Source: Pseudomonas hygromyciniae (GTDB lineage Bacteria > Pseudomonadota > Gammaproteobacteria > Pseudomonadales > Pseudomonadaceae). From it: DNA of 64,000 nt. Numbering within the stretch: position 1 is the first letter of the stretch; each line of letters opens with the position of its first letter. A program made the translations under genes and the position numbers. Below, piece by piece: positions 1 through 64,000 of this stretch. The notes below the pieces were generated by a model, which made no database searches, was not told where the DNA came from, and saw nothing but the letters and a program-made list of their open reading frames with translations. The DNA lies in assembly GCF_016925675.1 (NCBI RefSeq), contig NZ_CP070506.1, forward strand, positions 1 through 64,000, read 5' to 3'.

Positions 1-1170
1 ATGCCGACGAAATCCGCCGTGCAGAAAAACGCGGCAGTAAGCGAAGAGCCATCCCGCGACAGCTTCGACCCGATGGCAGGCGCCAGCTCCCAGCAGGCGC
101 CGGTACGTGCCGAACAGCGCACGGTCCAGGTTGAAGGTGCGCTCAAGCACACCAGTTACCTGAACCGCACCTTTACCTTTGAAAACTTCGTCGAAGGTAA
201 ATCCAACCAACTGGCCCGCGCTGCGGCCTGGCAGGTGGCCGACAACCCCAAGCATGGTTACAACCCGCTCTTCCTTTATGGCGGCGTTGGCTTGGGTAAG
301 ACGCACTTGATGCACGCTGTGGGTAACCATCTATTAAAGAAGAACCCGAATGCCAAGGTCGTGTACCTGCACTCGGAGCGCTTCGTGGCCGACATGGTCA
401 AGGCGTTGCAACTCAATGCGATCAACGAATTCAAGCGCTTCTATCGCTCCGTCGATGCGCTGCTGATCGATGACATTCAATTCTTCGCGCGCAAGGAACG
501 TTCCCAGGAAGAGTTTTTCCACACGTTCAACGCCCTGCTTGAAGGTGGCCAGCAGGTCATCCTCACCAGCGACCGTTACCCGAAGGAAATCGAGGGCCTG
601 GAAGAGCGCCTCAAATCGCGCTTCGGTTGGGGCCTGACCGTTGCGGTAGAGCCGCCGGAACTGGAAACCCGGGTCGCGATCCTGATGAAAAAGGCCGACC
701 AGGCGAAAGTCGATCTGCCTCACGACGCTGCATTCTTCATCGCCCAGCGCATTCGCTCCAACGTGCGTGAGCTGGAGGGCGCGCTCAAGCGCGTCATCGC
801 TCACTCGCACTTCATGGGCCGTGATATCACTATCGAGTTGATTCGCGAATCCCTCAAGGACCTGCTGGCGTTGCAAGACAAGCTGGTGAGTGTGGATAAC
901 ATTCAGCGCACCGTGGCCGAGTACTACAAGATCAAGATTTCCGACCTGCTGTCCAAGCGCCGCTCGCGCTCGGTAGCGCGTCCGCGTCAGGTGGCCATGG
1001 CGCTCTCCAAAGAGCTGACCAACCACAGCCTGCCGGAAATCGGCGATGTATTTGGTGGTCGCGACCACACCACGGTCTTGCACGCGTGCCGCAAGATCAA
1101 CGAGCTTAAGGAATCCGACGCGGATATTCGCGAGGACTACAAGAACCTGCTGCGTACACTGACAACTTGA
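1..1170 (+). CDS. dnaA: Chromosomal replication initiator DnaA (5' end missing)
   Basis: DnaA is the AAA+ initiator that binds DnaA boxes at oriC and opens the duplex. The visible 389 residues cover the end of the variable linker (domain II), the AAA+ ATPase domain with Walker [11 protein letters not shown] near residue 93 and Walker [10 protein letters not shown], and the C-terminal DNA-binding domain with the DnaA signature [15 protein letters not shown]. Full-length Pseudomonas DnaA is about 500 residues. The N-terminal DnaB/DiaA-interaction domain is therefore cut off by the window edge, and the ATG at base 1 is an internal codon rather than the true start. dnaN follows after 39 bp in the same direction, as in the standard dnaA-dnaN-recF-gyrB cluster. 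Confidence 0.98.
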
Positions 1171-1209
1171 TGAACACCAGCGCAGCTTATTAAGGCAAGG
1201 GACTAGACC

Positions 1210-2313
1210 ATGCATTTCACCATTCAACGCGAAGCCCTGTTGAAACCCCTGCAACTGGTCGCAGGCGTCGTCGAGCGCCGACAGACCTTGCCGGTACTTT
1301 CCAACGTATTGTTGGTTGTCGAAGGCCAGCAGTTGTCGTTGACCGGTACCGACCTGGAAGTCGAACTGGTTGGTCGTGTACAACTGGAAGAACCCGCCGA
1401 GCCCGGTGAGATCACCGTGCCTGCGCGCAAGCTGATGGACATCTGCAAAAGCCTGCCCAACGACGCGCTGATCGATATCAAGGTCGATGAGCAGAAGTTG
1501 GTGGTCAAGGCCGGGCGCAGTCGTTTCACTCTGTCGACCTTGCCGGCCAACGACTTCCCGACTGTGGAAGAAGGCCCGGGTTCGCTGACCTGCAGCCTGG
1601 AACAAAGCCGCCTGCGTCGTTTGATCGAACGCACCAGCTTCGCCATGGCCCAGCAGGACGTGCGTTACTACCTCAACGGCATGCTGCTGGAAGTCTCTGA
1701 AGGCATCATCCGTGCCGTGGCCACTGATGGTCACCGCTTGGCTATGTGCTCGATGAAGGCTGATATCGGCCAGCCGGATCGTCATCAGGTGATCGTGCCG
1801 CGCAAAGGTATCCTGGAGCTCGCGCGTCTGCTCACAGAGCCGGACGGTAACGTCAGCATCGTCCTGGGCCAACATCACATCCGTGCTACCACTGGTGAGT
1901 TCACCTTCACTTCCAAGCTGGTAGACGGCAAGTTCCCGGATTACGAGCGCGTGCTGCCCAAAGGTGGCGACAAACTGGTAATCGGTGATCGTCAGGCCCT
2001 GCGTGAAGCGTTCAGCCGTACCGCGATTCTTTCCAACGAAAAGTACCGGGGTATTCGCCTGCAATTGGCCAACGGCCAGCTGAAAATCCAGGCCAACAAC
2101 CCGGAGCAGGAAGAAGCGGAAGAAGAAGTGGGCGTCGACTACAACGGCGGTTCCCTAGAAATAGGCTTCAACGTGAGCTACCTGCTGGACGTGCTGGGTG
2201 TGATGACCACCGAGCAGGTGCGTCTGATCCTCTCGGACTCCAACAGCAGCGCCCTGGTGCAAGAATCCGATAACGACGACTCGGCTTACGTTGTTATGCC
2301 GATGCGCCTGTAA
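1210..2313 (+). CDS. dnaN: DNA polymerase III beta subunit (sliding clamp)
   Basis: The 367-residue protein is the processivity clamp that dimerises around DNA and tethers Pol III and other partners. Length and sequence match the family throughout: an N-terminal MHFTIQREALLKPLQLVAGVVERRQTLPVLSN-type start and the C-terminal VVMPMRL that ends almost all beta clamps. Three topologically equal clamp domains of about 120 residues fit the length. It lies between dnaA and recF, with 20 bp to recF, so the genes are probably co-transcribed. The Shine-Dalgarno before ATG 1210 is weak (AAGGCAAGG). Confidence 0.98.
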   Translation: MHFTIQREALLKPLQLVAGVVERRQTLPVLSNVLLVVEGQQLSLTGTDLEVELVGRVQLEEPAEPGEITVPARKLMDICKSLPNDALIDIKVDEQKLVVKAGRSRFTLSTLPANDFPTVEEGPGSLTCSLEQSRLRRLIERTSFAMAQQDVRYYLNGMLLEVSEGIIRAVATDGHRLAMCSMKADIGQPDRHQVIVPRKGILELARLLTEPDGNVSIVLGQHHIRATTGEFTFTSKLVDGKFPDYERVLPKGGDKLVIGDRQALREAFSRTAILSNEKYRGIRLQLANGQLKIQANNPEQEEAEEEVGVDYNGGSLEIGFNVSYLLDVLGVMTTEQVRLILSDSNSSALVQESDNDDSAYVVMPMRL

Positions 2314-2333
2314 TCATGTTCAGCAGAAGCTAG

Positions 2334-5859
<3,526 letters not shown>

Positions 5860-5880
5860 TAACGCATTTGCGAAACAAAA

Positions 5881-5912
5881 AAGGCCAACGTTTTTAACGT
5901 TGGCCTTTTTTT
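5881..5912 (+). terminator. Intrinsic terminator after gyrB
   Basis: A perfect 12-bp stem (5881-5892 pairing with 5896-5907) with a 3-nt loop is followed by a run of T to 5912. It is preceded by an A run, so it may work in both directions. It closes the replication gene cluster, and the insertion sequence begins 7 bp later. Confidence 0.92.
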
Positions 5913-5918
5913 ATTGCC

Positions 5919-5946
5919 TGTCCCGTCCTGAATAAGGTTTACACCT
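5919..5946 (+). repeat. Left inverted repeat of the insertion sequence
   Basis: The terminus starts TGTCCCGTCCTGAA and contains AGGTTTACACCT. It matches the reverse complement of 7204-7231 at 24 of 28 positions. The inner block AGGTTTACACCT and the block GTCCTGAA are identical at both ends, as expected for transposase binding. Confidence 0.9.
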
Positions 5947-5971
5947 TCTGACCTATCTTCAGGAGGAACCA

Positions 5972-6373
5972 ATGGATTCGGGCAAAAGGCGGAGCCAGCG
6001 TGACTACACGCTAGCCTTTAAATTATCGGTCGTAGACCAGGTCGAAAAGGGCGAGTTGAGTTATAAAGAGGCTCAACGGCGCTACGGCATTCAGGGCCGG
6101 TCCACGGTACTGGTCTGGCTACGCAAGCATGGCCGGCAGGACTGGAGCCAAGGCGCCTCAATTCGAGAGCCGAGGAGCAGGTCCATGACCGAGCAAACCC
6201 TCCCGCTGACACCCGAGCAGCGGATCAAAGAGCTCGAAGAACAGCTGGCGCTAAGCAATCAGAAGGCGCAATTCTTCGAAGCCGTCGTGAATGTTCTGAA
6301 GAATGACTACGGTGTTTGCGTCGTAAAAAAGCGACTCGGCAAGTCCTCTCGCAAGGGCAAATCCAAGACCTGA
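5972..6373 (+). CDS. IS3-family OrfA (helix-turn-helix protein)
   Basis: The 133-residue product has an N-terminal helix-turn-helix of the IS3 OrfA type (KLSVVDQVEKGELSYKEAQRRYGI, residues about 17-40, then a second helix with VLVWLRKHG) and a leucine-rich coiled segment (RIKELEEQLALSNQKAQFFEAVVNVL, residues about 84-110) that normally mediates multimerisation. A good Shine-Dalgarno AGGAGG stands just before ATG 5972. Its end overlaps orfB by 58 bp in the +1 relation expected for programmed -1 frameshifting, giving the OrfAB transposase. Confidence 0.92.
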   Translation: MDSGKRRSQRDYTLAFKLSVVDQVEKGELSYKEAQRRYGIQGRSTVLVWLRKHGRQDWSQGASIREPRSRSMTEQTLPLTPEQRIKELEEQLALSNQKAQFFEAVVNVLKNDYGVCVVKKRLGKSSRKGKSKT

Positions 6374-7194
6374 GCATCACCAGGGCTTGCCTGTTCATGG
6401 GCATTTCGCGCCAAGCGTATTACCAACGTAATCGAGCTTTTGACGCAAGGACTCGTCAAGATCAAGAGGTCATGGACTTTGTTCTTGAAAAGCGCCGCCG
6501 CCAGCCCAGGATAGGCACGCGCAAGCTGCATTACCTGATGAGCGTCGAAGTTGGCGCGCCAGTGCGGGTCGGTAGAGACCGCCTGTTTAGCATCTTGCGC
6601 AACGCTCGAGAACTGGTGGTGCGCAAACGGGCTTACCACAAAACGACGGACAGCCATCACCGCTTTCGCCGCCATCCGAATTTGCTCAAAGAGGGTCCAG
6701 GACAAATCGTTGCCAGCAGGCCCGAGCATGTCTGGGTCGCAGATATAACCTACCTTCCGACACAGGAAAGCGTCGCCTACGTGAGCCTCGTGACAGACGC
6801 TTACTCGCGCAAGATCGTAGGCCATCATGTGCATGAGAGCTTGCATACCGAGTCGGTGATCAAAGCGATGGAAAAAGCAATTAGCAAACGTCGAAGCAAG
6901 CTGCCACTGATCCATCACTCAGACCGTGGAGCCCAATACTGCTCCGAGCTTTACCAGCGCTTGCACGCTAGCCATAACGTTAGATGCTCAATGACCGACG
7001 GATATGACTGCTACCAGAATGCTCTGGCAGAAAGGATAAACGGGATCTTGAAGACCGAGCTTTTGCTGTGCCGCCCTAAAAACCTGGCGGAAGCAGTGAA
7101 AATGGTGGATGAATCGGTGCTGATCTACAACGGGGAACGGCCACACCTGTCCCTGAAATACAAAACGCCCGATGCGGTGCATCGGGCGTTTTGA
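6316..7194 (+). CDS. IS3-family OrfB transposase (DDE, made by -1 frameshift)
   Basis: This is the catalytic half of the transposase with the rve integrase core. The DDE triad is visible as WVADITYLP, HHSDRGAQYCS and NALAERINGILKTE, with the typical E-to-K/R spacing. The nearest start-like codon is TTG 6316, but expression is more likely by -1 slippage at the heptamer A AAA AAG (6325-6331), which lies in the orfA frame and joins the two frames. The last codons form a 15-bp perfect hairpin (7161-7193) followed by a short T run. There are no internal stops, so the element may still be functional. Confidence 0.92.
   Translation: MRRKKATRQVLSQGQIQDLSITRACLFMGISRQAYYQRNRAFDARTRQDQEVMDFVLEKRRRQPRIGTRKLHYLMSVEVGAPVRVGRDRLFSILRNARELVVRKRAYHKTTDSHHRFRRHPNLLKEGPGQIVASRPEHVWVADITYLPTQESVAYVSLVTDAYSRKIVGHHVHESLHTESVIKAMEKAISKRRSKLPLIHHSDRGAQYCSELYQRLHASHNVRCSMTDGYDCYQNALAERINGILKTELLLCRPKNLAEAVKMVDESVLIYNGERPHLSLKYKTPDAVHRAF
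6325..6331 (+). other. Programmed -1 frameshift slippery heptamer
   Basis: A AAA AAG stands in the zero frame of orfA (codons AAA at 6326 and AAG at 6329). This is the classical X XXY YYZ signal of IS3-family elements, and slippage moves the ribosome into the orfB frame. Confidence 0.85.
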
Positions 7195-7203
7195 GACTGA
7201 AAC

Positions 7204-7231
7204 AGGTGTAAACCTATTTCAGGACTAGACA
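7204..7231 (-). repeat. Right inverted repeat of the insertion sequence
   Basis: Read on the minus strand it starts TGTCTAGTCCTGAA and contains AGGTTTACACCT, the partner of the left end. The flanking GCC at 7232-7234 repeats the GCC before the left end. Confidence 0.9.
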
Positions 7232-7244
7232 GCCCTTTTTTAAA

Positions 7245-7260
7245 TGCTCCACGTGGAACA
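7245..7260. promoter_or_regulatory. parS site (ParB binding), one mismatch
   Basis: TGCTCCACGTGGAACA differs from the perfect parS by one base in the left half. It lies between the right end of the insertion sequence (14 bp away) and the stop codon of the response regulator gene. It is the third parS-like site within 4.5 kb. Confidence 0.82.
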
Positions 7261-7264
7261 TCAG

Positions 7265-7984
7265 CTATGCGGTGGCTGCTGTCACGCTCTCCAAACGATA
7301 GCCATAGCCATAAATGGTCAGCAACTGCCAACCCCGTTCCGGCGTCAGGCCAAGCTTGTTTCGCAGCCGATAAATATGGGTATCCAACGGTCGTGAAGAC
7401 ACCATTTCTTCATGGGTCCAGAACCGTTCATAGAGATATTCCCGTGACAACGGCCGGGCCAGGTTGGCGAACAGGCAGCGTGCCAGGCGGTATTCCCTTT
7501 CGGTCAGGTTGATGGGATCACCGGCGCGGCTGACGGTCAGCTCGGCATCGTCGAACGTCAGGTCGTTGAAAACCAGTACTTCGGAGGCAGCAGATTTCTG
7601 CAGGCCGTGACGACGCAGGACGGCACTGACCCGTGCCTTCAGCTCGTTAGGGCGAAACGGTTTGCTGACATAGTCATCTGCACCGCTGTTCAGGGCTTGG
7701 ACGATATCGCTCTCGGCGTCGCGGCTGGTAAGCATGATTACGGGAGGTGGCGCCTCCATGTGCTCACGGGTCCAACGCAGGATCGAGATACCGCTCAGGT
7801 CCGGCAACTGCCAGTCGAGTACCAGCAAGTCGAAGGTTTCTCGGCGCAGTTGGCGCAGCAAGTCTTCGCCACGCTCGAAGCAATGCAGCGTCCATGGCTG
7901 CTCCGAGGTGCTTGGGATTTGTCGCAGAGTCTGTTCCACCCGCCGCAATTCGGCAGGTTCGTCATCCAGTATCGCGACACGCAT
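7265..7984 (-). CDS. OmpR-family two-component response regulator
   Basis: The 239-residue protein has an N-terminal receiver domain with acidic pocket D7/D8, phosphoacceptor D57 (LLVLDWQLPD) and the conserved lysine in DDYVSKPFRPNE. It also has a C-terminal winged-helix DNA-binding domain of the Trans_reg_C type (LTEREYRLARCLFANLARPLSREYLYERFW, then DTHIYRLRNKLGL and YGYGYRL). Its likely partner is the CHASE2 histidine kinase encoded divergently from 9833. It is transcribed away from the fecR-kinase pair across an 840-bp gap. The stop lies 5 bp from a parS site. Target genes are unknown. Confidence 0.9.
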   Translation of the reverse strand: MRVAILDDEPAELRRVEQTLRQIPSTSEQPWTLHCFERGEDLLRQLRRETFDLLVLDWQLPDLSGISILRWTREHMEAPPPVIMLTSRDAESDIVQALNSGADDYVSKPFRPNELKARVSAVLRRHGLQKSAASEVLVFNDLTFDDAELTVSRAGDPINLTEREYRLARCLFANLARPLSREYLYERFWTHEEMVSSRPLDTHIYRLRNKLGLTPERGWQLLTIYGYGYRLESVTAATA

Positions 7985-8824
7985 GGCAGGGTCCTTTCTT
8001 TTTAAGAGTGTTGCAGCGGTTGAAGAGAGCGTATGGGGTCACCGTCGAATCTGAACAATTATGGTCAGTTTCTCAAGCTCCCTGCATCTCTCGGTACGCT
8101 GATATCAAATAGCCCTAAGGCCGTTAAACATCGCGTACCCAACTGGAAAGATACCGGCTCAAGCCCCTCAGGAAAAGGATCAATGGCAATCAGGTTTTAT
8201 GCGCTGTCGGGACAGGTGAGTCTCGTGCAAAAGGTCAGAGTGTGGGGAAAGATGTTAGTGCTGGTTGCGGCAACAGTTTTTGGCACGGAGATGGTGGATG
8301 CGTGTAGTCCGGCGCAGGCCCCCCTTAACGAAATGTCGGTGTACGCCGAATCCGTAGACGGCCTCGGTTACGCCGCTGGACTCAGGGAAATTGATGCCCC
8401 ACAGGCCTTTCAACACGGTAGCGTGCTTGATCAGGACCAACGGTGGATCTTCTAAATCTGAACAAATGTAGCGCTGTGCCCCTATGCACCACTCTTGTAG
8501 GTAAATTCTCTTTCGCTGAGTGACACATGGAGGGCGTGCGCGGGAAGCGCTCTCGATACACGGACGTATCATCTGTAGTCCGCAGTTCGCTACGGGCTGC
8601 TGTCGGAGGGATGTGAGGGACAGTATTTCTTCGATGTACATCCGGTTCGGCTTCGTCGATCCGGCAGACACAGGGATGTGTCACCTTTTCGAGCGGCTCA
8701 TCCCTGCCACTCCGGCTATCGAGTTCGATGCGTCATCGGGTATCGTAGGCGAGATTCAAGGTCCTGCCGCGGCAAGACGCTTTCTGAATGTGCAGTCTGA
8801 CGGACCTTTAGAACTAGAACCTTG
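7985..8824. other. 840-bp region without a convincing gene
   Basis: The region lies between the divergent response regulator and fecR genes. Open frames exist at 8033-8455 and 8520-8825 on the plus strand. The first could give a short exported peptide from an ATG near 8183, with a hydrophobic run MLVLVAATVFG, but no family is recognisable and no strong ribosome site is seen. The second ends in TGA overlapping the ATG of fecR. Codon use is unlike the neighbours, with mixed GC and no third-position bias obvious by eye. It probably holds the promoters for both divergent units. A short motif AATCTGAACAA occurs near 8048 and again near 8455. Confidence 0.5.
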
Positions 8825-9814
8825 ATGAGCGCCATGACCCTCTTTCCTCGCCGCAATTACCTTTCCTCTCTATTCGGTTCAAGCCTGGCCCTGGCGCTTG
8901 TGATCAACAGCCCACACGTTCTAGCCAAGCCTGCCCCTGTGCGTGCGCCCTATATAGATGACAACCTGATGTGCCGGGCACAGCCGCTGCCGGCAGTCGT
9001 CCAGCACCTGACCGGTGAAGCCTGGAAGCTCGATGCCGAGGGGCGCCCCAGCGTGTTGGAAGAAGGCATGCTGATCGATGAGCGGGAAAGCGTAAAAACC
9101 TCGCCTTCGGCGTTTGTCAGCTTGTTGCTGGGTGACGGCTCGCGGGTTGTCCTGCCCTCCAGCTCCGAGGTGCGTTTGCACTTGGTGGAAGAACAGGCGA
9201 TTCCTCAGGTGATCCTGCAACAAGGGCAAGTGGAAGCCTACGTACTCAAGCGTGCCAGCGACTATGACCGTTTTCAGATCGTGACCCCGGTGGGCGTACT
9301 CGGCGTACGCGGTACGCACTTCCGTGTGCGTAACGATGATCAGCAATCGGTTGTCGAAGTGCTCAACGGCCAGGTGGCCGCCAGCCGCAGCGAGCCGCAA
9401 CCGCAGGGCAAACATCTGAAGAAAAAAACGCAGACGGGCCCGGTAGAAGGCGAATTGAAGGTTGGTGCTCGACAAGGGGTGCTGCTCAAGCCACAGGGCG
9501 AGCTGAAGACGGTCGACTTACTGCCTGCTCCGCGCCTGATGGGCCAGGACGGCCAGAAAGGCGATGCGCCGGTCTGGACATTGTTCCTGCACCCGCAACC
9601 GGGGGCTCAACGCTACCGCGCCCAGGTGGCCACCGATAAAACTTTCATGAACATCAAGCAGGAAAACTTCTCCAGTGAGCCGCGCTTGAGCTTCACTGGA
9701 CTCAAGGCCTCGTTCTATCACGTTCGCGTGTCGGCCTTTGATGACCAGGGACTGGAAGGGGAAACAGGCACTTATGACATCTTCTATTACCCACCTGCCA
9801 CCCGTGTGCAGTAG
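8825..9814 (+). CDS. FecR-domain exported protein
   Basis: The 329-residue protein has a hydrophobic signal segment (SLFGSSLALALVINSPHVLA), so it should be exported. Residues about 95-170 are a FecR domain (VKTSPSAFVSLLLGDGSRVVLPSSSEVRL, then DRFQIVTPVGVLGVRGTHFRV), a fold that in known cases senses or transmits signals in the periplasm. The C-terminal about 80 residues (WTLFLHPQPGAQRYRAQV to YHVRVSAFDDQGLEG) look like a fibronectin-III-like beta domain. The gene lies 18 bp before the CHASE2 kinase, so it is probably an accessory sensor of that kinase. ATG 8825 was chosen over TTG 8822; ATG 8834 is also possible. Confidence 0.85.
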   Translation: MSAMTLFPRRNYLSSLFGSSLALALVINSPHVLAKPAPVRAPYIDDNLMCRAQPLPAVVQHLTGEAWKLDAEGRPSVLEEGMLIDERESVKTSPSAFVSLLLGDGSRVVLPSSSEVRLHLVEEQAIPQVILQQGQVEAYVLKRASDYDRFQIVTPVGVLGVRGTHFRVRNDDQQSVVEVLNGQVAASRSEPQPQGKHLKKKTQTGPVEGELKVGARQGVLLKPQGELKTVDLLPAPRLMGQDGQKGDAPVWTLFLHPQPGAQRYRAQVATDKTFMNIKQENFSSEPRLSFTGLKASFYHVRVSAFDDQGLEGETGTYDIFYYPPATRVQ

Positions 9815-9832
9815 CACCGCGGCGTTTGGACG

Positions 9833-12136
9833 ATGAAGTGGTGGCGCCGCGCTGAACAGCGTCAGCCGAGCCAGGCCCAGCGCCTGTTCAATGGGCTGGT
9901 CAGGGAATGGCTGTTGATCAGTCTGCTGTTGCTGCCGATGACGGCCTTGCTGTCCCTGAGCCCTGGCCTGTCCCTGAATAACCTGTTGTACGACAGCTTG
10001 CGGCGCATGGCGCCGTTGCCGGTGGACCCGCGCATTCTGTTGGTGAGCATTGATGACATGAGTCTCAGGGAGCTTGGCCAATGGCCCTGGTCGCGGCGCT
10101 TGCATGCCGACCTGATCGACCAGTTGAGTGCCGCCAAACCTGCCGGGATCCTGCTTGATGTAATCTTCAGCGAACCGGCGCGCGAGCCGGCCAATGATCA
10201 GCGCCTGGCCCAGGCGATCTGCAATGCCGGCAATGTGCTCCTGCCGTTGATTCGCGAAGGCACACCGCGCCTGGGGCAACCCCTCACGCAAATTCTCCCC
10301 GTGCTGCCACTGCGCGATTGTGCCAGGGCAGTTGGCCATATCAACGTGGAAGCCGACAGCGACGGTATTGTGCGCAGCCTCTACCTGCGTGAAGGACCAC
10401 CGGGGCAATTGGTCCCGCAGTTGGCGTGGCTGGCCTTCGAGCTGATCGGGCAACACGCCGATATGCCAGGGCTTTCAGCGTCTTTTGAAGCAACCGATTG
10501 GCAACGGGACAATGCCATCCGCATTCCGTTTATCGCCGCCGATAATGGCTTTCCCAGCGTGCCCTATGTCAGCGTTCTGCGCGGTGAAGTCCCCGCCCAA
10601 TTGTTACGTGATCGGATCATCCTGGTGGGAGCCACCGCGCCGGGCATGGGCGATCGCTATGTGACGCCGCTTTCGGCCAGCGTCGGTACCACCCCGGGTG
10701 TCGAGATCCAGGCCAATATCCTCAACGGCCTGCTGCAAGGGCGCAGCATTACAGTGTTGCCTGGCTGGCTGGCCACGCTGCTGTCTACCTCGCTGGTGGC
10801 ATTGCTGCTGGGCCTGCTGCTGTTGCGCCCGCGTTATGCGCTATGGCTGAGCCTGGGTTGTATGGTGGGTGCCCTCCTCGCTTCCTGGGGCTTGTTGCGG
10901 CTGGGGCTCTGGTGGTCGCCAGCAGCCACATTGATCGGCATGTTGCTCGGCTACCTGATCTGGAACTGGCGGCGCCTGAGCGTAATCCTGGCCTATTTCG
11001 GCTGGGAGTTGGCGCGCCTCGACAGTGAACCCAAGGTGCTGCCGGAACGCCGTCGTGCCGCCGTCAGCAAGGGCGACGTATTGCAGGGCCGTATCGTGGC
11101 CTTGGAGCAAGCGGTCAGCCGTACCCGCGACACCCGGCGTTTTATGGCCGACGGCCTGGAGTGCCTGCCGGTCGCTACGCTGATTACCGATCCCACGGGC
11201 GAGATCCTGCTGGCCAATCGCATTGCCCGGGATGTGTTTGGCAACGAGCTGATTACCGAGAACTTGCTGCAGCAACTCAAGGCATTGGGCTACCCGCCCT
11301 TGCAAGGCGGGGTGAGCACGCCGCTGTCAGCCCTGGAAATCGTCGAGTTCCGCGACACCCAGCAACGCAGCCTGCGCCTGGAGTTGGCACCGTTGTTACC
11401 GGTCGACGGTGATGTGGCGTTGGGTTGGCTGCTGAGCCTGACTGACCTGAGTATCGAACGTGACGCCCAGCAGCAGCGAGAAACCCTGCTGCGGTTTCTC
11501 TCCCATGATCTGCGGGCGCCCCACTCGGCCATTCTGGCGTTGCTGGATGTGCAACGGTATGAGGCTTCGGACGTCTGGCAGGTATTTACCCAGATCGAAC
11601 AGCAAGTGCGGCGGGCACTGAGTTTGACTGAGTCGTTCGTTCAATTGGCCAAGGCCGAGTCCGACGGCTACCAGTTTGAGCCCAGCCTGTTTGCCATGCT
11701 GGTGCTCGATGCGTTTGACCAGGTAGCGCTGCTGGCCCAATTGAAAAAGATCCAATTGGTCCACGACCTGGACGAGGCGGGTGAGGACATGGTCCTGGCA
11801 GATCAATCACTGCTGACCCGCGCCTTGTTCAACCTGATGGAGAATGCAATCAAGTACAGCCCATCCGGCACCACAGTTACAGTGCGTCTCGAACGTAACG
11901 GTCAATGGTTGGCCTGTCATATTCAGGACCAGGGCCCCGGCATCGCAGCCCAGGAGCTGCCTGAACTGTTCAACCAATACCGACGTTTTTCTTCTTCCCA
12001 AGGCAGCGAAGGCCTTGGGCTGGGCCTGACCATGGTCAAGGCGGTGATGGACCGCCATGGGGGGCGGATCGAGTGCGCGAGTGTGGTCGGGCAAGGCACG
12101 GTTTTCAGCCTGCAGTTGCCGATGTGGGAAGAGTAA
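9833..12136 (+). CDS. CHASE2-domain sensor histidine kinase
   Basis: This 767-residue membrane kinase starts with one transmembrane helix (about residues 24-45), followed by an extracytoplasmic CHASE2 domain (YDSLRRMAPLPVDPRILLVSIDD to GVEIQANILNGLL). Three closely spaced transmembrane helices follow (about residues 305-385), then a PAS-like segment (LPVATLITDPTGEILLANRIA). The kinase core has H558 in the H-box (LSHDLRAPHS), the N-box NLMENAIKYSP, and the G boxes DQGPGIA and GLGLGLTMV. It phosphorylates, most likely, the OmpR-type regulator encoded at 7265-7984. The stimulus is not known. A hairpin terminator follows the stop codon. Confidence 0.92.
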   Translation: MKWWRRAEQRQPSQAQRLFNGLVREWLLISLLLLPMTALLSLSPGLSLNNLLYDSLRRMAPLPVDPRILLVSIDDMSLRELGQWPWSRRLHADLIDQLSAAKPAGILLDVIFSEPAREPANDQRLAQAICNAGNVLLPLIREGTPRLGQPLTQILPVLPLRDCARAVGHINVEADSDGIVRSLYLREGPPGQLVPQLAWLAFELIGQHADMPGLSASFEATDWQRDNAIRIPFIAADNGFPSVPYVSVLRGEVPAQLLRDRIILVGATAPGMGDRYVTPLSASVGTTPGVEIQANILNGLLQGRSITVLPGWLATLLSTSLVALLLGLLLLRPRYALWLSLGCMVGALLASWGLLRLGLWWSPAATLIGMLLGYLIWNWRRLSVILAYFGWELARLDSEPKVLPERRRAAVSKGDVLQGRIVALEQAVSRTRDTRRFMADGLECLPVATLITDPTGEILLANRIARDVFGNELITENLLQQLKALGYPPLQGGVSTPLSALEIVEFRDTQQRSLRLELAPLLPVDGDVALGWLLSLTDLSIERDAQQQRETLLRFLSHDLRAPHSAILALLDVQRYEASDVWQVFTQIEQQVRRALSLTESFVQLAKAESDGYQFEPSLFAMLVLDAFDQVALLAQLKKIQLVHDLDEAGEDMVLADQSLLTRALFNLMENAIKYSPSGTTVTVRLERNGQWLACHIQDQGPGIAAQELPELFNQYRRFSSSQGSEGLGLGLTMVKAVMDRHGGRIECASVVGQGTVFSLQLPMWEE

Positions 12137-12150
12137 ATCGCTGTGCATAA

Positions 12151-12176
12151 AAAACCGGCCGCAAGGGCCGGTCTTC
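12151..12176 (+). terminator. Putative terminator after the CHASE2 kinase gene
   Basis: A GC-rich stem CCGGCC (12155-12160) pairs with GGCCGG (12166-12171) and is preceded by an A run and followed by a short T-containing stretch. The U tract is poor on the plus strand, while the A run before the stem gives a good U tract on the minus strand. It probably ends transcripts from both sides, including the plsC-like gene reading toward it. Confidence 0.6.
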
Positions 12177-12291
12177 AACGCTCGAAAAAACTTATGCACG
12201 TTTTTCGGTGTTTTATTAGCTTAAGAAATATGTAATCAAATCATAAGCCTACAAGCCAAAAACTGCATTTTGCCAACAAACCGTACACAGG

Positions 12292-12300
12292 TTATCCACA
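12292..12300 (+). promoter_or_regulatory. Consensus DnaA box in an AT-rich intergenic stretch
   Basis: TTATCCACA matches the strong DnaA-box consensus exactly. The preceding 100 bp (about 12180-12285) are clearly AT-rich compared with the surroundings. A single box is not an origin; it may titrate DnaA or be fortuitous. Confidence 0.5.
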
Positions 12301-12305
12301 GAACG

Positions 12306-13076
12306 TCAGGTCACCGTACGGTCTTCGGCAACCGGCAGTGGCGGCAGCGAACCCATGGCCCGTTGTTGCGCTTCATTCCAGGCTGCAGCGCGGTCATTGA
12401 GCGCGGCAATTGCACGTGGCCCTTCCCCTTCGGCATACATCGGCTCGCCGATCACCACCGTGATGGTGCCCTTGCGCTTGGCCCAGCCTTCCTTCGGCCA
12501 GAACTTGCCAGCATTGTGGGCAATCGGCAGCACGGGCAGATTGGCGTTGACCGCCAATGCCGTACCGCCCCGGGAGAACTTGCCTACAGTGCCAAAGGGG
12601 ACGCGGGTGCCTTCAGGGAAGATCAGGACCCAAACGCCGTCCTTGAGCAGTTCGTCACCTTTCTTGGCCACATGCTTGAGCGCGGCCTTGGGGTTGTCGC
12701 GGTCGATGGCAATCGGGCGCAGCATGGCCATGGCCCAGCCAAAGAACGGTACGAACAGCAGCTCACGCTTGAGCACCTGGCTCAGGGGCGAGAAGTAGGC
12801 AGAAAGAAAAAACGTCTCCCAGGTGCTCTGGTGGTTCGACAGGATCACGCACGGCTGGTCCGGGACATTATCGGCGCCCTTGACCTCGAAACGGATGCCC
12901 AGGAACACCTTGGTCAGCCACAACGCGCAGCGGCACCAATAGACATTGATAAAGCGATAGCGCGCCTTGAATGGCAAAAAAGGCGCAATAAAAAAGCTCA
13001 GGGTGCACCAGAGAAACGAACTGGTGCCCAGCAGCAGGTAAAAGAAGAAGGTTCTGATGGCCTGCAAAATCGACAT
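12306..13076 (-). CDS. plsC: 1-acyl-glycerol-3-phosphate acyltransferase (PlsC-like)
   Basis: The enzyme acylates lysophosphatidic acid at the inner membrane in phospholipid synthesis. The 256 residues have an N-terminal membrane segment (residues about 8-34) and the acyltransferase motifs: NHQSTWETFF (H-x4-E variant of the usual HX4D), FPEGTRVPFG, and a C-terminal PVLPIAHN. The longer frame begins upstream at 13202, but the start MSILQAIRTFFFYLLLG at 13076 fits the family. Pseudomonas carries several PlsC paralogues, so the exact substrate is uncertain. It follows gmhB and glyQS in the same direction, 82 bp downstream of gmhB. Confidence 0.87.
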   Translation of the reverse strand: MSILQAIRTFFFYLLLGTSSFLWCTLSFFIAPFLPFKARYRFINVYWCRCALWLTKVFLGIRFEVKGADNVPDQPCVILSNHQSTWETFFLSAYFSPLSQVLKRELLFVPFFGWAMAMLRPIAIDRDNPKAALKHVAKKGDELLKDGVWVLIFPEGTRVPFGTVGKFSRGGTALAVNANLPVLPIAHNAGKFWPKEGWAKRKGTITVVIGEPMYAEGEGPRAIAALNDRAAAWNEAQQRAMGSLPPLPVAEDRTVT

Positions 13077-13158
13077 GGCAGCATTTACCGTTGCGGGACA
13101 ACGCCCGCCTGTTAAAAGTGCACTCCCGAACAATCCTTGGTCAGGAAGTCGAGGGCGA

Positions 13159-13695
13159 CTAGTTGTTGATAAGTTCTGCGGCAACCGCCGCCAGATCGTC
13201 AAAAATCAAGGTGCCAACCGGCAGGTTTTTCGCCTGGGTCTTTTCGCCTTTCCCGGTCTTTACCAAAACTGGCTGAGAGTCGACGGCTTTGGCCGCCTCC
13301 AGGTCACCGAGACTGTCCCCGACGAACCATATCCCAGCCAGGGGCACCTTGTAATGTTCTGAAATGATTTTCAACATGCCAGGCTTGGGTTTGCGGCAAT
13401 CGCAGCCCTCGTCAGGCCCGTGGGGGCAGTACACCACCAGCCCCACCTCACCGCCCTGCTCTGCCACCAACGCGCGCAGGCGTGCGTGCATGGCGTCCAG
13501 GGTGGCGATGTCGTAGTAGCCGCGGGCGATGCCGGACTGGTTGGTAGCAATGGCTACCGTCCAGCCGGCCTTGCTCAACTGCGCGATGGCCTCGATCGAG
13601 CCGGGCAGCGGGATCCACTCCTCTACCGACTTGATGTAAGCGTCGGAGTCGTAGTTGATTACCCCGTCCCGATCGAGAATCAGCAGTTTCAACAT
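13159..13695 (-). CDS. gmhB: D-glycero-beta-D-manno-heptose-1,7-bisphosphate 7-phosphatase
   Basis: GmhB removes the 7-phosphate in the ADP-heptose pathway for the LPS inner core. The 178-residue HAD-family protein has the nucleophile motif D8-R-D10 (LDRDGVINYD), the motif II region ATNQSG, the cysteine/histidine zinc loop YCPHGPDEGCDCRKPKPG, and GDSLGDLEAA as motif IV. The start lies 2 bp after glyS, so it is in an operon with glyQ-glyS-gmhB, an arrangement common in Pseudomonas. Confidence 0.95.
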   Translation of the reverse strand: MLKLLILDRDGVINYDSDAYIKSVEEWIPLPGSIEAIAQLSKAGWTVAIATNQSGIARGYYDIATLDAMHARLRALVAEQGGEVGLVVYCPHGPDEGCDCRKPKPGMLKIISEHYKVPLAGIWFVGDSLGDLEAAKAVDSQPVLVKTGKGEKTQAKNLPVGTLIFDDLAAVAAELINN

Positions 13696-13697
13696 GA

Positions 13698-15752
13698 TCA
13701 GCTCAGCGTCGAAATGTCAGCGATGTTGACGAACAGGCCGCGCAGACGCGCCAGCATGGCGTAGCGGTTTTTCCGCACGCCGGCATCTTCGGCATTGATC
13801 ATCACCGCTTCGAAGAACGCATCCACCGGTTCACGCAAGGTGGCCAGGCGCGCCAGTGCTTCGGCGTAGTTGCGTTCGGCGATCAGCGGCTTCACTGCGT
13901 TTTCTGCCTTGGCGATTGCCGAGTTCAGCGAGAACTCCTTGGCATCGGCAAACAGGCCAGGATCGACCTCGGTATTGCCCAGGCCTTCGGCCTTGCTCAG
14001 CAGGTTCGACACACGCTTGTTTACGGCGGCCAATGCATCGGCTTCCGGCAGCTTGCGGAAGGCCTGTACGGCTTGCACACGCTGGTCGAAGTCCAGTGCC
14101 GAACCCGGTTGCAGGGCACGAACCGACAGGTAGACGGAAACGTCCACGCCTTCGTCTTCGTAGCGCGCACGCAGGCGGTCGAACACGAACTCCAGCACTT
14201 GCTCGGCCAAACCGGCTTGCTTGACCTTGGCCCCGAACTGGCCAACTGCAAACACCACGGCCTGGGTCAGGTCGAGGTCCAGCTTCTTGTCGATCAGGAT
14301 GCGCAGCACGCCCAAGGCGGCACGGCGCAGGGCATAGGGGTCTTTGCTGCCGGTGGGCAACATGCCGATACCGAAGATACCGACCAGGGTGTCCAGCTTG
14401 TCAGCGATGGCTACGGCCGCGCCGGTCAGGGTGGTCGGCAGCTCGGCGCCAGCACCGCGCGGCATGTACTGCTCGTTCAATGCCAGGGCGACGTCTTCAG
14501 GCTCGCCGTCATTGAGCGCGTAGTAGTAACCGGCAACACCTTGCATTTCCGGGAACTCGCCGACCATCTCGGTGGCCAGGTCGCATTTGCACAACAGGCC
14601 CGCGCGAGCGGCCAAGGCAGCATCGCCGCCAATGCGTGGCGCGATGTAGGCCGCCAGCTTGGAAACCCGCACAGCCTTGTCGTAGACGCTGCCAAGTTTT
14701 TCTTGGAACACCACGTTCTGCAGGCGCAGGTTGAAGTCTTCGAGCTTCTGCTTCTTGTCTTGTTTGAAGAAGAACTCGGCGTCGGTCAGGCGCGGGCGCA
14801 CGACTTTTTCGTTACCGGCGATGATCTGCTGCGGGTCCTTGCTCTCGATGTTGGCCACGGTTATGAAGCGCGGCAGCAACTTGCCGTCCACATCCAGTAG
14901 GCAGAAATACTTCTGGTTGTCCTGCATGGTGGTGATCAGGGCTTCTTGCGGCACATCCAGGAAGCGCTCTTCGAACGAGCACACCAGCGGCACCGGCCAC
15001 TCGACCAGTGCGGTTACTTCGTCGAGCAGGCTTGGCGGCACGATGGCGGTGCCTTCCTGCAAACGGGCCAGCTCTTCGGTGCGCTTGCTGATCAGCTCGC
15101 GACGCTCGTTGGCATCGGCCAGCACATAAGCTGCACGCAGATCGGCGGCATAGTTCGCTGGCGAGGTGATGCGTACGGCTTCTGGATGGTGGAAGCGGTG
15201 ACCACGGGAATCACGGCCGGCTTTCTGGGCGAGGATGGTGCAATCGATGACTTGATCACCGAGCAGCATTACCAGCCATTGGGTCGGACGAACGAACTCT
15301 TCCTTGCGTGCCCCCCAGCGCATGCGCTTGGGGATCGGCAGGTCGTTCAGGGAGTCTTCAACGATGGTCGGCAGCAGGCTGGCGGTCGGCTTGCCGGTGA
15401 TGACCTGGCTGAAGCGCAGTTTCGGGCCACTTTGGTCGATCTCGCTCAGCTCGACGCCGCACTTCTTGGCAAAACCAAGGGCCGCTTGAGTCGGGTTGCC
15501 TTCGGCATCGAAAGCGGCCTGGCGTGGCGGGCCGTCGAGGTTGATGTTGCGATCCGGCTGCTGGGTTTGCAGCGCGGTCAGCAACACCGCCAGGCGACGT
15601 GGTGCGGCGTAGACTTTCTTGGCTTCAAACTTCAGGCCGGCAGTCTGCAGGCCTTTTTCTATACCGGCCAAAAATGCGTCGGCCAGGGTGTTGAGGGCCT
15701 TGGGTGGCAGCTCTTCGGTGCCCAGTTCAACCAGGAAATCTTGAGCACTCAT
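13698..15752 (-). CDS. glyS: Glycyl-tRNA synthetase beta subunit
   Basis: This is the beta chain of the heterotetrameric alpha2beta2 GlyRS, needed for tRNA recognition. The 684 residues start [20 protein letters not shown], the family hallmark, and contain [20 protein letters not shown], the HD-like core and a C-terminal anticodon-binding-like region. The length matches the family. The start overlaps the stop of glyQ by 4 bp (15749-15752), indicating translational coupling and equal production of both subunits. Confidence 0.98.
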
Positions 15753-16702
15753 TGTGCAGCCTCCAGCTTAGCCAACACTTCATCACGCAAATCCGGGGTT
15801 GCCATCGGGAAGCCCAGCTTGGCGCGAGCCAGCAGGTAGGCTTGGGCGACGGAACGCGCCAGGGTGCGTACACGCAGGATGTATTGCTGGCGCGCAGTTA
15901 CCGAGATGGCACGGCGGGCGTCCAGCAGGTTGAAGGTGTGGGATGCCTTCAGGACCATTTCGTAGCTCGGCAACGGCAGCGGTTGATCCAGTTCGATCAG
16001 GCGCTTGGCTTCGCTTTCATAGAAGTCGAACAGTTCGAACAGCTTCTCGACGTTGGCGTGTTCGAAGTTGTAGGTCGATTGCTCCACTTCGTTCTGGTGG
16101 AACACATCGCCATAAGTCACTTTGCCGAACGGGCCGTCAGCCCATACCAGGTCGTAGACCGAGTCCACGCCCTGCAGGTACATGGCCAGGCGTTCCAGGC
16201 CGTAGGTGATCTCGCCGGTCACTGGGTAGCACTCGATGCCGCCCGCTTGCTGGAAGTAAGTGAACTGCGTCACTTCCATGCCGTTGAGCCAGACTTCCCA
16301 GCCCAGGCCCCAGGCGCCCAGGGTTGGCGACTCCCAGTTGTCTTCGACGAAACGGATATCGTGAACCAGCGGGTCCAGGCCGACATGTTTCAGCGAGCCC
16401 AGGTACAGCTCCTGGAAGTTGTCCGGGTTTGGCTTGAGGACTACCTGGAACTGATAGTAGTGCTGCAGACGGTTGGGGTTTTCACCGTAGCGGCCGTCAG
16501 TCGGGCGACGACTGGGCTGCACATAAGCGGCGTTCCAGGTTTCCGGGCCGATGGCCCGCAGGAATGTTGCGGTGTGGAAAGTGCCGGCGCCTACTTCCAT
16601 ATCGTAGGGCTGAAGTACCACACAACCTTGCTCGGCCCAGTATTGCTGGAGGGCGAGGATCAAGTCTTGGAAGGTACGCACGGCTGGCGTAGGCTGGCTC
16701 AC
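15749..16702 (-). CDS. glyQ: Glycyl-tRNA synthetase alpha subunit
   Basis: This is the catalytic alpha chain of bacterial heterotetrameric GlyRS. The 317 residues begin [20 protein letters not shown] and include the class II synthetase motif region [20 protein letters not shown] and [23 protein letters not shown] 16702 was chosen as start because AGGTG stands 7 bp upstream; another GTG three codons upstream (16711) lies inside that ribosome site. It leads the glyQ-glyS-gmhB operon and is divergent from tag. Confidence 0.97.
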
Positions 16703-16783
16703 AAAATTCACCTGTTACTTGGGCTGCGATTTAAAGGGCGGGAGTATACCCGATTCGGCCCCGCCACCACTCCATGGAGCCTT

Positions 16784-17341
16784 ATGCCACGCTGCTTTTG
16801 GTGTTCTGAAGATCCGCTGTACATGGCTTATCACGATCAAGAGTGGGGAACGCCGCTGCGCGATGCGCAGGGTTTGTTCGAGTTGCTTTTGCTCGAAGGG
16901 TTCCAGGCGGGCCTGTCCTGGATCACCGTTTTACGCAAACGCGAGCATTATCGAAAGGTCTTGTTCGGTTTTGATCCCCAGCGCCTGGCGCAGTTGAGCG
17001 ATGCCGAGATTGAGCAGTTGATGCTCGACCCTGGCATCGTGCGCAACCGCTTGAAGCTCAATGCCGCCCGGCGCAACGCCGCAGCCTGGCTGGCGCTGGA
17101 GGACCCGGTGGGGTTGCTCTGGTCCTTTGTCGGCGGCGTGCCCAAGGTCAATCATTTCAAGGATCGCAGCCAAGTCCCGGCGATTACGCCAGAGGCTGAA
17201 GCCATGAGCAAAGCCCTCAAGAAAGTCGGCTTCACGTTCGTCGGGCCGACCATCTGCTACGCCTTCATGCAGGCCTCGGGCATGGTCATGGACCACACCC
17301 AGGACTGCGACCGTTACGCGGACTTGGTCAACGCCGGGTAG
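16784..17341 (+). CDS. tag: DNA-3-methyladenine glycosylase I
   Basis: Tag removes 3-methyladenine from alkylated DNA as the first step of base excision repair. The 185 residues start MPRCFWCSEDPLYMAYHDQEWG and show the zinc ligands of the family: C4 and H17 at the N-terminus, and the histidine and cysteine in DHTQDC at the C-terminus. The recognition segment FELLLLEGFQAGLSWITVL is also present. A much longer frame runs through from the glyQS antisense strand, but ATG 16784 gives the family length. It is followed after 40 bp by an LpxL-like gene. Confidence 0.95.
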   Translation: MPRCFWCSEDPLYMAYHDQEWGTPLRDAQGLFELLLLEGFQAGLSWITVLRKREHYRKVLFGFDPQRLAQLSDAEIEQLMLDPGIVRNRLKLNAARRNAAAWLALEDPVGLLWSFVGGVPKVNHFKDRSQVPAITPEAEAMSKALKKVGFTFVGPTICYAFMQASGMVMDHTQDCDRYADLVNAG

Positions 17342-17381
17342 AATGGCCGCTTTGCGCACCACACACGATCAGGAGTGACTT

Positions 17382-18269
17382 GTGGAAAAGTTAAAAGGCG
17401 CCTTGCTGGTAGGCGCTCTGCGATTGTTTGCCCTGCTGCCCTGGCGCGCCGTGCAAGCCGTAGGTTCAGCCATTGGCTGGATCATGTGGAAAACCCCCAA
17501 CCGCTCCCGCGATACGGTGCGGATCAACCTCTCCAAGTGTTTCCCGGACATGGACCCGGTCGAGCGTGAGCGCCTGGTCGGCCAAAGCCTGATGGACATC
17601 GGCAAGTCCCTGACCGAAAGCGCCTGCGCCTGGATCTGGCCGGCCCAGCGTTCCATCGACCTGGTGCGCGAAGTCGAAGGCCTGGAAGTGCTGCAGCAAG
17701 CCCTGGCCTCGGGCAAAGGCGTGGTTGGTATCACCAGCCACCTGGGCAACTGGGAAGTGTTGAATCACTTCTATTGCAGCCAGTGCAAACCGATCATTTT
17801 CTACCGCCCGCCCAAGCTCAAGGCGGTGGATGACCTGCTGCGCAAGCAACGCGTGCAGTTGGGCAACCGGGTGGCGGCGTCCACCAAGGAAGGCATCCTC
17901 AGTGTCATCAAGGAAGTGCGCAAGGGCGGCCAGGTGGGGATTCCCGCTGACCCGGAGCCGGCGGAATCGGCCGGGATCTTCGTACCGTTCTTCGCTACCC
18001 AGGCGCTGACCAGCAAGTTCGTGCCGAACATGCTCGCCGGCCATAAGGCGGTGGGCGTGTTCCTGCATGCCCTGCGGCTGCCGGATGGCTCGGGTTACAA
18101 AGTGATCCTGGAAGCGGCGCCCGAGGACATGTACAGCACCGACACGGCCACGTCCTGTGCGGCGATGAGCAAGGTGGTGGAGCGTTATGTGGGCGCTTAC
18201 CCGAGCCAGTACATGTGGAGCATGAAGCGCTTCAAGAAACGCCCGCCGGGCGAGGCGCGGTGGTACTGA
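17382..18269 (+). CDS. Lipid A biosynthesis (LpxL/HtrB-like) acyltransferase
   Basis: Members of this family transfer a secondary acyl chain to lipid A precursors at the inner membrane. The 295-residue protein has an N-terminal hydrophobic anchor (LLVGALRLFALLPW) and the catalytic H-x4-E motif in SHLGNWEVLNHF near residue 125. It also has a conserved FYRPPKLKAVD region and a C-terminal YMWSMKRFKKRPPGEARWY. The start is GTG 17382, preceded by AGGAGTGA at good spacing. Pseudomonas encodes more than one LpxL-type enzyme, so chain specificity is not assigned. Confidence 0.88.
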   Translation: MEKLKGALLVGALRLFALLPWRAVQAVGSAIGWIMWKTPNRSRDTVRINLSKCFPDMDPVERERLVGQSLMDIGKSLTESACAWIWPAQRSIDLVREVEGLEVLQQALASGKGVVGITSHLGNWEVLNHFYCSQCKPIIFYRPPKLKAVDDLLRKQRVQLGNRVAASTKEGILSVIKEVRKGGQVGIPADPEPAESAGIFVPFFATQALTSKFVPNMLAGHKAVGVFLHALRLPDGSGYKVILEAAPEDMYSTDTATSCAAMSKVVERYVGAYPSQYMWSMKRFKKRPPGEARWY

Positions 18270-18302
18270 TTCGCGACTGACTCAAGGTCGATGCAAAACC
18301 AA

Positions 18303-18391
18303 TGTGGGAGCGGGCTTGCTCGCGAATGCAGAGTCTCAGTCACTGAATGTGTAGCTGATACACCGCATTCGCGAGCAAGCCCCCTCCCACA
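18303..18391. repeat. REP doublet (family A), inverted pair
   Basis: Two copies of the REP unit TGTGGGAGCGGGCTTGCTCG face each other, 89 bp end to end, between the convergent lpxL-like and TPR genes. The structure can fold into a long hairpin and may also end transcription from both sides. Confidence 0.85.
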
Positions 18392-18404
18392 TTTTTGGTT
18401 CCGG

Positions 18405-18716
18405 TTAAGCCTGGCGGTCGAGTTTCTTCAGGAACACCGTCATCTCTTTTTCGGCCTGCTTGTCGCCGTGGGCCTGGGCCGCTTCGATGCCCTTCTCCCA
18501 TGCCTGCTGTGCCGCGCTTTTATCGCCCAGCGCAGCATGCGCCTTGCCCAACAACTTCCACGCCGCCGAATACTTCGGATCAAACCCGACGCACTTGCCT
18601 AGATGCTCGACGGCCTTGGCATTGTCCTTCAAGTCCAGATAACCCTTGCCCAAGCCAAAGCGCAGCAGCGAGTTATCCACACCCTTGGCGAGCATTTTTT
18701 CCAGGGATTCGAGCAT
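18405..18716 (-). CDS. Small TPR-repeat protein
   Basis: The 103-residue protein is made mainly of tetratricopeptide repeats (RFGLGKGYLDLKDNAKAVEHLGKCVGFDP and AWKLLGKAHAALGDKSAAQQAWEKGIEAA), helical pairs that act as protein-binding scaffolds. It has no signal peptide, so it should be cytosolic. It lies 18 bp downstream of trkA and could be co-transcribed with it. The partner is unknown. Confidence 0.82.
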   Translation of the reverse strand: MLESLEKMLAKGVDNSLLRFGLGKGYLDLKDNAKAVEHLGKCVGFDPKYSAAWKLLGKAHAALGDKSAAQQAWEKGIEAAQAHGDKQAEKEMTVFLKKLDRQA

Positions 18717-18734
18717 GTCGGTCTCTCCGTCAGA

Positions 18735-20108
18735 TCAAAAAAAGCTCAACCCCACGTGGAACAATTTCTCCACATCGCGGATATGTTTTTTATCCACCAG
18801 GAACAGAATCACATGGTCCCCTGTGGCGATCACCGTGTCGTCGTGGGCGATGATCACTTCTTCATCCCGAATGATCGCGCCAATGGTGGTGCCCGGTGGC
18901 AAGCCAATATCGCGAATCGCCCGGCCGATCACCTTGCTCGACTTGGAGTCACCGTGGGCAATCGCCTCGATGGCTTCCGCCGCGCCCCGGCGCAATGAGT
19001 GCACGCTGACGATATCGCCGCGCCGCACGTGGGCCAGCAAGGTGCCGATGGTCGCCAATTGCGGGCTGATGGCAATGTCGATGTCGCCGCCCTGGATCAG
19101 GTCCACATAGGCGGGGTTGTTGATGATGGTCATCACCTTCTTCGCCCCCAGCCGCTTGGCCAGCAGCGACGACATGATATTGGCCTCGTCGTCGTTGGTC
19201 AGGGCCAGGAAGATATCGGCGTCGGCGATGTTCTCTTCCATCAGCAGGTCACGATCCGAAGCGCTGCCTTGCAGTACCACGGTGCTGTCGAGGGTGTCGG
19301 ACAAATACCGGCAGCGTGCCGCGTTCATCTCGATGATCTTCACCTGATAGCGGCTTTCGATGGCCTCGGCCAGGCGCTCGCCGATCTGCCCGCCGCCGGC
19401 GATGACGATGCGTTTGTAGCTCTCGTCGAGCCGGCGCATTTCGCTCATCACTGCACGGATGTTGGCCTTGGCGGCGATGAAGAATACTTCGTCGTCGGCT
19501 TCGATCACCGTGTCGCCCTGGGGCAGGATTGGCCGGTCGCGGCGGAAAATCGCGGCCACGCGGGTTTCCACATTCGGCATATGTTCACGCAACTGGCGCA
19601 GTTGCTGGCCCACCAGCGGCCCGCCGTAGTAGGCCTTGACCGCCACCAGTTGCGCCTTGCCTTCGGCGAAGTCGATCACCTGCAGTGCACCGGGGATTTC
19701 GATCAGGCGCTTGATGTAGTGGGTGACCACCTGCTCCGGGCTGATCAGCACGTCCACCGGAATCGCGTCGTTGTCGAACAGGCCGGCGCGGGTCAGGTAG
19801 GCCGCTTCACGCACTCGGGCGATCTTGGTCGGGGTATGGAACAGGGTATGGGCGACCTGGCAGGCGACCATATTGGTCTCGTCGCTATTGGTCACCGCCA
19901 CCAGCATATCGGCGTCGTCGGCGCCGGCCTGGCGCAGCACGGTGGGGAACGAGGCACGGCCCTGAACCGTACGGATATCCAGGCGATCGCCCAGGCCGCG
20001 CAGGCGTTCGGCGTCGGTGTCGACCACGGTAATGTCGTTGGCTTCACTGGCCAAATGCTCGGCCAGCGTACCGCCGACCTGCCCTGCGCCAAGGATGATG
20101 ATCTTCAT
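18735..20108 (-). CDS. trkA: Trk system potassium uptake regulatory protein TrkA
   Basis: TrkA is the peripheral NAD(H)-binding subunit that gates the TrkH/TrkG potassium channel. The 457 residues form two repeats of a Rossmann RCK-N domain ([19 protein letters not shown] at residue 2 and [19 protein letters not shown] near residue 233), each followed by an RCK-C domain. It lies downstream of rsmB with a 23-bp gap in the conserved fmt-rsmB-trkA order. A degenerate half parS site lies in its last codons. Confidence 0.97.
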
Positions 20109-20131
20109 CCGGTCACTCCCTTAAAAACCAT

Positions 20132-21442
20132 TCAACCGCGTGCAGCGGCAATCTTGATCAGCTTGGCGTAATAGAAGCCATCGTGCCCACCTTCCTGCGC
20201 CAGTAGCTGGCGGCCATGGGGCTGCTTGATGCCCGCGGCGGTGGCAATGTCCAACTCCCGCGCGCCGCTGGTGCGGGCGAGGAAGGCTTGGATTACCTCG
20301 GTATTTTCGGTCGGTAACGTCGAACAGGTGGCGTAGAGCAGGATGCCACCGACTTCCAGTGTCGGCCACAGCGCGTCCAATAGCTCGCCTTGCAGCACAG
20401 CCAGGGCGGCGATGTCGTCGGGTTGGCGGGTCAGTTTGATATCCGGGTGGCGGCGGATCACCCCGGTTGCAGAGCACGGTGCATCGAGCAGGATGCGCTG
20501 GAACGGTTTGCCATCCCACCAGGTGGCGGTGTCGCGCCCGTCGGCGGCAATCAGTTCGGCGTCCAGGCCCAGGCGTGCGAGGTTTTCGCGCACGCGCACC
20601 AGGCGCTTGGCTTCCAGATCCACGGCCACCACGCCGGCCAGGTTGGGCTGGACTTCCATGATGTGGCAGGTCTTGCCGCCAGGCGCGCAGCAGGCGTCCA
20701 GCACCCGTTGGCCGGGCGCGAGGTCGAGCAGGTCGGCGGCCAGTTGCGCGGCTTCGTCCTGCACGCTGATCCAGCCTTCGGCAAAGCCTGGCAGGCTGCG
20801 GACATCGCCAGCCGTTTCGAGGACTATGCCGTCCTGGCTGTACACACAGGCGCTGGCGTTGATGCCGGCATCTGCCAGCAGCGTGAGATAGGCATCGCGG
20901 CTGTTGTGGCGGCGATTGACCCGCAGAATCATCGGCGGATGCGCATTGTTGGCGGCGCAGATGGCTTCCCACTGCTGGGGCCAGAACGCCTTGAGGGATT
21001 TTTGCAGCCAGCGCGGGTGTGCGGTGCGCACTACCGGATCGTGCTCCAACTCGGCCAGCAATGCCTCGCTTTCGCGCTGGGCGCGGCGCAGCACGGCGTT
21101 GAGCAAGGCCTTGGCCCAGGGTTTTTTCAGCTTGTCGGCGCAGCCCACGGTTTCGCCGATGGCGGCGTGGGCCGGCACACGGCTGTAGAGCAACTGGTAA
21201 AGGCCCACCAGCAGCAGCGCCTCGACGTCGGCATCGGCCGCCTTGAACGGCTTTTGCAGCAACTTGGCCGCCAGCGCCGATAGGCGCGGCTGCCAGCGGG
21301 CGGTGCCAAATGCCAGGTCCTGGGTGAAACCGCGATCACGGTCTTCGACTTTATCCAGTTGCACCGGCAACGAGCTGTTCAGGGAAGCCTTGCCATTGAG
21401 CACGGCGGCCAGGGCCTTGGCGGCGGCCAAACGCGGGTTCAT
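20132..21442 (-). CDS. rsmB: 16S rRNA (cytosine-967 C5) methyltransferase
   Basis: RsmB (Sun/Fmu) methylates C967 of 16S rRNA using SAM. The 436 residues contain an N-terminal NusB-like RNA-binding domain (about residues 5-135) and a C-terminal Rossmann methyltransferase with [17 protein letters not shown] near residue 240, [17 protein letters not shown] with the catalytic cysteine near residue 320, and [13 protein letters not shown]. The ATG at 21442 overlaps the fmt stop codon by one base (TGATG), so translation is coupled. Confidence 0.96.
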
Positions 21443-22392
21443 CAAGCGTCCACTCCGAGGATGATGCCGGGGGCAAATTTCTCACGGCGGCTGTTGAACA
21501 AGTCGCTGAAGTTAAGCGCCTTGCCACCGGGCAATTGCAGACGGGTCAGACACAAGGCCTGCTCCCCGCACGCTACCAACAGGCCTTCCTTGCTGGCACC
21601 GATGATTTCACCGGGCGCCCCATGGCCTTCGGCCAGGTTGGCGGCGAGGACTTTCAAGGCTTCGCCATTGAGGGTGCTGTGGCAGATCGGCCATGGGTTG
21701 AACGCGCGGACCAGGCGTTCCAGCTCCACGGCCGGGCGGCTCCAGTCGATGCGCGCTTCGTCCTTGTTCAGCTTGTGGGCGTAGGTGGCGAGGCTGTCGT
21801 CCTGCACTTCGCCTTCCAAGGTGCCAGCCGCGAGGCCGGCAATGGCCTGGATCACCGCAGGCGGGCCCATCTCGGCCAGGCGGTCGTGCAGGCTGCCACC
21901 GGTGTCTTGTGCGGTGATGGGCGTGGTGACCTTGAGCAGCATCGGCCCGGTGTCGAGGCCGGCTTCCATGCGCATCACGGTCACGCCGCTTTCGGCGTCA
22001 CCGGCTTGCACCGCGCGCTGGATCGGCGCGGCACCGCGCCAGCGTGGCAGCAGCGAGGCGTGGCTGTTGATGCAACCCAGGCGCGGGATATCCAGCACGG
22101 CTTGCGGGAGGATCAGGCCGTAGGCCACCACCACCAACAGGTCCGGCTTCAGCGCGGCCAGTTCAGCCTGGGCCTCGGCGTTGCGCAGGGTGGGCGGTTG
22201 CAGCACGACGATGCCGTGCTCCAGGGCCAGTTGCTTGACCGGGCTGGGCATCAGTTTTTGCCCACGGCCGGCCGGGCGGTCCGGCTGGGTGTACACCGCG
22301 ACGATTTCATAAGGGCTGGCAAGCAGGGCCTTGAGGTGTTCGGCGGCAAATTCGGGGGTGCCGGCAAAAACGATGCGCAGTGGCTCGGTCAT
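21442..22392 (-). CDS. fmt: Methionyl-tRNA formyltransferase
   Basis: Fmt formylates initiator Met-tRNA using 10-formyl-tetrahydrofolate. The 316-residue protein starts [20 protein letters not shown] and carries the hallmark [20 protein letters not shown] with the catalytic asparagine and histidine near residue 108, plus the C-terminal OB-like tRNA domain. The frame is open 13 codons further upstream, but ATG 22392 gives the family start. It forms an operon with def (57 bp upstream) and rsmB (overlapping). Confidence 0.97.
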
Positions 22393-22449
22393 GGGAAACG
22401 TCTCACAAAAGAAAAAGGCTTGCCGGAGCAAGCCTTTGGAAGAAGGGAA

Positions 22450-22956
22450 TCAAGCTTGCTGGCGATGCTTCTTTTCCAGTTTCTTCTTGATCCGGTCGCG
22501 TTTGAGCGTGGACAGGTAATCGACAAACAGCTTGCCGTTGAGGTGGTCGCACTCGTGCTGGATACACACGGCCAGCAGGCCTTCGGCAATCAGCTCGAAG
22601 GGCTTGCCGTCACGGTCCAGGGCCTTGATCTTGACGCGCAGCGGGCGTTCGACGTTCTCGTAGAACTCCGGCACCGACAGGCAGCCTTCCTGGTACTCGC
22701 CCATTTCGTCGGTCAGCGGCTCGAACTCGGGGTTGATGTACACCATCGGTTCGCTGCGATCTTCGGACAGGTCCATGACCACCACGCGCAGGTGCACATT
22801 GACCTGGGTCGCGGCGAGGCCGATGCCCGGGGCTTCATACATTGTTTCAAACATGTCATCGACCAACTGACGGACCTTGTCGTCCACTACGGCCACCGGT
22901 TTGGCGATAGTGCGCAAGCGCGAGTCGGGGAATTCGAGGATGTTCAAAATAGCCAT
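22450..22956 (-). CDS. def: Peptide deformylase
   Basis: Def removes the N-formyl group from new proteins, the partner reaction of Fmt. The 168 residues start [21 protein letters not shown] and show all three metal-site motifs: GIGLAATQV near residue 46, EGCLSVPE with the cysteine ligand near residue 90, and [17 protein letters not shown] with the HExxH histidines near residue 133. The frame continues 31 codons upstream, but ATG 22956 is the family start. It leads def-fmt-rsmB-trkA and is divergent from dprA. Confidence 0.98.
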
Positions 22957-23090
22957 AAGCGTAATTGCTGCACATGTGAGGTAAAGGCAAATCGGCCTCG
23001 GGACAACCCGCACGACCGGTGTGAAACGCTCGCAGGCCGCGAAGGCCAAGGCAATTCACGCGAACCGACATAATAAAGGAGATTGCCCCC

Positions 23091-23141
23091 ATGAGGAAAT
23101 CGCTACTCGTCTTCAAAACGGGATGCCCGATTGGGCGGTGA
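23091..23141 (+). pseudogene. Remnant of the LysM-domain gene usually between def and dprA
   Basis: A good ribosome site (AAAGGAG) is followed by an ATG and 16 codons reading MRKSLLVFKTGCPIGR before a stop. The first six residues resemble the start of the exported LysM protein that, as I recall, lies between def and dprA in Pseudomonas (PA0020 type). Those proteins are several hundred residues long. Here only about 130 bp remain to dprA, so nearly all of the gene appears deleted. The assignment rests on position, the retained ribosome site and six residues, so it is an inference. Confidence 0.55.
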
Positions 23142-23221
23142 TAACCCGTTGCAATAATTAGCCTGCTACAGAAGTTACCAACAGAGTTATCCACAGCTTG
23201 TTCCAGATCAAGGATGATCAT

Positions 23222-24316
23222 ATGTCAGTAATCCATACCCCGGATATTTCCCCTGCCGAGCTGGAAGCCCGCCTGCGTTTGCACCGCATGCCGCAGCTCG
23301 GTCCCAGGCGTTTCAAGACATTGATCGAGGCCTTTGGCTGCGCCTCGAAAGCCATCGGCGCGCCGGCCAGTGCCTGGCGTTCCCTGGGGTTGCCGGCGGC
23401 CTGCGCCGAAGCCCGGCGCAGCGTGCAAGTGCGTGATGGCGCCAGCGTCGCATTGGCCTGGCTAGAGCGTCCGGCCCAGCATTTGCTGATGTGGGACCAG
23501 CCCGACTACCCAGCCTTGCTGGCCGAGCTGGACGATGCGCCACCGCTGTTATTCGTGGCTGGCAGCCCCGCTATCCTGGAAAAACCGCAGTTGGCCATGG
23601 TCGGCAGCCGCCGAGCTTCCCGGCCCGGAATGGATACGGCGGCGGCCTTTTCCCGCAGCCTGGCAAGCGCCGGTTTTGTCATTACCAGCGGCCTGGCCCT
23701 GGGCATCGATGGGGCGGCCCACCAGGCTGCATTAGATGTCGGGGGGCAGACTATCGGCGTGCTGGGCACCGGCCTGGAAAATTTTTATCCACAGCGCCAC
23801 CGCCGACTCGCCGAGGCGATGATTGCCCAGGGCAGCGCGGTAGTTTCCGAGTTCCCGCTGGACGCCGGTCCCCAGGCCGGCAACTTCCCACGGCGCAACC
23901 GCATTATCAGTGGCCTGTCCCTGGGCGTGCTGGTGGTAGAGGCCAGTGTCGCCAGCGGCTCGTTGATCACTGCGCGGCTGGCGGCCGAGCAGGGGCGTGA
24001 GGTCTACGCCATACCGGGGTCGATTCATCATCCAGGGGCCAGGGGCTGCCACCAACTGATCCGTGAGGGTGCGGTGCTGGTGGAAACCATCGAGCACATC
24101 CTCGAAGGGCTGCGCGGCTGGCAGGCGTTGTCGCGGCCCGCACCGGTGGCGGTGACCCATCCGCTGGTGGCGCTGTTGCACGCGGCACCCCACACCAGCG
24201 AAAGCCTGGCCATCGCCAGCGGTCAGAGCCTGTCTCAGGTGTTGGCCAGCCTTACCGAGCTGGAACTGGAGGGCCGGGTGATCTGCGAAAGTGGCCGCTG
24301 GCTTGCGCGCAGTTAG
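23222..24316 (+). CDS. dprA: DNA processing protein DprA
   Basis: DprA protects incoming single-stranded DNA and loads RecA on it during natural transformation. The 364 residues contain an N-terminal SAM-like region, the Rossmann-like DprA core (MVGSRRASRPGMDTAAAF, SGLALGIDGAAHQAAL, GTGLENFYPQRH, PRRNRIISGLSLGVLVVEA) and a C-terminal winged-helix (DprA_WH). ATG 23222 follows AAGGATGATC and begins MSVIHTPDISPAELEARL; a TTG 24 bp upstream is unlikely. tsaC follows after 54 bp. Confidence 0.95.
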   Translation: MSVIHTPDISPAELEARLRLHRMPQLGPRRFKTLIEAFGCASKAIGAPASAWRSLGLPAACAEARRSVQVRDGASVALAWLERPAQHLLMWDQPDYPALLAELDDAPPLLFVAGSPAILEKPQLAMVGSRRASRPGMDTAAAFSRSLASAGFVITSGLALGIDGAAHQAALDVGGQTIGVLGTGLENFYPQRHRRLAEAMIAQGSAVVSEFPLDAGPQAGNFPRRNRIISGLSLGVLVVEASVASGSLITARLAAEQGREVYAIPGSIHHPGARGCHQLIREGAVLVETIEHILEGLRGWQALSRPAPVAVTHPLVALLHAAPHTSESLAIASGQSLSQVLASLTELELEGRVICESGRWLARS

Positions 24317-24370
24317 GTTTTGTAACGAAGATCGGTAAACTGCGCAGAGCTTTAGTCCGGAGAGTGAGTA

Positions 24371-24928
24371 ATGGTCAACAGGTGGCGTGTGCAAGAAGCC
24401 GCACGAGAAATTCGCGCAGGCGCGGTGATTGCCTATCCGACCGAGGCCGTGTGGGGCCTGGGCTGCGACCCGTGGAACGAAGAGGCGGTGGATCGCTTGC
24501 TGGCGATCAAGGGCCGGTCGGTGGATAAGGGGCTGATTCTGGTCGCCGACAATATCCGGCAATTCGACTTTCTGTTTGAGGATTTCCCCGACACCTGGAT
24601 CGACCGCATGGCCAGTACCTGGCCGGGGCCCAATACCTGGCTGGTGCCCCATCAGGATCTGCTGCCTGAATGGATTACCGGTAAGCACGACACCGTGGCA
24701 TTGCGGGTCAGTGATCATCCGCTGGTACGGGATCTGTGTTCGCTGGTGGGGCCGCTGATTTCCACCTCTGCCAACCCACAAGGCCGGCCGGCGGCGCGCT
24801 CGCGGATCCGGGTGGAGCAGTATTTCCGGGGTCAGGTGGATCGGGTGCTGGGTGGCAGTTTGGGTGGGCGCAAGAACCCGAGTTTGATTCGGGATCTGGC
24901 GACAGGCGAGGTGCGGCGCCCGTCTTGA
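24371..24928 (+). CDS. tsaC: L-threonylcarbamoyladenylate synthase (TsaC/RimN)
   Basis: TsaC uses threonine, bicarbonate and ATP to make threonylcarbamoyl-AMP for the t6A modification of ANN-decoding tRNAs. The 185-residue YrdC-domain protein has the KxR-type nucleotide motif in [16 protein letters not shown], the segment [18 protein letters not shown] and [14 protein letters not shown]. The length fits the short TsaC type without the Sua5 domain. It sits after dprA, the conserved Pseudomonas order. Confidence 0.96.
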
Positions 24929-24941
24929 GACCGTGGTGCTG

Positions 24942-25028
24942 CCATCGCGAGCAAGCCCGCTCCCACATTCGAGTGCATTCCCATGTTGGAAATCGGTCAA
25001 ATGTGGGGGCGGGCTTGCCCGCGATAGC
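24942..25028. repeat. REP pair (family A), opposite orientation
   Basis: Two family A REP units lie tail to tail: ATCGCGAGCAAGCCCGCTCC first, then TGTGGGGGCGGGCTTGCCCG. The pair separates the convergent tsaC and qor genes. The units point outward compared with the pair at 18303-18391. Confidence 0.82.
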
Positions 25029-25051
25029 GGTCTGCCAAACAACCGAGATCT

Positions 25052-26029
25052 TTATGGCAGCAAAATGGTCGACCCAGTCGTCCGCCGCCCCGACAACTCC
25101 ACCTGCGCCTTCGCCGCCTCCGCCAACGAGTAACGCTGGTTGATATCAATGCGCACCTTACCGCTTTCGATCATGGCAAACAGGTCATCGGCCATTGCCT
25201 GCAGGTTCTGCGGATTGTTGGCGTAGGTCGCCAGTGTCGGCCGGGTCACGTACAGCGAGCCTTTCGCCGCCAGAATCCCCAGGTTCACCCCGTCCACCGC
25301 ACCCGACGCATTACCGAAACTCACCAGCAGGCCCCGGGGCGCGACGCTGTCCAGCGAGGCGAGCCAGGTGTCCTTGCCGACGCCGTCGTACACCACCGGG
25401 CATTTTTTGCCGTCGGTCAGTTCCAGCACCCGCTGCGGGACGTTTTCCGTGCTGTAGTCGATGGTTTCCCAGGCGCCGAGGGATTTGGCCAGGGCGGCTT
25501 TTTCCGGTGAACTGACCGTACCGATCAATTTCACACCCAGGGCCTTGGCCCATTGGCAGGCCAGGGAACCGACGCCACCGGCAGCGGCGTGGAACAGGAT
25601 GGTTTCACCGCCTTTCAACTCATAGGTCTGGCGCAACAGGTACTGCACGGTCAGGCCTTTGAGCATGGCCCCAGCAGCCTGTTCGAAGCTGATCCCATCC
25701 GGCAGATGCACCAGGTTGGCGGCCGGCAACACATGCAGCTCGCTATAGGCACCCAGCGGGCCACTGCCGTAGGCCACGCGATCGCCAACCTTGAATTGTG
25801 TGACTTCGCTGCCCACCGCCTCCACCACCCCAGCGCCTTCTGCGCCCAGGCCTGAAGGCAAGGCTGGCGGTGCATACAGGCCACTGCGAAAGTACGTGTC
25901 GATAAAGTTCAGGCCAATGGCCTTGTTCAACACGCGAACCTGCTGTGGGCCGGGCTGCGCGGGTGTGTAGTCCACATACTCAAGTACTTCGGGGCCGCCA
26001 TGGGCGCTGAACTGGATACGTTTGGCCAT
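25052..26029 (-). CDS. qor: NADPH:quinone oxidoreductase (zeta-crystallin type)
   Basis: The enzyme reduces quinones with NADPH, by one-electron transfer in the characterised homologue. The 325 residues start MAKRIQFSAHGGPEVLEYVD and belong to the zinc-free MDR superfamily. They show a GroES-like N-terminal domain and a Rossmann NADPH domain with LFHAAAGGVGSLACQWAKALG near residue 148. The frame is open 41 codons further upstream, but ATG 26029 fits the family. It is divergent from hemF with 160 bp between them. Confidence 0.93.
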   Translation of the reverse strand: MAKRIQFSAHGGPEVLEYVDYTPAQPGPQQVRVLNKAIGLNFIDTYFRSGLYAPPALPSGLGAEGAGVVEAVGSEVTQFKVGDRVAYGSGPLGAYSELHVLPAANLVHLPDGISFEQAAGAMLKGLTVQYLLRQTYELKGGETILFHAAAGGVGSLACQWAKALGVKLIGTVSSPEKAALAKSLGAWETIDYSTENVPQRVLELTDGKKCPVVYDGVGKDTWLASLDSVAPRGLLVSFGNASGAVDGVNLGILAAKGSLYVTRPTLATYANNPQNLQAMADDLFAMIESGKVRIDINQRYSLAEAAKAQVELSGRRTTGSTILLP

Positions 26030-26165
26030 CTGCTCTGTCCTCAAGTCTGTTTCGCGAAAGGCTCCTATCGGACTCCTATGCTTGATCTTCGTCAACTGTG
26101 GCAGCGCCCGGCGCGGTGGTATCCTGTGCGCCCATTTGCCGCCGACGCCCAATGGCCTCGCGTAG

Positions 26166-27121
<956 letters not shown>

Positions 27122-27122
<1 letters not shown>

Positions 27123-27946
27123 TGGATCGCTATGTGGTGTTCGGCAACCCCATCGGCCACAGCAAGTCGCCGCTGATCCATCGTCTGTTCGCCGAGCAGA
27201 CGGGCGAGGCGTTGGACTACAGCACTCTGCTGGCGCCGCTTGAGGATTTCACCGGCTGTGCCCGGGAATTTTTCCTGCACGGGCGCGGCGCCAACGTCAC
27301 GGTGCCATTCAAGGAAGAGGCCTACCGCCTGGCCAACGCCCTGACCGAGCGCGCGCAACGCGCAGGCGCGGTGAACACCCTGAGCAAGCTGGCCGATGGC
27401 AGCCTGTTGGGTGATAACACCGACGGTGCTGGCCTGGTGCGCGACTTGACCGTCAACGCCGGCTTGAGCCTGGCGGGCAAGCGCATCCTGCTGCTCGGCG
27501 CCGGTGGCGCGGTGCGCGGTGCGTTGGAGCCACTGCTGGCGCAACAGCCGGCCTCCCTGATCATCGCCAACCGCACCGTGGAAAAAGCCGAGTTGCTGGC
27601 CGAACTGTTCGATGACCTGGGTCCGGTCTCCGCCAGTGGCTTCGACTGGCTGAGTGAGCCGGTGGACCTGATCATCAACGCCACTTCCGCGAGCCTGTCA
27701 GGCGATGTACCGCCAATTGCCAGCAGCCTGATCGAACCGGGCAAGACCTTTTGCTACGACATGATGTATGCCAAGGAACCGACGGCCTTCTGCCGCTGGG
27801 CCACAGAGCACGGCGCGGCAGTGGCGATGGATGGCCTGGGCATGTTGGTGGAGCAAGCGGCGGAAGCCTTCTACCTGTGGCGCGGCGTGCGCCCGGATTC
27901 GGCGCCGGTGCTGGCCGAGCTGCGGCGCCAGTTGGCAACCCAATGA
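27122..27946 (+). CDS. aroE: Shikimate dehydrogenase
   Basis: AroE reduces 3-dehydroshikimate with NADPH in the shikimate pathway. The 274 residues start [20 protein letters not shown] with the substrate-binding serines. They include [14 protein letters not shown] with the catalytic lysine near residue 66, [12 protein letters not shown], the NADPH site [16 protein letters not shown] near residue 126 and [15 protein letters not shown]. It overlaps hemF by one base. A hairpin follows 23 bp after the stop. Confidence 0.97.
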
Positions 27947-27969
27947 TTTTCAGGCCGCTGAAGATCAAA

Positions 27970-28002
27970 TGTGGGAGCAGGCAAGCCAGCTCCCACAGTT
28001 TT
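27970..28002. terminator. Short REP-derived hairpin, likely bidirectional terminator
   Basis: TGTGGGAGC pairs with GCTCCCACA around a short middle (27970-27997) and is followed by GTTTTT. It resembles a shrunken family A REP and lies between the convergent aroE and SulP genes. Confidence 0.65.
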
Positions 28003-28011
28003 TGAGCGAAT

Positions 28012-29574
28012 TCAGTCTTCGAAATGGATGGGGCACTTGTCGGCCCCTTCCAGCTTTTTCAACTCTTCGACCACCTGCGGTCGCGCCCGGCGCAACGTCA
28101 GGCTGCGCCCCAACCCGCGCAACCGGCGGGCTTCCTGGTGCAGCATCTCAACCCCGGAATAGTCGATAAAGTTGATCTGTTGCGCCTCGATCACCACCCG
28201 TTGGCCTTGCAGGCGCTGCAAGCGCACTTGCAGGTAGTGGCTGGCGCCAAAGAAGATCGAGCCCCCGACCCGCAGCACATCGTCGTCACCGTCGCGCCAC
28301 TGTTGCACCCGTGGCTGCGAGGTGCGCTTGAGGTAGAAGAACAGCGATGCCAGCACGCCTGCATAAATCGCCGTTTGCAGCTCTAGCAGCAAGGTGGCCA
28401 GGCATGTCAGGCCCATCACCACAAACTCCGCACGGCTGACCCGCCACAGTGCGCGAATGCCCCGATGATCCACCAGGCCCCAGCAGATCAGCAGGATGCT
28501 GGCCGCCATGCTCGGGATCGGAATGTGCGCGATCAGTACCGCACCGAACAGCGCAAACAAGGCGACCCACAACGCAGAAAACACCCCCGCCAGCGGCGAA
28601 CAGGCGCCAGCCTCGTAGCTCAGGCCCGAGCGGGTGAAGGATCCGGCCGACAGGTAGCCGGAGAAAAATCCGCCGACGATATTGGATAAACCCTGTGCAC
28701 GTACTTCCTGATTGGCGTCGAGCACTTGCTGCGAACGCGCCGACAGCGAGCGGGCAATCGACAGGCTGGTCACCAGCCCCAGCATGCCCACTGCCACGGC
28801 GCTGGGCAGCAGGCGCAGGATCATATCCAGGTCCAGCGGCAACGGGCTGAACGGCGGCAGTTGGCCGACAAATGAGCTGACCCGCGCCACATGCCCGAAC
28901 ATCGCCGGCCACGCCCACGCCACCAGGCTGCCGAGGACCAGGGCAATCAACAGGCTCGGCCAGCGCGGCACGCAGTATTTGAGCAGCACGCCTACCAGCA
29001 AGGTGCCAAGCCCGAGGGCCAGTGACGGGCGATCCCATTCGCCGCCGTGGTCGATCAGCGCCAGCAGGCTGTTGAACGCCGTGCCCTGGCTGGGCAGGTC
29101 GAGCCCCAGCAGGTTGGGCAATTGACCCAGGGCAATAACAGCTGCCGCGCCAAGGGTGAAGCCGAGGACTACGGAATGGGAGACGAAATTGACCAGCGCG
29201 CCAAAGCGCAACATGCCCAACAGCCACTGGAAGACGCCGGCGAGCAAGGTCAGCAACAGGATCAAGGTGATGTAGTCCTGCGACCCGGGCACCGCCAGGG
29301 GGCTGATGCTGGCGTAGAGCACAATGGAAATCGCCGCCGTCGGGCCGCAGATCAAATGCCACGAAGAGCCCCACAGACAGGCAATCAGCACCGGGACGAT
29401 CGCCGCATACAGGCCGTATTCGGGAGGCAGGCCGGCGATCAGGGCATAGGCGATCGATTGCGGCAAGGCCAGCACTGCGCCGCTGAGGCCGACCAGCGCA
29501 TCCCGGCCGACGCTGGCGCGGGTCTGGCGCGGTAGCCAGCGCAGGAATGGAAGCAGAGTGTGGGGCCGGGACAT
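28012..29574 (-). CDS. SulP-family anion transporter with STAS domain
   Basis: SulP proteins carry sulfate or bicarbonate, often with protons or sodium. The 520-residue protein has the conserved N-terminal GLSGAVLALPQSIAYALIAGLPPEYGLYAA, about 12 hydrophobic segments and a C-terminal cytosolic STAS domain (VVIEAQQINFIDYSGVEMLHQEARRL). Sulfate is plausible because the next genes handle choline-O-sulfate, but bicarbonate cannot be excluded. It is transcribed toward aroE. A 100-bp REPIN separates it from choX. Confidence 0.85.
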   Translation of the reverse strand: MSRPHTLLPFLRWLPRQTRASVGRDALVGLSGAVLALPQSIAYALIAGLPPEYGLYAAIVPVLIACLWGSSWHLICGPTAAISIVLYASISPLAVPGSQDYITLILLLTLLAGVFQWLLGMLRFGALVNFVSHSVVLGFTLGAAAVIALGQLPNLLGLDLPSQGTAFNSLLALIDHGGEWDRPSLALGLGTLLVGVLLKYCVPRWPSLLIALVLGSLVAWAWPAMFGHVARVSSFVGQLPPFSPLPLDLDMILRLLPSAVAVGMLGLVTSLSIARSLSARSQQVLDANQEVRAQGLSNIVGGFFSGYLSAGSFTRSGLSYEAGACSPLAGVFSALWVALFALFGAVLIAHIPIPSMAASILLICWGLVDHRGIRALWRVSRAEFVVMGLTCLATLLLELQTAIYAGVLASLFFYLKRTSQPRVQQWRDGDDDVLRVGGSIFFGASHYLQVRLQRLQGQRVVIEAQQINFIDYSGVEMLHQEARRLRGLGRSLTLRRARPQVVEELKKLEGADKCPIHFED

Positions 29575-29590
29575 GGATCGCTCGAAATAC

Positions 29591-29690
29591 TGTAGGAGCG
29601 AGCTTGCTCGCGAAGATGGATAACGATAACGCGGGTTGCCTGAAAAAACGCGGCGTTTTCGAGTTCTTCGCCGGCAAGCCGGCTCCTACA
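29591..29690. repeat. REPIN copy 1 of the 100-bp family (family B)
   Basis: The element is exactly 100 bp, starting TGTAGGAGCGAGCTTGCTCG and ending in the inverted partner GGCTCCTACA. The interior contains AACGATAACGCG and AAACGCGGCG, shared with the other four copies. The right arm is diverged (GCCGGCAAGCCGGC). It lies between SulP and choX. Confidence 0.9.
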
Positions 29691-29726
29691 GGGTGATAGG
29701 AAGACCTGTAGGAACCAGGGCAATAT

Positions 29727-30644
29727 TTAGAGTTTGGCTTTGACCGCCGCCAATGCCTCCTGGCCATCGAGGGTTTCAACCCCCTCCAGCCACTTGTCCA
29801 AAACTGCCGGGTTGGCCTTGATCCACGCCTTGGCCGCTTCGCTATTGCTGACCTTGTTGTTCACCACCTTGGCCATGATGCTGTTCTCCATGTCCTGGGT
29901 GAACTTAAGGTTGGTCAGCAGTTTGGCCACATTCGGGCAGGCCTGTGCATAACCTTTGCGCGTCAGGGTGTACACGCTGCCGGTGTCGCCGAAGTATTTT
30001 TCCCCGCCCTTGAGGTAGCGCATCTTCAACTGCACGTTCATCGGGTGCGGTGTCCAGCCGAGAAAGGTGACGAAACGTTCGCGTTTCACCGCCCTGGACA
30101 CTTCGGCCAGCATCGCCTGCTCGCTGGACTCGATCAGCTTCCATTGGCCGAGGTCGAAGTCGTTCTTCTGGATGATTTCCTTCAGCGAAAGGTTGGCCGG
30201 CGCGCCGGACCCGATGCCGTAGATCTTCTTGTCGAACTTGTCGGCGAATTTATTCAGATCGGCAAAGTCATGCACGCCGGCCTCCCACACATAGTCCGGC
30301 ACCGCGAGGGTGAACTCTGTGCCTTCAAGGTTCTTGGCCAGTTGCACCACATCGCCATTGGCCACGAACTTGTCGTAGAAGCCCTGATGCGCTGGCATCC
30401 AGTTGCCCAAAAACACATCCACCTGGCCGTCCTTGAGCCCGCCATAAGTGATTGGCACCGCCAGGGTATCGATCTTGGCCTTGTAACCCATGCCACTGAG
30501 TAAAAAGCCGGCGATGGCATTGGTGGCGGCAATGTCGCTCCAGCCGGGATCGGCCATCTTCACCGTCTCGCAACGGGCGTCGGCATACACGTGGGTAGCA
30601 CTGAGCAACAACACGGCACTCACGACTGTGGATAACTTTTGCAT
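29727..30644 (-). CDS. choX: Choline ABC transporter substrate-binding protein (ChoX-like)
   Basis: This is a periplasmic binding protein of the OpuAC/ChoX type for choline or related quaternary amines. The 305 residues have a signal peptide (MQKLSTVVSAVLLLSATHVYA) with cleavage after AYA-type residues, then CETVKMADPGWSDIAATNAI, GGLKDGQVDVFLGNWMPAHQ and FLGWTPHPMN, blocks typical of choline binders with aromatic cage residues. No permease or ATPase gene is adjacent, so it must work with a CbcWV-type core encoded elsewhere. It lies 19 bp after betC, which suggests co-induction with choline sulfatase. Confidence 0.88.
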   Translation of the reverse strand: MQKLSTVVSAVLLLSATHVYADARCETVKMADPGWSDIAATNAIAGFLLSGMGYKAKIDTLAVPITYGGLKDGQVDVFLGNWMPAHQGFYDKFVANGDVVQLAKNLEGTEFTLAVPDYVWEAGVHDFADLNKFADKFDKKIYGIGSGAPANLSLKEIIQKNDFDLGQWKLIESSEQAMLAEVSRAVKRERFVTFLGWTPHPMNVQLKMRYLKGGEKYFGDTGSVYTLTRKGYAQACPNVAKLLTNLKFTQDMENSIMAKVVNNKVSNSEAAKAWIKANPAVLDKWLEGVETLDGQEALAAVKAKL

Positions 30645-30663
30645 GGCCTTCCCCTTACTGGAT

Positions 30664-32178
30664 TTATTGGTTTTGGCAGGGTTGTGGATAACGAGCCTTG
30701 CGCTCCAGATCGTCGAGGTCGATATGGTTGCGCATGTATTGCTGGCTGGCGTCGACCAGCGGCTGGTGATCCCAGCTCTTGAGTTTGCCCACCGCCAACG
30801 CTTCGCCTACCAGACGCCGGCGGCGCTGGCTGGCGAGCACGTGCTGGTGGATCGCGGGCATGTCCCATTTGGCCCGCGCCTCGGCCAGGAAGGCTTCGAA
30901 CAGCGTGCGATGGGCTGGCGACTGACTGAGTTCTTCCTGCTCACGAGGGTCGCGGTGAACATCGAACAACAAGCAGGGATCGTCCTCGCTGTAGATGAAT
31001 TTGTAGGCGCCCCGGCGAATCATCATCAGCGGGCCGATGGTGCCTTCGGCCATGTATTCGCCAAACACTTCGTCATGCCCGCCCTGCCCTAGCAAGTGCG
31101 GGACCAGTGAGCGGCCGTCCAGGGGCAGGTTGGCGTCCAGTTCACCGCCGGCCAACTCCACCAGGGTCGGCAACAGGTCGGCGGTGGACACCGCCGCACT
31201 CACCCGCCCGGCCTGGAATTGCCCCGGCGCACTGACCAGCAGCGGCACCCGGGCGGCCATTTCAAACCAGTGCATTTTGTACCAGAGCCCACGCTCGCCG
31301 AGCATGTCGCCGTGGTCGCCGGAGAACACGATGATCGTGTCTTCGGCCAGGCCAGTGTCTTGCAACGTTTGCAGGAGTTTGCCGACATTGCTGTCGATAT
31401 AGCTGCACGCCCCGAAGTAAGCACGCCGTGCATCGCGGATCTTATCCACAGGCAGCGGCTTATCCCACAGGTCATACACCTTGAGCAGACGCTGGGAGTG
31501 CGGATCCAGGTCGGCCTGGGCCGGCGTTGTAGGCATCGGGATGTCGTTATCGTCGTACAGATCCCAGAACGGCTTGGGAATGGTGTACGGGTCGTGGGGA
31601 TGGGTCATAGACACCGTCAGGCAGAACGGCTGGTCGCCGTCCTCGCGAATATGGTCGAACAGGTATTGCTGGGCCTTGAACACCACCTCTTCGTCGAAAT
31701 CCAGTTGGTTGGTGCGCACACATGGGCCAGCTTGCAGCACCGACGACATATTGTGATACCAGGTGGGGCGCACGTCGGGCTCATCCCAGTTCACCGCCCA
31801 ACCATAGTCGGCGGGGTAGATATCGCTGGTGAGGCGCTCTTCGTAGCCGTGCAGTTGGTCCGGCCCGCAGAAATGCATCTTGCCCGACAGCGCCGTGCGA
31901 TAGCCGAGGCGGCGCAGGTAGTGGGCGTAGGTCGGTACATCGGCGGGGAAATCCGCCGCGTTGTCGTAGGCGCCGATCTTGCTCGGCAACTGGCCGCTGA
32001 CCAGGGTAAAACGCGACGGCGCACACAGCGGGCTGTTGCAGTACGCGGCGTCGAACACCACGCCTTGGGCGGCCAGGCGGCTGAGGTTGGGCAGTTTGAT
32101 TGGCGAAGGACCGTAGAACGGAAGCAACGGCGCGGCCATTTGATCGGCCATGATGAAAAGAATGTTCTTGCACTTCAT
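30664..32178 (-). CDS. betC: Choline-sulfatase
   Basis: BetC hydrolyses choline-O-sulfate to choline and sulfate, feeding glycine betaine synthesis and sulfur supply. The 504-residue sulfatase starts MKCKNILFIMADQMAAPLLP. It has the C52-A-P-S-R motif whose cysteine must become formylglycine, metal residues in ADQ and FSGDHGDMLGERGLWYKMHW, and the choline-sulfatase C-terminal extension rich in basic residues. ATG 32178 is preferred over an upstream ATG (32202) that lacks a ribosome site. It is divergent from a LysR gene. Confidence 0.95.
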   Translation of the reverse strand: MKCKNILFIMADQMAAPLLPFYGPSPIKLPNLSRLAAQGVVFDAAYCNSPLCAPSRFTLVSGQLPSKIGAYDNAADFPADVPTYAHYLRRLGYRTALSGKMHFCGPDQLHGYEERLTSDIYPADYGWAVNWDEPDVRPTWYHNMSSVLQAGPCVRTNQLDFDEEVVFKAQQYLFDHIREDGDQPFCLTVSMTHPHDPYTIPKPFWDLYDDNDIPMPTTPAQADLDPHSQRLLKVYDLWDKPLPVDKIRDARRAYFGACSYIDSNVGKLLQTLQDTGLAEDTIIVFSGDHGDMLGERGLWYKMHWFEMAARVPLLVSAPGQFQAGRVSAAVSTADLLPTLVELAGGELDANLPLDGRSLVPHLLGQGGHDEVFGEYMAEGTIGPLMMIRRGAYKFIYSEDDPCLLFDVHRDPREQEELSQSPAHRTLFEAFLAEARAKWDMPAIHQHVLASQRRRRLVGEALAVGKLKSWDHQPLVDASQQYMRNHIDLDDLERKARYPQPCQNQ

Positions 32179-32281
32179 GGTTTCCCGGCATTCCATAGTC
32201 AATGTTTATGCGATTGAGCATGCAGGCCATGTAAAACGGGGTAAAGCCCATGAAAAGCAATGTCTAGGATAAGTACCACTT

Positions 32282-33205
32282 ATGTATGAAACCCTGGGAA
32301 ACCTGTCGCTGGACCTGCTGCGTGCTTTTGAAGCCGCCGCCCGTCATCGCAGCTTCACGGCAGCGGCGATGGAGCTGGGCACTACCCAGCCGGCGGTCAG
32401 CCAGCAGATCAAACGCCTGGAGGAACAGCTGGCGGTGCGTCTGTTCGACCGTATCTACCGGGGCATCGAATTGACGGATGCGGGCATGTTGCTGTTCGAA
32501 CACGTCCAGGCCGGCTTGCAGAGCATCAATACGGGCCTGAGCACGATCACCCAACAGGATCAGCATGAAGTGCTGCAAGTGGCCACCGACTTTGCCTTCG
32601 CCGCCTATTGGTTGATGCCGCGCCTGCATCGCTTTCACGAAGCCAACCCGCAGGTGGATGTGAGCCTAGTCACCAGCGAGCGCAATCACGCGACCTTGCG
32701 CAGCGATATCGACGTGGCGGTGCTGTTTGGTGACGGTCGTTTCAAGCAGGGCGACAGCCAGTGGCTGTTCAACGAAGAAGTGTTTCCGGTGTGCAGCCCG
32801 CAACTGCTCAAGGGCCGCACCACGCCGCTGTCTCTGCAGAGCCTGCAGCAATTGCCGTTGCTGCACCTGCGCCAGGAAAACAATAGCCAGTGGTTCGACT
32901 GGAACGGGGTATTTCGCGAGCTGGGGATCACCGCCGCACCGACGCCTGGGCCGCTGCGCTTTGACAATTACACCCTGCTGATCCAAGCAGCGATTGCCGG
33001 CCAGGGCGTGGCCATTGGCTGGCGCCACCTGGTGGATAACCTGCTCGAGCAAAACTGGCTGTGCCGGCCGATTGGCGACACGGTGATCTCGCGCTTTGGC
33101 TATTACGTGGTATTGCCCCAGCGCAAACGGCGTGGGCAGTTGATCGAGCGGTTTGTCGACTGGCTGGCGGCCGAGCAGGCCAGTAGCCTGATGCCGCCCC
33201 ATTGA
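32282..33205 (+). CDS. LysR-family regulator of the choline-sulfate genes
   Basis: The 307-residue LysR-type regulator has an N-terminal winged HTH (LDLLRAFEAAARHRSFTAAAMELGTTQPAVSQQIKRLEEQL) and a C-terminal effector domain. It lies divergently 103 bp from betC, the standard layout in which a LysR protein controls the neighbouring unit. Control of betC-choX is inferred from position. The intergenic region 32179-32281 should hold its operator. Confidence 0.9.
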   Translation: MYETLGNLSLDLLRAFEAAARHRSFTAAAMELGTTQPAVSQQIKRLEEQLAVRLFDRIYRGIELTDAGMLLFEHVQAGLQSINTGLSTITQQDQHEVLQVATDFAFAAYWLMPRLHRFHEANPQVDVSLVTSERNHATLRSDIDVAVLFGDGRFKQGDSQWLFNEEVFPVCSPQLLKGRTTPLSLQSLQQLPLLHLRQENNSQWFDWNGVFRELGITAAPTPGPLRFDNYTLLIQAAIAGQGVAIGWRHLVDNLLEQNWLCRPIGDTVISRFGYYVVLPQRKRRGQLIERFVDWLAAEQASSLMPPH

Positions 33206-33330
33206 GAGCATCTTGTGACAAGGGGACAAGCCCCCCTTGCCACAGAGTTGCCTCATCGCTGAGCCTCCCAGGCTTGGCCTGCCGTCGATTGCGGTCTAGG
33301 ATCGGCCGATCAACGAGTCCGGAGCCAGTC

Positions 33331-33657
33331 ATGCAACGTATCAAGGGCTATCACGCCCATATCTACTTCGACGCCAGCACCCTCGACCAGGCGCGCAAGC
33401 TCTGCGAAGACGCGGCGGCCATCTTCCCGGTGCGCATGGGGCGCATGCATGAGCGCCCGCTGGGCCCGCATCCGGACTGGAGCTGCCAGTTGGCGTTCGA
33501 CCCGCAGTACATCGGCGTGGCGTTGCCGTGGTTGGCCCTAAATCGCAACGGCTTGGTGGTGTTTCTGCACCCCGATACCGGCAATGACCTGAAGGACCAT
33601 ACCGACTACGCGATCTGGATGGGGGCCATGCGTCCGTTGGACTTGTCTATTTTTTAA
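33331..33657 (+). CDS. DOPA 4,5-dioxygenase-family protein
   Basis: The 108-residue protein matches the small DOPA-dioxygenase family: MQRIKGYHAHIYFDASTLDQA, PVRMGRMHERPLGPHPDWSCQ, and FLHPDTGNDLKDHTDYAIWMG. Conserved histidines (H8, H10 and others) could bind iron. Plant homologues open the DOPA ring, but the bacterial role is not established. ATG 33331 follows GGAGCC. It stands alone between the LysR gene and the dgo operon. Confidence 0.82.
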   Translation: MQRIKGYHAHIYFDASTLDQARKLCEDAAAIFPVRMGRMHERPLGPHPDWSCQLAFDPQYIGVALPWLALNRNGLVVFLHPDTGNDLKDHTDYAIWMGAMRPLDLSIF

Positions 33658-33820
33658 CCAGTTTCTGTCGGTCGAATCCTCACGTTCATGTGCGAAGAAA
33701 AGCACGGGGACGTGGGGATTTTTTCTGCGACGTTCCACTATATGGGATGTGTATTTATATATTGAGATATTCCAGGCCTTAGGTTTATAGTCGGCCATCT
33801 GCCACATTCCAGGTGAAGCG

Positions 33821-34786
33821 ATGCCGGCGCACTTGATCGCGCTCGATTGGGGAACCAGTTCCCTTCGTGCTTATAAACTCGGCCGCGATGGCCAGGTCCT
33901 CGAACAGCGCTCGCTGGCGTCGGGGATCATGCATTTGCCCAGCGAACCGCGGTTGATTGCCGGCGCTCACTGCCGCGATGGTTTTGAGCTGGCCTTTGAT
34001 GCCGCGTGCGGCGACTGGCTCGACGCGCAGCCCGATCTGCCGGTGATCGCCTGCGGCATGGTCGGCAGCGCCCAGGGTTGGGGCGAAGCGGCCTATCGCC
34101 ATACGCCGGTCGACGTCGCCAGCCTGGGCCTGGCGCTGCACAAGGTGCGCAGCCTGCGCGGTGTGGATGTGCATATCGTGCCCGGCGTGATCGAGCAGGT
34201 CGGTTTGCCCAACGTGATGCGCGGCGAAGAAACCCAGGTGCTTGGCGTACTGCAAGGCCTGCCGGCCAGCGCTGGATTATTGATCGGCTTGCCCGGCAGC
34301 CATTCCAAATGGGTCGAGGTGGTCGATGGCTGCATCACCCACTTCGACACCTTCATGACCGGTGAGCTGTTCGCGGTGCTGAGCACCCACAGCATTCTCG
34401 GGCGCACACAAAAGATCGCCGGGCAGTTCCAGGCCGAGGCCTTTGACCGAGGCGTGCAGGTGGCGCTTTCCCCGGATGGCCAACGCGGTGTGCTGTCGAC
34501 GCTATTCAGCGCACGCACCCTGGGGCTGACCGCTGAACTGGCTGCCGAGCAGCAGCCGGACTACTTGTCCGGCCTGCTGATCGGCCATGAACTGGCCGGT
34601 TTGCCCGACCGTACTCGCAACACGCCGATCATCCTGGTGGGCGCCGCCGCCCTTTGCGCCCGCTATCAACGTGCCCTCGCCCTGTGTGGTTTCAGCCAAG
34701 TCAGCCTCGCGCAACAAGCGACCGAGCGCGGTCTGTGGCAATTGGCGCTGGCCGCCGGGCTCACTCAACCTGCAATCGAGGCCTGA
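33821..34786 (+). CDS. dgoK: 2-dehydro-3-deoxygalactonokinase
   Basis: DgoK phosphorylates 2-keto-3-deoxygalactonate in the D-galactonate (De Ley-Doudoroff) pathway. The 321 residues start MPAHLIALDWGTSSLRAYKL, an ASKHA-fold phosphate-1 motif. They contain VIACGMVGSAQGW, LLIGLPGSHSKWVEV and DTFMTGELFAVLSTHS, matching the family. It is the first gene of dgoK-dgoA-dgoD-dgoT and ends 1 bp before dgoA. Confidence 0.94.
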   Translation: MPAHLIALDWGTSSLRAYKLGRDGQVLEQRSLASGIMHLPSEPRLIAGAHCRDGFELAFDAACGDWLDAQPDLPVIACGMVGSAQGWGEAAYRHTPVDVASLGLALHKVRSLRGVDVHIVPGVIEQVGLPNVMRGEETQVLGVLQGLPASAGLLIGLPGSHSKWVEVVDGCITHFDTFMTGELFAVLSTHSILGRTQKIAGQFQAEAFDRGVQVALSPDGQRGVLSTLFSARTLGLTAELAAEQQPDYLSGLLIGHELAGLPDRTRNTPIILVGAAALCARYQRALALCGFSQVSLAQQATERGLWQLALAAGLTQPAIEA

Positions 34787-34787
34787 C

Positions 34788-35408
34788 ATGCTCAAGCAAG
34801 CACTCACACACAACGGTTTGATCGCGATCCTGCGGGGCCTGCGCCCGGATGAGGCTGGCGCTGTCGGCCAGGTGCTGTACCAGGCCGGGTTGCGGGTGAT
34901 CGAAGTGCCGCTCAACTCGCCCGATCCCTACACCAGCATCCGCACCCTGCGTGAGACGTTGCCCGCCGATTGCCTGATCGGCGCCGGCACGGTGCTGACG
35001 CCCGAGCAGGTGGAACAGGTGAAGGCGGCCGGCGGCCAGGTCATCGTCATGCCCCACAGCGATGCCAAGGTGCTACGTGCGGCTAAAGCTGCGGGCCTGT
35101 ACCTGTCGCCCGGGGTCGCGACGCCCACCGAAGCCTTTGCCGCCCTGGCTGAAGGCGCCGATGTGCTGAAGCTGTTCCCCGCCGAGCAAATGGGTCCGGC
35201 GGTGGTCAAGGCCTGGCTGGCAGTGTTGCCGGCCGGCACGGTGCTGCTGCCGGTGGGCGGGATTACCCCGGACAACATGCAAGTGTTCGTCGACGCCGGG
35301 GTCAAGGGCTTTGGCCTGGGCTCCGGGCTTTACAAGCCCGGCATGACGGTCGAGCAGGTGGCGAGCCGTGCCCAGGCGTATGTCGCTGCCTGGAACGCCC
35401 TGAACTGA
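34788..35408 (+). CDS. dgoA: 2-dehydro-3-deoxy-6-phosphogalactonate aldolase
   Basis: DgoA cleaves 2-keto-3-deoxy-6-phosphogalactonate to pyruvate and glyceraldehyde 3-phosphate. The 206-residue KDPG/KDPGal class I aldolase shows LIAILRGLRPDEA, VIEVPLNSPDP, IGAGTVLTPEQV, the Schiff-base lysine region DVLKLFPAEQMGP and a phosphate-binding LPVGGITPDN. ATG 34788 was chosen because it restores the family length. It follows dgoK with a 1-bp gap. Confidence 0.94.
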   Translation: MLKQALTHNGLIAILRGLRPDEAGAVGQVLYQAGLRVIEVPLNSPDPYTSIRTLRETLPADCLIGAGTVLTPEQVEQVKAAGGQVIVMPHSDAKVLRAAKAAGLYLSPGVATPTEAFAALAEGADVLKLFPAEQMGPAVVKAWLAVLPAGTVLLPVGGITPDNMQVFVDAGVKGFGLGSGLYKPGMTVEQVASRAQAYVAAWNALN

Positions 35409-35456
35409 GTGTGCCTGGCGATCCAGGCGCTGCATCCGACAAGAGAGAACAAGAAG

Positions 35457-36605
35457 ATGAAAATCACCAAACTGACCACCTTTATCGTGCCGCCGCGCTG
35501 GTGCTTCCTCAAAGTGGAAACCGACCAGGGCGTGACCGGTTGGGGCGAGCCCGTGGTTGAAGGCCGCGCCCACACCGTGGCGGCTGCGGTCGAAGAACTG
35601 TCTGACTACTTGATCGGCAAAGACCCACGCAATATCGAAGATATCTGGACGGTGCTGTATCGCGGCGGCTTCTACCGCGGTGGCGCGATCCATATGAGTG
35701 CGCTGGCCGGCATCGACCAAGCGCTGTGGGACATCAAGGGCAAGGCCCTCGGTGTGTCAGTCAGCGACCTGCTGGGCGGCCAGGTGCGGGACAAGATCCG
35801 CGTCTATTCGTGGATCGGCGGCGACCGCCCGGCCGACACCGCCCGCGCCGCCAAGGAGGCCGTGGCCCGTGGGTTTACAGCGGTGAAGATGAACGGCACC
35901 GAGGAGCTGCAATTTCTCGACACCTTTGACAAGGTCGACCAGGCCCTGGCCAACGTCGCTGCCGTGCGCGATGCGGTCGGCCCGAATGTCGGCATCGGTG
36001 TGGACTTCCATGGTCGCGTGCACAAGCCCATGGCCAAGGTGCTGATGAAAGAGCTGGATGCGTACAAGCTGATGTTCATCGAAGAACCGGTGCTGAGCGA
36101 AAACTACGAAGCGCTCAAAGAGCTGGCGCCTTTGACCAGCACCCCGATTGCCCTGGGTGAGCGGTTGTTTTCGCGCTGGGACTTCAAGCGTGTGCTCAGT
36201 GAAGGTTACGTCGACATCATCCAGCCGGACGCGTCCCACGCCGGCGGCATCACCGAAACCCGCAAGATCGCCAATATGGCCGAAGCCTACGACGTGGCCC
36301 TCGCCCTGCACTGCCCGCTGGGCCCGATTGCCCTGGCGGCATGCCTGCAACTGGACGCGGTTTGCTACAACGCGTTTATCCAGGAGCAAAGCCTGGGCAT
36401 TCACTACAACGAAAGCAACGACCTGCTCGACTACGTGCGCGATCCGGGTGTTTTCGACTACGACCAGGGCTTTGTGAAGATCCCCAACGGGCCGGGGCTG
36501 GGGATCGAGATCAACGAAGAATACGTGATCGAACGGGCCGCCATCGGCCATCGCTGGCGCAACCCGATCTGGCGGCATGCCGATGGCAGCTTTGCCGAGT
36601 GGTAA
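35457..36605 (+). CDS. dgoD: D-galactonate dehydratase
   Basis: DgoD dehydrates D-galactonate to 2-keto-3-deoxygalactonate. The 382-residue enolase-superfamily protein starts [20 protein letters not shown]. It contains [23 protein letters not shown], the metal-ligand block [51 protein letters not shown] and the catalytic region [18 protein letters not shown] 35457 follows AAGAGAGAAC. The neighbours dgoK and dgoA support the assignment over other acid-sugar dehydratases. Confidence 0.95.
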
Positions 36606-36617
36606 TAACGCGGTCCA

Positions 36618-36695
36618 TGTGGGAGCTGGCTTGCCTGCGATAGCGATGTTGAATGTTCCACCGCCATCGCAGGCAAGCCAGCTACCGCCTCCCAG
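36618..36695. repeat. Degenerate REP pair (family A)
   Basis: TGTGGGAGCTGGCTTGCCTG faces ATCGCAGGCAAGCCAGCT, but the right unit is interrupted before the expected CCCACA. The pair lies between dgoD and the MFS transporter gene, inside the presumed operon. Confidence 0.7.
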
Positions 36696-36743
36696 TCAGA
36701 TAGCCGTCAACCGACCTCAATAAACATAATAAGAGGCTCCCCC

Positions 36744-38060
36744 ATGCACCCTGAAACCCTCACCGGGCAGGCATCTTTAGTCACGCCCAGCCGCAAGCGC
36801 TACTTCATCATGGTCCTGTTGTTTATCACGGTGGTGATCAACTACCTGGACCGCAGCAACCTGTCGATTGCGGCGCCGGCCCTGACCAGCGAACTGGGCA
36901 TCGACCCGGTGCATGTGGGGCTGATTTTCTCGGCGTTCGGCTGGACCTACGCCGCCATGCAAATCCCCGGCGGCTGGTTGGTGGACCGGGTGCCGCCGCG
37001 CATCCTTTACACCGCCGCCCTGCTGCTTTGGTCCATCGCCACGGTGATGCTGGGATTTGCCGCCAGCTTCATCGCCCTGTTCGTGTTGCGCATGGCGGTG
37101 GGCGCCCTGGAAGCACCGGCCTATCCAATCAACAGCCGGGTGGTCACCAGTTGGTTTCCCGAGCGTGAGCGCGCCACGGCCATTGGCTTCTACACGTCGG
37201 GGCAGTTCGTCGGGCTGGCATTCCTCACCCCGGTGCTGGCCTGGTTGCAGCACCACTATGGCTGGCACATGGTGTTTATCAGCACCGGCGCGGTAGGCAT
37301 TCTATGGGCGCTGGTGTGGTACGCGGTGTACCGCGAGCCGCGCGATTTCAAAGGGGTCAACAGCGCGGAAATCGAGCTGATCCGCGCAGGCGGCGGGCTG
37401 GTGGACCTGGATGCACAAACCGCCAAGCGCAAGGCGCCGTTCAGTTGGGTCGACCTGGGTATCGTCCTGACTAAACGCAAACTGTGGGGCATCTACCTGG
37501 GCCAGTTCTGCCTGAACTCGACCCTGTGGTTTTTTCTGACGTGGTTCCCGACCTACCTGGTGAAATATCGCGGCATGGACTTCATCAAGTCCGGCCTGCT
37601 CGCCTCGCTGCCCTTCCTCGCGGCGTTTGTCGGGGTGTTGTGTTCCGGGTTGTTTTCCGACTGGCTGATCCGCCGGGGCGCCTCGGTAGGCTTTGCGCGC
37701 AAGTTGCCGATCATCAGCGGCTTGCTGATTTCTACGGCGATCATCGGCGCCAACTTCGTCGATTCGACGCCGCTGGTGATTGCGTTCCTGGCGGTGGCGT
37801 TTTTTGGCAATGGCCTGGCGTCGATTACCTGGTCGCTGGTCTCGACCCTGGCTCCGGCGCGGCTGTTGGGGTTGACGGGTGGGGTGTTCAACTTCATCGG
37901 CAACCTGGCGGCGATCACCACGCCCATCGTCATTGGCTTTTTGGCCACGGGCGACTCGTTTGCGCCGGCGATTACCTACATTGCGGTGCTGGCGCTGTTG
38001 GGAGCGCTGTCCTACATATTGCTGGTGGGTAAGGTCGAACGTATCGAGCTGAAGGAATAA
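36744..38060 (+). CDS. dgoT: MFS transporter, probable D-galactonate importer
   Basis: The 438-residue major facilitator protein belongs to the anion:cation symporter family. It shows about 12 hydrophobic segments, the N-terminal INYLDRSNLSIAAPAL, and GWLVDRVPPRILY between helices 2 and 3. Placement directly after dgoK-dgoA-dgoD makes D-galactonate the likely substrate, though related hexonates are possible. A 138-bp gap with a REP pair separates it from dgoD. A 100-bp REPIN follows its stop. Confidence 0.88.
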   Translation: MHPETLTGQASLVTPSRKRYFIMVLLFITVVINYLDRSNLSIAAPALTSELGIDPVHVGLIFSAFGWTYAAMQIPGGWLVDRVPPRILYTAALLLWSIATVMLGFAASFIALFVLRMAVGALEAPAYPINSRVVTSWFPERERATAIGFYTSGQFVGLAFLTPVLAWLQHHYGWHMVFISTGAVGILWALVWYAVYREPRDFKGVNSAEIELIRAGGGLVDLDAQTAKRKAPFSWVDLGIVLTKRKLWGIYLGQFCLNSTLWFFLTWFPTYLVKYRGMDFIKSGLLASLPFLAAFVGVLCSGLFSDWLIRRGASVGFARKLPIISGLLISTAIIGANFVDSTPLVIAFLAVAFFGNGLASITWSLVSTLAPARLLGLTGGVFNFIGNLAAITTPIVIGFLATGDSFAPAITYIAVLALLGALSYILLVGKVERIELKE

Positions 38061-38066
38061 AGCTGT

Positions 38067-38166
38067 TGTAGGAGCGAGCTTGCTCGCGAAGATCGTCAAC
38101 GACAACACGGGCATCCTGAATGAGCGCGTTGTCTTGGCGTTTTTCGCGAGCAAGCTCGCTCCTACA
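38067..38166. repeat. REPIN copy 2 of the 100-bp family (family B)
   Basis: It starts TGTAGGAGCGAGCTTGCTCG and ends CGAGCAAGCTCGCTCCTACA, exactly 100 bp. The interior has AACGACAACACGGG and CTGAATGAGCGCG, matching copies 1, 3 and 5. It lies between convergent dgoT and trpA. Confidence 0.92.
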
Positions 38167-38177
38167 AGGGGTGGGGA

Positions 38178-38986
38178 TTATTTACGGGCGTTGCGTACAC
38201 CTTCCGACAAGGCTGCACACAGGCTCAACACCCCATCAATCGCTTGCTGGTCGTTGCTGGCATTGGCGATGTGGTCGATCAGCGCCGAACCCACCACCAC
38301 ACCGTCCGCCAAGCGGGCGATGGCAGCGGCTTGTTCCGGGGTGCGGATGCCAAAGCCGATGCTGATCGGCAGGTCGGTATGCCGGCGCAGGCGGCCGACC
38401 GCTTCTTCGACGTGTTCCAGGGTGGCGGCACCGGCACCGGTTACACCGGCAACCGACACGTAGTACACAAAACCCGAGCTGCCGTTGAGCACCGTGGGCA
38501 GGCGTACATCGTCGGTGGTCGGCGTGGTCAGGCGGATAAAGTCGATGCCCGCGGCCTGGGCCGGGTCGCACAGTTCGCTGTTATGTTCCGGCGGTACGTC
38601 GACCACGATCAGGCCATCGACGCCGGCTTCTTTTGCGTCAGCGATAAAACGTGGCACGCCATACATGTGGATCGGGTTGAAGTAGCCCATCAACACCAGC
38701 GGCGTATCGCTGTTGTCCTTGCGGAACTCGCGCACCATCTGCAGGGTTTTCACCAGATTCTGCTTGGCGCCCAACGCCCGGATGTTGGCCAGTTGGATCG
38801 CTGGGCCGTCGGCCATCGGGTCGGTGAAGGGCATGCCCAACTCGATCACATCGGCGCCGGCTGCCGGCAAGCCCTTGAGGATCGCCAGGGAGGTGTCATA
38901 CCCCGGGTCGCCAGCGGTGACGAAGGTCACCAGGGCGGCGCGGTTTTGTTCCTTGAGTTGCGCAAAGCGGGTTTGCAGGCGGCTCA

Positions 38987-38987
<1 letters not shown>
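38178..38987 (-). CDS. trpA: Tryptophan synthase alpha chain
   Basis: TrpA cleaves indole-3-glycerol phosphate to indole and glyceraldehyde 3-phosphate. The 269 residues show [36 protein letters not shown] with the catalytic glutamate and aspartate, and [14 protein letters not shown]. The start overlaps the trpB stop by one base (TGATG), coupling the two subunits of the tunnel complex. Confidence 0.98.
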
Positions 38988-40315
<1,328 letters not shown>

Positions 40316-40321
40316 TCACAG

Positions 40322-41218
40322 ATGAATCGAGACCTTCCGCCCCTTAATGCCCTGCGTGCGTTCGAAGCCACTGCCCGCCTCAATAGCGTCAGCCAGGCCG
40401 CAGAGCAATTGCATGTGACCCACGGCGCCGTCAGCCGACAACTGAAAGTGTTGGAAGAACACCTGGGTGTGAGTCTGTTCGTCAAGGATGGGCGTGGCAT
40501 TAAACTCACAGATGCCGGCGTGCGGCTGCGCGATGCCAGCTTCGAGGCGTTCGAGCGCTTGCGCGATGTGTGCGGGGAGTTGACCCAGAGCAGCGTCGAC
40601 GCGCCGTTTGTCCTCGGCTGCTCCGGCAGTTTGCTGGCGCGCTGGTTTATTCCACGGCTAGGGCGCTTGAATGCGGACTTGCCGGATTTGCGCCTGCACC
40701 TGTCGGCGGGCGAAGGCGACCTTGATCCAAGGCGGCCTGGCCTGGACGCCCTGCTGCTGTTTGCCGAGCCACCGTGGCCTGCGGATATGCAGGTGTACGA
40801 ACTGGCCAGCGAGCGCATCGGCCCGGTGATGAGCCCGCACTTTGCCCACTATCAAGCCCTGCGCCAGGCACCTGCGCAGGCTTTGTTAGACGAGGCTTTG
40901 TTGCACACCACCTCACGCCCGCAAGCCTGGCCCAACTGGGCGCAGCACCATGGCATCGACGCCGGCGCGTTGAAGTACGGCCAGGGTTTTGAGCATTTGT
41001 ATTATTTGCTGGAGGCGGCCGTGGCAGGCCTGGGGGTGGCGATCGCACCGCAACCGCTGGTGGCGGAGGATGTGCGCGCCGGTCGCCTGGTTGCGCCGTG
41101 GGGCTTTAGCCAGACCCCGGCGCAACTGGCGTTGTGGCTACCCAAGCGCGCCGCGGATGGGCGCGCCCGGCAGTTGGCGCAGTGGCTCAAGGCTGAGCTG
41201 GCGCGCCAACCGGTTTAG
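40322..41218 (+). CDS. trpI: LysR-family activator of trpBA
   Basis: TrpI activates trpBA when indoleglycerol phosphate accumulates. The 298-residue protein starts [20 protein letters not shown] and has the LysR HTH ([28 protein letters not shown]) and an effector-binding domain. Divergence from trpB with a short spacer is the classical Pseudomonas arrangement. The start at 40322 fits the family better than the frame opening at 40277. Its stop overlaps the convergent DUF883 gene by 4 bp. Confidence 0.95.
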
Positions 41219-41541
41219 TCACCGCGTTTGCACAGCAGGTAAGCCGCCAGCAGGCCCAGCGCGCCAACGGCAACGCCGGCGGTGGTCCACGGGTGCTCCT
41301 GGGCATAGTCACGGGTGGCAACCCCGGTTTCGCGGATTTTGACTTTGCTTTCTTCGTAGGCATCGCTGATCAGGTGGCGCGAATGCTTCAGCGCGCTCTC
41401 AGCGTTGGCTTTGAGGGCCTTAAGGGTTTTGCGCGACTCGTCGGATGCATCGTCCTTGAGGCTCTCAAGGGATTTGAGCAGGCTCGAAATCTCGGCTTCC
41501 ATGCTTTCCAATGACGCTTTGCGTAAAGAGGTGTTGGCCAT
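41215..41541 (-). CDS. DUF883 (ElaB/YqjD-like) membrane-anchored protein
   Basis: The 108-residue protein has a long charged helical, coiled-coil-like body (residues about 10-80) and one C-terminal transmembrane helix ([19 protein letters not shown]) ending in KRGD. That is the architecture of ElaB/YqjD proteins, which in E. coli are inner-membrane proteins that bind ribosomes in stationary phase. Function here is inferred only at family level. It overlaps the trpI end on the other strand. Confidence 0.88.
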
Positions 41542-41696
41542 GTGGGCTCTCCTGGAGTGAATGAGTAACGTGTGTTGATTCCGACTGCGGGGGTTTCAGA
41601 AAGTGCAGTAAATCTGAACTTTCAAGTGAGAAGTACCGCCAGAAGCAGTACGAAGAATCACTGCTAGGCTTCATTCAACCACCCAGGAGAACGCTC

Positions 41697-41912
41697 ATGA
41701 CTGATCATCACACCTACAAGAAAGTCGAACTGGTGGGCTCGTCCCCAACCAGCATCGAGGACGCCATCAACAATGCCCTGGCCGAGGCCAGCAAGAGCAT
41801 CAAGCACCTGGAGTGGTTTGAGGTGACCGAAACCCGTGGCCACATCAAGGACGGCAAGGCCGCGCACTTTCAGGTGACCCTCAAGGTGGGCTTTCGTATT
41901 GCCAATAGTTGA
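41697..41912 (+). CDS. Dodecin (flavin-binding dodecamer)
   Basis: The 71-residue protein matches dodecins, small proteins that form hollow dodecamers storing FMN or riboflavin and coenzyme A. Typical blocks are YKKVELVGSSPTSIEDAINNAL, the flavin-stacking tryptophan in HLEWFEVTETRGHI and HFQVTLKVGFRI. ATG 41697 follows AGGAGAACGCTC, a strong ribosome site. It is monocistronic. Confidence 0.93.
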   Translation: MTDHHTYKKVELVGSSPTSIEDAINNALAEASKSIKHLEWFEVTETRGHIKDGKAAHFQVTLKVGFRIANS

Positions 41913-42025
41913 TAGGCACAGTTGAACTTGCACGCTGGCCGATTGCCATAACCTGCGCGACACCTTGGGGCGCCGATGCCAAATGCATCGGCGTACATTT
42001 TTTGATCAGCGCAAGGAAGTAACGG

Positions 42026-42250
42026 ATGAAGAAGTTTCTGTTAGCACTAGGTTTGTTGAGCCTGGCAGGTACAGCCCTGGCGGCTGGCAAGGACTGTGGC
42101 GAGCTGAAAAGCGAAATCGAGGCCAAGATCCAGGCCAATGGCGCCTCCGGGTACACCCTGGAAATTGTCGATAAAGGCAGCGCAACCAACGGCGACGTGG
42201 TCGGCAGTTGCGAAGGCGGTACCAAGGAAATCGTCTACAACCGCGGGTGA
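42026..42250 (+). CDS. DUF1161 small exported protein, copy 1
   Basis: The 74-residue protein has a signal peptide (MKKFLLALGLLSLAGTALAA) and a mature part with two cysteines (KDCGELKSEIEAKI and GSCEGGTKEIVYNR), probably disulfide-linked in the periplasm. It matches the DUF1161 family, whose function is unknown. A paralogue lies at 44163-44402. A strong terminator follows. Confidence 0.88.
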   Translation: MKKFLLALGLLSLAGTALAAGKDCGELKSEIEAKIQANGASGYTLEIVDKGSATNGDVVGSCEGGTKEIVYNRG

Positions 42251-42268
42251 TCCCGTGTGGCAGACATA

Positions 42269-42297
42269 AAAACCGACGCCAGGGCGTCGGTTTTTTT
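42269..42297 (+). terminator. Intrinsic terminator between DUF1161 copy 1 and the monooxygenase gene
   Basis: Arms 42269-42280 and 42283-42294 pair perfectly (ACCGACGCC with GGCGTCGGT at the core) and are flanked by A and T runs on the two sides. The symmetric layout should serve both convergent genes. Confidence 0.9.
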
Positions 42298-42308
42298 GTG
42301 CCTGTGGA

Positions 42309-43310
42309 TCAGCCTTTCATCACCTGCGCCAGCAACTCGTAGGAATGAATCCGATCAGCATGCTCGTACAAGTCACAGGTAAAGATCAGCTCATCGGCAC
42401 CGGTTTGCTCGATCAATACTTCCAGCTTGGCGCGAATTTTCGCCGGGCTTCCGACCATGGCCAGACCCAGGAAACTGCCTACCGCGTCCTTCTCATGGGG
42501 CAGCCACAGGCCGTCCATGCTATCCACCGGCGGGCGCTGCACCAGGCTTTGCCCACGCATCAGCGCGAGAATGCGTTGGTAGACCGAGGTGGCCAGGTAA
42601 TTGGCCTGCTCATCGGTATCGGCAGCCACCAGGGGCACGCCGAGCATCACGTAGGGTTTGTCGAGTACCGCCGAAGGCTTGAAGTGATTGCGGTAGACGC
42701 GAATCGCCTCATGCATCATGCGCGGTGCGAAATGTGAGGCGAAGGCGTAGGGCAAACCGCGTTCACCGGCCAGTTGCGCGCTGAACAGGCTGGAGCCGAG
42801 CAGCCACACCGGCACGTTGGTGCCGGTGCCCGGTACGGCGATCACCCGTTGGTCGGGGGTGCGCGGGCCCAGATAGGCCATCAACTCGGCCACATCTTCG
42901 GGGAAGTCATCGGCACTGCCGGAGCGCTCGCGGCGCAGGGCGCGGGCGGTCATCTGGTCGGAGCCGGGCGCGCGGCCCAGGCCCAGGTCGATACGGCCGG
43001 GGTACAGGCTTTCCAGGGTGCCGAACTGTTCAGCGATCACCAGCGGTGCATGGTTGGGCAGCATCACGCCGCCTGCGCCGACCCGGATGGTCGAGGTGCC
43101 GCCGGCCAGGTAGCCCAGCAACACCGAGGTCGCGGAACTGGCGATGCCATCCATATTGTGGTGCTCGGCCACCCAGAAACGGGTGTAGCCGAGGTTTTCC
43201 ACGTGTTGGGCCAGGTCCAGGGAATTGCGCAGCGACTGCGCCGGGCTGCCATTGGCGCGCACCGGTACCAAGTCGAGGGTCGAGAACTTCACTTCGGACA
43301 ACGGTTTCAT
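42309..43310 (-). CDS. Luciferase-like (LLM) flavin-dependent monooxygenase
   Basis: The 333-residue protein belongs to the bacterial-luciferase-like F420/FMN monooxygenases of the MsnO8 group. Markers are [58 protein letters not shown] and [17 protein letters not shown]. The substrate is unknown; family members act on a wide range of small molecules with reduced flavin. There is no flavin reductase gene beside it. Confidence 0.9.
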
Positions 43311-43521
43311 AAGCCTGCTTCTCCTAAGGGCGCAGGCTTGTGACGAACCAAAACCTGCCGCTTCATGTGCATGCTCTATGCAATGTGGGCATATACCCGA
43401 GATTCAATAGCGGGCATGAAATTTCCTACTTGCCTGCTTGGTTTTTCCGACAGGGTGAACTTTGCCAGAGGTTCTATCCTCAGAACCTTACTGATGCACA
43501 ACCACTGCTTGGGAGAACGCT

Positions 43522-43953
43522 ATGAGTATTGTGAAAAAAGCCTCCGCACATTGGGAAGGCGACCTGAAGACCGGTCTGGGCTCTATTTCCACCGAAACCG
43601 GCGTACTGCGCGAAGCCCCCTACGGCTTCAAGGCCCGTTTCGAAGGTGGCAAGGGCACCAACCCTGAAGAACTGATCGGCGCAGCCCATGCCGGCTGCTT
43701 CTCCATGGCCTTTTCCATGATTCTCGGCGATGCCGGGCTCAAGGCCGACAGCATCGATACCCAGGCAGAAGTGACCCTGGACCAAGTAGACGGTGGTTTC
43801 GCGATCACAGCCGTCCATCTGATCCTCAAGGCCAAGATCCCTGGCGCAAGCCAGGCGCAGTTCGATGAGCTGAGCAAAAAAGCCAAGGAAGGATGCCCGG
43901 TGTCCAAAGTGTTGAACGCCACCATCACCCTGGATGGCACCCTCATCAACTGA
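43522..43953 (+). CDS. osmC: OsmC-family peroxiredoxin
   Basis: OsmC reduces organic hydroperoxides with a pair of cysteines. The 143 residues have the first cysteine in IGAAHAGCFSMAFSMIL near residue 60 and the second in EGCPVSKVLNATIT near residue 126. Overall order and length fit OsmC rather than Ohr. ATG 43522 follows GGGAGAACGCT. It is a single gene, and osmotic or stationary-phase induction is expected from the family. Confidence 0.92.
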   Translation: MSIVKKASAHWEGDLKTGLGSISTETGVLREAPYGFKARFEGGKGTNPEELIGAAHAGCFSMAFSMILGDAGLKADSIDTQAEVTLDQVDGGFAITAVHLILKAKIPGASQAQFDELSKKAKEGCPVSKVLNATITLDGTLIN

Positions 43954-43968
43954 TCTGCGCAGATCCAA

Positions 43969-44058
43969 TGTGGGAGCGGGCTTGCCCGCGAAGGCGGTAG
44001 GTCAGGCAACAAATGTATTGGCTGACCCACCGCCTTCGCGAGCAAGTCCCCTCCCACA
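43969..44058. repeat. REP doublet (family A)
   Basis: TGTGGGAGCGGGCTTGCCCG and its inverted partner TTCGCGAGCAAGTCCCCTCC face each other with 90 bp end to end. It separates osmC from DUF1161 copy 2. The inner arms also pair (GAAGGCGGTAGGTCAG with CTGACCCACCGCCTTC). Confidence 0.85.
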
Positions 44059-44162
44059 TTTTGTTGTGCGTTAAATCAGAACTCGCGTTTCGCAAATGTG
44101 GTCTCATACCCATGCAGCCTTTGGCGCACACCCGTGCGCAGTGCATTTAGGGAGCTTCACAC

Positions 44163-44402
44163 ATGAAACGTTTTGCCTTGGCGATTATCTGCGGTGCTTT
44201 GGCCACGTCGGCGCTGGCCGCGCCGAAGGACTGTGAAGAACTGAGGAAAGAGATCGAAGTCGACCTACAGGCCAAGGCGATCCCGTCCTACACGCTGGAA
44301 ATCATCACCGCCGAAGAAGCCAAGAATCACGATGCAGCCATGATCGTGGGCTCCTGCGAAAACGGCACCAAGCGCATCATCTACCAGCGCAACAATGACT
44401 GA
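44163..44402 (+). CDS. DUF1161 small exported protein, copy 2
   Basis: The 79-residue protein has a signal peptide (MKRFALAIICGALATSALAA), then PKDCEELRKEIEVDLQAK and VGSCENGTKRIIYQR, clearly related to the copy at 42026-42250. Both cysteines are conserved. Function is unknown. It ends right before the convergent lipoprotein gene, with no intergenic space. Confidence 0.88.
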   Translation: MKRFALAIICGALATSALAAPKDCEELRKEIEVDLQAKAIPSYTLEIITAEEAKNHDAAMIVGSCENGTKRIIYQRNND

Positions 44403-44831
44403 TCAGGGAATACAGTTGACGCTGCGTTCCTCTGCCAGCAACTGACGTTGTGCGTTATACAGCCGGATATTCGGGGTGAAGCCCAGCGAACGCCCTTCCA
44501 GGCGATAGCGCTGACCGGCCTCGAACTGGTCGTATTGCAGGGTGATAAAACACGTGCGCTCCTGGGGCTGGTTCAACCCGCCACCCAGGCCTGCGCCGGC
44601 ATACACTTCAAAATCAAAACGCACCATCAACTCGTGGCTACCCGGTGGCACCTGGAAGTAGCGCCCATCGTCGAGGGCTTTGCCGTCCAGGCGTTGCGCC
44701 ATGACCAGTTTGGCGCCCGGCGTCGGGGTGGCGAAATCGACCCAGGCCTGTTGCGGGTCGGCCGGCGGGATCGGTGTGGAGGTGCAGGCGCTGAGAAAAA
44801 TCGCCGCCAGGGGAAGCAGGAGCTGACGCAT
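44403..44831 (-). CDS. Putative lipoprotein of unknown function
   Basis: The 142-residue product has a lipoprotein signal (MRQLLLPLAAIFLSAC) with a lipobox ending at C16, then a mature domain with two further cysteines (RTCFITLQYDQFEAGQRYRLEGRS and SVNCIP). The pattern of a dose of basic and glycine residues around GSHELMVRFDFEVYAGAG resembles small beta-rich envelope lipoproteins. No named family is recognised. ATG 44831 is preferred over the upstream codon at 44840. Confidence 0.8.
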   Translation of the reverse strand: MRQLLLPLAAIFLSACTSTPIPPADPQQAWVDFATPTPGAKLVMAQRLDGKALDDGRYFQVPPGSHELMVRFDFEVYAGAGLGGGLNQPQERTCFITLQYDQFEAGQRYRLEGRSLGFTPNIRLYNAQRQLLAEERSVNCIP

Positions 44832-44918
44832 AGTGAGCACTCAAGCGTAGGAATCGTATGAGCATACCCCCTGCAAGCCAGTTAGTCTGGCAGGCCAATG
44901 ACTCTGGAGCGGTTTGAA

Positions 44919-45962
44919 ATGGTGCGGCGTTTATTGGTGGGGTTGGCGTGTGTGGTGCTCGGCGGCTGCTCCAGTGTCAGCTATTACAGCCAACTGGCCA
45001 GCGGCCAATGGCAACTGCTGCAGGCCCGCGAGCCGGTGGCCAAGGTGATCGCCGACCCGACGCGTGCGCAAGTTTTGCGGGAGCATTTGGCGCAATCCCA
45101 GAAGGCGCGGACCTTTGCCAGCCAAGCGTTGCATTTGCCCGACAACCAGAGCTACCGCCTGTACGCCGATATCGGTCGGCCGTACGTGGTCTGGAATGTC
45201 TTCGCTACCTCAGAATTTTCCTTGTTACCCCAGAACCATTGCTTCCCGATCGCCGGGTGCGTGGCTTATCGCGGTTATTACAGCCAAGGTGCCGCACGGG
45301 GCGAGGCTGCCTTGTTGCAACTGCGCGGCATGGATGTGTCGATTGGCGGGGTCGAGGCCTATTCCACTCTGGGCTGGTTTGATGACCCGATCATGAGTTC
45401 GATGATGCGCTGGGGCGAAGAGCGCTTGGCCACGGTGATTTTTCACGAGCTGGCGCACCAGCGTTTTTATGTGAAGGACGACACTGAGTTCAATGAGTCA
45501 TTTGCCACCTTTGTCGAACAGGAAGGCACCCGGCAATGGCGTACGGCCCGTGGCCTGGCGCCTGCGAGCGAGTCGACCTTGCAGCAGCGCGACCAGTTTA
45601 CCCAGTTGATCCTCGACACCCGCACCCGCTTGGAACGCCTGTATGCGCAGCCGTTGGCCGCAGATGCAATGCGTCAGGCCAAGGCTGACGAGTTCGAGCG
45701 TTTACGCCGTGAGTATCGGCAGTTACGCGACAGTCAGTGGGCCGGCGACAAGCGGTATGACGCCTGGATCAATCAACCAATGAACAACGCGCGGCTGTTG
45801 CCGTTTGGTTTGTATGACCAGTGGGTGCCGGCGTTTGCGGCGTTGTTTCGCCGGGAGGGTGGGGATTGGCTGAAGTTCTACGGTGCCGTAGAGCAGTTGG
45901 GTGGGTTGCCGGTTGAGCAGCGTAAATTGGCGTTGAAGCAGTTGGTCGGTGGCGGCCTTTAG
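44919..45962 (+). CDS. Putative aminopeptidase lipoprotein (PF10023-like)
   Basis: The 347-residue protein starts MVRRLLVGLACVVLGGC with a lipobox at C17, so it should be a membrane-anchored lipoprotein. The zinc-metallopeptidase motif H176-E-L-A-H180 lies in VIFHELAHQRFYVKDDTEFNESFATFVE, with a downstream glutamate in ESFATF that fits the third ligand. This matches the family annotated as predicted aminopeptidase, though activity has not been shown in that family as far as I know. ATG 44919 has GGAGCGG upstream; ATG 44898 does not. Confidence 0.82.
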   Translation: MVRRLLVGLACVVLGGCSSVSYYSQLASGQWQLLQAREPVAKVIADPTRAQVLREHLAQSQKARTFASQALHLPDNQSYRLYADIGRPYVVWNVFATSEFSLLPQNHCFPIAGCVAYRGYYSQGAARGEAALLQLRGMDVSIGGVEAYSTLGWFDDPIMSSMMRWGEERLATVIFHELAHQRFYVKDDTEFNESFATFVEQEGTRQWRTARGLAPASESTLQQRDQFTQLILDTRTRLERLYAQPLAADAMRQAKADEFERLRREYRQLRDSQWAGDKRYDAWINQPMNNARLLPFGLYDQWVPAFAALFRREGGDWLKFYGAVEQLGGLPVEQRKLALKQLVGGGL

Positions 45963-45980
45963 GGCCTCATCGCAGCATAA

Positions 45981-46200
45981 GTATCTACACAACTTTCAGA
46001 AACTGACGAACTCCCCTGTGGCGAGCGGGCTTGCCCCGCGCTGGGCTGCGAAGCAGCCCAAAAACCAGCCGCTACGGAGTATCTGATACACCGCATACGG
46101 CTTATTGGGGCTGCTTCGCAGCCCAGCGCGGGGCAAGCCCGCTCGCCACAACAGCCCTATCTGCTTGGCTTTATGCGATGCGGCAAAATTGTGTAGATAC
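45981..46200. repeat. Nested 220-bp palindromic element with 43-bp perfect arms
   Basis: The outer inverted repeats GTATCTACACAA (45981-45992) and TTGTGTAGATAC (46189-46200) enclose a 43-bp perfect inverted repeat (46017-46059 and 46108-46150). Each inner arm starts with a REP-like TGTGGCGAGCGGGCTTGCCC and ends in a self-complementary GGGCTGCGAAGCAGCCC. The 48-bp centre contains no gene. The region between the aminopeptidase and HAD genes (45963-46287) holds only this and the next REP pair. Confidence 0.88.
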
Positions 46201-46207
46201 CGATGCT

Positions 46208-46284
46208 CATCGCAGGCAAGCCAGCTCCCACATTTGACGGTGTTCACACATCAACATGTGGGAGCGGGCTTGCCCGCGATAGCC
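46208..46284. repeat. REP pair (family A), outward orientation
   Basis: ATCGCAGGCAAGCCAGCTCC is followed by TGTGGGAGCGGGCTTGCCCG in opposite orientation. It directly follows the nested palindrome, so four REP-like units lie within 270 bp. Confidence 0.82.
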
Positions 46285-46287
46285 ATC

Positions 46288-46947
46288 TCACGCCCGCCGC
46301 AAAAACGCCTGATGCATCTCGTCCAACGTTTCAAAATGCCAGAGCGGTTCTTCGGCACTCAACTCTTCAAAACTACCAAACCCATACCCCACCGCCGCCG
46401 CATCCAGCCCATTGCTGTGCGCGCCGATCAGGTCGTGCTTGCGGTCACCGATCATCAAGGTGCTGGCCGGATCCAGGCCTTCTTCATGCATCAAGTGGGC
46501 GATCAATTCGACCTTGTTGGTACGGGTACCGTCGAGCTCACTGCCGTAGATCACCTTGAAGTGCTTGGCGAAATCGAAATGCCTGGCGATCTCCCGGGCA
46601 AATTCCCACGGCTTGGAGGTGGCCACATACAACTGGCGACCCTGGCCATTCAATTCTTCGAGGAGTGGCATGACCCCGTCAAACACGCGGTTTTCATAGA
46701 GCCCGGTGACCTTGAAGCGCTCGCGATAGAAATCCACCGCCTCCCAGGCGCGGGCCTCGTCGAAGTCGTAGAACTGCATAAAGGCCTGCAGCAGCGGCGG
46801 GCCGATAAAGTGTTCCAGCTTGCTCAGGTCTGGCTCATCGATACCCAACTTGCCCAAGGCGTACTGGATTGAACGGGTGATGCCTTCCCGTGGGTCGGTC
46901 AGGGTGCCGTCCAGGTCAAACAGGACAGTCTGGTAATCCAGGGTCAT
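46288..46947 (-). CDS. HAD-family hydrolase (Gph-like phosphatase)
   Basis: The 219-residue HAD hydrolase has nucleophile motif LFDLDGTLTDPREG, motif II VATSKPWE and the motif III/IV region STLMIGDRKHDLIGAHSNG. The small helical cap fits phosphoglycolate phosphatase-like enzymes, but the motif TDPREGI and the C-terminus resemble the broader 5'-nucleotidase/PGP-like group, so the substrate is not assigned. It overlaps the gamma-carbonic anhydrase gene by 4 bp, indicating translational coupling. Confidence 0.88.
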   Translation of the reverse strand: MTLDYQTVLFDLDGTLTDPREGITRSIQYALGKLGIDEPDLSKLEHFIGPPLLQAFMQFYDFDEARAWEAVDFYRERFKVTGLYENRVFDGVMPLLEELNGQGRQLYVATSKPWEFAREIARHFDFAKHFKVIYGSELDGTRTNKVELIAHLMHEEGLDPASTLMIGDRKHDLIGAHSNGLDAAAVGYGFGSFEELSAEEPLWHFETLDEMHQAFLRRA

Positions 46948-47486
46948 TGGTCGAATCCTTCTGCCAGGTGCAGGTCCTTGAGCTTCACGTAGTTCGCGGC
47001 GCTGTAGGTAAAAAAGGCGCGTTCCTTGTCAGTCAGCGCGCGGATTTGTTTAACCGGGCTGCCCACATACAAAAAACCGCTTTCAAGTTTTTTGCCCGGC
47101 GGCACCAGGCTGCCGGCACCGATGATCACATCGTCTTCAACCACCGCGCCGTCCATCACAATGCTACCCATGCCGATCAGGATGCGACTGCCGACGCTGC
47201 AGCCATGCAGCATGACTTTGTGGGCGATGGTCACGTCGTCGCCGATCAGCAGCGGGAAGCCGTCCGGGTTGAAGGGGCCGGCGTGGGTAATGTGCAGCAC
47301 GCAGCCGTCTTGCACGCTGGTGCGGGCACCGATGCGGATGCGGTGCATGTCGCCGCGAATCACCGTCAGCGGCCAGACCGAGCTGTCTGAGCCGATTTCA
47401 ACATCGCCGATCACCACCGCCGAAGCGTCGACGAAAGCCCCGGCGCCGAGGGTTGGCGTGTGATTCTGATAGGTGCGAAGGGTCAC
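46944..47486 (-). CDS. Gamma-class carbonic anhydrase family protein
   Basis: The 180-residue left-handed beta-helix protein (hexapeptide repeats VVIGDVEIGSDSSVWPLTVI, RIRIGARTSVQDGCVLHI, VMLHGCSVGSRILIGMG) carries the three metal histidines in regions HITHAG, TIAHKVMLHGC and MLHG. Many members are of YrdA type with uncertain anhydrase activity. The start is GTG 47486, supported by AGAGAGG 6 bp upstream. It leads a two-gene unit with the HAD hydrolase and is divergent from prlC. Confidence 0.88.
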   Translation of the reverse strand: MTLRTYQNHTPTLGAGAFVDASAVVIGDVEIGSDSSVWPLTVIRGDMHRIRIGARTSVQDGCVLHITHAGPFNPDGFPLLIGDDVTIAHKVMLHGCSVGSRILIGMGSIVMDGAVVEDDVIIGAGSLVPPGKKLESGFLYVGSPVKQIRALTDKERAFFTYSAANYVKLKDLHLAEGFDQ

Positions 47487-47587
47487 GATAGCCTCTCTCT
47501 GTTTGGTTGATAGCTGCGGTGGACGTTGATTGTAATTAAGATGGCCCCATCTTTGTCTTACCTGTTTCTTCAGCCAAGGTGCCAACC

Positions 47588-49639
47588 GTGAGCGCGAACA
47601 ACCCTCTTTTGCAGTCCTACGACCTGCCGCCGTTCTCGGCGATCCGTGCCGAGCACGTCCAACCGGCCATCGAACAGATCCTGGCCGACAACCGCGTCGC
47701 CATCGAAGGCATCCTGCAAAGCCAGGGGAAAAATCCGACCTGGGCCGGCCTGGTCCTGGCCATGGACGAACTCAACGACCGCCTGGGCGCGGCGTGGAGC
47801 CCGGTCAGCCACCTGAATGCCGTGTGCAACAGCGCCGAGTTGCGCGAAGCCTACGAGGCCTGCCTGCCGGCACTGAGCGCCTATTCCACCGAGATGGGTC
47901 AGAACCGTGAGCTGTTCCAGGCCTTCGAAGCCCTGGCCAACAGCCCCGAAGCCGCCGGTTTCGATGTGGCGCAAAAAACCATCCTGGAGCACTCCCTGCG
48001 CGACTTCCGTCTGTCGGGTATCGACCTGCCGCCTGAGCAGCAGAAGCGCTATGCCGAAGTGCAAAGCAAATTGTCCGAACTGGGCAGCAAGTTCTCCAAC
48101 CAGTTGCTCGACGCTACCCAGGCCTGGACCAAGCACGTCACCGACGAAGCCACCCTCGCCGGCCTGACCGATTCGGCCAAGGCGCAAATGGCTGCTGCGG
48201 CCCAGGCCAAAGGCCTCGATGGCTGGCTGATCACCCTGGAATTCCCCAGCTACTACGCGGTGATGACCTACGCCCACGACCGCGCGCTACGCGAAGAAGT
48301 CTACGCGGCCTACTGCACCCGCGCGTCGGACCAGGGCCCGAATGCCGGTCAGAACGATAACGGTCCGGTAATGGAACAGATCCTCGACCTGCGTCAGGAA
48401 CTGGCCCAACTGCTCGGCTTCGCCTCCTTCTCCGAACTGAGCCTGGCCACCAAAATGGCCGAATCCAGCGACCAGGTACTCAGTTTCCTACGTGACCTGG
48501 CCAAGCGCAGCAAACCGTTCGCCACCCAGGACCTACAGCAGCTCAAGGCCTACGCCGCCGAGCAAGGTTGCGCGGACCTGCAAAGCTGGGACAGCGGTTT
48601 CTACGGCGAAAAGCTGCGTGAACAACGCTACAGCGTGTCCCAGGAAGCCCTGCGCGCCTACTTCCCGATCGACAAAGTGCTGGGTGGGCTGTTTGCCATT
48701 GTCCAGCGCCTGTACGGCATTGAGATCGCCGAGCAGAAAGGCTTCGACACCTGGCACCCGGATGTTCGCCTGTTCGAAATCAAGGAAAACGGCCAGCACG
48801 TCGGCCGCTTCTTCTTCGACCTGTATGCCCGCGCCAACAAGCGTGGCGGTGCGTGGATGGACGGCGCTCGTGATCGCCGGCGTACCGCCGCAGGTACCCT
48901 GCAAAGCCCGGTGGCCAACCTGGTGTGCAACTTCACCCCGGCCGACAGCGGCAAGCCTGCCCTGCTGACCCACGATGAAGTCACCACCCTGTTCCACGAA
49001 TTCGGCCATGGCCTGCACCACCTGCTGACCCGCGTCGAACACGCGGGCGTGTCCGGCATCAATGGCGTGGCTTGGGATGCGGTGGAGTTGCCGAGCCAGT
49101 TCATGGAGAACTGGTGCTGGGAGCCGGAAGGCCTGGCGCTGATTTCCGGTCACTACGAAAGTGGCGAAGCACTGCCCCAGGATCTGCTGCAAAAAATGCT
49201 CGCGGCGAAGAACTTCCAGTCCGGCCTGATGATGGTGCGCCAGCTGGAATTCTCGCTGTTTGACTTTGAACTGCATGCCACCCACGGCGATGGCCGCAGC
49301 GTGGCGCAGGTGCTCGAAGGCATCCGTGACGAAGTGTCCGTGATGCGTCCACCGGCCTACAACCGCTTCCCCAACAGCTTCGCGCACATCTTCGCCGGCG
49401 GTTACGCGGCGGGTTACTACAGCTACAAGTGGGCCGAAGTGTTGTCGGCGGATGCCTTCTCCAAGTTTGAAGAAGACGGCGTGCTCAATGCAGAGACCGG
49501 CCGTGCCTTCCGCGAGGCGATCCTGGCTCGAGGTGGTTCTCAGGCGCCGATGGTGTTGTTCGTCGACTTCCGCGGACGCGCACCGTCGATTGACGCACTC
49601 TTGCGCCACAGCGGCCTGAGTGAGGACGCGGCAGCATGA
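47588..49639 (+). CDS. prlC: Oligopeptidase A
   Basis: PrlC is a zinc M3 metallopeptidase that degrades cytosolic peptides, including cleaved signal peptides. The 683-residue protein has the active site H470-E-F-G-H474 in TLFHEFGHGLHHLLTRVEHAGVSG, with the third ligand glutamate in the following helix. GTG 47588 was chosen because AAGGTG stands 6-7 bp upstream; GTG 47579 is the upstream alternative. The stop overlaps the YheV-like gene start. Confidence 0.96.
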   Translation: MSANNPLLQSYDLPPFSAIRAEHVQPAIEQILADNRVAIEGILQSQGKNPTWAGLVLAMDELNDRLGAAWSPVSHLNAVCNSAELREAYEACLPALSAYSTEMGQNRELFQAFEALANSPEAAGFDVAQKTILEHSLRDFRLSGIDLPPEQQKRYAEVQSKLSELGSKFSNQLLDATQAWTKHVTDEATLAGLTDSAKAQMAAAAQAKGLDGWLITLEFPSYYAVMTYAHDRALREEVYAAYCTRASDQGPNAGQNDNGPVMEQILDLRQELAQLLGFASFSELSLATKMAESSDQVLSFLRDLAKRSKPFATQDLQQLKAYAAEQGCADLQSWDSGFYGEKLREQRYSVSQEALRAYFPIDKVLGGLFAIVQRLYGIEIAEQKGFDTWHPDVRLFEIKENGQHVGRFFFDLYARANKRGGAWMDGARDRRRTAAGTLQSPVANLVCNFTPADSGKPALLTHDEVTTLFHEFGHGLHHLLTRVEHAGVSGINGVAWDAVELPSQFMENWCWEPEGLALISGHYESGEALPQDLLQKMLAAKNFQSGLMMVRQLEFSLFDFELHATHGDGRSVAQVLEGIRDEVSVMRPPAYNRFPNSFAHIFAGGYAAGYYSYKWAEVLSADAFSKFEEDGVLNAETGRAFREAILARGGSQAPMVLFVDFRGRAPSIDALLRHSGLSEDAAA

Positions 49640-49911
49640 GTGACGGGCCTGTGATCACCAAAAAGCAATTTATCGCCGGCGCCGTGTGCCCGGCGTGCAG
49701 CGAGCCGGACAAGTTGAAGATGTGGACCGAGGACAACGTGCCCCATCGCGAATGCGTGGCCTGCGGCTATACCGACACGCTCAACGACCAAGGTTTGTCG
49801 GTGCCCAAGGAATTGGGCACGCGGGTCAACACCTCGGCGTTGAAAGCACCCGCGGATCCCAAGGTGCAGGCGGTGCAGTTCTTCCCTAATCCGAAGCTGA
49901 AAAAAGACTAA
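49636..49911 (+). CDS. yheV: YheV-like zinc-ribbon protein
   Basis: The 91-residue protein has two CxxC knuckles, C18-P-A-C21 and C40-V-A-C43, that form a zinc ribbon, followed by a proline- and lysine-rich tail. It matches the YheV / DUF2387 family, which often lies behind prlC. Its ATG overlaps the prlC stop (ATGA), so expression is coupled. Function is unknown. Confidence 0.9.
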   Translation: MSDGPVITKKQFIAGAVCPACSEPDKLKMWTEDNVPHRECVACGYTDTLNDQGLSVPKELGTRVNTSALKAPADPKVQAVQFFPNPKLKKD

Positions 49912-49929
49912 AGAAGCTACCCCAACCCC

Positions 49930-50029
49930 TGTAGGAGCGAGCCTGCTCGCGAAGATCGTTAACGATAACGCGTTCATGTTGAATGAACGTGGCGTCCTTG
50001 AGATTTTCGCGAGCAAGCTCGCTCCTACA
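49930..50029. repeat. REPIN copy 3 of the 100-bp family (family B)
   Basis: The element is exactly 100 bp, starting TGTAGGAGCGAGCCTGCTCG and ending CGAGCAAGCTCGCTCCTACA. The interior contains AACGATAACGCG and TGAATGAACGTGGCG. It lies between yheV and the gluconate dehydrogenase operon. Confidence 0.92.
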
Positions 50030-50180
50030 TTTTTTTGCGCGCATTTCTCGAATTTCCTGGCTGAAACGATTCCTTTATTACTTAGCCTGCTATCATTTGT
50101 AACTATTCATTGCTATCAAAACGACAAGCCGCTCCATGAAGCGACTGCTCAAACCCGTGACCACATGATGAGGTGCCACC

Positions 50181-50933
50181 ATGTCTGATCAAGATCGAGA
50201 CAACCCCCGGCGTGACTTTTTGCGCAAATCCTTGACCTTGATCCCGGTGGTCACGGTTGCCAGTACCGGCCTTGGCGGCTCGATGCTGATGGCCACGCCC
50301 GAACCTGCCCAGGCCAGCCCGGCCAAGGCACCCGCTAGCGAAAAGGCCTACGAGCCCAGCTACTTCACCGCCGAGGAATGGGCGTTTATCAACGCCGCCG
50401 TCGCGCGCTTGATTCCTGCCGATGCCCAAGGCCCAGGCGCCCTGGAAGCCGGCGCGCCGGAATACATCGACCGCCAGATGAACACCCCCTACGCCAGCGG
50501 TGCCCTGTGGTTTATGCAAGGCCCGTTCAATGCCGACGCGCCGCCCGAGATGGGCTGGCAGAGCAAGCTGGTGCCCAAGGAGATCTATCGCCTGGGTATT
50601 GCTGCCACGGATTCCTGGTCGAAAGCCTTCAACGGTAAAGCATTTGCTGGGCAAGACAGCGCTACCCAGGATGATTTGCTGCGTCGCCTGGAGGCGGGCG
50701 GTGCCGAAACCGGCGAGCATTTCGCGGCGGTCCCACCGAAGATTTTCTTCAACTTGCTGCTGCAAAACACCAAGGAGGGGTTCTTCTGCGACCCGATCCA
50801 CGGCGGCAACAAAGGCATGGTCGGCTGGACCATGATCGGCTTCCCCGGCGCCCGCGCCGATTTTATGGATTGGGTTGAACGCAACGAGCAATACCCCTTC
50901 CCGGCTGTTTCCATCCGTGGCGAGAGGGCATAA
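50181..50933 (+). CDS. Gluconate 2-dehydrogenase subunit 3 (small, Tat-exported)
   Basis: This is the small subunit of the membrane-bound FAD-dependent gluconate 2-dehydrogenase, which oxidises gluconate to 2-ketogluconate in the periplasm. The 250 residues start with a twin-arginine signal (NPRRDFLRKSLTLIPVVTVAS). The mature part contains YFTAEEWAFINAAVARLIPAD and GALEAGAPEYIDRQM, typical of this family. The folded complex with the flavoprotein is exported through Tat using this signal. It is 2 bp before the large subunit gene. Confidence 0.94.
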   Translation: MSDQDRDNPRRDFLRKSLTLIPVVTVASTGLGGSMLMATPEPAQASPAKAPASEKAYEPSYFTAEEWAFINAAVARLIPADAQGPGALEAGAPEYIDRQMNTPYASGALWFMQGPFNADAPPEMGWQSKLVPKEIYRLGIAATDSWSKAFNGKAFAGQDSATQDDLLRRLEAGGAETGEHFAAVPPKIFFNLLLQNTKEGFFCDPIHGGNKGMVGWTMIGFPGARADFMDWVERNEQYPFPAVSIRGERA

Positions 50934-50935
50934 GC

Positions 50936-52720
50936 GTGGCGACCATCATGAAGAAAGTCGATGCAGTGATCGTCGGCTTCGGCTGGACCGGCGCGATCAT
51001 GGCCAAGGAGCTGACGGAAGCGGGTTTGCACGTGGTAGCGCTGGAGCGCGGCCCGATGCAGGACACCTACCCGGACGGCAATTACCCACAAGTGATCGAC
51101 GAACTGACCTACAGCGTGCGTAAAAAGCTGTTCCAGGACATTTCCAAGGAAACCGTGACCATTCGCCATAGCGTGAATGACATCGCCTTGCCCAACCGGC
51201 AGTTGGGCGCGTTTTTACCGGGCAATGGCGTAGGCGGTGCGGGCCTGCACTGGTCGGGTGTGCATTTTCGGGTGGACCCTATCGAACTGCGCATGCGCAG
51301 CCACTATGAAGAGCGCTACGGCAAAAACTTCATTCCCAAGGACATGACCATCCAGGACTTCGGCGTCAGCTACGAAGAGCTGGAACCGTTCTTTGACTAC
51401 GCCGAAAAAGTCTTCGGCACCTCCGGCCAGGCCTGGACCGTAAAAGGCCAGTTGGTGGGTGAAGGCAAGGGCGGTAACCCTTATGCGCCGGATCGCTCCA
51501 GCCATTTCCCACTGGAGTCGCAGAAAAATACCTACTCGGCGCAACTGTTCCAGAAAGCTGCCGCCGATGTGGGCTACAAACCCTACAACCTGCCGTCGGC
51601 CAATACCTCGGGGCCTTACACCAACCCCTATGGCGCGCAGATGGGGCCGTGCAACTTCTGTGGTTTTTGCAGCGGGTATGTCTGCTACATGTACTCCAAG
51701 GCATCGCCCAACGTGAATATCCTGCCGGCCCTGCGCCAGGTGCCGAATTTTGAGCTGCGGCCAAATTCCCACGTGCTCAAGGTCAATCTCGACAGCACCA
51801 AGCGCAAGGCCACCGGCGTGACCTACATCGACGCCCAGGGCCGCGAGATCGAGCAACCGGCGGACCTGGTGATTCTCGGCGCCTTCCAGTTCCACAACGT
51901 GCGCCTGATGCTGCTCTCGGGCATCGGCAAGCCCTACGACCCGATCACGGGCGAAGGGGTGGTGGGCAAGAACTTCGCCTACCAGAACATGGCCACCATC
52001 AAGGCCTACTTCGATAAAGACGTGCACACCAACAACTTCATCGGCGCCGGCGGCAACGGCGTGGCGGTGGACGATTTCAACGCCGACAACTTCGACCATG
52101 GGCCCCATGGCTTTGTCGGAGGCTCGCCGATGTGGGTCAACCAGGCGGGCAGCCGGCCGATTGCCGGTACCTCCAACCCACCGGGCACGCCGGCCTGGGG
52201 CAGCGCGTGGAAGCGCGCCACGGCCGATTACTACACCCACCAAGTGTCGATGGACGCCCACGGCGCCCATCAATCCTACCGAGGCAACTACCTCGATCTG
52301 GACCCGGTTTACCGGGATGCCTACGGCCTGCCGCTGCTGCGCATGACCTTCGATTGGCAGGAAAACGACATCAAGATGAACCGCTTCATGGTCGAGAAAA
52401 TGGGCAAGATCGCCGAGGCGATGAACCCCAAGGCGATTGCCGTGCTCGGCAAAAAGGTCGGCGAGCACTTCAATACAGCGTCCTACCAGACCACCCACCT
52501 CAACGGTGGCGCGATCATGGGTACCGACCCGAAGACCAGCGCGTTGAACCGCTACCTGCAGTGTTGGGATGTACACAACGTGTTTGTCCCTGGCGCATCT
52601 GCTTTTCCACAAGGCCTGGGCTACAACCCTACGGGCCTGGTGGCGGCGTTGACCTATTGGTCGGCCCGGGCGATTCGCGAGCAGTACCTGAAAAACCCCG
52701 GCCCGCTGGTTCAGGCATAA
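50936..52720 (+). CDS. Gluconate 2-dehydrogenase large (FAD) subunit
   Basis: This GMC-family flavoprotein oxidises gluconate. The 594 residues start (GTG 50936) with the FAD-binding Rossmann motif DAVIVGFGWTGAIMAKEL. They contain GNGVGGAGLHWSGVHFR and a cysteine cluster CNFCGFCSGYVCYMYSK that could hold an iron-sulfur cluster, as in related dehydrogenases. The C-terminus has the catalytic-base region HLNGGAIMGTDPKTSA and NPTGLVAALTYWSA. There is no signal peptide, so it would be co-exported with subunit 3. Electrons pass to the cytochrome c subunit encoded next. Confidence 0.94.
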   Translation: MATIMKKVDAVIVGFGWTGAIMAKELTEAGLHVVALERGPMQDTYPDGNYPQVIDELTYSVRKKLFQDISKETVTIRHSVNDIALPNRQLGAFLPGNGVGGAGLHWSGVHFRVDPIELRMRSHYEERYGKNFIPKDMTIQDFGVSYEELEPFFDYAEKVFGTSGQAWTVKGQLVGEGKGGNPYAPDRSSHFPLESQKNTYSAQLFQKAAADVGYKPYNLPSANTSGPYTNPYGAQMGPCNFCGFCSGYVCYMYSKASPNVNILPALRQVPNFELRPNSHVLKVNLDSTKRKATGVTYIDAQGREIEQPADLVILGAFQFHNVRLMLLSGIGKPYDPITGEGVVGKNFAYQNMATIKAYFDKDVHTNNFIGAGGNGVAVDDFNADNFDHGPHGFVGGSPMWVNQAGSRPIAGTSNPPGTPAWGSAWKRATADYYTHQVSMDAHGAHQSYRGNYLDLDPVYRDAYGLPLLRMTFDWQENDIKMNRFMVEKMGKIAEAMNPKAIAVLGKKVGEHFNTASYQTTHLNGGAIMGTDPKTSALNRYLQCWDVHNVFVPGASAFPQGLGYNPTGLVAALTYWSARAIREQYLKNPGPLVQA

Positions 52721-52732
52721 GGAGCGACGACC

Positions 52733-54031
52733 ATGAAAGCATTTGTTATCGCGACCCTGGCCCTGTTCGGCAGTTGCTCGGTGAGCGCGGCTGAAACTGA
52801 CCTGATCAAACAAGGCGAATACCTGGCCCGTGCCGGCGACTGCGTGGCCTGCCATACCGCCAAGGGCGGCAAGCCGTTTGCGGGTGGGCTACCGATGGAA
52901 ACCCCGATCGGCGTGATCTACTCCACCAACATCACCCCGGACAAAACCGGCCTGAGGGATTACAGCTTTGAGGACTTCGACAAGGCCGTGCGCCATGGCG
53001 TCGCCAAAAGCGGTAGTACCCTTTACCCGGCGATGCCCTACCCGTCTTATGCACGTGTCAGTGAAACCGACATGCAAGCGCTGTATGCGTACTTTATGAA
53101 AGGCGTGGAACCGGTCGCTCAACCGAACCGGGACAGTGATATCCCCTGGCCCTTGAGCATGCGTTGGCCCCTGGCGGCGTGGCGCTGGATGTTCGCGCCC
53201 GAGGTGGCGGGCTATCAGGCCGAGGCGGGTGCCGACCCGGTGATCAGCCGTGGCGCCTACCTGGTGGAGGGCCTGGGACACTGTGGCGCCTGCCACACCC
53301 CACGGGCCCTGACCATGCAGGAAAAGGCTCTGAGCGCGTCTGATGGTGCGGCGTTCCTATCCGGCAGTGCGCCGCTGGAAGGCTGGATCGCCAAAAGCCT
53401 GCGCGGCGACCACAAGGACGGTCTGGGCAGTTGGAGCGAGGAGCAACTGGTGCAGTTTCTCAAGACCGGTCGCAGTGATCGCAGCGCGGTGTTTGGCGGT
53501 ATGAGCGATGTGGTAGTCCACAGCATGCAATACATGTCTGAAGACGACCTGACAGCTATCGCCCGTTACCTCAAGAGCCTGCCGGCAGTCGACCCCAAGG
53601 ATCAGCCGCACCAATACGACAAGCAGGTGGCCGAGGCGCTGTGGAAGGGCGATGACAGCAAACGGGGAGCTGCGGTGTACATCGACAACTGCGCGGCCTG
53701 CCATCGTACCGACGGCCATGGCTACACCCGGGTGTTCCCGGCGCTGGCGGGCAACCCGGTGTTGCAGACGGCAGACGCCACGTCGCTGATAAACATTGTG
53801 TTGAATGGCGGCACCCTGCCGGCCACTCACGCCGCGCCTTCGACCTTCACCATGCCGGCGTTTGCCTGGCGCTTGTCGGATCAGGAAGTGGCGGATGTGG
53901 TCAGCTTTATCCGTGGCAGCTGGGGTAACCAGGGCGCGCCGGTGAAGGCCGGCGAAGTCGCCGACCTGCGCAAGAGCGATCAACACAGCACCTCGGGCGA
54001 TGATCTGGGGCAAGTGACGTCGAGTCACTGA
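52733..54031 (+). CDS. Gluconate 2-dehydrogenase cytochrome c subunit (three haems)
   Basis: This is the membrane-linked cytochrome subunit that passes electrons from the flavoprotein to ubiquinone. The 432 residues have a signal peptide (MKAFVIATLALFGSCSVSAA) and three CxxCH haem sites: C37-V-A-C40-H41, C184-G-A-C187-H188 and C320-A-A-C323-H324. Three c-type domains agree with the family. It follows the FAD subunit with a 12-bp spacer in the same operon. Confidence 0.94.
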   Translation: MKAFVIATLALFGSCSVSAAETDLIKQGEYLARAGDCVACHTAKGGKPFAGGLPMETPIGVIYSTNITPDKTGLRDYSFEDFDKAVRHGVAKSGSTLYPAMPYPSYARVSETDMQALYAYFMKGVEPVAQPNRDSDIPWPLSMRWPLAAWRWMFAPEVAGYQAEAGADPVISRGAYLVEGLGHCGACHTPRALTMQEKALSASDGAAFLSGSAPLEGWIAKSLRGDHKDGLGSWSEEQLVQFLKTGRSDRSAVFGGMSDVVVHSMQYMSEDDLTAIARYLKSLPAVDPKDQPHQYDKQVAEALWKGDDSKRGAAVYIDNCAACHRTDGHGYTRVFPALAGNPVLQTADATSLINIVLNGGTLPATHAAPSTFTMPAFAWRLSDQEVADVVSFIRGSWGNQGAPVKAGEVADLRKSDQHSTSGDDLGQVTSSH

Positions 54032-54081
54032 TTCAGCCTTTGCCGCCCAACGGCACTGGTCAGAAACGCTGCGTCTCGATA

Positions 54082-54097
54082 CTGTATATAAAAACAG
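54082..54097. promoter_or_regulatory. LexA box (SOS operator)
   Basis: CTGTATATAAAAACAG fits the gammaproteobacterial LexA consensus CTGT-N8-ACAG exactly, with an AT-rich spacer. It is the core of an 11-bp-armed palindrome (54075-54085 and 54094-54104). It ends 15 bp before the radical SAM start codon, so LexA should block this gene until DNA damage. Confidence 0.88.
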
Positions 54098-54112
54098 TAT
54101 CGAGGCGCTTTC

Positions 54113-55171
54113 ATGTCCACTCCTCTGCCGCCACGTGGGCTAGGCACCGCCACTAACCTGCACAATCGCTTCGCGCCCACGGTCAGTGTGGCCGAGGACG
54201 ATGGCTGGTATCAGGAAGTACCGCCGACCCAGGGCACCGAAGTGCGCATCGAGACGGCGAAGACCATCATCACCCGCAACACCTCGCCGGACCTGCCATT
54301 CGATCGCTCCATCAACCCTTACCGGGGCTGTGAGCACGGTTGTATTTATTGTTATGCGCGGCCCAGCCATGCCTATTGGGACATGTCCCCGGGCCTGGAC
54401 TTCGAAACCAAGCTGATCGCCAAGAGCAACGCCGCCGAGGTGCTGGAGCAACAATTGTCCAAGCCCGGCTATGTGTGCGCGCCGATTAACCTGGGTTCCA
54501 ACACGGATCCTTACCAGCCCATCGAGCGCGAGTACAAGATCACCCGGCAAACCCTGCAAGTGCTGCTGCGCTATCGTCACCCGGTGACTATCGTGACCAA
54601 GGGGTCGTTGATCCTGCGCGACCTGGACCTGCTCACGGAGCTGGCCCGCCAGAGGTTGGTGGCGGTGATGATCAGCCTTACCAGCCTGGACGATGAACTC
54701 AAGCGCATCCTGGAGCCCCGCGCGGCGGCGCCCAAGGCGCGGCTGCGGGCGATCCGAGTGATGCGCCAGGCGGGCATCCCGGTGGGCGTGCTGTGTTCGC
54801 CGATGATTCCGATGATCAACGACAGCGAACTGGAAAGCCTGCTCGCCGAGGCCCATGCCGCCGGGGCGCAAAGTGCGGCCTATATGATGCTGCGCCTGCC
54901 CCTTGAGGTGGCGCCGCTGTTCGAGGAATGGTTGGCGGCCCATTATCCGCAGCGGGCGGCCCATGTGATGAGCCTGGTACGCCAGGTGCGCGGTGGCGAA
55001 GTCTATGACAGCCGCTTCGGTGTACGCATGCGCGGTGAGGGGCCGTTTGCCGATCTGCTGGCGCAACGATTTGCCAAGGCGATCAAGCGTTTGGGGCTGG
55101 ACCGACGGGAAGGGTTCAACCTCGATTGCAGTGCATTCTGTCCGCCCGGCAGGCAGCTGGCTTTGTTGTAG
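54113..55171 (+). CDS. PA0069-type radical SAM protein (SplB-like), SOS-controlled
   Basis: The 352-residue protein has the radical SAM motif C73-x3-C77-x2-C80 (RGCEHGCIYCYARPSHAYW) for a 4Fe-4S cluster. It has family segments INLGSNTDPYQPIEREYKIT and PVTIVTKGSLILRDLDLL, and two more cysteines near the end (C339 and C343 in DCSAFCPPG). It belongs to the COG1533 group that includes spore photoproduct lyase, but the reaction is not known. The adjacent LexA box points to a DNA-damage role. As I recall, the P. aeruginosa homologue PA0069 is also in the LexA regulon. Confidence 0.9.
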   Translation: MSTPLPPRGLGTATNLHNRFAPTVSVAEDDGWYQEVPPTQGTEVRIETAKTIITRNTSPDLPFDRSINPYRGCEHGCIYCYARPSHAYWDMSPGLDFETKLIAKSNAAEVLEQQLSKPGYVCAPINLGSNTDPYQPIEREYKITRQTLQVLLRYRHPVTIVTKGSLILRDLDLLTELARQRLVAVMISLTSLDDELKRILEPRAAAPKARLRAIRVMRQAGIPVGVLCSPMIPMINDSELESLLAEAHAAGAQSAAYMMLRLPLEVAPLFEEWLAAHYPQRAAHVMSLVRQVRGGEVYDSRFGVRMRGEGPFADLLAQRFAKAIKRLGLDRREGFNLDCSAFCPPGRQLALL

Positions 55172-55400
55172 ACTGATACAAATGCGCGCACTGCCGAGCC
55201 AGGGTGGTCGCGTTTTGATATCACTGAAACCCGCGATCTAGAGCGGTTGATTCAGTTTGAGTTAAGTTTCGGCAGGTACCTTGTTCACCGAGTGACTGAT
55301 GGGTCGGAGGCGCTGGCTGGGTGGTTTCCATGTGTGAATCCCAGCGATTGCGCGTCGGCCTGAACTGCAAGGCTCCCTGCTCCAACCACGAGGATGAATC

Positions 55401-56132
55401 ATGAGTGACAAGGATAAACAGCCGTTGGCTGCGTCGGCTTCAGCCACCCACGAGGCGGAGTCCGCCGATGCAGCGCTGCAACACATAGTTGATGGCTTTT
55501 TGCATTTCCATAACGAGATCTTTCCCCAGCAGGAAGAGCTCTTCAAGAAACTCGCCACGGCCCAGAGCCCTCGGGCAATGTTTATCACCTGTGCCGACTC
55601 GCGCATTGTTCCGGAACTGATCACCCACAGCTCCCCGGGCGATTTGTTCGTCACCCGTAACGTAGGTAACGTCGTGCCGCCCTATGGGCAGATGAACGGC
55701 GGTGTATCCACGGCCATCGAGTACGCGGTGCTGGCCCTGGGCGTGCAGCACATCATCGTCTGCGGCCATTCCGATTGTGGCGCGATGCGGGCGGTGCTCA
55801 ACCCCCAGAGCCTGGAAAAGATGCCCACGGTCAAAGCCTGGCTGCGCCATGCCGAGGTCGCCAAGACCATGGTCCAGGACAACTGTGATTGCGCCAATGA
55901 AGGCGAAAGCATGCAGGTGCTGACTGAAGAAAACGTCATCGCCCAGTTGCAACACTTGCGCACCCACCCTTCTGTGGCTTCGCGCATGGCCAATGGTCAT
56001 TTGTTTATCCATGGCTGGATCTACAACATCGAGACCAGCGAGATCAAAGCCTACGATGCGGACCAGGCCACGTTCCTGCCGCTGAACGGTTGCGGACCGA
56101 TCCCTTCGGCGACGCCCAAAGCGCGCTTCTAA
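55401..56132 (+). CDS. Beta-class carbonic anhydrase
   Basis: The enzyme interconverts CO2 and bicarbonate in the cytosol. The 243 residues show the zinc ligands C64 (in TCADSRIVPE), H123 and C126 (in CGHSDCGAMRAV), and the D66-R68 dyad that controls access to the metal. The N-terminal about 25 residues are a non-conserved extension. ATG 55401 follows GAGGATGAATC. A SulP transporter gene starts 86 bp later, suggesting a bicarbonate-handling pair. Confidence 0.95.
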   Translation: MSDKDKQPLAASASATHEAESADAALQHIVDGFLHFHNEIFPQQEELFKKLATAQSPRAMFITCADSRIVPELITHSSPGDLFVTRNVGNVVPPYGQMNGGVSTAIEYAVLALGVQHIIVCGHSDCGAMRAVLNPQSLEKMPTVKAWLRHAEVAKTMVQDNCDCANEGESMQVLTEENVIAQLQHLRTHPSVASRMANGHLFIHGWIYNIETSEIKAYDADQATFLPLNGCGPIPSATPKARF

Positions 56133-56217
56133 AACAATCCCCTGCCGGGTAATGCGATGGCTGCCATGGATGCAGCCAGGCCTTGCCACGCCCGGCGAAT
56201 GCCTCGGGAGAGTCATC

Positions 56218-57753
56218 ATGCGTGCAGCTCAATTAAAAACAGTGCTGCCACGGGAGCTGTTGGCTTCGGTGGTGGTGTTTCTGGTGGCCTTGCCCCTGTG
56301 CATGGGGATCGCCATTGCCTCGGGCATGCCGCCGGCCAAGGGCCTGATCACCGGGATCATCGGTGGTCTGGTGGTGGGTTGGCTGGCCGGCTCGCCCCTG
56401 CAAGTCAGCGGCCCGGCGGCCGGACTGGCGGTGTTGGTGTTCGAACTGGTGCGCCAGCACGGGATGCTGATGCTTGGGCCGATCCTGCTGTTGGCGGGCT
56501 TTCTGCAACTGGTAGCAGGGCGCTTGCGCCTGGGCTGCTGGTTTCGGGTGACGGCACCGGCGGTGGTCTACGGCATGCTGGCGGGGATCGGGGTGCTGAT
56601 TGTCCTGTCGCAGGTGCATGTGATGCTCGATGGAGCGCCCAAGCCGTCTGGGCTGGATAACCTTGCCGGCTTCCCCGCGGCAGTGGCCCAGGCCATTCCC
56701 GGTCTCGGCTGGCAAGCCGGTCTGCTGGGGTTGTCGACGATTCTGGTGATGTGGATGTGGGATAAATTTCGTCCGCAAAAACTGCGCTTTGTACCGGGTG
56801 CGTTGCTGGGTGTGGGCTTGGCGACGGCAGCCAGCCTGATGCTGGCCTTGCAGGTCAAGCGCGTGGAAGTGCCGGCAAACCTCGCCGATGCCATCGACTG
56901 GCTCCGCCCCAGCGACCTGCTGAACCTGGCCGATCCCAACCTGTTGATCGCCGCCTTCGCCGTAGCTTTTATCGCCAGCGCCGAAACGTTGCTCTCGGCG
57001 GCGGCTGTGGATCGCATGCACAACGGCCAGCGCTCGGACTTCGATAAGGAATTGTCCGCCCAGGGTGTAGGCAACATGTTGTGTGGTCTGGTGGGCGCAT
57101 TGCCCATGACCGGTGTGATCGTGCGCAGTTCGGCCAACGTCCAGGCGGGTGCGACCACGCGCTTGTCGGCGATGTTCCATGGTCTCTGGCTGCTGGCCTT
57201 CGTGCTGCTGCTGTCGAGCGTGCTGCAAAGCATTCCGGTGGCGAGCCTGGCGGGTGTGCTGGTGTATACCGGGATCAAGTTGGTGGACCTCAAGGCTTTC
57301 CGTGGCCTGGCGCGCTATGGCCGGATGCCGATGTTCACCTACGCCGCCACGGCCCTGGCGATCATCTTTACCGACTTGCTGACCGGTGTACTGGTGGGCT
57401 TCGGCCTGACCCTGGTGAAACTGGCGTGGAAGGCTTCACGCTTGAAAGTCAGCCTGATCGACCTGCCCCAGGACGGTGAAATGGAGTTGCGGTTGATAGG
57501 CGCGGCGACCTTCCTCAAGGTGCCCGCATTGACCCAGGTACTGGCGACAGTGCCGGCGGGAACCACCGTGCATGTGCCGCTCAACAATTTGAGCTACGTG
57601 GACCATTCGTGTCTGGAGCTACTGGAGGAATGGGGTCGGGCCAATGCGGCCAAGGGCTCGAAGTTGGTGATCGAGGCGCGCGGGTTGAAGCGTCGGTTGG
57701 AAGGGCGGATACGCACCACGACCCGGATCGGCTCTGCCCCGTCAGTGGTCTGA
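56218..57753 (+). CDS. SulP-family transporter, probable bicarbonate carrier
   Basis: The 511-residue transporter has about 12 membrane segments beginning LPRELLASVVVFLVALPLCMGIAI, the SulP hallmark GSPLQVSGPAAGLAVLVFEL and a C-terminal STAS-like domain (HVPLNNLSYVDHSCLELLEEWG). Coupling with a carbonic anhydrase gene just upstream favours bicarbonate, as in BicA-type carriers, but this is an inference. ATG 56218 follows GGGAGAGTC. A REPIN and a convergent gene follow. Confidence 0.88.
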   Translation: MRAAQLKTVLPRELLASVVVFLVALPLCMGIAIASGMPPAKGLITGIIGGLVVGWLAGSPLQVSGPAAGLAVLVFELVRQHGMLMLGPILLLAGFLQLVAGRLRLGCWFRVTAPAVVYGMLAGIGVLIVLSQVHVMLDGAPKPSGLDNLAGFPAAVAQAIPGLGWQAGLLGLSTILVMWMWDKFRPQKLRFVPGALLGVGLATAASLMLALQVKRVEVPANLADAIDWLRPSDLLNLADPNLLIAAFAVAFIASAETLLSAAAVDRMHNGQRSDFDKELSAQGVGNMLCGLVGALPMTGVIVRSSANVQAGATTRLSAMFHGLWLLAFVLLLSSVLQSIPVASLAGVLVYTGIKLVDLKAFRGLARYGRMPMFTYAATALAIIFTDLLTGVLVGFGLTLVKLAWKASRLKVSLIDLPQDGEMELRLIGAATFLKVPALTQVLATVPAGTTVHVPLNNLSYVDHSCLELLEEWGRANAAKGSKLVIEARGLKRRLEGRIRTTTRIGSAPSVV

Positions 57754-57783
57754 CGAAACCGAATAGAAAGTGGGAGGGGCTTG

Positions 57784-57883
57784 TGTAGGAGCGAGCTTGC
57801 TCGCGAAAAACTTACAGGCGCCGCATTCATTCAGTAAACACGCGTTATCGTTGACGTTTTTCGCGAGCAAGCTCGCTCCTACA
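57784..57883. repeat. REPIN copy 4 of the 100-bp family, inverted core
   Basis: The element is exactly 100 bp, with TGTAGGAGCGAGCTTGCTCG and CGAGCAAGCTCGCTCCTACA at the ends. The interior reads as the reverse complement of the others (CGCATTCATTCAG, CACGCGTTATCGTTGAC), so it was inserted or flipped in the other orientation. It lies between the convergent SulP and hypothetical genes. Confidence 0.92.
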
Positions 57884-57893
57884 GAAGGCCAAT

Positions 57894-58541
57894 CTAGGCC
57901 GGCTGATCCAGCTCCAACTCCACACCCAGCTGGCGCGACAGGCATGGCCAGCGCTTCCACGCGGCTTCCGTCGCTGGGCTCTTGAGCTGCTCGCGATAGG
58001 CCTCGACGGACTCCAGGGCAAAGCTCTCCTCGTTGAGCATCTCATCCACCGCCAGGTGCACGGCTTCATCCAACTGATTGGCGAAATCTTCGCCGATCAA
58101 CTGGTGGGCAATCACATTGGCAACGGTGGTGTCCGCCGGAATCAACGGTTGGCCGAAGTGCTTGATATACAAATCGTTCACTTCTTCCACCAGCCGGTGG
58201 GCCAGGTAGGCCTCGTCCAGCAGGCCGTTCAGGCCTTCATGGGCGGCCAGGATGGCCGGTGGCTGGAGAAAGAAATGCTCGGCGATTTTCAGCACCGGCT
58301 TGATCTGGCTTTCAATTCCTGCTTCCCGGGCCACGTCGTTGGCGGCGTCCAGCAGGTCTGGAACCTGATCGATGTAGGCGGTGACGAAACGTGTCATCAC
58401 GGCATTACGATCACCCTCGGCCAGGGAAATGGCCGAGTGCAGGTGCGGTAACTGTGCGTCCAGCTGTTTAGCCAAATGGCCGGTGGACGCTTCGTGTTGA
58501 TGGGCACGGGAAATCTGCTCGCGCAATGCGGCGGTGTTCAT
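57894..58541 (-). CDS. Conserved Pseudomonas hypothetical protein (PA0104-like)
   Basis: The 215-residue protein is predicted to be helical and cytosolic, with segments such as AVMTRFVTAYIDQVPDLLDAA and AYLAHRLVEEVNDLYIKHFGQ and no signal peptide. Its place between the carbonic anhydrase/SulP pair and coxB matches the P. aeruginosa gene PA0104 by order, as I recall. No functional family is recognised. ATG 58541 was chosen; the frame is open 13 codons upstream. Confidence 0.75.
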   Translation of the reverse strand: MNTAALREQISRAHQHEASTGHLAKQLDAQLPHLHSAISLAEGDRNAVMTRFVTAYIDQVPDLLDAANDVAREAGIESQIKPVLKIAEHFFLQPPAILAAHEGLNGLLDEAYLAHRLVEEVNDLYIKHFGQPLIPADTTVANVIAHQLIGEDFANQLDEAVHLAVDEMLNEESFALESVEAYREQLKSPATEAAWKRWPCLSRQLGVELELDQPA

Positions 58542-58907
58542 GAAAGCTCCAGGAATACGGGCGTAGGAAAGGGATTGCATAAGGTAGCTCGTTTATACGA
58601 GCTCCTAAGACGCATTTGTCATAATTATTTCATGGTTATGCGCCGCTGTTATATCGAAATGCCATCGTTCGTCGGATAGGCCTCTAATCTCCTGGCCGGC
58701 CAGCGCCGTTCGTCTCTTTTTACTGATTTGCCCCCACACATTGCGGGGTCGCAGTCGCTGTCTATACTCGGGTTTGTACGCAATTAGCTGATGACGCCCG
58801 ACTGCATTAGGCAGGCAAGGCTTGGCGGATGTAAGCAGTTTGGAAGCCGCCCCCTTGGCCGCAGGTGCAAACCGGCGGGATAACAAGAACGATAAGGGGA
58901 ACCCGCA
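58542..58907. other. Intergenic region with the cox operon promoter
   Basis: The 366-bp region between the divergent PA0104-like and coxB genes has no convincing gene. It contains an AT-rich stretch (about 58590-58665) and a promoter-like sequence at 58741-58768. A leader of about 135 bp, GC-rich near its end, precedes coxB, whose ATG 58908 has AAGGGGAACC as ribosome site. Confidence 0.6.
58741..58768 (+). promoter_or_regulatory. Putative cox promoter (RpoS-like -10)
   Basis: TTGCGG and CTATACT are separated so that TTGCGG (58741-58746) lies 16 bp before TATACT (58763-58768). The -10 sequence with its preceding C matches the sigma-S preference CTATACT. Known RpoS dependence of the aa3 oxidase in P. 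aeruginosa supports this reading, but the transcription start has not been seen here. Confidence 0.5.
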
Positions 58908-60035
58908 ATGACGCGACATCCACATGTTTGGATGGGCTTACTCTTGTGGTCAGTATTCAACCAGGCGCAAGCCGCCTGGACAGTGAATATGGCACCAGGG
59001 GCCACCGAAGTCAGTCACGCTGTGTTCGACCTGCACATGACCATTTTCTGGATCTGTGTGGTGATCGGCATCATCGTGTTTGGCGCCATGTTCTGGTCGA
59101 TGATTGTGCATCGGCGCTCCACGGGCCAGGTGGCGGCCAAGTTCCACGAAAGTACGACGGTCGAGATTCTCTGGACCGTAGTACCCCTGCTGATCCTCGT
59201 CGCCATGGCCATTCCGGCGACCAAGACCCTGATCAACATCTACGACAGCAGTGAGTCGGATATCGATATCCAGGTCACTGGCTATCAGTGGAAGTGGCAC
59301 TACAAATACCTGGGCCAGGACGTCGAGTTCTTCAGCAACCTGGCCACCCCCGCCGAACAGATCCAGAACAAGGCCACCAAGGGCGAACACTACCTGCTGG
59401 AAGTCGATCAGCCGCTGGTGCTGCCGGTGGGCGCCAAGGTGCGCTTTTTGGTGACCGCCGCCGACGTGATCCACTCCTGGTGGGTACCGGCGTTTGCGGT
59501 CAAGCGCGATGCCATCCCCGGTTTCGTCAACGAGGCCTGGACCCGGGTCGAGAAGCCCGGCATCTACCGTGGCCAGTGCGCAGAACTGTGCGGCAAGGAC
59601 CACGGGTTCATGCCCATCGTGGTCGAGGTCAAGTCCAAGGCCGACTACGAAACCTGGCTCGGTGAGCGCAAGGAAGAAGCTGCCAAGCTCAAGGAGCTGA
59701 CCTCCAAAGAGTGGACACTTCAAGAGCTGGTGGCCCGTGGCGACAAGGTCTACCACACCACTTGCGTGGCCTGTCACCAGGCCGAAGGCCAGGGCCTGCC
59801 GCCGATGTTCCCGGCGCTCAAGGGCTCGAAAATCGCCACCGGCCCTGCGGCAGATCACCTGAGCATCGTTTACCACGGCAAGCCTGGTACGGCGATGGCG
59901 GCCTTCGGCAAGCAACTGTCGGAAGTCGATATTGCGGCGGTCGTGACCTACGAACGTAACGCCTGGGGCAACAACAAAGGCGACATGGTCACGCCTAAAG
60001 ACGTGCTGGCCATCAAACAGGCGGAAAGCAAATGA
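58908..60035 (+). CDS. coxB: Cytochrome c oxidase subunit II with fused cytochrome c domain
   Basis: CoxB carries the CuA centre that takes electrons from cytochrome c. The 375 residues have an N-terminal signal or anchor, two transmembrane helices (around residues 40-65 and 80-105), and the CuA domain with VIHSWWVPAFAVKRDAIPG and C224-x3-C228 (CAELCGKDHGFMP). A C-terminal haem c domain carries C286-V-A-C289-H290. Such caa3-type fusions are usual in Pseudomonas aa3 oxidase. coxA follows after 58 bp. Confidence 0.97.
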   Translation: MTRHPHVWMGLLLWSVFNQAQAAWTVNMAPGATEVSHAVFDLHMTIFWICVVIGIIVFGAMFWSMIVHRRSTGQVAAKFHESTTVEILWTVVPLLILVAMAIPATKTLINIYDSSESDIDIQVTGYQWKWHYKYLGQDVEFFSNLATPAEQIQNKATKGEHYLLEVDQPLVLPVGAKVRFLVTAADVIHSWWVPAFAVKRDAIPGFVNEAWTRVEKPGIYRGQCAELCGKDHGFMPIVVEVKSKADYETWLGERKEEAAKLKELTSKEWTLQELVARGDKVYHTTCVACHQAEGQGLPPMFPALKGSKIATGPAADHLSIVYHGKPGTAMAAFGKQLSEVDIAAVVTYERNAWGNNKGDMVTPKDVLAIKQAESK

Positions 60036-60093
60036 ACCTCTTCATTGCGTATGCCCTGAACCGCCCCGCCCATCCGCTTGCAGGAGAACGGCC

Positions 60094-61683
60094 ATGAGCA
60101 CTGTGATCGACGACCACGGTCATGCCGCTGACCACGCCCACGGACCCGCCAAGGGCCTGATGCGCTGGGTGCTGACGACCAACCACAAAGATATCGGGAC
60201 CATGTACCTGTGGTTCAGCTTCGCCATGTTCCTGCTCGGCGGCTCGTTCGCCATGGTGATTCGTGCCGAGCTGTTCCAGCCGGGGCTGCAAATCGTCGAG
60301 CCGGCGTTTTTCAACCAGATGACCACCATGCATGGCCTGATCATGGTGTTTGGCGCGGTGATGCCGGCATTTGTCGGCTTGGCCAACTGGATGATCCCAC
60401 TGATGATCGGCGCGCCGGACATGGCCCTGCCACGCATGAACAACTTCAGCTTCTGGCTGCTGCCGGCGGCGTTCCTGTTGCTGGTCTCGACCTTGTTCAC
60501 CCCGGGGGGCGGGCCGAACTTTGGCTGGACCTTCTACGCCCCGCTCTCCACCACCTACGCCCCGGAAAGCGTGACGTTCTTTATCTTCGCCATCCACCTG
60601 ATGGGGATCAGTTCGATCATGGGCGCGATCAACGTGGTCGCCACCATCCTCAACCTGCGTGCCCCGGGCATGACCCTGATGAAGATGCCGCTGTTCGTCT
60701 GGACCTGGCTGATCACCGCCTTCCTGCTGATCGCGGTAATGCCGGTCCTGGCCGGTTGCGTGACCATGATGCTGATGGATATCCACTTCGGCACCAGCTT
60801 CTTCAGCGCTGCCGGTGGCGGTGACCCGGTGTTGTTCCAGCATGTGTTCTGGTTCTTCGGCCATCCCGAGGTGTACATCATGATCCTGCCGGCCTTTGGT
60901 GCCGTCAGCTCGATCATCCCGACCTTCTCGCGCAAGCCGCTGTTCGGCTACACCTCGATGGTCTACGCCACGGCGAGCATCGCGTTCCTGTCGTTTATCG
61001 TGTGGGCGCACCACATGTTCGTGGTAGGCATTCCGTTGGTGGGCGAGTTGTTCTTCATGTACGCCACCCTGCTGATCGCCGTGCCCACCGGGGTCAAGGT
61101 GTTCAACTGGGTCAGCACCATGTGGCAAGGCTCGCTGACCTTCGAGACGCCGATGCTGTTTGCCGTGGCCTTTGTGATCCTGTTCACCATCGGCGGCTTT
61201 TCCGGGCTGATGCTGGCCATTGCCCCGGCGGATTTCCAGTACCACGACACCTACTTTGTGGTGGCGCATTTCCATTACGTGCTGGTGCCTGGGGCGATCT
61301 TCGGGATCTTCGCTTCGGCCTACTACTGGTTGCCGAAATGGACCGGCCATATGTACGACGAAACCCTGGGCAAGCTGCATTTCTGGCTGTCGTTCGTGGG
61401 GATGAACATGGCGTTCTTCCCGATGCACTTCGTGGGACTGGCCGGCATGCCGCGCCGGGTGCCGGACTACAACCTGCAGTTCGCCGACTTCAATATGGTG
61501 TCGTCGATTGGCGCCTTTATGTTCGGTGCCACGCAGATTTTCTTCCTGTTTATCGTGATCAAGTGCATCCGTGGCGGCAAGCCGGCGCCGGCCAAGCCGT
61601 GGGATGGTGCCGAAGGTCTGGAGTGGAGCATTCCTTCGCCAGCGCCGTACCACACCTTCACCACGCCGCCGGAGGTCAAATGA
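60094..61683 (+). CDS. coxA: Cytochrome c oxidase subunit I
   Basis: CoxA reduces oxygen at the haem a3-CuB site and pumps protons. The 529-residue protein has about 12 transmembrane helices, the start TTNHKDIGTMYLWF, the CuB/tyrosine motif WFFGHPEVYIMILPAFG, the histidine pair in VWAHHMFVVG, and DTYFVVAHFHYVLVPGAIFG with the haem ligands. ATG 60094 follows GGAGAACGGCC. A 100-bp REPIN separates it from ctaG. Confidence 0.98.
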   Translation: MSTVIDDHGHAADHAHGPAKGLMRWVLTTNHKDIGTMYLWFSFAMFLLGGSFAMVIRAELFQPGLQIVEPAFFNQMTTMHGLIMVFGAVMPAFVGLANWMIPLMIGAPDMALPRMNNFSFWLLPAAFLLLVSTLFTPGGGPNFGWTFYAPLSTTYAPESVTFFIFAIHLMGISSIMGAINVVATILNLRAPGMTLMKMPLFVWTWLITAFLLIAVMPVLAGCVTMMLMDIHFGTSFFSAAGGGDPVLFQHVFWFFGHPEVYIMILPAFGAVSSIIPTFSRKPLFGYTSMVYATASIAFLSFIVWAHHMFVVGIPLVGELFFMYATLLIAVPTGVKVFNWVSTMWQGSLTFETPMLFAVAFVILFTIGGFSGLMLAIAPADFQYHDTYFVVAHFHYVLVPGAIFGIFASAYYWLPKWTGHMYDETLGKLHFWLSFVGMNMAFFPMHFVGLAGMPRRVPDYNLQFADFNMVSSIGAFMFGATQIFFLFIVIKCIRGGKPAPAKPWDGAEGLEWSIPSPAPYHTFTTPPEVK

Positions 61684-61693
61684 ACAGCGGGTC

Positions 61694-61793
61694 TGTAGGA
61701 GCGAGCTTGCTCGCGAAGGGCGTAAACGATAACGCGGGTTGCCTGAATAAACGCGGCGCGCTCTGGTTTTTCGCGAGCAAGCTCGCTCCTACA
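61694..61793. repeat. REPIN copy 5 of the 100-bp family, inside the cox operon
   Basis: The element is exactly 100 bp, starting TGTAGGAGCGAGCTTGCTCG and ending CGAGCAAGCTCGCTCCTACA, with AACGATAACGCGGG and CTGAATAAACGCGGCG inside, nearly the same as copy 1. It lies between coxA and ctaG, where a long hairpin in the mRNA could alter operon expression. Confidence 0.93.
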
Positions 61794-61818
61794 GAACCGT
61801 CAAGAGGGGGTGGGCGTC

Positions 61819-62370
61819 ATGGCTGATTCCGTGCCCCTCAACCGCCTGGTCACGCGCCTGTTGATCCTGGTGCTGGCGATGTTCGCCTTTGGCTTCGCCC
61901 TGGTGCCGATCTACGACGTGATGTGCAAGGCCTTCGGTATCAACGGCAAGACTGCCGGGCAGTACGAAGGCTCGCAGGTGGTGGACCCATCGCGCCAGGT
62001 GCGGGTGCAGTTTCTGTCGACCAATGCCATCGATATGGTCTGGGAATTTCACTCCAAGGCCGACGAAATCGTGGTCAACCCCGGCGCGGTCAACGAGATG
62101 GTGTTCGTGGCCTTCAACCCCAGCGACAAGCCGATGACGGCCCAGGCGATCCCGAGCATTTCCCCGGCCGAAGCGGCGATGTACTTCCACAAGACCGAGT
62201 GTTTTTGCTTCACCCAGCAAGTGCTGCAGCCGGGAGAGCGCATCGAGATGCCGGTGCGCTTCATTGTCGACCGCGACATGCCCAAGGATGTGAAGCATTT
62301 GACCCTGGCGTACACGCTGTTCGATATCACTGCGCGCCAACCGCCCGTGGCTGTCCATACCGGCGGCTAG
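61819..62370 (+). CDS. ctaG: Cytochrome c oxidase assembly protein CtaG/Cox11
   Basis: Cox11 delivers copper to the CuB site of CoxA. The 183-residue protein has one N-terminal transmembrane helix (LVTRLLILVLAMFAFGFALVPIYDVMCKAFG) and a periplasmic immunoglobulin-like domain with the copper motif KTECFCFTQQ. ATG 61819 follows AGGGGGTGG; GTG 61810 overlaps that site and is less likely. It is separated from coxA by a REPIN. Confidence 0.95.
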   Translation: MADSVPLNRLVTRLLILVLAMFAFGFALVPIYDVMCKAFGINGKTAGQYEGSQVVDPSRQVRVQFLSTNAIDMVWEFHSKADEIVVNPGAVNEMVFVAFNPSDKPMTAQAIPSISPAEAAMYFHKTECFCFTQQVLQPGERIEMPVRFIVDRDMPKDVKHLTLAYTLFDITARQPPVAVHTGG

Positions 62371-62404
62371 GCGTGCCTGCGGGCTCGATTAGGAGAACGG
62401 ATAC

Positions 62405-63292
62405 ATGTCGACTCATGATACGTACTACGTACCAGCGCAAAGCAAATGGCCAATAATTGCCACGTTTGGGCTGTTGATCACCGTGTATGGCCTGGGTGTG
62501 TGGTTCAACGACCTCAAGGCGGCCCGCCCGGAATCCCACGGCCCGTTGATCTTTTTCGTCGGCAGCCTGCTGCTGGCCTACATGATGTTTGGCTGGTTTG
62601 GCGCGGTGATCAAGGAAAGCCGTGCCGGGTTGTACAGCGCGCAGATGGACCGCTCGTTTCGCTGGGGCATGACGTGGTTCATCTTTTCCGAGGTGATGTT
62701 TTTCATCGCGTTCTTTGGCGCGCTGTTCTATGTGCGGCATATGTCGGCGCCGTGGCTGGCCGGCGAAGGCTCCAAGGGCATTGCGCACATGCTGTGGCCG
62801 AATTTCGAATTCGCCTGGCCGCTGCTCAACAACCCTGACCCCAAGCTGTTCCCGGCGCCTGAGGGCACCATCAGCCCGTGGGGCCTGCCGTTGGTCAACA
62901 CCATCTTGCTGGTGAGCTCCAGCGTGACCATCACCATCGCCCACCACGCCCTGCGCAAGGGCCATCGCGGCGCGCTGAAAATCTGGCTGGCTATCACCGT
63001 GTTGCTGGGGTTGGCGTTTCTCGGCTTCCAGGCTGAGGAATATATCCACGCCTATAAAGAGCTGGGCCTGACGCTGGGCTCCGGGGTGTATGGCGCGACC
63101 TTCTTCATGTTGACCGGCTTTCACGGCGCCCACGTGACCATCGGCACGATCATTTTGTTCGTGATGCTGATGCGCATCCTCAAGGGGCACTTCAATGCCG
63201 AGCATCAGTTCGGTTTCGAAGCGGCCAGTTGGTACTGGCACTTCGTGGATGTGGTGTGGATCGGTTTGTTTTTCTTCGTTTACGTGCTGTAG
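62405..63292 (+). CDS. coxC: Cytochrome c oxidase subunit III
   Basis: CoxC is the third core subunit of the aa3 oxidase, supporting stable turnover. The 295 residues have seven predicted membrane helices and contain RWGMTWFIFSEVMFFIAFFGALFY, VNTILLVSSSVTITIAHHAL, YGATFFMLTGFHGAHVTIGT and EAASWYWHFVDVVWIGLFFFVYVL. The ATG at 62405 follows AGGAGAACGGATAC. It is 34 bp after ctaG. A convergent gene begins 4 bp later. Confidence 0.98.
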   Translation: MSTHDTYYVPAQSKWPIIATFGLLITVYGLGVWFNDLKAARPESHGPLIFFVGSLLLAYMMFGWFGAVIKESRAGLYSAQMDRSFRWGMTWFIFSEVMFFIAFFGALFYVRHMSAPWLAGEGSKGIAHMLWPNFEFAWPLLNNPDPKLFPAPEGTISPWGLPLVNTILLVSSSVTITIAHHALRKGHRGALKIWLAITVLLGLAFLGFQAEEYIHAYKELGLTLGSGVYGATFFMLTGFHGAHVTIGTIILFVMLMRILKGHFNAEHQFGFEAASWYWHFVDVVWIGLFFFVYVL

Positions 63293-63296
63293 CGAC

Positions 63297-63500
63297 TTAC
63301 CAGGGGGCGTGGGAAACCAGTTGGCCGCTGAAGAATCCCCAGGTGATCAGCGCCAGGGTGATCACGGCCAGCACCACACGCACGGTCAAGGCTGTGACGA
63401 GGCGATTGGAGTGGCCCTCGTCCTTGACCAGAAAGAACAAGCCACTGAACAGGCTCACAACGGTAGCGATCAGCATCAGGGCAATAGCGGCTTTGAGCAT
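63297..63500 (-). CDS. Twin-transmembrane DUF2909 protein
   Basis: The 67-residue product has two hydrophobic helices (AALIALMLIATVVSLFSGLFFLV-like and VRVVLAVITLALITWGFF) joined by the conserved loop KDEGHSNRLVTALT. It matches DUF2909, a small membrane protein usually lying beside the SURF1 gene in cox loci, with unknown role. ATG 63500 was chosen; the frame is open 23 codons further upstream. It is convergent with coxC and divergent from surf1. Confidence 0.85.
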   Translation of the reverse strand: MLKAAIALMLIATVVSLFSGLFFLVKDEGHSNRLVTALTVRVVLAVITLALITWGFFSGQLVSHAPW

Positions 63501-63584
63501 GGTCAGGCTCCAGGACTCTTTTTTTGAGGGGCGGGCAATGAGATTCAGTATAGCCAGCGCAGCACCCACCTTCGCGGTAACGCC

Positions 63585-64000
63585 ATGAAACGCTTTCGCC
63601 CCGGGATTGCGCCGACCCTGGTGGTGTTGGTGCTGCTACCGCTGATGGTGTTCCTGGGCTTTTGGCAATTGTCCCGTGGCCAGGAAAAACAGGCGCTGCT
63701 GCAGAGTTACGCCGAGCGCCGGGCGGCGCCGCCTATCAGTGTTGATCAGTTGGATGTGTTGGCTGATCCGGCTTTTCGCCGGGTGCAGTTGCGCGGGCAG
63801 TTCGATGCCGGGCACAGCGTGTTGCTGGATAACCGCATGCGTGACGGCAAGGCCGGCGTCGAGTTGCTGCAACCCTTTCATGACCAGGCCAGCGGCCAGT
63901 GGCTGTTGCTCAATCGCGGCTGGCTGGCGTGGCCGGATCGGCGAACGCCGCCGGCCTTCACCACGCCTGACCAGCCTTTGAATATCAATGCCTGGGTGTA
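63585..64000 (+). CDS. SURF1-family cytochrome oxidase assembly protein (3' end missing)
   Basis: SURF1 proteins help insert haem a into CoxA. The visible 138 residues start MKRFRPGIAPTLVVLVLLPL with a transmembrane helix. They have the family segments FLGFWQLSRGQEKQALL, RVQLRGQFDAGHSVLLDNR and LLNRGWLAWPDRRTPP. The frame is open to the window end, where it is cut off; a second transmembrane helix would be expected near the missing C-terminus. Confidence 0.93.
   Translation, partial: MKRFRPGIAPTLVVLVLLPLMVFLGFWQLSRGQEKQALLQSYAERRAAPPISVDQLDVLADPAFRRVQLRGQFDAGHSVLLDNRMRDGKAGVELLQPFHDQASGQWLLLNRGWLAWPDRRTPPAFTTPDQPLNINAWV

Follow-up and report, generated by a model that had tools for sequence, protein, structure and literature searches.

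A LexA-type operator that may double as an RNA hairpin before a PA0069-family radical SAM gene in Pseudomonas

The LexA box upstream of a PA0069-family radical SAM gene of Pseudomonas hygromyciniae is the core of a longer palindrome, and the outer arms of this palindrome covary in the genus Pseudomonas. We propose, with a probability of about 0.6, that the operator has a second role as an RNA hairpin which silences read-through transcripts and from which SOS transcripts, starting between the arms, would escape. At the DNA level, LexA bound to the palindrome would cover the -10 element and repress the SOS promoter, and at the RNA level the palindrome and its covarying arms would fold and bury the Shine-Dalgarno of transcripts entering from the upstream gene. 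Since the predicted start lies inside the box, the SOS transcript would lack the left arm and would be freely translated. With an SOS-only start and a hairpin on read-through RNA, the enzyme would thus be made only after cleavage of LexA, regardless of the activity of the upstream operon. The features concerned, within the window (the whole 64-kb stretch of DNA analysed), are the following.

52733..54031, + strand: upstream gene from the open reading frame list, cytochrome-c-like by CxxCH motifs alone, a possible source of read-through
54057..54062, + strand: predicted -35 element TGGTCA, 17 bp upstream of the -10, from conservation
54071..54085, + strand: left arm of the hairpin, with a 15-bp stem, its outer bases covarying with the right arm
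54080..54085, + strand: predicted -10 element TACTGT, overlapping the LexA box, from conservation
54082-54097, no strand: LexA box CTGTATATAAAAACAG, from sequence and genus conservation
54094..54108, + strand: right arm of the hairpin, containing the Shine-Dalgarno, from fold and covariation
54102..54105, + strand: Shine-Dalgarno GAGG, 7 bases before the ATG, paired with 54074-54077
54113..55171, + strand: PA0069-family radical SAM protein of 352 amino acids, from NF033668 and the CX3CX2C cluster motif

LexA box and predicted promoter

In agreement with the earlier note, which had reported a perfect LexA box 15 bp before the gene, CTGTATATAAAAACAG was found at 54082-54097 with the ATG at 54113, 15 bases past it. 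It is the one strict CTGT-N8-ACAG site in the window and the only zero-mismatch match to CTGTATATNNNNACAG. By itself the motif carries no significance, because shuffles of the 64-kb window give 0.77 such sites on average; the box stands above chance because it is conserved, with its position, before the orthologues in Pseudomonas. Genome-wide, CTGT-N8-ACAG had 62 sites, compared with 21 for the reversed control; CTGTAT-N6-ACAG had 12 forward and 9 reverse sites, compared with 1 and 0 in the control. The genome encodes LexA (TIGR00498, 254 bits at C1:4078731), with a box of its own upstream.

The window gene is carried by 96 of the 99 Pseudomonas genomes, none being matched in the other 3, and removal of six genomes with broken or truncated matches (G282, G343, G352, G356, G359 and G367, some of which may be contig ends) left 90 upstream regions. 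A strict LexA-type box was present in 84 of these, 29-59 bases upstream of the matched start, and a box with one core mismatch in the other 6, so that the check proposed earlier, a box before the orthologues, came out in its favour within the genus. Among 80 named loci of GTDB representatives, which include one truncated match (L345) and one with 13 bases upstream only (L381), a slightly relaxed pattern found a LexA-type box within 200 bases in 48, including Stutzerimonas, Halomonas and its relatives, Marinobacterium, Marinomonas, Microbulbifer and a Halieaceae genome. The alpha-type GTTC-N7-GTTC was found in 10, mostly Alphaproteobacteria, and neither box type in 22, including Rhodanobacter, Dyella, Methylococcus and some Rhizobium and Agrobacterium. 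In the class sample the family was present in 92 of 274 genomes; 50 matches, one per genome, from these 92 were read upstream, and a strong box was seen in 8, P. hygromyciniae included. By these box counts, predicted SOS control of the PA0069-family gene is firm in Pseudomonas and patchy beyond it.

When the 90 regions were aligned on the box, TGG appeared at -25 to -23 and TA at -2/-1, with 17 bases separating TGGNCA and TACTGT. The bases T-25, G-24 and G-23 (0.79, 1.01 and 1.07 bits) were the best conserved upstream of the box flank, and the TA before the box carried 1.44 and 1.91 bits versus 0.92 and 0.58 for the symmetric TA after it. A simple general promoter scan did not flag the site at 54057-54085. 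A second SOS radical SAM gene, of family TIGR03916 and described below, has TTG at -25 to -23 in 45, 40 and 44 of 49 genomes and TA in 49 of 49. Conserved -35 and -10 elements in both genes therefore predict that both start inside the right half of the box, which in the window corresponds to about 54092-54094. Upstream of the -35, a GC-rich block of about CNGCCNAACGGNG is conserved in the genus at -39 to -27 from the box (54043-54056); none was seen upstream of the TIGR03916 gene.

PA0069 belongs presumably to the P. aeruginosa LexA regulon, and PA0669, PA0670 and PA3008 are taken here to be SOS genes. A microarray table, in the part that concerns them, lists PA0069 with these three (PMC6546240). 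SOS control itself is not new, because LexA control of splB/COG1533 genes, which like the window gene are radical SAM genes under a LexA box, is already in print in passages of PMC3323433 and PMC8565304. The former predicts it in alpha- and betaproteobacteria, and the GTTC-N7-GTTC of the Alphaproteobacteria orthologues agrees with this, splB being likened by name; the trait is said there not to be observed in gammaproteobacteria, whereas the box is general in Pseudomonas here. The latter includes splB in the core SOS set and mentions a COG1573-COG4277 operon (uracil-DNA glycosylase) under SOS control. A passage of PMC3765255 links SplB-like genes to ImuB-C, and one of PMC5435343 reports that a P. 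fluorescens gene named SplB, a likeness by name, rises after green-tea polyphenol.

Hairpin arms and the direction of the upstream gene

The longer palindrome with 11-bp arms that the earlier note had described around the box is present, with perfect arms at 54075-54085 and 54094-54104. The stem extends to 15 bp with one T.G pair and an 8-base loop (54071-54108), and the hairpin had a z of -5.4 in a 79-nt RNA fold. The mean unpaired probability of the six-base stretch TCGAGG in the right arm, with the Shine-Dalgarno, was 0.0003 in the read-through RNA versus 0.65 in the predicted SOS RNA. Across the genus the arms differ yet are often complementary, as in CCTCGATA/TATCGAGG, CTCCATTA/TAATGGAG, GCAATTAA/TTAATTGC and CCGGATTA/TAATCCGG, and at least 5 of the 6 outer pairs were formed in 30 of 87 distinct sequences, for which shuffles predict about 4. 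On the gene tree, 37-42 co-substitutions keeping Watson-Crick pairing were counted in register (three random tie-breaks), a count that omits arm positions 1-2, the LexA flank. Eight slid registers gave 4-17 such pairing-keeping changes, and the tree-based null had a mean of 9.5-10.8 and a maximum of 23 (p 0.002, the lowest value that 500 draws allow). Rfam gave 0 matches on 12 loci.

The SOS control part being known, the hairpin longer than the LexA site is the new result; the passages of PMC3323433 and PMC8565304 on these genes make no mention of a hairpin, unlike what is seen at the window operator. In a search of the literature by titles and the starts of abstracts, with few subscription journals, no LexA-operator hairpin was apparently described. 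In Tn10/IS10, IS50 and IS200, hairpins hide the ribosome-binding site of the transposase in read-through RNA and the element's own transcript escapes. In these elements, RNA that comes from outside conceals the start by folding, as we propose for the window gene; the present case differs in that the genes are chromosomal SOS genes and the core of the hairpin is a repressor operator.

The upstream gene of the window (52733..54031) ends 50 bases before the LexA box, and the same gene family precedes the orthologue in 20 of the 90 genomes. Upstream direction was assigned by coding potential and gene clusters, partly by hand, which gave 53 codirectional and 34 non-codirectional genomes, with three ambiguous ones (G295, G323, G338) left out of the 90. 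The clearest result on the neighbour link came from splitting the covariation by class: 7 co-substitutions versus 2.5 expected in the codirectional cytochrome set (p 0.006), 12 versus 4.2 in the other codirectional genomes (p 0.004), and 3 versus 3.3 in the non-codirectional genomes, where no covariation was seen (p 0.65).

The fold itself also differed with the direction of the neighbour. The mean energy of a 48-nt piece was -20.7 kcal/mol in codirectional versus -12.9 kcal/mol in non-codirectional genomes, and the mean z was -3.36 (n = 53) versus -1.18 (n = 34). A z of -3 or below was reached in 28 of 53 codirectional versus 5 of 34 non-codirectional genomes (Fisher 0.0006), the five being G292, G317, G333, G351 and G364; the hairpin is not universal, z being above -3 in 25 of the 53 codirectional genomes. 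Over 10 independent tree pairs, an average of 5.3 differed as expected, 0 in the opposite sense and 4.7 not at all, a borderline outcome (median p 0.06). One cytochrome-c-like upstream family is common to 19 of the 28 strong codirectional hairpins; when this set was removed, the contrast at z≤-3 was not significant (9/33 versus 5/34, Fisher 0.24), that at z≤-2 gave 21/33 versus 7/34 (Fisher 0.0005), and the full set of z values remained different (p 0.004). The accessibility contrast between the two classes was weak (p 0.045). Among the named loci, with direction taken from open reading frame length alone, Modicisalibacter L351 supports the link (z -4.4), while Pseudomonas L340 (z -5.3, opposite frames only) and P. 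mosselii L336 (z 0.2, codirectional frame) go against it.

These results bear on whether the arms need any RNA role. LexA is a dimer, the inner TA...TA flank is part of its consensus, and correction of quasipalindromes by template switching is a known mutational process, so that the arms could be an extended LexA operator or a palindrome perfected by such mutation. Such an origin would leave the varying arm sequence with its complementarity kept, and the absence of covariation among genomes whose neighbour is not codirectional, poorly accounted for. In addition, lexA's own operator is without such arms in 30 of 30 cases (hairpin in 0/30), a control that is weak on covariation because all seven sequences inspected have the same flanks. 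We regard arms without an RNA role as improbable.

Covariation itself is silent on which transcripts carry the hairpin, and a start upstream of the left arm would put it on every transcript, with temperature, a protein or an RNA setting translation. Against such a start, the conserved -35 and -10 elements place the predicted one inside the box in both genes, and an ever-present hairpin would not depend on neighbour direction; we consider it very improbable.

The main rival is 3'-end formation, in which the hairpin would serve the upstream gene as a terminator or a nuclease-resistant 3' end that has formed around the LexA palindrome, the hiding of the Shine-Dalgarno being a by-product. This rival likewise predicts a link with a codirectional neighbour, and the scan flags the window hairpin as terminator-like, with a borderline tail of 5 T in the 8 bases after the stem. 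Of 33 strong hairpins, 9 have a tail of 5 T in 8, and genomes with the cytochrome gene upstream have longer T runs than non-codirectional ones. Weak U tracts in both genes nevertheless make an intrinsic terminator somewhat less likely, 3 or fewer T being found in the 8-base tail of 20 of the 33 strong hairpins of the window gene's family and of 13 of 13 of the TIGR03916 gene. Rho-ended transcripts may be trimmed back to the hairpin, giving a nuclease-protected 3' end, and this rival, although unlikely in our estimate, is live.

Second SOS radical SAM gene and other operators

The reading of the operator as a hairpin that silences read-through RNA was also examined at the second radical SAM gene of the genome (C1:3746850-3748099; loci L079 and L156), a DNA modification/repair family member by TIGR03916 (536 bits), whose LexA box, box spacing, promoter and hairpin layout resemble those of the window gene. 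This family is taken here to be COG4277. Like the COG1573-COG4277 SOS operon named in a passage of PMC8565304, the gene lies under a LexA box, and its family differs from that of the window gene. It was found in 49 of 59 genomes, with a strict box in 33 and one core mismatch in 16. Direction was assigned by hand, with four ambiguous loci (L165, L172, L247, L255) left out of the 49, and a hairpin of z≤-3 was seen in 12 of 28 codirectional versus 0 of 17 non-codirectional genomes (Fisher 0.0013). Co-substitutions numbered 9 versus 3.5 expected (p 0.008), and 5 versus 1.9 at inner positions 3-8 alone (p 0.05). On the tree, for which 41 of the remaining 45 were used, the six independent pairs, too few to decide, gave 2.8 to 0 at z≤-3 (p 0.25) and 3.2 to 0.5 at z≤-2 (p 0.375).

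When the 14 LexA-type sites of the P. hygromyciniae genome were folded, only the window gene and L075 (-4.7) had z≤-3; other values were -2.9 for the TIGR03916 gene, -2.9 for L077, -2.0 for recA and 0.7 for lexA. The L075 site (C1:2103213) is a LexA-type box before a 112-residue open reading frame, which lies inside a 324-codon frame on the opposite strand. A second LexA-like protein, at C1:3448378-3448963 (L089, L092), was matched in two pieces, one above the LexA family cut-off (121 bits), and on the small contig C2, probably a plasmid, two LexA-type boxes (L086, L087) precede LexA/UmuD-like frames below that cut-off.

For Pseudomonas, perhaps with some of its relatives, the wider proposition that certain SOS operators are two-level switches, in which the LexA dyad sits at the centre of a hairpin that blocks translation of read-through RNA and is kept by compensatory evolution only beside a codirectional neighbour, stands in our judgement at about even odds. 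If true, a repressor site acting on DNA and then on RNA would explain the silence of tightly controlled genes in busy operons, and the operator-hairpin layout would be a simple signature to seek in other regulons. The recurrence of this design in SOS radical SAM repair genes of two families would suggest that stray expression of both enzymes is harmful; the function of two uncharacterised enzymes whose leakage is seemingly selected against is worth testing.

The PA0069-family radical SAM protein

The radical SAM gene reported earlier at 54113-55171 is present as such, its product scoring 489.9 bits against NF033668 (cut-off 360), and the cysteines C73, C77 and C80 of CX3CX2C were invariant in 32 family sequences. 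The kinship to the spore photoproduct lyase (SPL) group proposed with it held in part. The closest fold is that of SPL, and the CX3CX2C motif is alike; identity over the fold match was 12-14% and hhalign against SPL gave a probability of 7%. Listed matches of the window protein at E≤10 included neither of the SPL models TIGR04070 and TIGR03886, HMMER filters dropping most weak matches; a true SPL scored 509.6 and 114.6 bits with the same models. C141 of B. subtilis SPL is the suggested hydrogen donor, according to a passage of PMC3742179. A conserved counterpart of this fourth cysteine is absent among the 32 members, whose alignment has just three cysteine columns that are fully or almost fully conserved. 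As a whole, the earlier interpretation was partly supported.

A PDB sequence search with the single window protein gave no match, and the family profile matched SkfB alone at E below 0.001. An extra cluster formed by C-terminal cysteines was considered and rejected because these cysteines are not conserved across the family. Repair or tailoring of damaged DNA by SPL-like radical chemistry, with a different hydrogen donor, is the most likely role of the enzyme; that its substrate is DNA we infer.

Matches occurred in 37 plasmid records; in the 5 whose neighbouring genes were read, no steady DNA-repair partner was seen, and single records had PolX, uracil-DNA glycosylase, 3-methyladenine glycosylase or DNA polymerase III alpha nearby. 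The gut phage record PP511521 (L319) encodes a protein with a PA0069-family annotation one gene from a ParB-like gene, and the match covers 38% of the window protein.
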